A stretch of 24,446 nt of DNA from a virus. This document shows positions 1 to 24,446 of this stretch, in pieces. The stretch is taken from positions 1-24,446 of the IMG/VR virus record IMGVR_UViG_3300034166_001563. One strand, given 5' to 3'. A program made the position numbers and the translations under genes. Positions within the stretch are counted from its first letter, which is position 1. Each line of letters starts with the position of its first letter. The notes below the pieces were generated by a model that was given only the letters and a program-made list of their open reading frames with translations, was not told where the DNA came from and ran no database searches.

Positions 1-32
1 CGCCATCGCCGGAAGGAATGCAGGTGCGAATA

Positions 33-1235
33 ATGAGCGACATACTTGATGAAATCAAATCGGTGCAACGCGACATGGAAGAAACGAAGCGACCGCGCCG
101 CCAGCACCCAGAGGGCTGGGAGCCAGGGATTACATGGAACGGCAACGAGGGAACTGTCACGACTACGGGCGGTCCACTTGATCAGGCCGCAGATTGGTCA
201 GCCGTTCTTAAGGTTTGGGGTCTTGACCCTGATCACTTTGAAGTAGTTGAGCCAATTCTCTTCAACGTCTGGGGCAACCCAGAAGGCGTACCTAATCGCC
301 AGTGGAAGGGAAAGGTTATCCGGAAGGGCGTCGAGCGCGGCGTCGACCTCAATGAGCTGATCGATGAGATTAAGAAGCACAAGCCGGGAAAGGTCTCAGC
401 TTTTGCTGGAGACACTGCGCTTGTAGTTGGTATCTCAGACCTCCAAATTGGTAAAGGCGAAGGCGGCGGTTCTGCCGGTATCGTTAAGAGGTTCCTTGCT
501 GGAATTGACGAGGTTGAGGCCCGATGGAAAGAGCTTGCGAAGTCTGGTCGAAAGCTCGACCGACTTGTCGTGCTCGGACTTGGTGACCTTGTTGAGTCCT
601 GCGATGGGCATTACGCAATGCAAACGTTCCAGAACGATCTTGACAGGCGAGAGCAGGTAAAGGTTGTCCGACGCCTCATTGTAAAGGCGCTTACTTCGTG
701 GGCTAAGTTTGCCCCGAAGGTTATTGTTGCTGCGGTTCCTGGGAATCACGGGGAAAACCGCCGTGGTGGACAGGCGTATACAACGTTTGGCGACAACGAC
801 GACGTTGCTATTTTTGAGCAAGTCGCCGAAATCGTCTCCGCCAACCCAGAGGCGTACGGCCACGTCAGCTTTGTTCTGCCAAGCAATGAGCTGACGCTTA
901 CCCTGAACATTCACGGGAACATTCTTGGCATCGCACACGGCCACCAGGCACGACGTAGCGGCGCTACTGCCTCTGCGAAGATCAAGGCGTGGCTCAAGGA
1001 TCAGGCCTATGGGATGAGGAAGATCGGCGATTCGACGATTCTTGTCACCGGCCACTATCATCACCTTTCGGTTTTGACCGAGGGTGTGCGGACACATATC
1101 CAGGCTCCTTCACTCGACGGCGGCTCACAGTGGTTTACTGAAACTGCTGGCGTCCATTCAGCTCCGGGGCTCCTGACGTTTACCGTCAGCGAGTACGGCT
1201 GGGACGATCTGAAGGTCTTGCGTTGCGTTAGCTGA
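33..1235 (+). CDS. Calcineurin-like metallophosphoesterase
   Basis: A 400-residue protein with the ordered metal-binding motifs of the calcineurin-like phosphoesterase fold: DLQ near residues 136-138, GD at 184-185, GNH at 237-239, AHGH near 301-304 and GHYHH near 340-344. Members hydrolyse phosphodiester or phosphomonoester bonds with two metal ions; phage members are often supposed to act on nucleic acid, but the substrate cannot be read here. The first 120 residues lack these motifs and may be a separate domain. An in-frame ATG at 18 directly abuts GGAAGGA with no spacer, so the ATG at 33 is preferred; this is uncertain. The gene converges with the head operon and overlaps its last gene by 8 bases, with no visible terminator. 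Confidence 0.85.
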   Translation: MSDILDEIKSVQRDMEETKRPRRQHPEGWEPGITWNGNEGTVTTTGGPLDQAADWSAVLKVWGLDPDHFEVVEPILFNVWGNPEGVPNRQWKGKVIRKGVERGVDLNELIDEIKKHKPGKVSAFAGDTALVVGISDLQIGKGEGGGSAGIVKRFLAGIDEVEARWKELAKSGRKLDRLVVLGLGDLVESCDGHYAMQTFQNDLDRREQVKVVRRLIVKALTSWAKFAPKVIVAAVPGNHGENRRGGQAYTTFGDNDDVAIFEQVAEIVSANPEAYGHVSFVLPSNELTLTLNIHGNILGIAHGHQARRSGATASAKIKAWLKDQAYGMRKIGDSTILVTGHYHHLSVLTEGVRTHIQAPSLDGGSQWFTETAGVHSAPGLLTFTVSEYGWDDLKVLRCVS

Positions 1236-1668
1236 CGCCAGCCCTACGAAGTGCAGCGCGGATTCTGGAAGGGAGTCCGCGCTTCACTTTATTTAGCGCA
1301 GCAAGCCCAACTTTCTGGAAAGTAAATTCCATAAAGCGGTACTTGCGCTCGACCTTTGGAGCATAGGTCAGTGTGGTTCCAAACTTTATAGTAACCCTTC
1401 CCAGCCGCCTCTGGACCCCGCCGACGCTACTCCTCCCATCGGTCGTAAGACTTCGCTGGAGCCTACCGCTCTTCACCGGCGTACCGCCACCAGGAGAGAA
1501 GTCACCTTTCCGGCGCGTTCGCTCAAAGTCCTGGCGCAGCGCAAAGAATATTTCGTTGTCAATAAGCTGCTCCATCATCAGTGAGAGTTCGGTATTGTGG
1601 CGCCTGCTATTGACGCTATTTACAAACTTATCTAGCGATGTGGAGTTTATCTCTGCCCTAAACTCCAC
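1228..1668 (-). CDS. HK97 gp10-like head-tail/minor tail component
   Basis: A 146-residue protein, last of the leftward head operon. It has the look of HK97 gp10-like proteins: small and basic, with a GTxLxYAPxVE segment (GTTLTYAPKVE), an aromatic stretch near residues 105-115 and a basic helical C-terminus. Such proteins act at the head-tail junction or as tail completion factors. It overlaps the preceding head-closure gene by 11 bases, which suggests translational coupling, and its position after two connector genes fits. No tail-tube or tape-measure gene follows, because the next gene is convergent. Family-level call only. Confidence 0.7.
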   Translation of the reverse strand: MEFRAEINSTSLDKFVNSVNSRRHNTELSLMMEQLIDNEIFFALRQDFERTRRKGDFSPGGGTPVKSGRLQRSLTTDGRSSVGGVQRRLGRVTIKFGTTLTYAPKVERKYRFMEFTFQKVGLAALNKVKRGLPSRIRAALRRAGVS

Positions 1669-1999
1669 GTCGTGCCACCCTGTACGCAGTAACTGTCACA
1701 TGGTGAGAAAAGATCGGCGCCGTGCGCACTTCATGGACCCTGTGCTCGACGTTATCAATGATGATCACATCGGAAACACGTGGGAGCCTGTCGCCAACAA
1801 GCCACGGTAGCTTTATCGTGTATTCGGTCTCCATCCGAGCACTGGTCGAGCCTTGCTCGAAGTCAACCTTGTTTTCATCAAGAAAGCACGGCATGTTGGA
1901 CCAAACGAAAACCTGATTCTTGGTTGGGCTGCCGTCGGCAGCATGCCCAGTGTTTGTTTCCCTACGGAGAGTTGCCTTCAAATTAAGGGCAGGTATCAT
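1658..1999 (-). CDS. Head closure / stopper-like connector protein
   Basis: A 113-residue, mostly beta-rich protein. Size, position and the pattern of an N-terminal strand (LKATLRRET), a central polar segment and a final DxxIIIDNVEHRV strand pair resemble SPP1 gp16-like stoppers, which seal the connector after DNA packaging. It overlaps the upstream adaptor gene by 4 bases (ATGA-type) and the downstream gp10-like gene by 11, so the three genes look translationally coupled. The call rests mainly on order and size; there is no catalytic motif to confirm it. Confidence 0.55.
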   Translation of the reverse strand: MIPALNLKATLRRETNTGHAADGSPTKNQVFVWSNMPCFLDENKVDFEQGSTSARMETEYTIKLPWLVGDRLPRVSDVIIIDNVEHRVHEVRTAPIFSHHVTVTAYRVARRGV

Positions 2000-2916
2000 C
2001 GAAGCGTCGTGTTTCTATACCCCTCAAGTAGACCGATAGCCTGTGGGGGTATGCTTCCGCCATGAATCTCTCGCACTGGGCGTGAGGTCCTGATACTAAT
2101 GTCCCCAATATCTGCGCTGGCAACCCCGGCAAATCCCTGCTTGGCAAGGCTTGCAAGGCCAAGAGATTCGGTTGTGATGATGGCGGTTGCGTCCTTGATG
2201 TCGTCAGGAGGGGTAGCAAATCCGTAGGTATAAGTGATTTCGGCGACAGGGACAATAAGCCCCATGTTAACTATTGCAGGAAACAGCGAGTATGTAACTG
2301 AGGCAAGAGACGTAACCTCAACGTATCCGGCCGTGTAGTTAACGAAAAGATCGGTCAGCTGGAATGTCGCCTTCTGTCCAGTTGTTACCCAGACATCCAT
2401 GCCCTGAACGGATACGACTGGTCGGTTGTTTGGATAAACCCGGCGGGTATCTTGACGATAATTGTGCTTCTCAGTTGCGCGTTGGAGTCCAAAGGTCTGG
2501 CCGCAGAAGCCGTCGATCACCTTGCTGGCAATGCGGATGTGGCTTTCGATCTGGTCATCGCTTACGGTGCTTCCGTCCGGATTCATCAGGGACGCCATCT
2601 CGTAATCCTTGAACTCGTCGACGGTGAGATACCCAAGGTTCTTCCCCTGAATTGGGGACGCTTGCCACGAACCGTAGGTGTTGCTCGTTGGGTTATATGA
2701 TCGCCAGTTGTACCATTGGCCAGGGAAGCCGGTATCGTCCCGGTACGTGTAGGAGGTAATCGATGCGTTCAGGGACAAGAGCGTTGGGAGAATTTCCCAG
2801 GTGCCGCTAAGTGATGTTGCCTGAGCCGAGGTGTCTGCCCGTCCAAACTGAATGCGTGTGGAGCCCGACCCAACCAGGGTCGAGGCGGTCGGAAGGGAGA
2901 GCTTTATCTTGTTCAT
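1996..2916 (-). CDS. Head-tail connector (adaptor) protein
   Basis: A 306-residue protein. The section from about residue 95 contains YLTVDEFKDYE, then a helix-rich stretch with IRIASKVIDGFCG. This is the usual start of gp6/gp15-type adaptor proteins, which form the ring below the portal. The C-terminal half includes PDDIKDATAIITTE, typical of the long helix of this family. The first 90 residues, rich in Ser, Thr, Tyr and Trp, are extra compared with usual adaptors of 100-200 residues and may be a separate beta domain. No convincing ribosome site precedes the ATG. A strong hairpin lies in the gap between it and the upstream gene. Confidence 0.6.
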   Translation of the reverse strand: MNKIKLSLPTASTLVGSGSTRIQFGRADTSAQATSLSGTWEILPTLLSLNASITSYTYRDDTGFPGQWYNWRSYNPTSNTYGSWQASPIQGKNLGYLTVDEFKDYEMASLMNPDGSTVSDDQIESHIRIASKVIDGFCGQTFGLQRATEKHNYRQDTRRVYPNNRPVVSVQGMDVWVTTGQKATFQLTDLFVNYTAGYVEVTSLASVTYSLFPAIVNMGLIVPVAEITYTYGFATPPDDIKDATAIITTESLGLASLAKQGFAGVASADIGDISIRTSRPVREIHGGSIPPQAIGLLEGYRNTTLR

Positions 2917-2933
2917 GTGTCTATTGTGGCTGA

Positions 2934-2972
2934 CCGCCGTAGTTTATACCGATTTCTCGGCTTCTACGGCGG
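2934..2972 (-). other. Two-tier hairpin between head genes
   Basis: CCGCCGTAG at 2934-2942 pairs perfectly with CTACGGCGG at 2964-2972. An inner stem CCGA/TCGG (2949-2952 with 2957-2960) closes a TTTC loop. It sits in the 64-base gap between the 119-residue protein gene and the adaptor gene. There is no T-run on the minus strand after it, so it may be a processing or attenuation structure rather than a classical terminator. Confidence 0.5.
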
Positions 2973-2980
2973 CCCCCACG

Positions 2981-3340
2981 TTATAGCTTCTCGACAATCT
3001 CTGCGCCAGCAGCCTGGGCAGATTCGAGCTCAGATCCCCTGACGGCAGCGTAGCCGTCAACGAACCGAATAAAAACGCCATCCCCTATGTGAAGGGAAGT
3101 CGCTTCCGTGTACTTAACTCGCCATCGAGAATCTGGGTCGACGCTCTTCGCTGTTGCGATTGACGCCTTGACAAATTTCTCAACCTTTTTCTCTTCCTTT
3201 GGAGTTAGCACTGGCTCTTCGGCCGGTGCCTCCGGAACAAGAACCGCCTCGTCGAGAGAAACAAGAACTGCCTCTTCGACCGGGGCTTCCTCAGCAACCG
3301 GCTCCGATACTAGCTTTACGTCGTTAACAATCTTTACCAT
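2981..3340 (-). CDS. Small acidic protein of the head operon, unknown
   Basis: A 119-residue protein between the capsid and adaptor genes. Residues 12-55 are a low-complexity Glu, Val, Ala and Pro segment with the repeated elements AVLV and EAPAEEP. A Lys/Glu-rich patch follows, then a compact C-terminal domain (residues 70-119) with RWRVKYTEATSLHIGDGVFI. An AGAGGAG ribosome site lies 7-8 bases before the ATG. Position after the major capsid gene is common for decoration or head-fibre proteins, but no signature proves this. Function unknown. Confidence 0.75.
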   Translation of the reverse strand: MVKIVNDVKLVSEPVAEEAPVEEAVLVSLDEAVLVPEAPAEEPVLTPKEEKKVEKFVKASIATAKSVDPDSRWRVKYTEATSLHIGDGVFIRFVDGYAAVRGSELESAQAAGAEIVEKL

Positions 3341-3351
3341 ATTTTCTCCTC

Positions 3352-3388
3352 TAAAAGAACGAGGCGAGCGAGCCTAAGCCCACTCGCC
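3352..3388 (-). terminator. Hairpin plus T-rich tract after the capsid gene
   Basis: On the minus strand GGCGAG (3388-3383) and CTCGCC (3368-3363) form a stem, followed by TCGTTCTTTT. This lies between the capsid gene and the next head gene. A partial terminator here would set capsid messenger above the downstream connector genes. The stem is only 6 bp and the T-run is interrupted, so termination would be incomplete. Confidence 0.45.
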
Positions 3389-3417
3389 CCATTCTCAGAC
3401 CTTAGTCTCTATCTAGA

Positions 3418-4650
3418 TCAGACAGCGACGCGGATCTTGCCGTTGAACTGAGGAGCCTTAGCAGCCAAGCCGTACATCACAAACATGATATAGAGCCGGG
3501 TCAGCGCGCCACCCACACCAACAGGGATCTCAAGGGTCGTGATCGAGTCCGAACCGAGGTAAGGCATCGACCAGGTGTCCTCGTCGACGACATACATGTC
3601 GCGGAGGTTGACGCTAGAAACGGTGTACGAGCCGATCGAGTCGCCAGGAACGGCGAGGAGCGGAAGTGCACCGGCTGGGGTCACGACTGACCCGAAGCCA
3701 AGACCAGCCTGGCCGACTTCACCAGCACCCGGATAACGGATAAGGTTCGTCAGCTCGTTCTGGTAAGCAGCAGCATCCGTAGGCGAAAGAATGATCGCCG
3801 ATGGGTTGCCGCCGTTGTTCAGGATCGAGGCAACGGTGTCGTTGATGGCAGCCGTGTACGTCGAAGTTCCCTTCGTCGTAATTGGGTTGCCAGCAGCAGC
3901 GGCCGAACCAAGAACCTTGCGAAGGCCGTCGAAGCCGTTCGCATCGTACGCGCCGAGCTCTACACCGGCAGTACCGGTCGAGGACGAAGCGTTACCCTGG
4001 AAGAGGGTCTTCTGGAGCTTGTGGGCAATTGCCGTCACGCCGCCCGAAAGCTCGGTGGCAAGGCCGTCAAACCCAGCACCACCCTGCGTGATCGCAAACT
4101 GCGACTTGAGGGTGATACCACGGCGGGTCGCAAGGACCGCAACGTTCGTGGTCTGGCGGGCATAGGTGTTGGTGTCATCCGTCACCGTGCCAGCTTCAGT
4201 CATGAACGCTGCATCGCCGTAAGCGGTCTGCTGATTGTAAGCGTGAACAAGTCCGTTGGCGCCTTCCTTGCGGATGCGGTCAAAGAACGGGAATCGCTTT
4301 ACGAACAGCGCGTAGAGCATTGGCTCGAGGTCCTGGCGGATAAGCGCAGCGCCGCCGCTAGCATCGAGCACCTTGGCAATGTTCGGGTTAGCAACCGCAA
4401 GGCGGTTGAGAACATCGTCACTGGCCTGTCGACCGGACTGCTTACCAGCCTGGACGTCAAGCATCTTCTTTACATCGTTCGAGTCCATCGAAACGAACTT
4501 CTCGCGCAGCTCGCGCTGTGCGACAAGGGCGCTCACGGAATCGAACGAGTCTGCCTGTGCGTCGTCCTTGCCGACAACACCTGCAGGGGCCGCATTAAGG
4601 CCCTCGAGTTCCTTCTCCAGGCCCTCGAGCTTCTCTCGAATCTCAGACAT
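3418..4650 (-). CDS. Major capsid protein, HK97 fold
   Basis: A 410-residue phage_capsid-type protein. The N-terminus (MSEIREKLEGLEKELEGL) is a short coiled coil like the HK97 delta domain. The body shows family features: a segment around residues 110-135 (ALFVKRFPFFDRIRK), then an N-arm/E-loop-like region with TEAGTVTDDTNTY, then a P-domain helix and an A-domain with ILSPTDAAAYQNELTN. It ends in IPVGVGGALTRLYIMF before a basic tail. The gene begins directly after the protease stop codon (TAA abutting ATG), with GGAGAAG as ribosome site. The order protease then capsid is the standard arrangement. Confidence 0.93.
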   Translation of the reverse strand: MSEIREKLEGLEKELEGLNAAPAGVVGKDDAQADSFDSVSALVAQRELREKFVSMDSNDVKKMLDVQAGKQSGRQASDDVLNRLAVANPNIAKVLDASGGAALIRQDLEPMLYALFVKRFPFFDRIRKEGANGLVHAYNQQTAYGDAAFMTEAGTVTDDTNTYARQTTNVAVLATRRGITLKSQFAITQGGAGFDGLATELSGGVTAIAHKLQKTLFQGNASSSTGTAGVELGAYDANGFDGLRKVLGSAAAAGNPITTKGTSTYTAAINDTVASILNNGGNPSAIILSPTDAAAYQNELTNLIRYPGAGEVGQAGLGFGSVVTPAGALPLLAVPGDSIGSYTVSSVNLRDMYVVDEDTWSMPYLGSDSITTLEIPVGVGGALTRLYIMFVMYGLAAKAPQFNGKIRVAV

Positions 4651-6015
4651 TTATTTCTTCTCCAAAATAGCCTGAATATACGGGCTCAACCAAGGGGCAT
4701 CAATCCCCTTCTTCGCCGGTACATCCGTAAGTATTGACTTTCGGCCAGCTGGTGACTTTAGAGCAAGCTCCAAAAGCTTCACCGCATGCTCGAGGTCCTT
4801 CTCAAGCTGCTCCTTCTCCTCCAAGAGTTCGGTCGCGGCGGTATTTTCCACCACTACCTCCTCTGCGGGAACGGAAGCAACAGCCTCTTCAGCGACCACG
4901 GCGAGATCCGCCTCTTCGGCGGGCGTCTCTGTAGCCTCTACGTGATGATCAAGGGACTTCGTCGTCTCATCGACAATTCCGGCCTCGACCGATTCGGCCG
5001 CTGGTGCAGCCTCATACTCTAGATAGGCCTGCACCCACCCAGCAGCATACTCAATGTACTTCGCTCGATCTTCGTTTGCCTCTTCAGACTTAACTGAATC
5101 GAGCTCGCCGACAACATTCTTAAGTCGATCAGCGACTGGCATGGCGCCCTTCTCTTCGATCACTGGCTCTGGCACTGAGGACGCAGGGATTGGAAGCTCG
5201 CGCTCCTTCCCGTCCTGGCCGGAAACAGTTACCGTGACACGGGTTGCCTTTTCAAGCGTATCGCTCACGTTTTCTACCTCATTTCCTGCACTGGCGGCCT
5301 CTTCGGGAGCCGGTGCGATCTCTTCTGTAGACGGATTAGCACTAGGCTCCCCGCCGATAACATCCGCCCCAGAAGCCTCGTACGACCCGTCGGCTTCGTG
5401 GGTAACAGAATCACTCATGGCACTCTTCTCAGAGTCACCCTCTACGCCCCCAGCCTTCAGGGCGTCACCAAGCTCACCAGCCTGATCGGCGCTTCTGAGG
5501 CTCTTGAGTGCGTTCTGGAGATAGGACCTCTGGTTCGCCGGAATGCCGACGATGCTAGACTCAAGAAGGTTGACCTTCTCTATAACGTATGTATCCAAGC
5601 CACTAGAGTCCTTTCGCTTGGAGACCTTCTCCACGCGAGCGCCAATCGACATTCCCAGCTTTACGCCACGCTTGATGGCCTTATAGGCCTGCATGGCTGC
5701 TGGGTTCTCATCTTCAGGGCAAACCTTAATGTCAATATCAAGATCGTAGACGTCTAGGCCGGTGTCAGCGTCGAGACGCTTAACAATTCGTGCGTCGGTA
5801 ACAGAACCAAAGAGGTCCTCAGGGACGTTGTAGTTATGGTTGAGGAACACGGTCATATTCTGCTTTGCCGTATCCGCCATTGACTTGATAGCATCAAGAG
5901 TGATCTCATCACCTTGTCGATCCCTAATCGTGGATGACGTAGTCCCGGAGACGTATAGGTCCCCGTTGTCGGTCTCCCGTACCTTTAGGGCGTTGGTGTA
6001 AAGCTTGAAATCCAA
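4651..6015 (-). CDS. HK97-family prohead protease with long acidic C-terminal tail
   Basis: A 454-residue protein. Residues 1-175 match the S78 prohead protease: IRDRQGDEI near 30-38, catalytic-type His in FLNHN (His60) and Ser in LLESSIVGIPAN (Ser153/154). It would cleave the capsid delta domain during head maturation. The remaining 280 residues are unusual: an acidic Ala/Glu/Val-rich low-complexity tail, then a Leu/Glu coiled coil near 395-425 and a conserved-looking end (APWLSPYIQAILEKK). This is likely a fused scaffold or capsid-binding segment. The start is TTG, 5 bases after GGGGAGG; an overlapping ATG is out of frame. Confidence 0.88.
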   Translation of the reverse strand: MDFKLYTNALKVRETDNGDLYVSGTTSSTIRDRQGDEITLDAIKSMADTAKQNMTVFLNHNYNVPEDLFGSVTDARIVKRLDADTGLDVYDLDIDIKVCPEDENPAAMQAYKAIKRGVKLGMSIGARVEKVSKRKDSSGLDTYVIEKVNLLESSIVGIPANQRSYLQNALKSLRSADQAGELGDALKAGGVEGDSEKSAMSDSVTHEADGSYEASGADVIGGEPSANPSTEEIAPAPEEAASAGNEVENVSDTLEKATRVTVTVSGQDGKERELPIPASSVPEPVIEEKGAMPVADRLKNVVGELDSVKSEEANEDRAKYIEYAAGWVQAYLEYEAAPAAESVEAGIVDETTKSLDHHVEATETPAEEADLAVVAEEAVASVPAEEVVVENTAATELLEEKEQLEKDLEHAVKLLELALKSPAGRKSILTDVPAKKGIDAPWLSPYIQAILEKK

Positions 6016-6050
6016 GACATCCTCCCCTGGGCATAGCCCCTAGCCCTAGG

Positions 6051-6079
6051 ATTGTATGACTGTTCTATTGACTAGTCAA
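6051..6079 (-). promoter_or_regulatory. Sigma70-type promoter of the head operon
   Basis: On the minus strand TTGACT (6079-6074), a 17-bp spacer and TACAAT (6056-6051) form a near-consensus promoter. It lies about 36 bases before the TTG start of the protease gene. The -35 box lies inside the 26-bp palindrome at 6061-6086, so a repressor bound there would block it. Confidence 0.75.
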
Positions 6080-6086
6080 CAGAACA
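6061..6086. promoter_or_regulatory. 26-bp near-perfect palindromic operator
   Basis: TGTTCTATTGAC, then TA, then GTCAACAGAACA: 12-base arms with a single mismatch around a perfect TTGACTAGTCAA core. It covers the -35 and most of the spacer of the leftward head promoter. It also lies about 105 bp upstream of the rightward -10 box. The geometry is that of a dimeric repressor site. The regulator is not known; HTH proteins at 9780 and 10037 are candidates. Confidence 0.65.
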
Positions 6087-6140
6087 ATTTCTACGTGGTA
6101 TTTAACCACATTTCTGCATAGTTTACACATATTAAGACCC

Positions 6141-6180
6141 TATTAGTCACCTATTTAGCCCGTTAGGGTGGGTATTAGTC
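6141..6180 (+). repeat. Two direct TATTAGTC octamers, 32 bp apart
   Basis: TATTAGTC occurs at 6141-6148 and again at 6173-6180, about three helical turns apart. The second copy falls at the -30 position of the rightward promoter, where a -35 box is missing. They may be activator half-sites; chance is possible in this AT-rich stretch. Confidence 0.35.
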
Positions 6181-6190
6181 CTTTATACCG

Positions 6191-6196
6191 TATAAT
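6191..6196 (+). promoter_or_regulatory. Rightward leaderless promoter (-10 TATAAT)
   Basis: A consensus TATAAT is followed by exactly six bases and then the ATG at 6203. Transcription would therefore begin at the start codon. No Shine-Dalgarno sequence precedes this ATG. No -35 box is visible 16-18 bp upstream. This spacing is the known signature of leaderless transcripts in Actinobacteria. Confidence 0.6.
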
Positions 6197-6202
6197 AATG
6201 CC

Positions 6203-6661
6203 ATGGATACTGACAGCGAATTCGCCCCTGGGCCGGAGACCGAGATATCCGAGGTGTCGGCGGATGAGCCGTCTAAAAAGTGCCCAACGTGCCAGCAGCT
6301 TCAGGAAACTGCATCCGAACTAAAGCGCGGGTACAAAGAGCTGGCTAGACTACAAAAGACTTTTGAGCCCCTTGTTAAGAGATACGAGCTAATACAAAGG
6401 GCCCACCCTCGATGCGCGCTTTGCTTCATTATGAGTGGAGAGCATCACATCGAGACCGTCCTTGTTCCAGAGCCACTGGTTCCAAGGGCCAAGGGGCAAA
6501 AAAGATACGCAGTCTGTTCTGACTGCTATAAACTGCTGCACAGGCTTCGGAGGAGCGTTCCCCAGCAGCGAGCTTATGCAAGGCACGTCTGGGAGCTTGA
6601 TAAGGACGAAGACAATGAAATCGTCTTGCCAGGAGAGGACAATAACGAGGTAGAGGATTGA
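6203..6661 (+). CDS. Cys-rich, coiled-coil protein, unknown function
   Basis: A 152-residue protein, first gene of the rightward operon and apparently translated from a leaderless message. It has CPTC near residues 27-30, a helical coiled-coil-like segment (about 35-65), then CALC near 71-74 and CSDC near 105-108. Three CxxC pairs suggest one or two zinc sites. The C-terminus is acidic. It precedes the portal gene, where a small terminase subunit may lie in other phages, but no HTH or terminase signature is visible. Function unknown. Confidence 0.8.
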   Translation: MDTDSEFAPGPETEISEVSADEPSKKCPTCQQLQETASELKRGYKELARLQKTFEPLVKRYELIQRAHPRCALCFIMSGEHHIETVLVPEPLVPRAKGQKRYAVCSDCYKLLHRLRRSVPQQRAYARHVWELDKDEDNEIVLPGEDNNEVED

Positions 6662-6882
6662 CACCTGACATAACATCGACTGTCGTGGTAGATTTTGCTG
6701 ACGGGCGATTTGCCGTCCCGAGATACTGGCAGAATTATCCGTGCATGAGAGCAATATCGTATGACGGTTCAGTCCGCAGGGTTGCGCTAACATTAGAACA
6801 GACAAGAAAAGTAATCTCTGGGGAAATGCAGGAAACAACCATCTGGGGGGCCGTCAGGTCCTCCATTAGAGGGAGAAGATAA
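6658..6882 (+). CDS. Small protein before the portal gene, unknown
   Basis: A 74-residue protein with a TTG start overlapping the preceding TGA stop (TTGA), so translation is probably coupled. GAGG lies about 8 bases upstream. The sequence has a beta-rich first half (STVVVDFADGRFAVPRYW), then a short helix with TLEQTRKVISGE and a basic tail. No known motif. It lies between the Cys-rich gene and the portal with no gaps, in one operon. Confidence 0.6.
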   Translation: MTPDITSTVVVDFADGRFAVPRYWQNYPCMRAISYDGSVRRVALTLEQTRKVISGEMQETTIWGAVRSSIRGRR

Positions 6883-9159
6883 GTGGCCGAAGATCGATCG
6901 ATACTTGACCGTATCCTTGGCAGGGGCGGCAACGAGACTGTCAAGAACTTCCCCGACGAGATGCTGCCCAACTGGGACAATTCCCCGTATACGCGCGGCG
7001 CTTCTCAGATTGACAATAATGGTAAGCGTTCTGTAAAGCAGCTTCGACGATGGGCGCGCGAAAATCCATGGATTCGGGCCGCAATCAATCTACGTCGCAC
7101 GCAGGTTAGCCGAGCACAGTGGGACATCGTTTCGCTTGACGGCGAGACACCAGTAGATCATCTAACCGTAAAGCGCATCAAGTATTTGTTCCGTCATCCA
7201 AACACGCGAAGGGACTCTTTCCGCTCATTCATCGAGCCAGTGATCGAAGATCTTTTGACGCTTGACATCGGCGCCATTGAAGTTGAGCCTACGGCAGGTG
7301 CTCGCCTTGGAATCCGACGTGACCCAATCGCTAATCTTTGGCCAATTGACGGAGGATCTATCCGTTTTGACCCGTCGTGGGATGGGACTGATTCAGATAA
7401 GCCGCGCTACTACCAATACGACAGCTCCGGGAAGGTCGTTTCGAAGTACCTGAACGATGAGCTTGTTGTTATCCAGGCGAACCCGATGACCTACTCGCCA
7501 CTTGGCTTGTCCCCGCTCGAGGTTCTGGCCTCGACAATTGACTCCGACATGGCTGCGGCCCAATACAACTCGCGGTCCGTGACTCAGGCGGCCCCTCCGG
7601 GAATACTTCACCTCGGTGAGGGTATTCGCCCGGATCAGGTTGACGCATTTAAGTCCTACTGGGACGCGGAGATTGCTGGGCGCAGCCAAGTCGCCATTAC
7701 GGGTGGTGGCAAGCAGATGCAGTGGATTCCACTTGCGCCGTCAAACCGAGACATGCAGTTCATGGAATGGCAAATCTATCTGGCCCGTAAGATCTGTGCA
7801 GTATTCGGCGTGCAGCCACAAGACATCGGCATCACAATGGACGTCAATCGGGCAAGCGCCGAGGTTGGCGCCGCATTCACACAGGACGTCGGCATCACCC
7901 CGCTCCTCGACCTTATTGCCGAGTACCTAACGCGAGAAATTGTCTGGCGTTACGACGAAAACCTCCGATTTACCTACACCGATCTCGGCCGGGCCTCTAA
8001 GGAGGTCATTACGCCGTACTACCGAGCTGCACTTGCCGGTATGCCTTGGCTCCGCCTGAACGATGCCCTTCGTGAGCGTGGCCAGGACGGAGTGGGTAAG
8101 ATTGGTGACGAGATCTGGCTCCCAACACCGCGCGGCTTCTTGCCACTTTCGCTGTATGCGCGCGAACTTGGAATCGTCGACGAGGACGGGAATACCACTC
8201 CGCCAGATAGTCCAGTTGGCGCACCAGAAGGTGGCGACGAGGAGACCCCGGAGACACCTGCGCAACCAGCCGATGAGCCAACGCCGCCAGCAATCGCAAT
8301 GCCCACAGACAGCGCAATGCCTGGCGAGGAAAAGAGCGAAGAGCAGAATCTCCCGCCAAAGCCGCCAGCACGAAGGTCTAAGCCTGGTCTCCCACCGCAG
8401 CCACCGATGAAGAAGAATAACCCAGGAAAGCGATCGGCTGCTGTTCTTGTCGATCCAATCGGGACGATCATGACCCCAGGCTTTGAAATCCTCGAAGGCG
8501 GGTTTGACATCATTGAGGGCTTTGAGGAAGGTGAGGACGGGGGCGCTGAAATTTACATTATGACCAATGTTCAGAAGGAAGACCTTGGACCTATGATGAA
8601 GGCGCTTGACGACAACCAGGTCGTAATCACGAACGTGTTCATCCTTCCAGTTGAGGACAACGCAGAGGCAAAGCTGGAACTTATCGAGGAGCTCCATGAG
8701 GAGTTCGAGAAGATCTACGTCCTCGATGCCAATGATGATGTTGATTACACAGCCGCAAAGGTAGTGATCCTTTCCGCTGAAGAGGACGCAGAGGAGGACG
8801 GCGAGTCCGAGACCGAGAAGTCAGAGCGACCCATCAACCTCAAGGCACCACGAGCAGTAAAAGCTGAAGCGAAGCGAGGCCTGGACTGGCGCAAAGAGTT
8901 CGGTCGCGGCGGGATCGGCCCTGGTCAAACGACAGCGCGAATGCTGATCAATGACACCATGACGATTGCTCGTGCGCGAAAGATGCGAGCTTGGCATGCG
9001 CGTCACGCGGTCGATCGCAAGGGTCAGGGATATCGGCCTGGCGAGGCTGGCTATCCTTCCGCTGGCAGGATTGCAAATGCGCTATGGGGCGGGGTTCCTG
9101 GGGAGCGATGGGCTAATAAGGTCATGCGCCAGGTAGAGGCCCGCGAACGTAAGCGCTAA
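6883..9159 (+). CDS. Portal protein with long C-terminal extension
   Basis: A 758-residue protein. Residues 1-430 carry the phage portal fold: WIRAAINLRRTQV near 62-74, SPLGLSPLEVL near 205-215, and the helical ILHLGEGIRPDQVDAF and VFGVQPQDIGI segments typical of HK97-type portals. The portal is the dodecameric DNA entry ring. About 440-515 is a Pro-rich linker with NPGKRSA at its end. A small alpha/beta acidic domain follows (about 525-640). The last 100 residues form a basic helical domain with RGLDWRKEFGRGG and GYPSAGRIANALWGG; similar modules are seen in other phage head proteins. The start is GTG after GGGAGAAG. Usual portals have 400-500 residues. Confidence 0.92.
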   Translation: MAEDRSILDRILGRGGNETVKNFPDEMLPNWDNSPYTRGASQIDNNGKRSVKQLRRWARENPWIRAAINLRRTQVSRAQWDIVSLDGETPVDHLTVKRIKYLFRHPNTRRDSFRSFIEPVIEDLLTLDIGAIEVEPTAGARLGIRRDPIANLWPIDGGSIRFDPSWDGTDSDKPRYYQYDSSGKVVSKYLNDELVVIQANPMTYSPLGLSPLEVLASTIDSDMAAAQYNSRSVTQAAPPGILHLGEGIRPDQVDAFKSYWDAEIAGRSQVAITGGGKQMQWIPLAPSNRDMQFMEWQIYLARKICAVFGVQPQDIGITMDVNRASAEVGAAFTQDVGITPLLDLIAEYLTREIVWRYDENLRFTYTDLGRASKEVITPYYRAALAGMPWLRLNDALRERGQDGVGKIGDEIWLPTPRGFLPLSLYARELGIVDEDGNTTPPDSPVGAPEGGDEETPETPAQPADEPTPPAIAMPTDSAMPGEEKSEEQNLPPKPPARRSKPGLPPQPPMKKNNPGKRSAAVLVDPIGTIMTPGFEILEGGFDIIEGFEEGEDGGAEIYIMTNVQKEDLGPMMKALDDNQVVITNVFILPVEDNAEAKLELIEELHEEFEKIYVLDANDDVDYTAAKVVILSAEEDAEEDGESETEKSERPINLKAPRAVKAEAKRGLDWRKEFGRGGIGPGQTTARMLINDTMTIARARKMRAWHARHAVDRKGQGYRPGEAGYPSAGRIANALWGGVPGERWANKVMRQVEARERKR

Positions 9160-9314
9160 TGGCGGAGAAGCTCTACCACCAACAGCCGTGCTTCTGCATT
9201 CCGTGCCGTATAATGAGATCCGAAAAGGCAAGTCCCAACAAGCAGGAGGCAGAGGATGGCGCACAAGGACCCCGTAACAGAAAGCCTAAGACTCGATCTC
9301 CTAAAAAGGGATAA
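9159..9314 (+). CDS. Tiny basic CxCxxC protein
   Basis: A 51-residue reading frame whose ATG overlaps the last base of the portal stop (TAATG), an arrangement typical of coupled phage genes. It contains CFCIPC near residues 11-16, a possible half zinc site, and a Lys/Arg-rich C-terminus. It overlaps the HNH gene by 59 bases in another frame. It may be real, or only a coupling frame. Confidence 0.45.
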   Translation: MAEKLYHQQPCFCIPCRIMRSEKASPNKQEAEDGAQGPRNRKPKTRSPKKG

Positions 9315-9558
9315 GGGCTGCGTCGGTCCATCGGTTGGCATGACCGGAGAATGCGGGAGCCAATTTGGCCCCGGGAAAATCACACTAGAAGTTGACCATG
9401 TGTCAACGTCCGGCCTTGGCAAACGCGGACCATCGTCAAGGGCTAATTGCGTGATACTATGCGGTTTACACCATAGGGTGAAGACTGAATCCTCCAAGAA
9501 ATGGAGAGCGGCCCTACGAGGGTATTTGATAGGCGTAGAAGGAGAGGCTTATGGCTGA
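9256..9558 (+). CDS. HNH endonuclease-like protein
   Basis: A 100-residue protein with an HNH (beta-beta-alpha-metal) core: DH at residues 47-48 (LEVDHVS), Asn64 in SRANCVILC, and LHHR at 71-74. Cysteines 22, 33 and 69 with His72 may hold a structural zinc. An AGGAGG ribosome site lies 8 bases before the ATG. HNH proteins near portal or terminase genes often help cut genomes during packaging; homing or defence roles are also possible. It overlaps the next gene by 8 bases. Confidence 0.8.
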   Translation: MAHKDPVTESLRLDLLKRDKGCVGPSVGMTGECGSQFGPGKITLEVDHVSTSGLGKRGPSSRANCVILCGLHHRVKTESSKKWRAALRGYLIGVEGEAYG

Positions 9559-9787
9559 CATGTTTGTCGCAAAACAGCTGTTCGGCAGCGATGTATGCGG
9601 ACACCCTGACTGCTTTAACCGGAAGGGCGCTGGCAATAAAATGGCCGCCGTCCAGAATCTCGGTCCAGTCATAAAGACACCGCATGGAGACACCCACACA
9701 AAGTGCTTCTTTAGGCACCTTGCAAGCAACGAAGAGCGGGTTTCGGACGACCTCGTACCGGCCGCAGAGGAGCGCATCGATGAGTGA
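9551..9787 (+). CDS. Small Cys/His protein, unknown
   Basis: A 78-residue protein with CGHPDC near residues 16-21 and a further Cys near 52. It has a GGAGAGG ribosome site 4 bases before the ATG. It overlaps the HNH gene by 8 bases and the next gene by 8. It may bind a metal through CxxxxC plus His residues. No family recognised. Confidence 0.65.
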   Translation: MADMFVAKQLFGSDVCGHPDCFNRKGAGNKMAAVQNLGPVIKTPHGDTHTKCFFRHLASNEERVSDDLVPAAEERIDE

Positions 9788-10040
9788 AAAGTTGAATCAG
9801 GACCAGATCTGCGTTGACTGTGGCGCAGCTACGTCCACAAAGAATACGCTTCGGTGCTGGCCGTGCAGCCGCGAGTACCTTTCCGGTATTCACGCTGCCC
9901 CATTCTGGGACCGAGTCGCTAAAATCCGAGAGCTTTCCTCCGGGGGCAGGACGATTACGTCCATCGCGAAGGAACTTGGCATCAGCAGGAACCGTGTGTA
10001 TCAACTGCTGGAAAGGGCCAAGAAGCGAGAGCCGAAGTGA
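9780..10040 (+). CDS. Zinc-ribbon plus helix-turn-helix protein
   Basis: An 86-residue protein. The N-terminus has two Cys pairs (CVDC and CWPC, residues 10-30), like a zinc ribbon. Residues 50-80 hold a helix-turn-helix of the resolvase/sigma-region-4 type (TITSIAKELGISRNRVYQLL). It is a likely DNA-binding regulator. The ATG at 9780 has AGAGGAG upstream and overlaps the previous stop; a longer in-frame form from 9684 reads through the previous gene and is not preferred. Confidence 0.75.
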   Translation: MSEKLNQDQICVDCGAATSTKNTLRCWPCSREYLSGIHAAPFWDRVAKIRELSSGGRTITSIAKELGISRNRVYQLLERAKKREPK

Positions 10041-10300
10041 GTCGGCTGAGCGGCCCAGAGCACCAGGGGCGCCGCTTGCAAGAAAAGATCAGGTCTGATA
10101 AGGTCTGGGTAATGCTCAAGAAAACTGGGCTTAAGCGGGCGAAGATCGCCGAAATGCTTGGCGTGAGTCTTGGGTATTTGAATCAGGTACAATACGGACA
10201 TAGTCCTATGTCGAAGCCACTAAGGAGAAAACTATCGAGGCTTTTTAATATGACAGAGCAGGATTTGTTTGAAGATTGGGTAGATAAGGAGAGTAAGTAA
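10037..10300 (+). CDS. XRE/Cro-like helix-turn-helix regulator
   Basis: An 87-residue protein with a lambda-repressor-like HTH near residues 33-60 (RAKIAEMLGVSLGYLNQV), followed by KPLRRKLSRLFNMTEQDLFE. This is the usual end of Cro/C1-type domains. The GTG start overlaps the previous TGA (GTGA). It may bind one of the palindromes in this window. No dimerisation or cleavage domain is present, so it is more Cro-like than CI-like. Confidence 0.78.
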   Translation: MSRLSGPEHQGRRLQEKIRSDKVWVMLKKTGLKRAKIAEMLGVSLGYLNQVQYGHSPMSKPLRRKLSRLFNMTEQDLFEDWVDKESK

Positions 10301-10924
10301 ATGGCATACGGAAACAACGCACCAGCAGGACGTGGAAGCTTCAAGCTCGATGACTACGTAGATGTAGCGGCGAGAATCAAGGCCTGGTACGAGGCCTATC
10401 CGGATGGTCGAATTGAGACCACCATGATGCACCTTGACGACAAGGGAGTCTCATTCCGAGCGCTAGCCTACCGAGGCATTAGCGAGAATGAGCAGCCAGC
10501 GGGAACTGGCCATAGCTTCCTTGCAATTCCAGGTAGCACTCCATATACCCGCGGTAGCGAGGTGGAGAACTGCGAGACGTCTGCAGTCGGACGCGCGCTT
10601 GTCATGGCTGGCCTCCCAGCCAAGAAGGTGGCGTCATCGGAAGAGATCGCTTCCAAGGGCGGTCCGGCAAAGTCAGAGACAAAGCCAGCCGCAAAGAAGC
10701 AGAGTGATGAGGCAATCGTTGCCGCAGCTCTTGAAATCTTTAGCGACGAAGAAGATCCCGCGATCCTTGACTGGATTGCGTCAATAAATTCAGCGAGCAG
10801 CTCTGCGGAACTCCTGGCAATTGGCAAGGATATCGCAAGCAGCAATCTCGCTGGCGAGCGGCTGCAGGCTCTCCAGAAGGCGTACAAGGCCCGTAAGGAT
10901 GCACTGGACGCCGCAAATGGATGA
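10301..10924 (+). CDS. Erf/Sak-type single-strand annealing protein
   Basis: A 207-residue protein. Residues 12-110 carry the pattern of the Erf/Rad52-superfamily phage annealing proteins: WYEAYPDGRIETTMM, then TPYTRGSEVENCETSAVGRAL, a highly characteristic ENxETSAxGRAL helix. Such proteins coat single strands and pair homologous DNA. A Lys/Ala-rich linker (about 115-140) joins a helical C-terminal segment. An AAGGAGAG ribosome site precedes the ATG. The following RecB-like nuclease overlaps it by 8 bases, giving an annealase plus exonuclease pair. Confidence 0.75.
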   Translation: MAYGNNAPAGRGSFKLDDYVDVAARIKAWYEAYPDGRIETTMMHLDDKGVSFRALAYRGISENEQPAGTGHSFLAIPGSTPYTRGSEVENCETSAVGRALVMAGLPAKKVASSEEIASKGGPAKSETKPAAKKQSDEAIVAAALEIFSDEEDPAILDWIASINSASSSAELLAIGKDIASSNLAGERLQALQKAYKARKDALDAANG

Positions 10925-11852
10925 GCAGCCAGAGGTTCTAACTAACGACGTCAAGGCGGAGATCGTTGAGAGCGCAAAGAAGCATCTCAGCGAAACGCTA
11001 GATGCGCAGGTCTCAAAGGGGTACTTCTCCATCTCGGAGCTACGTGCCTATTTGACGTGCCCTCTCTACGGATACTTCAGGTACGGCAAAAAGCTTTGGA
11101 CGGAATCAACCGGAGCAGCCGCGCTAGTTGGATCTAGTGTCCACTTCGGTCTTGCCAGGTGGTACAGCACCAAAAAGTCAAGCCGGGATCAGGCACTGGA
11201 GTACACGCGACGCTACTTCGCCGAGGAGTCCTCCAAGGTCAACTGGGAGAACGAAAAGATACGAGACCCTCTTGGTGAGGCTGTGAAGAGCGAGGCTATG
11301 CTTATCGCTGCGCTTGACGAGGGCGACGATTGGGAGGCTGAGGCCGTCGAGCGGGCGATGTACGGCGAGATCAAGCACAGTAAGCTCGGAAGCCTCCCAG
11401 TGAAGCTCAAGGGCGTGCCGGATCTCTACACGAAGAGCAACATTGTTATCGACCACAAAACCTCTTATCGTGCGTGGGATAAGGGTAAGGAGCACAAGGA
11501 TATGCAGGCTACTGCGTATGCTGGACTTATCCGCGACAACTTTGGCAAGAACCCAGAGGTTCTTTTCAACATCATCACGCTGAACTCAAAGGGTCCGAAT
11601 GTTGACCGGCGGTCAACTTACCGAAGTCAGGAAAACTTTGATCAGTTGTACATGATGGCTCGCGGAATTCTTGATATGATCGAGAAGAAAGCGTTCTTCC
11701 CAAACCCAGAAGCCTGGTTTCATGAGACATGTGAATTTAGGGGACTATGCGTAGACACCAACGGACAGAACGGCAATGCAATCCCAACGACCCGCAAGGA
11801 ACTGCTACGGCTAGTGCCGAAGCTGGCGGACAAGTCGGGACCGAAGTCATAG
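10917..11852 (+). CDS. PD-(D/E)XK nuclease, RecB/Cas4-like
   Basis: A 311-residue protein. The start at 10917 overlaps the annealing-protein stop by 8 bases; the upstream in-frame ATG at 10821 lies inside that gene and is rejected. SISELRAYLTCP near residues 38-49 is the usual RecB-family entry motif. The catalytic core is GVPDL (Asp169), IDHKT (Asp179, Lys181) and QATAY (Gln197, Tyr201). Cys48, Cys270 and Cys276 recall the iron-sulphur nucleases of the AddB/Cas4 group, but a fourth Cys is not evident. It is likely an exonuclease feeding the annealing protein. Confidence 0.82.
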   Translation: MDEQPEVLTNDVKAEIVESAKKHLSETLDAQVSKGYFSISELRAYLTCPLYGYFRYGKKLWTESTGAAALVGSSVHFGLARWYSTKKSSRDQALEYTRRYFAEESSKVNWENEKIRDPLGEAVKSEAMLIAALDEGDDWEAEAVERAMYGEIKHSKLGSLPVKLKGVPDLYTKSNIVIDHKTSYRAWDKGKEHKDMQATAYAGLIRDNFGKNPEVLFNIITLNSKGPNVDRRSTYRSQENFDQLYMMARGILDMIEKKAFFPNPEAWFHETCEFRGLCVDTNGQNGNAIPTTRKELLRLVPKLADKSGPKS

Positions 11853-12508
11853 CCGACCACATCCGCATCCACGTAAATCTTCCGCGGCACAAGAAGATGT
11901 CGCGGTTGCCAGATGACGCTGCGCGATATGCCTGGGTCGTCTTGCTTTGCGCTGCCGCGGAGACCAACGGCCAGTTTGAGTCGGAAGAGCACGTCCAGAT
12001 GCTTATTGGCAAGCAGTACATCAAGCACCTCCCTGCGTTTAGGCGTGCTGGTCTACTCGATGGCTTGCTGATTCACGACTGGGAAGAGTGGAACGACCTG
12101 CCGCAGGAGGAGCTCGAGGAGCGAAAGCGCAAGGCGGCAACCTATCGCAAGCGCGCTGAGACACTTGGCATCACCGCCGACGCGCCAGTGAGAACGATGC
12201 GCGAGTGGTACGACTACGTTATCAACGGGCCAACGGACTCAGCAAAGATTGGCAGGCTTGGTGAGTACTGGCAGGCGATGATGGGGGTTTCAATGGATCG
12301 AGAGCAATATATAAGGCTCGCTATGATCCTGAAAGCCTCTGACAAGCAGTATGGTCCGCTGATGGTGAAGATTGCGGACATCTCAATGAGACAGCTCAGC
12401 GGAGATGCGCTATCATACCTGCAGAAGGCTATGGCAGCCCCGAAGAACCGAGTACGTTCTGCCGGAATCCGTGCTACAGTAAGCCGTGATCAGTATGTTG
12501 AGGAGTGA
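11747..12508 (+). CDS. Replication initiation-like protein (start uncertain)
   Basis: From about residue 35 the 253-residue frame reads as a phage replication initiator-type N-terminus: IRIHVNLPRHKKMSRLPD, then WVVLLCAAAETNGQFE, a winged-helix pattern. A helical C-terminus follows. It lies just before a DnaC-like loader, so it may bind the origin or help load DnaB. The only ordinary in-frame start, ATG 11747 with AGGGGA close upstream, causes a 106-base overlap with the nuclease gene. Its first 34 residues look like out-of-frame sequence, so the true start may be non-canonical near 11850-11870. Confidence 0.65.
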   Translation: MRRHQRTERQCNPNDPQGTATASAEAGGQVGTEVIADHIRIHVNLPRHKKMSRLPDDAARYAWVVLLCAAAETNGQFESEEHVQMLIGKQYIKHLPAFRRAGLLDGLLIHDWEEWNDLPQEELEERKRKAATYRKRAETLGITADAPVRTMREWYDYVINGPTDSAKIGRLGEYWQAMMGVSMDREQYIRLAMILKASDKQYGPLMVKIADISMRQLSGDALSYLQKAMAAPKNRVRSAGIRATVSRDQYVEE

Positions 12509-12509
12509 G

Positions 12510-13109
12510 ATGATTAATCAAGAAGAGTTTGACCGGATGTTTAGGTACATCGGGATACCGCAGCGCTACGCTGGGTGCACCTTTGAGAACTACCAGCCGC
12601 GAGCAAATCCAGACAAGCCTATGGAGGCAGCGATTGAGTGGGCAGATGCCCCGCTGACCGACCGGGGACTATTCCTAATGGGTGAGCCAGGCAGCGGCAA
12701 GACGCACCTTATGGCTGCCGCACTCTCGAGGCGTCTATGGCGCGACGGGACTGCCGGTATGCGATTTGTCAATGTGCCGATGTTCCTAGACACTATCCGC
12801 GACGCACAGAAGTACACCGACTCCCGGGCAGTTGACCTCTATCAGTTCTGCCGCGACGAGGCGTCCGTCGTGGTCCTTGACGACTTCGGTAAGGAGCGAG
12901 CCACCGATTGGGCTGCTGAGCGCTTGTACGTGCTCATTGAAAGCCGATACGGTAAGATGCTCCCTACCTTGGTAACCAGCAACCGAACGCTGGACGAATT
13001 GGAGGATGATGGATATGGAGCAGCAGTCTCGCGACTTCAGCACACCTGCCGCGTCATCCGATCCAAGGCCCCAGACTTCCGACCCGACCTCGGGCGAGCT
13101 GGTATTTGA
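12510..13109 (+). CDS. DnaC/IstB-like helicase loader ATPase
   Basis: A 199-residue AAA+ ATPase. It has Walker A GEPGSGKTH (residues 58-66), Walker B VVVLDDFG (120-127), sensor-1-like TLVTSNRTLDEL and an arginine near the end (AAVSRLQ). Residues 15-28 (GIPQRYAGCTFENY) are the usual DnaC-type entry. It should load the DnaB helicase encoded at 14332. ATG 12510 follows AGGAG and lies 1 base after the previous stop; an upstream in-frame GTG at 12486 is less likely. Confidence 0.85.
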   Translation: MINQEEFDRMFRYIGIPQRYAGCTFENYQPRANPDKPMEAAIEWADAPLTDRGLFLMGEPGSGKTHLMAAALSRRLWRDGTAGMRFVNVPMFLDTIRDAQKYTDSRAVDLYQFCRDEASVVVLDDFGKERATDWAAERLYVLIESRYGKMLPTLVTSNRTLDELEDDGYGAAVSRLQHTCRVIRSKAPDFRPDLGRAGI

Positions 13110-13455
13110 GTTACTCGGCAGACCGCCGAGTTGGAATAAGGCGTTTAGGGTAAACCGGCGTCTTGGTAGCGTATATATGTCGAAGGAGGCTAAGGATTGG
13201 AAGACTTATGTTGAATACGCTGTCCGCATCGCACAAAGCGAAAGCGGATGGCAACCCCGAGAGGGACTAATAGCCGTACACTTTTGGATCTATCTCAACA
13301 GGCCAATTGACGCGGACAACATTCTCAAGCTGACGATGGACTCCATCGCCAAAGGGATTGGTGTCAACGACAGATGGTTCCTACCAAGGGTGATAGATCT
13401 TCAAACTAGACACACTCAGGAACGCATAGACGTCCTGATACAAAACGAAGGGTAA
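13006..13455 (+). CDS. rusA: RusA-like Holliday junction resolvase
   Basis: A protein of about 146-149 residues. RPPSWNKAFRVN is the RusA N-terminal motif. RPIDADNILKLTMDSI, about residues 99-115, carries the catalytic aspartates, with a further Asp in GVNDRWF. RusA cuts four-way junctions, resolving recombination or branched packaging substrates. Starts at 13006, 13009 and 13015 are all possible; GGAGG at 13001-13005 favours 13015. Whichever is used, the first 32-35 codons overlap the loader gene in another frame, unusually long for this operon. Confidence 0.85.
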   Translation: MMDMEQQSRDFSTPAASSDPRPQTSDPTSGELVFELLGRPPSWNKAFRVNRRLGSVYMSKEAKDWKTYVEYAVRIAQSESGWQPREGLIAVHFWIYLNRPIDADNILKLTMDSIAKGIGVNDRWFLPRVIDLQTRHTQERIDVLIQNEG

Positions 13456-13461
13456 TAAATT

Positions 13462-13869
13462 ATGTTTAAGGGAACTTTGATCGGCCGAGTTGGCCAGGCA
13501 CCTACACTCCGCACCACCAAGGGCGGACGCAACGTAACGAACTTTAACGTTGCTCATCACGCTGGCAAGGATGACCAGGGTAACGACAAGACGGTATGGG
13601 TTCCGGTAACGGCCTGGGACCAGCGCGCTGACTACGCCGCCAACAGCATCCGCAAGGGTGACATGGTGTACATCGAGGGCGGCCTTGAGGTCTCCGACTG
13701 GACTGACAAGCAGGGCGAGCGACACATCGATATCGCCGTGTCTGCTCAGTTCCTGAAGATCCTTGCGCGAAGCAAGAATGACGGCCAGGGCCAGAGCCAG
13801 GGCGGGTACAGCGCACAGCCGGGTAACTCCGCAGCTGCTGACGATAGCTTTGCTGACCTGCCATTCTAA
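13462..13869 (+). CDS. ssb: Single-stranded DNA-binding protein
   Basis: A 135-residue SSB. The OB-fold spans residues 1-108: MFKGTLIGRVGQAPTLR, then FNVAHHAGKDDQGN, TVWVPVTAW and KGDMVYIEGGLEV. A Gln/Gly/Ser linker follows. The C-terminal tip is acidic (DDSFADLPF), as in bacterial SSBs that recruit partners. AAGGGTAAT precedes the ATG. It follows RusA with a 6-base gap. Confidence 0.95.
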   Translation: MFKGTLIGRVGQAPTLRTTKGGRNVTNFNVAHHAGKDDQGNDKTVWVPVTAWDQRADYAANSIRKGDMVYIEGGLEVSDWTDKQGERHIDIAVSAQFLKILARSKNDGQGQSQGGYSAQPGNSAAADDSFADLPF

Positions 13870-13872
13870 GTA

Positions 13873-13920
13873 TTGACAAACTATAGAAAAAGCCGGCAAA
13901 TTTTTGGGCGGAACTATAGA
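13873..13920 (+). promoter_or_regulatory. Possible promoter region with ACTATAGA direct repeats
   Basis: TTGACA at 13873-13878 is a perfect -35 hexamer, but no good -10 lies 17 bp on. ACTATAGA is repeated at 13880-13887 and 13913-13920, 33 bp or about three turns apart. TATAGA at 13915-13920 could act as a -10 for the structured RNA that follows. Function unclear. Confidence 0.35.
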
Positions 13921-13971
13921 CCCGCTGGTACGTACCCCATGCTGACGCATGGAGCACTTCCAGTCGGGTCT
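13918..13971 (+). terminator. Branched hairpin followed by TTTT after ssb
   Basis: AGACCCGCTGG (13918-13928) pairs with CCAGtCGGGTCT (13960-13971, one bulge). Inside, CCATGC/GCATGG (13937-13942 with 13947-13952) closes a TGAC loop. GTACGTAC at 13928-13935 is a perfect palindrome. TTTT begins at 13971. It may end the ssb transcript or be a small structured RNA. It is larger than a simple intrinsic terminator. Confidence 0.55.
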
Positions 13972-14009
13972 TTTCCCCCAGTCAAGATGCCAGGCAATAA
14001 AGGAGCAAT

Positions 14010-14330
14010 GTGAAAAAGCACGAAGCTAAGCGAAAGTGCAAAGTGATGTTCCAGCATGTCTGGACAGTTCTCGTCAGGATTGAACGTTCTCAGACTTCGG
14101 ATGAAATCGAATCCAAGCTTGAGGACTGCATCCGTAGTGGTCACCGTGTTATTGAGCTCTCTCGTGGTGTGCAGGATCTTGCATACACTGCTAGGGTAGA
14201 GCAGGCGTATCAGTCCCTTACAGAACTAGCGCTTGCTTGGAGGGCAGAAAACTTGACACCTCATCCTTCTGACACTGTAAAACAGCTATTGGTTGCCGCG
14301 ACCCGTCGCTACCTCGCGATTGGTGGCTGA
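14010..14330 (+). CDS. Small helical protein before dnaB, unknown
   Basis: A 106-residue, mainly helical, basic protein. The GTG start at 14010 follows AGGAG by 4 bases; an overlapping ATG at 14008 is stopped at once by TGA. The last codons lead into the helicase gene with 1 base between. No motif recognised. Position in the replication module suggests an accessory role, but this is only context. Confidence 0.7.
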   Translation: MKKHEAKRKCKVMFQHVWTVLVRIERSQTSDEIESKLEDCIRSGHRVIELSRGVQDLAYTARVEQAYQSLTELALAWRAENLTPHPSDTVKQLLVAATRRYLAIGG

Positions 14331-14331
14331 G

Positions 14332-15681
14332 ATGGAGGAGTGGAAGCCCGAAACGACCAATTCCGACGCTGAGCGCTCTCTTGTCGGATCGATTCTGATC
14401 GATACCGGCGTGATGGCGTTGGTGAGCGACGTCGTCAAGCCAGAGGATTTTGAAGACGCCCTGTGCCGGGATGTTTACGCGGCCTGTCTCTCGATTTGGA
14501 ATGAACACGGCAAGATCGATACGGTCACCGTGCACGACAAGTTGAAGGCAATGGACGCGATGAGCAGCCCGAGCCTGGTCAACCTGATGGATCTGGCCCA
14601 TTCGACCCCCACTTCAATTCACGCCGACCAATATGCAAAAATCGTCAAGAAGTGGGCGCTGCTGCGTACACTCCGACGAACTGGTACGGAAATCGTCCGA
14701 CTGACTGGCACGTCTGACGATCCAGACGAGATCATCTCCCAAGCAACCTCACTCCTCTCTGGCGTCTCCAATTCGAGCAATAACGGCGCGCTAAAGCGTT
14801 GGAGCGATTTGGCTGGCAGTGCGTACGACGAGATCGAGTCCGCGGCTAACGGAGCCAAGCAAAATGGGATCAAGTCTGGACTTGGGGATTTGGACCGAAC
14901 ACTCGGCGGATTCCACAAATCCGACCTAATTATTCTGGCGGCTCGTCCGTCGGTTGGTAAGACGTCGCTTGCCCTCAACATCGCTGAACATGCAGCAAAG
15001 CAGCTAAAGACTGTGGCGTTCTTCTCGCTAGAGATGAGCAGCTCGCAGTTGGTACAGCGCATCGTCAGTGGTGACGCGGCGATTGACGCATCACGCATTC
15101 GCACAGGTTCAATCAGCGAGACTGATTGGGCCTCACTTACAAATTCGTTTTCTCGCCTGAATACGATGCCGCTCTTTATTGACGACACATCGTCAATTGA
15201 CATTGCGTCAATTCGCGCACGGTGCCAGCGGCTTGCTGGAGAGCACTCAATTGACCTCGTGATCATCGACTACCTACAGCTCATGGGTGGTGATCGGCGA
15301 GAGAATCGCGTGCAGGAGGTTAGCGAGATTTCTCGTGGACTGAAATCGATTGCGCGAGATCTCGATGTGCCGGTCATTGCGCTGAGTCAGCTTTCACGCG
15401 CGTCAGAGTCGCGAGATACGAAGGAGCCTAGACTTTCAGACCTTCGTGAGAGCGGTAGCATAGAACAGGATGCCGATGTGGTTTTGATGCTCTGGCGGGA
15501 GAACGAGCGGACCGAGGAGTCCCGTTCGGCCGACGGCGAAGTTGTAAACCTCAAAATCGCCAAGCACCGAAACGGTCCGACAGGGGAATATCCGCTCTGG
15601 TTTAAGAAGTCGCAAACCCGATTTGTGGGCATGGTTAAGGAAAGCGTACAGTCGCCGGTCCAGCAAAGGCTGGTAGAATGA
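14332..15681 (+). CDS. dnaB: Replicative DNA helicase, DnaB family
   Basis: A 449-residue DnaB-type helicase. The N-terminal domain (residues 8-110) starts with NSDAERSLVGSILID. The RecA-like ATPase has Walker A ARPSVGKTS (about 204-212) and Walker B LVIIDYLQLM (about 309-318). It also has the DnaB motifs VIALSQLSRASESR, LSDLRESGSIEQDADVV and KHRNGPTGE. It unwinds the phage fork as a hexamer and should be loaded by the 12510 product. An in-frame TTG at 14293 is upstream, but ATG 14332 follows the previous stop. Confidence 0.95.
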   Translation: MEEWKPETTNSDAERSLVGSILIDTGVMALVSDVVKPEDFEDALCRDVYAACLSIWNEHGKIDTVTVHDKLKAMDAMSSPSLVNLMDLAHSTPTSIHADQYAKIVKKWALLRTLRRTGTEIVRLTGTSDDPDEIISQATSLLSGVSNSSNNGALKRWSDLAGSAYDEIESAANGAKQNGIKSGLGDLDRTLGGFHKSDLIILAARPSVGKTSLALNIAEHAAKQLKTVAFFSLEMSSSQLVQRIVSGDAAIDASRIRTGSISETDWASLTNSFSRLNTMPLFIDDTSSIDIASIRARCQRLAGEHSIDLVIIDYLQLMGGDRRENRVQEVSEISRGLKSIARDLDVPVIALSQLSRASESRDTKEPRLSDLRESGSIEQDADVVLMLWRENERTEESRSADGEVVNLKIAKHRNGPTGEYPLWFKKSQTRFVGMVKESVQSPVQQRLVE

Positions 15682-15702
15682 CCGCCCAGAAAGGAGCTCA
15701 AA

Positions 15703-16026
15703 GTGGCAATCGTCAACGTAACCGATGTGGAGTTCACGTCGGAAGTTCTCAATCACAACGGACCAGTCCTCATCGACTTTTGGGCTGGGTGGTGCAGTCC
15801 ATGCAAACGACTGGCGCCGGAATTCGAGAAGCTCGCGGAAAAATTCTCCAAGACAATAAAGTTCGTAAAGGTTGACGTAGACCAGAGCCCAGCGGCAGCA
15901 AAGGCGTTCAACGTCATGTCCCTTCCAACGCTGGTGTTCTTTAATCCGGGCGAAACTCCAGTTTCGTCGTCAGGATTTGCCACGGCGGCAAACCTCGAAA
16001 AAAAGTTTAACCTTGGCGGCCGTTAA
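15703..16026 (+). CDS. trxA: Thioredoxin
   Basis: A 107-residue thioredoxin of normal length. The active site WCSPC (Cys31, Cys34) has Ser in place of the usual Gly. LIDFWAGW precedes it and the cis-Pro loop is SLPT (Pro75). It may donate electrons to ribonucleotide reductase, serve as a polymerase factor, or act on the DUF4395-like membrane protein encoded four genes on. The GTG start has AAAGGAG upstream. No signal peptide, so cytoplasmic. Confidence 0.93.
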   Translation: MAIVNVTDVEFTSEVLNHNGPVLIDFWAGWCSPCKRLAPEFEKLAEKFSKTIKFVKVDVDQSPAAAKAFNVMSLPTLVFFNPGETPVSSSGFATAANLEKKFNLGGR

Positions 16027-16500
16027 ATGTCCTACTTCGCCTGGGAGGATGAACTACCGTTCAAACTGAGCTACCCAAAACGCGCTGAGCCGAAGCACGT
16101 CAAGGTGTTCAAGAAGTCCCTTCAGGCAATCGGAGACATGGCGCGTCGACATCGCATTAAAGTCACCGAGGTCAAGCTTCATGTCCACGACTTCCAGCAG
16201 CCGTATCACGCCCTCGGGTACGCCGTCAGTGAGATTTCGGAGATCACCCTTTGCGGCTGGGATGTCGAGACTGGGCTCCATGAGCTTGCACACATCTGGT
16301 CCGGGGAGGCGCACACGACCCTCTGGGCGAAGCGGCTCCTCCAACTTCATCAAGAGTACTCGCCACGAAAGGCAAAGAAGTGGGAAAAGACCCTCTTCAA
16401 GCAGTACCGCTCGGCCAGAACAGTCATCAAAGAGCGGGATGCTGCGTTGCCACGTAAAAAGAGTGTCAGACGGTGCCACTCGTGTGGTAAGCTCGACTGA
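16027..16500 (+). CDS. SprT-like zinc metalloprotease (HELAH)
   Basis: A 157-residue protein with the zincin motif HELAH (His85, Glu86, His89). EAHTTLWAKRLLQL follows, giving a third His (96) as in SprT/WLM-type DNA-protein crosslink proteases. CHSC near residues 150-153 gives half a zinc finger at the C-terminus. It may degrade DNA-bound proteins during replication, or act as an antirepressor-type protease like ImmA. It starts directly after the thioredoxin stop. Confidence 0.75.
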   Translation: MSYFAWEDELPFKLSYPKRAEPKHVKVFKKSLQAIGDMARRHRIKVTEVKLHVHDFQQPYHALGYAVSEISEITLCGWDVETGLHELAHIWSGEAHTTLWAKRLLQLHQEYSPRKAKKWEKTLFKQYRSARTVIKERDAALPRKKSVRRCHSCGKLD

Positions 16501-16512
16501 GAGGACATCAAC

Positions 16513-16707
16513 ATGGGGGAATCAAAATGGCAGGCGAGGGACAGGAAGCTGCGGCGGCGGCGCAGCTCGATGGACAGCCACTACCAGAAGTGGTGGCACG
16601 CCCTGGATCAACTGATCAAGCGCCGAAGTTCAGCGAGCAAGACTACGGGCAGTACCGTAGGTGGCGCAGGGCATACGACGAACACTCGCGATACAAACGA
16701 CGAGTGA
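16513..16707 (+). CDS. Small basic protein, unknown
   Basis: A 64-residue protein with a strong ribosome site (GAGAGGA, 8 bases before ATG). The first 20 residues are very basic (KWQARDRKLRRRRSS), resembling small Arg-rich phage proteins that start with a SKWxARDRK-type stretch. It lies nested over the start of the 135-residue frame that begins at 16527. At least one of the two is real; this one has the better start signal. Confidence 0.55.
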   Translation: MGESKWQARDRKLRRRRSSMDSHYQKWWHALDQLIKRRSSASKTTGSTVGGAGHTTNTRDTNDE

Positions 16708-16934
16708 ATAAGTGGTTAGAAGATAACCACAACTACCAGATTGCCGACTCCAGCGGATGGCTCGATGTGGCTGAAGCGGAGGGCCGATGCAACGCAGAGA
16801 TTAACGGCGAAGAAGTAAAAATCTTCTGCGATCTTTGCGCATGGTTCCAGTTCGGATATGGCAAGAAGTTCGACGTCACGCAAATACGCTCGATGTCGAG
16901 TCGATATGATCGAGAGCGGAGGGCGCGACGATGA
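16527..16934 (+). CDS. Hypothetical protein, start uncertain
   Basis: A 135-residue frame. The C-terminal half looks protein-like (KWLEDNHNYQ, CDLCAWFQFG with CxxC, basic end). The first 30 residues are Ala/Gly-rich and overlap the 64-residue gene in another frame. Two starts are possible: ATG 16527 after GGGGGA, or GTG 16704, which overlaps the stop of the 64-residue gene (GTGA) and would give 76 residues. The stop overlaps the next ATG (ATGA). Function unknown. Confidence 0.6.
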   Translation: MAGEGQEAAAAAQLDGQPLPEVVARPGSTDQAPKFSEQDYGQYRRWRRAYDEHSRYKRRVNKWLEDNHNYQIADSSGWLDVAEAEGRCNAEINGEEVKIFCDLCAWFQFGYGKKFDVTQIRSMSSRYDRERRARR

Positions 16935-17287
16935 AGATGGTCAATTCTGCACGAGCCCGCAAGGGAGCAGCAACCAGCGTTGTGATTTTGACGATTGCGC
17001 TCTTCACGCAAAGCCAACTTCTTGTTGGGCTCATCGGAAGTGTGCTGCTGTTGGCGTTCCTCGGCGGACCAAACTTCCTCACAATCCTCTACCGTCCATC
17101 CGGTACTGCGGAGCACCCGGCAAGTGGGATTCGCTTGGCGCAGCTCTTGGGGGCAGTCTTCGCGTTTGCTGGCCTGGCGCTTAACGCACCGATTTTGATT
17201 GCCGTCCTTGCTGGGCTGCAGTTTATCCTTGCGGCGACGGGCATCTGCATCGCGTGCAAGTTTTACGGGATCACCAAGTATCTATGA
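16931..17287 (+). CDS. DUF4395-like membrane protein with CxxC
   Basis: A 118-residue membrane protein with about four hydrophobic segments (residues 14-30, 32-50, 68-85, 86-107). It ends in GICIACKFYG, a CxxC (Cys106, Cys109) at the membrane edge. This layout matches the DUF4395 family, found in actinobacteria beside thioredoxin or sulphurtransferase genes. A thioredoxin lies in the same operon, so a redox relay across the membrane is a fair inference. It is rare in phages, to my knowledge. Start overlaps the previous stop (ATGA). Confidence 0.7.
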   Translation: MKMVNSARARKGAATSVVILTIALFTQSQLLVGLIGSVLLLAFLGGPNFLTILYRPSGTAEHPASGIRLAQLLGAVFAFAGLALNAPILIAVLAGLQFILAATGICIACKFYGITKYL

Positions 17288-17433
17288 AGCGACCACTTGA
17301 CAAAATGGACCCAAATAGGTATCGATTTGTTGAGATATATGAGTTCAGGGATCATAAAACCAAGTACGACTACCTCTTTGCCATTATCGGCTTCGGAATC
17401 ATCGCGTTTGTCGCCTGGGTTTCGAGTCTTTAA
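17284..17433 (+). CDS. Tail-anchored mini membrane protein
   Basis: A 49-residue frame whose ATG overlaps the stop of the DUF4395-like gene (ATGA). A charged N-terminal 28 residues (MKRPLDKMDPNRYRF) is followed by one hydrophobic helix near the end (LFAIIGFGIIAFVAWV). It is last in the rightward operon and probably translated by coupling. It may be a partner of the preceding membrane protein or a holin-like factor; neither is shown. Confidence 0.55.
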   Translation: MKRPLDKMDPNRYRFVEIYEFRDHKTKYDYLFAIIGFGIIAFVAWVSSL

Positions 17434-17435
17434 AG

Positions 17436-17466
17436 CCCCGTAGAGGCACTTTTCCGGCCCGTAGAG
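17436..17466. repeat. Direct CCCGTAGAG repeats at the convergent junction
   Basis: CCCGTAGAG occurs at 17437-17445 and 17458-17466, 21 bp or two turns apart, in the 40-base gap between convergent operons. No good hairpin with a T-run is seen for either direction. They may be a protein site or a weak bidirectional stop. Confidence 0.3.
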
Positions 17467-17473
17467 CCCCGAT

Positions 17474-18082
17474 TTACCCCTTTTGGCTGTCTGGGTACCC
17501 CTTGAAGTTTCCCAAGGCCTGGAAATCACCGGTGTCCTGCCAGCCCTCGACAACATGGGGCCGCATATCCCCGTAGGCCTCGAGGACGTCAATCATCTCT
17601 GAGCTACGGAGCGATCGGATCATATCGTGGAGCTTTTCAGCGTCATCGAACCGGTAGAGCCCAATGCAGACCTCTCCGGTTGCAGCCCCGCGAGTCCAGC
17701 GGACGGTGTTGTGGTAGTCCCAGACACGACGCGATGGAGCCTCAGCGACTCCAACCCAAGAACCAGGAGCGCTTGGGATCTCTGGCAGAACGGTATCTCC
17801 GTAAATCACCGTAATCGGTCCCTGGACGCCCGTATCAACGAGATATCGTTCCAATGCACGGGCTGGTCCACGGGTATCGTTGGTTTCGACGATTGGCCCA
17901 CGCCATCCGCTCAGATAGATTTTTCCTGCCTCGCCAGGGCGAACCACCACGCCAGCGAGTCCCCCCTTGAGTGCGCGCATATGCCACTCCAGAACTGTGA
18001 CCCCGGCAGCCTGGACCAGGAGCTTGGAGTAGCCGTTGAGGCGCGTGGACTTCCCTGCAGCGAGAACGACGACGTTATCCAT
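17474..18082 (-). CDS. Sugar nucleotidyltransferase-like protein
   Basis: A 202-residue protein with the NTP-transferase entry motif VVLAAGKSTRL (residues 5-15), followed by YSKLL (substrate Lys position) and VIYGDTVLP near 100 (metal Asp). This is the fold of MobA and sugar-1-phosphate nucleotidylyltransferases, but shorter than a full RmlA-type enzyme. It probably activates a sugar or similar group. ATG 18082 overlaps the glycosyltransferase stop by 8 bases; the longer frame from 18235 is the shadow of that gene. Confidence 0.75.
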   Translation of the reverse strand: MDNVVVLAAGKSTRLNGYSKLLVQAAGVTVLEWHMRALKGGLAGVVVRPGEAGKIYLSGWRGPIVETNDTRGPARALERYLVDTGVQGPITVIYGDTVLPEIPSAPGSWVGVAEAPSRRVWDYHNTVRWTRGAATGEVCIGLYRFDDAEKLHDMIRSLRSSEMIDVLEAYGDMRPHVVEGWQDTGDFQALGNFKGYPDSQKG

Positions 18083-18650
18083 TGATGATCCTCTTGACTT
18101 CCTCATAGCCTTCGCGGTTATGGCTTTCGTGGGTCCAGCCATCGTCGATGCGATAGGTCCAGGTGATCTCAGGGACGCACTTGAACTTCGCCCCGGCTCG
18201 ATATGCCTCGACCCAGAAGAGCCAGTCATAGCCAAAGACCTGCTTGAACATGCCGATCTTGTTGAAGACGCTCTTGCGGACCAGGGCGTTGTGACTGACG
18301 TTGTTGTCCTTCAGGAGGCTCTCGGGATCAAACGGCTTGTTGTACCAGCCGGTGTAATTTGCGCCGTCCGCATACGAATAGATGATATCCACATCTGGGC
18401 TAGCCTCCGCCATCAGTCGCTCCAGGTGATGCGGATGAAGCAGGTCGTCGTCGTCGAGGAGCTGCACCCACTCAGTCGAAACCCGGCGAACCAGAGAGTT
18501 CTTCGTCCACCATCCACCGCGTTGGTGGAGATCAACCGAAATCAAGTGCTCAGCCGGAAGGAGCGTTTGGGCGCGCACCGACATAATCGCCTCGCCAAGC
18601 AGGCGGGTCCGCATCGGCGTACTCGCGGTGACAACTGTTACATCGCTCAT
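18075..18650 (-). CDS. Family 2 glycosyltransferase
   Basis: A 191-residue GT-A type enzyme: VTVVTASTPMRTRLLGEAI at the N-terminus and acid cluster DDDD at residues 66-69, the GT2 sugar-nucleotide/metal site. FGYDWLFWVEAYRAG near 140-155 matches the GT2 catalytic-base region. It would transfer a sugar from a nucleotide donor, perhaps made by the following gene. Acceptors in phages include virion proteins, modified DNA bases and host surface. No membrane segment, so cytoplasmic. It appears to be translated from a leaderless message. Confidence 0.85.
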   Translation of the reverse strand: MSDVTVVTASTPMRTRLLGEAIMSVRAQTLLPAEHLISVDLHQRGGWWTKNSLVRRVSTEWVQLLDDDDLLHPHHLERLMAEASPDVDIIYSYADGANYTGWYNKPFDPESLLKDNNVSHNALVRKSVFNKIGMFKQVFGYDWLFWVEAYRAGAKFKCVPEITWTYRIDDGWTHESHNREGYEEVKRIING

Positions 18651-18656
18651 GTCAAG

Positions 18657-18684
18657 AGCATACCATACCGGGCCGGAGTGTCAA
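18657..18684 (-). promoter_or_regulatory. Promoter of the glycosyltransferase pair (leaderless)
   Basis: On the minus strand TTGACA (18684-18679), a 16-bp spacer and TATGCT (18662-18657) form a promoter. Exactly six bases then separate the -10 from the ATG at 18650. Transcription should begin at or next to the start codon. No ribosome site is present. Confidence 0.65.
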
Positions 18685-18952
18685 CGTTTGAAGATAAACC
18701 GAAAACCGCGGGCAGACCAAAGTCCCATCATCAAAGCGCATAGCACAAGGTGGAGTGGAGCGTTGTGTGTTGTGTGAAAAAAAGATGCAGGGCCTAGTCT
18801 CCGGTTGGAGCTGGCCGTGGTGTGTAGAAGTTCGACTTAAAAGGGGTTTGGGGGGTTTTGTAGATAATTTTCCGTGACGGAGTTAGAACGCCTTTGTGCT
18901 CGTGTTGAACCAAACACCCGCCAGGGGTGTGCGATTCTCGCCAGGTAGCACA
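18685..18952. other. Non-coding stretch between leftward genes
   Basis: No convincing gene on either strand. It holds a TG-rich run (about 18763-18777), a G-run pair GGGGTTTGGGGGG near 18843-18856 and a small palindrome TCCGTGACGGA (18871-18881). The decamer GAGTTAGAAC (18880-18889) recurs at the end of the next gene (19001-19010). A small hairpin ACACCC/GGGTGT lies at 18914-18930. It may be the 3' region of the 19004-19333 transcript. Confidence 0.5.
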
Positions 18953-18978
18953 ACACCCGCCGCGCTTGCGGCGGGTGT
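18953..18978 (-). terminator. Strong GC hairpin downstream of the 109-residue gene
   Basis: ACACCCGCCGC (18953-18963) and GCGGCGGGTGT (18968-18978) make a perfect 11-bp stem with a GCTT loop. It starts 25 bases past the stop codon of the leftward gene. There is no T-run after it on the minus strand. A smaller copy (ACACCC/GGGTGT, 18914-18930) follows and is trailed by TTTGGTT. Confidence 0.6.
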
Positions 18979-19003
18979 GTGTTGCGCTTGCGCGCGTTGA
19001 GAG

Positions 19004-19333
19004 TTAGAACAACGGCGCGCCGCCGTCGCCGTCAATGAGAACTGCGTTGAGCAGCGCAAGCAGTTCCGCCTCTGCGCGGTTGACCAGGATTGAGGCGCAA
19101 CCCTCTGCGTCGTCGTTGAGAACGAGAGCGCATACGCGAACTGCGAGAGCGTCAAGAGCCGCGCCGCTCTCGTCGTCGCAAGCGTAGCGCGCTGCGCATA
19201 GCGCGCCGTTCTCGCTGCGCGTCGCAACTGCAACCAGGATTGGCGAGTCCTGCACGAGTTCTGCGTTGACCGCGTGGTCAACGAGGCTCTCAACGAGAGC
19301 CGTGTTGAGCGTGTAGTCCAGGGTTCCGTTCAT
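19004..19333 (-). CDS. Hypothetical protein with Leu/Val-Asn repeats
   Basis: A 109-residue acidic protein. ATG 19333 has AGAGGAG about 9 bases upstream; the 144-residue in-frame extension runs through the promoter and is rejected. It is rich in Ala, Leu and Asp and contains five similar pieces with a hydrophobic residue then Asn: TLNTALVE, HAVNAELV, LVLNDDAE, LVNRAEAEL and LLNAVLID. DNA word use is odd (frequent GTTGA and GCGC words), unlike its neighbours. Function unknown. Confidence 0.6.
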   Translation of the reverse strand: MNGTLDYTLNTALVESLVDHAVNAELVQDSPILVAVATRSENGALCAARYACDDESGAALDALAVRVCALVLNDDAEGCASILVNRAEAELLALLNAVLIDGDGGAPLF

Positions 19334-19390
19334 CGTTCCGTTCTCCTCTTGGCGGTTGAGGCGTGTGCCTCTTTCGTTCCCGCTACGAGA

Positions 19391-19419
19391 ACAATACACC
19401 AGGTTGAGCGGCAACGCAA
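19391..19419 (-). promoter_or_regulatory. Promoter of the 109-residue gene
   Basis: On the minus strand TTGCGT (19419-19414), a 17-bp spacer and TATTGT (19396-19391). A 6-bp inverted repeat GCAACG/CGTTGC (19411-19416 with 19425-19430) overlaps the -35. It lacks the boxes of the seven promoters to its right, so it is probably under other control. Confidence 0.5.
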
Positions 19420-19474
19420 CACCCCGTTGCGAGTTCAACCGAAATCGGGAAACGGCCTGCGCGACCAGGCGCCT

Positions 19475-19500
19475 GACTGTAACAAACCGGACTGTAACAA
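19475..19500. repeat. Two direct GACTGTAACAA repeats, 15 bp apart
   Basis: GACTGTAACAA is present at 19475-19485 and 19490-19500. They lie about 56-80 bp upstream of the -35 of the 19391 promoter, in the non-coding stretch 19420-19595. They could be activator or repressor half-sites. Nearby 19555-19590 holds two GC hairpins (GCGGC/GCCGC then TTTTT on the plus strand, and CGACGG/CCGTCG). Confidence 0.4.
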
Positions 19501-19595
19501 TCCACCGGTTCTACGGCGTGGCTGGACCGGCAAGCCGCCATTTATGGGTGCGGCGAAGCCGCCGCCTTTTTAGGGGCGACGGCTCCGTCGGCTGG

Positions 19596-20003
19596 CTACC
19601 AGGCGGTCGCTGGCTGCTTTACCTCTGACGAGTGTGTCCAGCGGGAATCGCCTTCGACGAGCTCGCGCACCTTGGCGATTGCCTCTGCCTCGCTGCGCAT
19701 CGCGAATCGGTTGGCTGGGCAATCTAGTCGCTCCGACCAGAATCCTCGCTCGTCGCGCTTCTGCCAGATGTGCGAGAAGTATGGCGTTCCCATCGGGCTC
19801 ACGGTCACGGTGATGTACTCGCGGTACTCGGCGACTTCGCTGTCGACCTGATTTCCCATCGCGTCGGTGAAGCGGTTGTAGTAGCCGTCGCGTCGGAACT
19901 CTGGTCGTGGCTCTGCCGCGCGCGGCGCCGCGACCTGGGCTGCCTTTTCGGTGCGCTTCTGGTCTACGCCGACGATTGCGAGGAGCGTTGCTACGAAGTT
20001 CAT
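19596..20003 (-). CDS. Hypothetical protein of the small-gene arm
   Basis: A 135-residue protein with a GAAGGAGAG ribosome site before ATG. Residues 1-13 are hydrophobic (MNFVATLLAIVGV), a weak membrane or signal-like start. A basic linker follows (about 15-38), then a domain with many Tyr, Phe and Trp (EYREYITVTVSPMG, HIWQKRDERGFWSE). It is the only gene behind the class II promoter at 20064-20092. No family recognised. Confidence 0.7.
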   Translation of the reverse strand: MNFVATLLAIVGVDQKRTEKAAQVAAPRAAEPRPEFRRDGYYNRFTDAMGNQVDSEVAEYREYITVTVSPMGTPYFSHIWQKRDERGFWSERLDCPANRFAMRSEAEAIAKVRELVEGDSRWTHSSEVKQPATAW

Positions 20004-20020
20004 TTCTCTCTCCTTCTTTT

Positions 20021-20056
20021 GAGGGGTCGGTGGCGAGTGCCACCGTTGACCCCCTC
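20021..20056 (-). other. 5'-end leader hairpin, two-tier
   Basis: On the minus strand GAGGGGGTC pairs with GACCCCTC (one bulge) and inner GGTGGC with GCCACC around an ACTC loop. The predicted RNA start is near 20057, so the hairpin begins at the very 5' end. It also starts with GAGGGG like the leaders at 20599-20615 and 23366-23382. Confidence 0.6.
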
Positions 20057-20063
20057 TACTTGT

Positions 20064-20092
20064 ACAATACTAAACCTTTATACCCTTGTCAA
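20064..20092 (-). promoter_or_regulatory. Class II arm promoter (a)
   Basis: TTGACA (20092-20087), 17-bp spacer, TATTGT (20069-20064). Flanking AAAAGGGGTTGACA is shared with the other arm promoters. It drives the 135-residue gene. Confidence 0.85.
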
Positions 20093-20113
20093 CCCCTTTT
20101 CCCAAAATAGTAG

Positions 20114-20129
20114 GTTAAATTTTCTTAAC
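20114..20129. promoter_or_regulatory. Class II box GTTAA-N6-TTAAC
   Basis: GTTAAATTTTCTTAAC, an inverted repeat, 21 bp upstream of the -35 of promoter (a). The TAA stop of the upstream mini gene lies inside it. Confidence 0.65.
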
Positions 20130-20279
20130 ATTTGCCTCAGGTTTGCGTTCTACTGCGCTCTGTATAGGCAGCACTTTGATGACGAAGCTGGCGGCGATTG
20201 TAATCGCGGCGGCCGCGGCTATTGCCGTTAGCAGCAGCAGCGCGACAATCGCTAGCAGCGACCGTGCGAGCCGTTGCAT
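20115..20279 (-). CDS. Mini membrane protein with AVER tail
   Basis: A 54-residue frame, third in its operon. The N-terminus is short and basic, then a long hydrophobic stretch from about residue 8 to 35 (SLLAIVALLLLTAIAAAAA), like a signal anchor. The tail LPIQSAVERKPE is similar, in the same frame, to the repeated LLIARAVERE and LLTERAVERD of the gene at 21868-22014. This supports translation of both. It overlaps the preceding mini gene by 28 bases. Ribosome site weak. Confidence 0.5.
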   Translation of the reverse strand: MQRLARSLLAIVALLLLTAIAAAAAITIAASFVIKVLPIQSAVERKPEANVKKI

Positions 20280-20416
20280 CCAGCGATTGCCAGAACGGCG
20301 ATCGTCGCGACTACGAGCAGGATGCCGAGCAGGATGCGCCTTCGCTCCTGCTGCCGGTTCCAGGTCTCCGTTTCGCGAAGGATAAGTTGCTCGCGGTAAG
20401 TGAGTAGCCGCTTCAT
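20252..20416 (-). CDS. Mini membrane protein with lipobox-like motif
   Basis: A 54-residue frame, second in its operon, with GAAGGAG before ATG and ATGA overlap with the previous stop. Residues 1-27 are charged (MKRLLTYREQLILRETE). Residues 28-46 are a hydrophobic helix (ILLGILLVVATIAVLAIAG) followed by Cys. AIAGC fits a lipobox, but the charged lead is too long for a normal lipoprotein signal. It could be a small lysis or membrane-modifying protein; unproven. Confidence 0.6.
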   Translation of the reverse strand: MKRLLTYREQLILRETETWNRQQERRRILLGILLVVATIAVLAIAGCNGSHGRC

Positions 20417-20577
20417 TTTGTCTCCTTCTTTCCGAACTGGCTCATCGTGTCTACGACGGTCCAGGCGATGCCTTGCTCGCGAACCGCGTCGAGCATCATC
20501 TGGCGCGCGTGCCAGAGGCTTCGCTTCTTGGCGGCTTCCTTGGCTTCGGTCCGAAGTTGCTTCTTGCTCTTGCTCAT
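20413..20577 (-). CDS. MSKSKK-type small basic protein, copy 1
   Basis: A 54-residue protein. Basic N-terminal helix (MSKSKKQLRTEAKEAAKKRS), then WHARQMMLDAVREQGIAWTV. It is a paralogue of the first gene of the class II operon at 23174-23344, with the same leading residues and similar spacing to the promoter. AGAGGA lies 8 bases before ATG; an in-frame ATG at 20607 lies inside the leader hairpin. Function unknown. Confidence 0.65.
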   Translation of the reverse strand: MSKSKKQLRTEAKEAAKKRSLWHARQMMLDAVREQGIAWTVVDTMSQFGKKETK

Positions 20578-20598
20578 TTTGCTGTCCTCTCTGCTTGT

Positions 20599-20615
20599 GA
20601 AGGGCACTTCCCCTC
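20599..20615 (-). other. 5'-end leader hairpin
   Basis: GAGGGGAAGTGCCCTTC on the minus strand: 6-bp stem with one G.U pair and an AAGUG loop, at the predicted RNA 5' end (about 20616). Compare 23366-23382, where the same position is G-C. Confidence 0.6.
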
Positions 20616-20622
20616 TATGTAT

Positions 20623-20651
20623 ACAATACTAAAAGCTCTTACGCTTGTCAA
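20623..20651 (-). promoter_or_regulatory. Class II arm promoter (b)
   Basis: TTGACA (20651-20646), 17-bp spacer, TATTGT (20628-20623). It drives the three mini genes 20577 to 20115. Confidence 0.85.
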
Positions 20652-20662
20652 CCCTTTCGAAG

Positions 20663-20678
20663 GTTAAATTTTCTTAAC
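20663..20678. promoter_or_regulatory. Class II box GTTAA-N6-TTAAC
   Basis: The same 16-mer as at 20114-20129, but only 11 bp upstream of the -35: exactly 10 bp, one helical turn, nearer. The TAA stop of the 20674-20928 gene lies in it. Confidence 0.65.
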
Positions 20679-20928
20679 CTCGGATGTTGTTGCGCTCGGA
20701 GCTGCGAGCGATTCGCTCCTCATCGCGGCTCCATCGGGCGAGCTGCTCGTAGCGCTCGGCATCGGCTCGCCATTGCGCAGCGTAGCCTAGGCTGTCCTCG
20801 GCGTTGGTGCGGCGGAAGAACTTGTCGCGCATCGACCGGGCGTCGCGCTCATAAGACATCGCGAGCCGCATCCAGTTGTCGGCTGTCTTGATGTGGCTGT
20901 TGCGCTTGACGAATTCTGCCTGTGTCAT
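20674..20928 (-). CDS. Hypothetical charged protein
   Basis: An 84-residue Arg/Glu/Ala-rich helical protein with GAAGGAGAGG before the ATG at 20928. The longer frame up to 21228 reads back through promoter (c) and its box and is rejected. YAAQWRADAERYEQLARW suggests a coiled coil. Only gene behind promoter (c). Function unknown. Confidence 0.7.
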   Translation of the reverse strand: MTQAEFVKRNSHIKTADNWMRLAMSYERDARSMRDKFFRRTNAEDSLGYAAQWRADAERYEQLARWSRDEERIARSSERNNIRG

Positions 20929-20985
20929 TTGTCCTCTCCTTCGTTCGCGTCGCGGTCGGCTGACTGCTTCCCGTTCGACTCTTCT

Positions 20986-21014
20986 ATTATACCTCACCGT
21001 TGTACCCTTGTCAA
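20986..21014 (-). promoter_or_regulatory. Class I arm promoter (c), full consensus
   Basis: TTGACA (21014-21009), 17-bp spacer, TATAAT (20991-20986): perfect sigma70 consensus. The leader begins AGAAGAGTCGAACGGG, shared with promoter (g). Confidence 0.92.
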
Positions 21015-21024
21015 CCCCTTTCTC

Positions 21025-21048
21025 AAAATGTCTCACCTGGCGCAACAG
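21025..21048. promoter_or_regulatory. Class I box (c)
   Basis: 24-bp box, minus strand CTGTTGCGCC...ACATTTT, with a 17-bp dyad GTTGCGCCAGGTGAGAC (21046-21030). Ten bp upstream of the -35. Near-identical to the boxes at 21783, 22727 and 23853. Confidence 0.75.
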
Positions 21049-21314
21049 CATCTTGGGGGCTGCCGGGACGGCGATTTCGCTGGCTGGCGCGCGCGCGTTC
21101 GACGAAGACGACGAGACGAAGACGACGCGATGTATATATAATCTGCCCAAAAAAAACACCCCTTCAAAAAAACTGAAACAAACGCCAAAAAAACTTCCGG
21201 CGCCGGTTTCGCTTCCGGCAAATCGCAAGCTGCAAATGCATCGATGGATTTATGGGGATGCCCCGAGCCAGGGCGGTCCTGACCCGGGGCGGTGTGAGGC
21301 GATGGACGCGCCTC
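21049..21314. other. Non-coding stretch with A-tracts and hairpins
   Basis: No gene seen. It has a GACGA-rich purine run, TATATATAAT at 21131-21142, A8 and two A7 tracts (21149-21193; T-tracts on the transcribed minus strand), TTCCGGCAAATCG at 21213-21225, and a GC hairpin GCCCCG/CGGGGC (21260-21290). GCCGG/CCGGC followed by T7 on the minus strand may stop the 21315-21683 transcript. Confidence 0.45.
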
Positions 21315-21683
21315 CTAGAAATCCTCCTCCTCGTCCTCGTCGTCGAATCCCATTTCGATTTCGACTTTGACGATGCGACCGTCGTCGTTGTATGTCGCGT
21401 AGACTGGATAGACGCCGTCTCCGTATCCGCTGGAGAATGCGACGGCTAGCCCGTGCATCATCGATCCTGCCGAATCCTCGCCGAGAGTTACGGCGCAGGC
21501 GCCGTTATAGTTCAGCGGTACTTCGGCTGGGCTTCCTGCCTGGATCTTGTCGATCTCCTCCTGGTCGTAGTCGACCTCGAAGTCACTCTTGATGTAGCAT
21601 GGATCGACGATCATCAGCTGGCCGCTATCGACTCCGACTGAGCCGATTCGAACGCGCGTGTTTCGTGGTCCGTCTTTTGACAT
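21315..21683 (-). CDS. DUF4241-like hypothetical protein
   Basis: A 122-residue protein with AGGAGG before ATG. VDSGQLMIVDPCYI (about residues 18-31) and AVAFSSGYGDGVYPVYA (about 80-96) resemble the DP-containing beta-sheet proteins often called DUF4241, frequent in actinobacteria and their phages. The last 10 residues are acidic (DDEDEEEDF). Only gene behind promoter (d). Biochemical role unknown; the family call is tentative. Confidence 0.7.
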   Translation of the reverse strand: MSKDGPRNTRVRIGSVGVDSGQLMIVDPCYIKSDFEVDYDQEEIDKIQAGSPAEVPLNYNGACAVTLGEDSAGSMMHGLAVAFSSGYGDGVYPVYATYNDDGRIVKVEIEMGFDDEDEEEDF

Positions 21684-21714
21684 CTTCTGTCCTCCTAATA
21701 CTACGGTTTCGTCG

Positions 21715-21731
21715 CCGAGGACCGCCCCCGG
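21715..21731 (-). other. Leader hairpin of promoter (d)
   Basis: CCGGGG and CCTCGG pair on the minus strand (one G.U) around a 5-base loop: the same 6+5+6 size as the class II leaders, though with different sequence. Confidence 0.5.
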
Positions 21732-21743
21732 TTCGACGATTCT

Positions 21744-21772
21744 AAAATACTACAGATGGAAACCGTTGTCAA
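21744..21772 (-). promoter_or_regulatory. Class I arm promoter (d)
   Basis: TTGACA (21772-21767), 17-bp spacer, TATTTT (21749-21744). It drives the DUF4241-like gene. Confidence 0.83.
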
Positions 21773-21782
21773 CCCTTTTCTA

Positions 21783-21806
21783 AAAACGTCTCACCTGGCG
21801 CAACAG
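21783..21806. promoter_or_regulatory. Class I box (d)
   Basis: Same 24-mer as the other class I boxes with one change (C for T at 21787), 10 bp upstream of the -35. TTCCGGCAAATCG follows 4 bp beyond it. Confidence 0.75.
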
Positions 21807-21848
21807 GCTATTCCGGCAAATCGGACTAGGCTGAGATCCGGAAAACGC

Positions 21849-21880
21849 TAGGGGCCCCGCTGAAAGCCTAGGGTCCCCGC
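21849..21880. terminator. GC-rich direct and inverted repeat after the four-gene operon
   Basis: CTAGGGGCCCCGC and CTAGGGTCCCCGC lie 19 bp apart; GGGGCCCC is a palindrome, and GGGGACCC can pair with the other copy. It overlaps the last stop codon. It has no T-run, so it may be a stability or pause element. Confidence 0.35.
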
Positions 21881-22014
21881 CCAGATTCGCGTTCTACTGC
21901 GCGCGCTATAAGCAGATCGCGTTCTACGGCGCGCTCTGTAAGCAGATCCTTCGCTATCTCCTGGTAGGCGCGAAGCTCCTGTCGCTTTTCTTCGCATTTG
22001 CGTGCAATTCGCAT
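21868..22014 (-). CDS. Mini protein with duplicated AVER repeat
   Basis: A 48-residue frame, last of a four-gene operon, overlapping the preceding gene by 61 bases. The N-terminal half is charged and helical (MRIARKCEEKRQELRAYQE). The C-terminal half is a tandem repeat, DLLTERAVER then DLLIARAVER, coded by the 30-bp DNA repeat at 21888-21947. A related peptide ends the 20115-20279 gene. No clear ribosome site. The stop lies in a GC-rich repeat. Confidence 0.45.
   Translation of the reverse strand: MRIARKCEEKRQELRAYQEIAKDLLTERAVERDLLIARAVERESGRGP
21888..21947 (-). repeat. Two tandem 30-bp repeats
   Basis: Units 21888-21917 and 21918-21947 both read CGCGTTCTAC...AGCAGAT with a few changes. 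Being a multiple of three, they duplicate ten codons. A third, diverged relative lies at about 20145-20172 (GCGTTCTACTGCGCTCTGTA). Confidence 0.75.
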
Positions 22015-22142
22015 AGGGCTACTCTGGCCTTGATGAAGCGACCGCCTTGGAATGGCGTCAGGATCGTGACGCGGCGCTCGGCGGGGACGCCGCAGAAGCG
22101 TCCTCCGCCGGGTTGCCAGTCGACGATTGCTCGGCAGCTCAA
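21954..22142 (-). CDS. Small CxxC-like protein, unknown
   Basis: A 62-residue frame starting at TTG that overlaps the previous TGA (TTGA), so coupled. It reads well: CRAIVDWQPGG, FCGVPAERRVTILTPF and ALCELHANAK, with three Cys and a His that could hold a metal. The longer frame from 22232 runs back through the zinc-ribbon gene. Function unknown. Confidence 0.6.
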   Translation of the reverse strand: MSCRAIVDWQPGGGRFCGVPAERRVTILTPFQGGRFIKARVALCELHANAKKSDRSFAPTRR

Positions 22143-22363
22143 CGCTGTCCCGGGAACTTGTTGTGGAGCCCGAAGCCCGTGAGGGCTGCGTGGACATCGT
22201 ATCCTGAGAAGTGGGCGTCGATCTGAATCCACGCCTCATACTCGCCGCACTTTCGGCAGACCTTTGTCTGGTTGTCGAAGCGCGAGAGCGCCGCCGCCCA
22301 GGTCGAGTGCTCCTCGTCGCATCCCGGGCAGTCGAACTTCTTTGGCTTAGCCTCTACTGTCAT
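22139..22363 (-). CDS. Small zinc-ribbon protein
   Basis: A 74-residue protein with CPGC (residues 12-15) and CRKCGEYEAW (36-45), a four-Cys zinc ribbon, with LSRFDN between. This CPGC...SR.DN...C..CG.xEA pattern is common in small phage proteins of unknown role. ATGA overlap with the previous gene. Possibly nucleic-acid or protein binding. Confidence 0.75.
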   Translation of the reverse strand: MTVEAKPKKFDCPGCDEEHSTWAAALSRFDNQTKVCRKCGEYEAWIQIDAHFSGYDVHAALTGFGLHNKFPGQR

Positions 22364-22641
22364 TTACCCTCCTTGATCGCCTGAGCGACCTTCAGCGCGA
22401 TTGTCGTGAAGTCCTGTGCTGCGGCGAGCTCGACTGGGAATCCAGCAGTCGCCTCTGATGCGGAGTGGTAGCCGCTATCGCTGCCGAGCGTCCATAGCGT
22501 TCCGCCGAAGTTTCCGTCGGTGTCCCGCTGGAGCGCGACCCACTGGATCGGGTTGATGTCGACTCTGGTCCAGCCTTGGTCGTTGAGCTCCGTGATGTGT
22601 CGATTCTGCTCGTCGATCATCTGCTCTTTCATCGTGCTCAT
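22360..22641 (-). CDS. Hypothetical protein, first of a four-gene operon
   Basis: A 93-residue protein with AGGAGG before ATG. The N-terminus is helical and charged (MSTMKEQMIDEQNRHI), followed by a beta-rich middle with several Trp (WTRVDINPIQWVAL) and a helical end (ALKVAQAIKEGK). No family recognised. It heads the operon behind promoter (e). Confidence 0.7.
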   Translation of the reverse strand: MSTMKEQMIDEQNRHITELNDQGWTRVDINPIQWVALQRDTDGNFGGTLWTLGSDSGYHSASEATAGFPVELAAAQDFTTIALKVAQAIKEGK

Positions 22642-22660
22642 TTCTCTCCTCCTATCCTGT

Positions 22661-22675
22661 CGGGGATTGTCCCCG
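22661..22675 (-). other. Leader hairpin of promoter (e)
   Basis: CGGGG/CCCCG perfect 5-bp stem with a 5-base loop, about 5 bases from the predicted RNA start. Confidence 0.6.
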
Positions 22676-22687
22676 TTCGACTATTCT

Positions 22688-22716
22688 AAAATACCATCCG
22701 CTTTCACCTTTGTCAA
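22688..22716 (-). promoter_or_regulatory. Class I arm promoter (e)
   Basis: TTGACA (22716-22711), 17-bp spacer, TATTTT (22693-22688). It drives four genes, 22641 to 21868. Confidence 0.83.
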
Positions 22717-22726
22717 CCCCTTTGTC

Positions 22727-22750
22727 AAAATGTCTCACCTGGCGCAACAG
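22727..22750. promoter_or_regulatory. Class I box (e)
   Basis: 24-mer identical to boxes (c) and (g), 10 bp upstream of the -35. Confidence 0.75.
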
Positions 22751-22796
22751 CAGCTCCCGGTCTGCATAGACGCGAGAGCCGCCGTTCCTCCAATCG

Positions 22797-23159
22797 CTAA
22801 TAGATGTAGGCTTGGTCGTATGCGATGTCAGCGTATGTCTGGTCGCATTCGTCGCAAGATTCGCAGCCGTGTCCGCGCGTGTCCTCCCAGTCGCTGTTGG
22901 CGCGGCATGCTGGCTTCATCTCGTCGCATCCCGCGCACTTTGAGAGCCAGGTGTCCTCGACGACGACGGCGATGAGCTGCTGGAGCGTGTCCTTTGAGAG
23001 CGTGACGAAGTGGCCTTTGTCGCAGTCGATCGGGAGGTCGAGGCAGGCGGTCCTGCGAAGAATGTCCGCGCAGAAGTCGCGAGCATCGGCGCTCGATGTC
23101 TTGTCTGTGTAGATCTCTCGGATTCGGTCGATCGAATGGTGGCTGAGTTTGATCTTCAT
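22797..23159 (-). CDS. Cys-rich probable zinc protein
   Basis: A 120-residue protein. The first 70 residues are helical (HHSIDRIREIYTDK, TLSKDTLQQLIAVVVE). The C-terminal part has CAGCDEMKPAC and CESCDEC, five or six Cys suited to a zinc site, and an end rich in Tyr. GGAGAGGA precedes ATG. Second gene of the operon from promoter (f). Function unknown. Confidence 0.72.
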   Translation of the reverse strand: MKIKLSHHSIDRIREIYTDKTSSADARDFCADILRRTACLDLPIDCDKGHFVTLSKDTLQQLIAVVVEDTWLSKCAGCDEMKPACRANSDWEDTRGHGCESCDECDQTYADIAYDQAYIY

Positions 23160-23173
23160 TTGTCCTCTCCTCT

Positions 23174-23344
23174 CTACTTCTTCAGTGCCTTGCGAAGAGC
23201 CGTCTGGCTCAGTCGCTCGTCGAGCATCCAGATCGTGCCGCCTTCCGCTGCCATCTCGAGCAGGTTCTGGCGCACTTTCCAGACCGAGTGCTTCTTCGCT
23301 GCCTCGCGAGCCTCGGTGCGCTGCTGCTTCTTGCTCTTGCTCAT
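23174..23344 (-). CDS. MSKSKK-type small basic protein, copy 2
   Basis: A 56-residue protein with MSKSKKQQRTEAREAAKKHS at the start, a clear paralogue of the 20413-20577 product. The C-terminus is longer and different (IWMLDERLSQTALRKALKK). GGAGGA lies 8 bases before ATG 23344; an in-frame ATG at 23359 overlaps the ribosome site and is less likely. It follows a class II promoter, as copy 1 does. Confidence 0.65.
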   Translation of the reverse strand: MSKSKKQQRTEAREAAKKHSVWKVRQNLLEMAAEGGTIWMLDERLSQTALRKALKK

Positions 23345-23365
23345 TGCGCTGTCCTCCATTCTCCT

Positions 23366-23382
23366 GAGGGGAACTTCCCCTC
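23366..23382 (-). other. 5'-end leader hairpin
   Basis: GAGGGGAAGTTCCCCTC on the minus strand: perfect 6-bp stem (up to 8 in DNA), loop AAGUU, at the predicted RNA 5' end (about 23383). Confidence 0.65.
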
Positions 23383-23389
23383 TATAGAT

Positions 23390-23418
23390 ACCATACCTGA
23401 TTTCTCAACCGTTGTCAA
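23390..23418 (-). promoter_or_regulatory. Class II arm promoter (f)
   Basis: TTGACA (23418-23413), 17-bp spacer, TATGGT (23395-23390). It drives the 56- and 120-residue genes. Confidence 0.83.
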
Positions 23419-23439
23419 CCCTTTTTCGCAAAATAGATG

Positions 23440-23455
23440 ATTACATTTTCTTAAC
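23440..23455. promoter_or_regulatory. Class II box (variant)
   Basis: ATTACATTTTCTTAAC: one half-site is exact and the other is changed at two positions. It lies 21 bp upstream of the -35, the same spacing as box (a). Confidence 0.6.
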
Positions 23456-23470
23456 ATTTCGCGATCTCCT

Positions 23471-23507
23471 GGGAAGAGAGCGGGCTGTTTGGCCGCGCTC
23501 TCCTCCC
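23471..23507 (-). terminator. Long hairpin after the 80-residue gene
   Basis: GGGAAGAGAGCGGGC (23471-23485) pairs with GCCGCGCTCTCCTCCC (23492-23507) with one mismatch and a bulge around a 6-base loop. It starts 6 bases past the stop codon at 23514. No T-run follows. Likely 3'-end structure that isolates this unit from promoter (f). Confidence 0.6.
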
Positions 23508-23513
23508 GGGTCC

Positions 23514-23756
23514 TCAGGCGAGCCCTTGGTCGACGAGGTCGTTGTGTGCCGCCTCATCTGCGGTGTACTCGGCTTCTGCTTTCGCGCCGAAGTCGATAGC
23601 CTTCTTGAAGGCGTTCTTGAACTGTGGCTCGAGGTTCATCGCCGCTGCGAGTCGAGCCATCTGGAGCCAGGTGAGTGCGATCGATGCGTTCTCCTCCGAT
23701 GCCTCGTTCTCCTTGTACTCTTTGAGCACCGATTCGAGATTGTCCATGTAGCTCAT
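23514..23756 (-). CDS. Hypothetical helical protein
   Basis: An 80-residue acidic helical protein, rich in Ala and Glu (YKENEASEENASIALTWLQM, FKKAIDFGAKAEAEY). It resembles a tetratricopeptide-like hairpin but is too short to be sure. ATG 23756 has GGAGG 7 bases upstream. The frame up to 23873 reads through promoter (g) and is rejected. Confidence 0.7.
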   Translation of the reverse strand: MSYMDNLESVLKEYKENEASEENASIALTWLQMARLAAAMNLEPQFKNAFKKAIDFGAKAEAEYTADEAAHNDLVDQGLA

Positions 23757-23813
23757 CGCGTGCCTCCTTTGTCTGTGTCGCGGGTTGCTCACTGCTTCCC
23801 GTTCGACTCTTCT

Positions 23814-23842
23814 ACCATACCTAATATCTCGACCGCTGTCAA
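23814..23842 (-). promoter_or_regulatory. Class I arm promoter (g)
   Basis: TTGACA (23842-23837), 17-bp spacer, TATGGT (23819-23814). The leader shares GTCGAACGGGAAGCAGT with promoter (c). Confidence 0.85.
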
Positions 23843-23852
23843 CCCCTAGCGC

Positions 23853-23876
23853 AAAATGTCTCACCTGGCGCAACAG
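23853..23876. promoter_or_regulatory. Class I box (g)
   Basis: 24-mer identical to boxes (c) and (e), 10 bp upstream of the -35. GACTAGGCTG and TTCCGGCAAA copies lie just beyond, as near box (d). Confidence 0.75.
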
Positions 23877-24101
23877 GCTGTATGGCGACTAGGCTGCGCT
23901 TCCGGCAAATCTTCCGGCAAAAGAAAGGGCCGCCGCCGAAAGCGAGTCTGGACTCTCGCGATCGACGACGGCTTGATGGCGCTCGAGGGAGGTACTCTCG
24001 AGCTGTAGCTAATGCGACGAGCATATATATAGAGCCCAAAACAAAATCGGCGCCAGACCAAAACTCGCGTCAGACCAAAACTCTCCTCCCGGCAAACCGC
24101 T
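23877..24101. other. Non-coding stretch with repeats
   Basis: No gene seen. It holds TTCCGGCAAA at 23900 and 23912, a 7-bp inverted repeat GCTCGAG/CTCGAGC (23981-24003), an (AT)-run at 24022-24030, and CAGACCAAAACTC twice (24054-24066, 24071-24083; 17-bp period). The (AT)-run followed by GAGCCCAAAA resembles 21131-21155. Confidence 0.5.
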
Positions 24102-24446
24102 TTAGGCGATTACCTCAATCTCGTCCTCCATACCCTTTTCTGAGAGGAACGACCTAAGGGATTCTACGGCATTCTCGTTGACATACTTGGCGTCTCCGAC
24201 GAATCCCCAGCATGAGTCGACGGTCTCCCACTTTTCCGTCTGGCATGACTCGCAGAACTGTCGCTCCTCTACGACATACCCGTAGACGTTCCCAGCGAAG
24301 ATGTTGGAAATCGTCTCGACTTCACTGCGCATCTGCTGAAGAGCCTGCTGCTCCGTATCCTGGGTCAGCTCGCCGTACTGCTTGACGATGTCCTCCTTGA
24401 GAACGCCGACGAAGCCGCAGCATCCGCTGTCCCATGGATCGTTGAA
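24102..24446 (-). CDS. Partial gene, PWDSG-type phage protein
   Basis: The frame is open to the right edge, so the start is missing; 114 codons are visible. It contains NDPWDSGCCGFVGVL at the visible start, then a helical segment and NVYGYVVEE. CESC follows, and then VDSCWGFVGD. The pattern PWDSGxxGF...G.VYGfvv...DSCWGF is seen in small phage and plasmid proteins of unknown function. The CxxC is an extra. An in-frame ATG at 24332 is internal. Confidence 0.7.
   Translation of the reverse strand, partial: FNDPWDSGCCGFVGVLKEDIVKQYGELTQDTEQQALQQMRSEVETISNIFAGNVYGYVVEERQFCESCQTEKWETVDSCWGFVGDAKYVNENAVESLRSFLSEKGMEDEIEVIA

Follow-up and report, generated by a model that had tools for sequence, protein, structure and literature searches.

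The window, by which we mean the whole 24,446-nt stretch analysed (IMG/VR virus record IMGVR_UViG_3300034166_001563), contains an arm of small leftward genes in which each promoter is followed by one to four genes (ORF list), as had been predicted from the sequence. An AGGAGG-type site can be read directly in the sequence before each start codon. The features are listed below from right to left, with cores taken from a motif scan; G001 is a near-identical contig and G003 a diverged relative.

23858..23875, minus: box A of P23814, exact copy, 15 bp before TTGACA
23814..23842, minus: P23814 core, TTGACA-17-TATGGT
23757..23813, minus: P23814 leader with hairpin, fold z -2.83 (G001 copy)
23514..23756, minus: P23814 gene, 80 aa, Ka/Ks 0.32 against G003
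23471..23507, minus: terminator-like hairpin between the stop codon and P23390, lacking a U tract; whole 61-nt interval -33.3 kcal/mol
23440..23455, minus: box B of P23390 (2 mismatches), gap to TTGACA 21 bp
23390..23418, minus: P23390 core, TTGACA-17-TATGGT
23345..23389, minus: P23390 leader, hairpin GAGGGGAAGTTCCCCTC, fold z -2.19
22797..23344, minus: P23390 genes, 56 aa (MSKSK family) and 120 aa, Ka/Ks 0.30 and 0.29
22750..22782, minus: hairpin lacking a U tract, between the stop codon and the adjoining box A of P22688, -21.7 kcal/mol
22732..22749, minus: box A of P22688
22688..22716, minus: P22688 core, TTGACA-17-TATTTT
22642..22687, minus: P22688 leader, hairpin CGGGGACAATCCCCG, fold z -2.17
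22139..22641, minus: two clear P22688 genes, 93 and 74 aa, Ka/Ks 0.11 and 0.44
to about 21850, minus: one or two further overlapping ORFs of P22688 (ORF list)
21788..21805, minus: box A of P21744
21744..21772, minus: P21744 core, TTGACA-17-TATTTT
21684..21743, minus: P21744 leader, compensatory stem change in G003
21315..21683, minus: P21744 DUF4241 gene, 122 aa (Pfam PF14025), Ka/Ks 0.31
21260..21290, minus: terminator-like hairpin downstream of the DUF4241 gene, no U tract (interval fold)
21030..21047, minus: box A of P20986
20986..21014, minus: P20986 core, TTGACA-17-TATAAT, perfect consensus
20929..20985, minus: P20986 leader, weakest fold, z -0.59
20674..20928, minus: P20986 gene, 84 aa, cassette absent from G003
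20663..20678, minus: box B of P20623, gap to TTGACA 11 bp; the preceding gene's stop codon lies within it
20623..20651, minus: P20623 core, TTGACA-17-TATTGT
20578..20622, minus: P20623 leader, hairpin GAGGGGAAGTGCCCTTC (fold)
20115..20577, minus: three P20623 genes, 54 aa each (ORF list), the first an MSKSK paralog, Ka/Ks 0.13
20114..20129, minus: box B of P20064, gap to TTGACA 21 bp
20064..20092, minus: P20064 core, TTGACA-17-TATTGT
20004..20063, minus: P20064 leader, long hairpin, fold z -5.10
19596..20003, minus: P20064 gene, 135 aa, Ka/Ks 0.42

Searches of the arm genes with Pfam, PHROGs and PADLOC returned almost only unknown families. Their Ka/Ks values (0.11-0.44) indicate that the genes downstream of the promoters are under purifying selection.

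Promoter cores

The original prediction was of seven leftward promoters with TTGACA, a 17-bp spacer and TATNNT. Exact minus-strand matches are present at 20064, 20623, 20986, 21744, 22688, 23390 and 23814, and a scan of the whole window found the motif nowhere else and never on the plus strand. With one mismatch allowed, the window has 9 matches vs 0.65 in shuffles. The exact matches in G001 are the same seven and no others, while 154 other phage loci (2.36 Mb) have a density of 0.36 per window length and never more than 4 matches within 4 kb in a locus, against 7 in 3.8 kb here. Equal matches at random sites, a possibility raised with the prediction, turned up in none of these comparisons.

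GGG precedes TTGACA, and GT occupies spacer positions 4-5, in all seven window promoters. The predicted AAAGGGG-TTGACA context is right as far as an A-rich AAAGGG in six of the seven; P23814 has CTAGGGG. Similarly, the promoters are near-identical in the core, as had been claimed, but not upstream, where they carry one of two unrelated boxes, A (4 copies) or B (3 copies). With near-consensus -35 and -10 elements at a fixed spacing, clustered and co-oriented, the window promoters match a multi-copy array of strong sigma-70-type promoters resembling the T4 early set. Cores so near consensus in principle need no activator, which counts against a regulator.

Two classes of upstream box

The split into two classes by upstream box, and the one-turn spacing of the boxes, were missed by the original prediction. 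Box A is TGTTGCGYCAGGTGAGAC; in a scan that allowed gaps of 3-22 bp, it ended 15 bp from TTGACA in 12 copies and exactly 5 bp in 2 copies, which belong to one orthologous promoter. Box B is GTTAAGAAAATTTAAC, with a gap to TTGACA of 21 or 11 bp, or of 10 bp where the spacer is 18 bp. Between the orthologous promoters G001:35015 and G003:38793 the box gap changes by exactly a 10-bp step. The steps (15/5 and 21/11(10)) are of one helical turn and the box stays on a fixed DNA face relative to polymerase, as expected for an upstream polymerase-contacting regulator, with few independent events, some promoters being orthologous or homogenised. Every copy of either box that we found is upstream of a TTGAC promoter, and we found no box without one. 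Given this constant helical face, the most likely role of the boxes is to bind a trans-acting factor.

It is possible, but in our judgment unlikely, that these are plain strong constitutive early promoters like those of T4, served by host polymerase alone, with the boxes either adding to the polymerase contacts or passively left over from cassette duplication. The cores are near consensus, an UP-like ATTTTGnGAAAaGGG stands before the -35 in most window promoters (it is absent from others), T4 early promoters work in this way (PMC2988021), and duplication alone would copy the boxes. However, the boxes persist where the UP-like stretch has been lost, in the box B promoters with an 11-bp gap and the outer box A promoters, and box A shows almost no variation (1 variable base) next to a 15-bp gap and a spacer that have diverged.

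We think it quite unlikely that the boxes are operators at which a phage repressor silences the arm, either at a later stage of infection or during lysogeny. Phages commonly have repressor sites close to repeated promoters, and an upstream protein that contacts polymerase can also repress a strong promoter, as p4 of phi29 does. XRE-like and HTH proteins are also encoded. A site at about -60 gives no direct block to polymerase, though, and the boxes never overlap the -35, the -10 or the start. Nor did we see an integrase or a known immunity repressor among the proteins scanned from this incomplete genome. Both boxes look palindromic by eye; we dropped this symmetry as evidence for operators because it is not above chance, with 502/2000 and 378/2000 shuffles of boxes A and B reaching the same.

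Box A is known from this species group only. Bacterial genomes gave three scattered matches, in unrelated phyla and with gaps of 18-20 bp, which we took as chance. Box B matched 40 IMG/VR stretches; those outside the species group are nearly all single matches and were also taken as chance, not each being inspected.

Leader hairpins

Most leaders fold into a hairpin that begins at about the expected transcript start (fold z -2.09 vs -0.25 for arm controls, P = 3.6e-7), and in 14/21 leaders the stem begins 7-8 nt after the -10. P20986 (z -0.59) and a few others fold weakly. The P21744 stem is re-paired in G003 by a compensatory change. We disfavour reading the leader inverted repeats as DNA operators because pairing is conserved while loop length and sequence vary. 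The original prediction did not mention these hairpins. Several cassettes also end in a terminator-like hairpin after the stop codon, with no U tract.

Duplication and relatives

That the cassettes spread by duplication, as had been suggested, is supported by a 113-nt promoter-leader unit in 4 copies (65-81% identity). A whole cassette of promoter and gene is duplicated as well (MSKSK genes, 73.5% identity over 170 nt). Promoters are partly homogenised within G003, which affects the box B promoters and again fits duplication. We regard it as very unlikely that the boxes serve cassette exchange, as recombination sites with no regulatory role. The repeat units do begin at the box edge, G003 has a replacement for the P20986 cassette, and the homogenised promoters there have box B, but recombination leaves unexplained both the fixed one-turn spacing to the -35 and why no box is found without a promoter.

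The array continues beyond the window end, and G001 has 14 such promoters; G003 has 7 and one degenerate copy. The distant relative G019 has 22 GGGG-TTGAC promoters on the coding strand of the corresponding arm, 0 on the opposite strand and 1 in its other 28 kb, with upstream repeats that differ from boxes A and B. The predicted layout of one promoter per cassette is supported by the at least 14 promoters of G001 and by G019, with its other upstream elements. From these comparisons, the layout is wider than this species and the boxes are lineage-specific. An array of TTGACA-17-TANNNT as such was not found in 38 capsid relatives; G019 uses GGGG-TTGAC[ACGT]. At the nucleotide level the arm matched no isolated phage, and an earlier comparison to actinophages holds as an analogy and nothing beyond it. 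The best capsid match among isolates is 27-29%, the group has no close cultured relative, and a search for a tRNA gene as a clue to the host found none.

Interpretation

At about even odds (roughly 0.5), we read the arm as a promoter-cassette array of a tailed phage, used by host polymerase, probably early, with a phase-locked site for a putative regulator. A cassette consists of an upstream box (A or B, at about -60), GGG TTGACA-N17-TANNNT, a 5'-terminal hairpin leader, AGGAGG and 1-4 small genes, and in several cassettes the terminal hairpin could stop the transcript. Host primary-sigma RNA polymerase would initiate independently at every cassette, most likely shortly after infection begins. 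With a separate start for each, the small genes would therefore be made strongly and in parallel, and cassettes could be gained, lost or duplicated without disturbing their neighbours. The putative trans-acting factor on the boxes, which the word "regulon" presupposes, would contact polymerase and govern how strongly, or when, each of two interleaved subsets is expressed; HTH proteins encoded nearby are candidates for it. A probable role of the leader hairpins is protection of the mRNA 5' end.

Cluster K mycobacteriophages such as Adephagia have about seven intergenic SigA-like promoters (17-18 bp spacing) with single small genes downstream and an extra conserved element, the extended start-associated sequence (ESAS), which carries a 15-17 bp inverted repeat and adjoins a 13-bp start-associated sequence (PMC11373665, PMC3203893). 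The window array is similar in repeating a conserved promoter and extra element ahead of small genes. It differs in its box at about -60 in two classes, with no significant dyad, in its hairpin leader, and in its density, with seven promoters packed into <4 kb and the arm holding at least 14. An imperfect inverted repeat of the ESAS type (15-17 bp) was not found in the boxes, whose dyad symmetry is no better than that of shuffles, the only clear inverted repeat being in the leader, and the start-associated GGGATAGGAGCCC 13-mer is absent upstream of each start codon when read directly. Cluster O mycobacteriophages such as Corndog have many 17-bp palindromic repeats; those between genes cluster in a leftward arm of small genes that has several SigA promoters (PMC4351075). 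Most of the Corndog repeats are not beside promoters (PMC4351075), whereas every box A or B copy found here adjoins one.

T4 has many strong host-polymerase early promoters, with extended conservation including an UP-like element, before small early genes (PMC2988021); unlike these, the window promoters have two lineage-specific boxes at one-turn steps and hairpin leaders, and run in a single direction in one arm. Halovirus HF2 has class I and II intergenic repeats that are promoter units, nine of which were tested and active (PMC8707807). Two classes of promoter-bearing intergenic unit are found here too, but the HF2 promoters are archaeal and the sequence is not shared. In archaeal viruses an early-gene motif, with a conserved core and flanks that vary between viruses, marks anti-defence genes (PMC11065993). 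The likeness is that small genes individually follow a promoter sequence that is shared and specific to the virus, with timing here only presumed early; those promoters are archaeal TATA/BRE promoters, and an anti-defence role for the genes here would be putative.

Repeated early promoters were already known, and this array is an unusually regular version of those in other phages, nearly every cassette having the same unit of phase-locked upstream site and hairpin leader. From the layout one can read off, for individual genes, the small unknown proteins that the phage would co-express, and therefore nominates a set for host takeover or counter-defence. More tentatively, and with the odds against it, the small-gene arm across this uncultured phage family may be a modular bank of promoter cassettes in which each lineage has its own upstream sites, and the pair of regulator and site is rewired wholesale from one lineage to another while the genes and core layout persist, the two phase-locked sites here defining two interleaved sub-regulons. 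In this lineage the sites are boxes A and B; in relatives, their counterparts would be tandem heptamer arrays and TGTAACAAT repeats. The lineage-specific boxes offer a natural test of how phages rewire a whole regulon at once.

The promoter array and its extent

The original prediction placed seven leftward TTGACA-N17-TATNNT promoters in the small-gene arm. Scanning the window, a 24,446-bp IMG/VR phage fragment, we found seven exact matches, on the minus strand only and at the predicted positions:

20064, minus strand, promoter P20064
20623, minus strand, promoter P20623
20986, minus strand, promoter P20986
21744, minus strand, promoter P21744
22688, minus strand, promoter P22688
23390, minus strand, promoter P23390
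23814, minus strand, promoter P23814

Permitting one mismatch gave 9 matches in the window versus 0.65 in shuffles, and across 2.36 Mb from 154 other phage loci the motif had a density of 0.36 per 24.4 kb, so the array is not matched at random sites. None of these 154 loci had more than 4 such promoters within 4 kb. Each of the seven window promoters has GGGTTGACA, a GT at positions 4-5 of the spacer, and GTATnnTA.

The whole window lies inside a near-identical contig, G001 (IMGVR_UViG_3300002835_000358, 44,158 bp, 99.97% identity), which continues for 8 kb and has seven further promoters of the same build there, with -10 boxes TAATGT, TAAGTT, TAGTGT or TACGGT. A diverged relative, G003 (IMGVR_UViG_3300008262_000175), is 92% identical in the core and less so in the arm, and has seven good promoters plus one degenerate copy.

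Past the window, the genes of the G001 arm (locus L038, 5699-11316) include those for a three-HTH protein, a RadC-like JAB protein, DUF7249, an Api92-like protein and DUF3846, and homologs occur in the arms of relatives.

Upstream boxes

Two unrelated boxes lie upstream of the promoters. Box A, TGTTGCG[C/T]CAGGTGAGAC, stands before 10 of the G001 promoters and four of those in G003; in the extension it is on six promoters and box B on one. With gaps of 3-22 bp allowed in the scan, 12 box A copies lay 15 bp from the promoter TTGACA; the other two, which are orthologous and upstream of a 206-aa gene, lay 5 bp from it. Two sequences have an additional TTGAC within the gap. Box B, GTTAAGAAAATTTAAC, has gaps of 21, 11 and 21 bp in the window and 11, 11, 11 and 21 bp in G003; one further G001 copy combines a gap of 10 with a spacer of 18 bp, so that its distance from the -10 still falls on this lattice. 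Between promoter G001:35015 and its ortholog G003:38793 the gap changes by exactly 10 bp. These steps of one helical turn, which represent few independent events, suggest a bound protein touching polymerase. Dyad symmetry, expected as added support, was no better than chance in the boxes. That a repressor acts at them is unlikely; a purely constitutive array is somewhat more plausible, if still doubtful.

Box A also overlaps the 3' ends of two genes, for the three-HTH protein (L038 6384-6400, the 5-bp-gap copy) and the DUF7249 protein (7767-7800; G001 ~36.4 and 37.8 kb), where it is translated as VASGET. A 34-nt repeat with GTAGAACGC (minus strand) has three copies in the arm (window 20138-20171, 21882-21915 and 21912-21945), and a similar GTCGAACGC lies immediately upstream of some G001 box A copies.

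Cassettes, leaders and mechanism

Each promoter does serve one to four small genes, of ~50-140 aa each. Arm orthologs in G003 have Ka/Ks of 0.11-0.44, and are therefore real genes. Ahead of P23390, P22688 and P20986, the stop codon is followed by a strong hairpin that has no U tract.

The predicted spread by duplication held up, both as 113-nt promoter-leader units (65-81% identity) that begin at the box edge and as promoter plus gene, with MSKSK paralogs. A recombination role for the boxes seems very improbable to us. The P20986 cassette is absent from G003, with a degenerate box-B promoter in its place. Two of the box-B promoters in G003 are closer to each other (71%) than either is to any G001 promoter, which suggests that they were homogenised.

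For 21 leaders the mean folding z-score was -2.09, against -0.25 in 81 control windows from the arm (P = 3.6e-7). Pairing begins 8 nt past the -10 in 10 of the 21 and 7-8 nt past it in 14, the expected start-site position. Between the P21744 orthologs the stem changes from CCGGGG/CCTCGG to CTTGGG/CCCAGG with pairing kept. Box A occurs with GAGGGG.. and GTCGAACGGG.. leaders; since box B also occurs with GAGGGG.., the units are modular.

The best-supported joint picture, at a probability of about 0.5, is that host polymerase would initiate separately at every cassette, probably early, with the upstream box as a site from which a regulator acts on polymerase and the leader hairpin as protection for the mRNA. 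HTH proteins encoded at G001 36384-36896 and at window 9699-10040 and 10037-10300 are candidates for this regulator.

Relatives and known systems

The exact TTGACA array was not found in capsid relatives (~65-74% identity); several have homologs of the Api92-like, RadC, three-HTH and 206-aa arm genes. One distant relative, G019 (IMGVR_UViG_3300010885_050120), has 22 copies of GGGGN0-4TTGAC on the coding strand of its 18-kb arm, 0 on the opposite arm strand and 1 in the other 28 kb, and its leaders fold better than controls (P = 4.5e-4). Its upstream repeats differ from the boxes (GGTTAGG heptamer arrays, TGTAACAAT), and G005 and G009 have a different repeated element, TTCGGTGGATT, with GTTATGN arrays. 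The relatives thus have the layout in common, with upstream elements that are specific to each lineage.

Ahead of small genes in G005 (L203, 795-5296) and G009 (L208), TTCGGTGGATT-N-TGGCATTGT plus a leader hairpin is promoter-like, unlike the TTGACA type, and is possibly a regulator-dependent promoter. Relatives also have phage-specific intergenic repeats within one genome region (tandem heptamers GTTATGN and GGTTAGG, GGGGTATGGGG, TGAATGA/GGGGTAA):

G005, L203 667-5181
G019, L220, contig ~19225-26863
G022, L216, contig 74121-79601
G021, L218, contig 72-78 kb

The closest known systems are the ESAS promoters of cluster K mycobacteriophages (PMC11373665, PMC3203893), T4 early promoters (PMC2988021), halovirus HF2 intergenic repeats (PMC8707807) and an archaeal-virus early-gene motif (PMC11065993); cluster O repeats (PMC4351075) are a looser likeness. 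The window array lacks features that define ESAS and features that define the cluster O repeats. Its mode of action would resemble that of a T4-style early array carrying an added site.

T-rich runs followed by TATATATA occupy two long intergenic gaps preceding box A promoters (window ~21135-21200 and 24015-24090), reminiscent of AT-rich elements that have been suggested to be origins of cluster O phages.

Promoters outside the array

Neither box occurs at the putative structural-operon promoter or at that of a glycosyltransferase-like gene. The former, TTGACT-N17-TACAAT, points toward protease and capsid genes, with its minus-strand -35 at window 6079-6074. A near-perfect 26-bp palindrome, TGTTCTATTGACTAGTCAACAGAACA (window 6061-6086, identical in G003), overlaps this -35 and is likely a repressor operator of the structural operon. 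The latter, a leftward TTGACA-N16-TATGCT at 18684-18657 with TG ahead of the -10, is directed at the gene at 18075-18650 and is conserved in G003.
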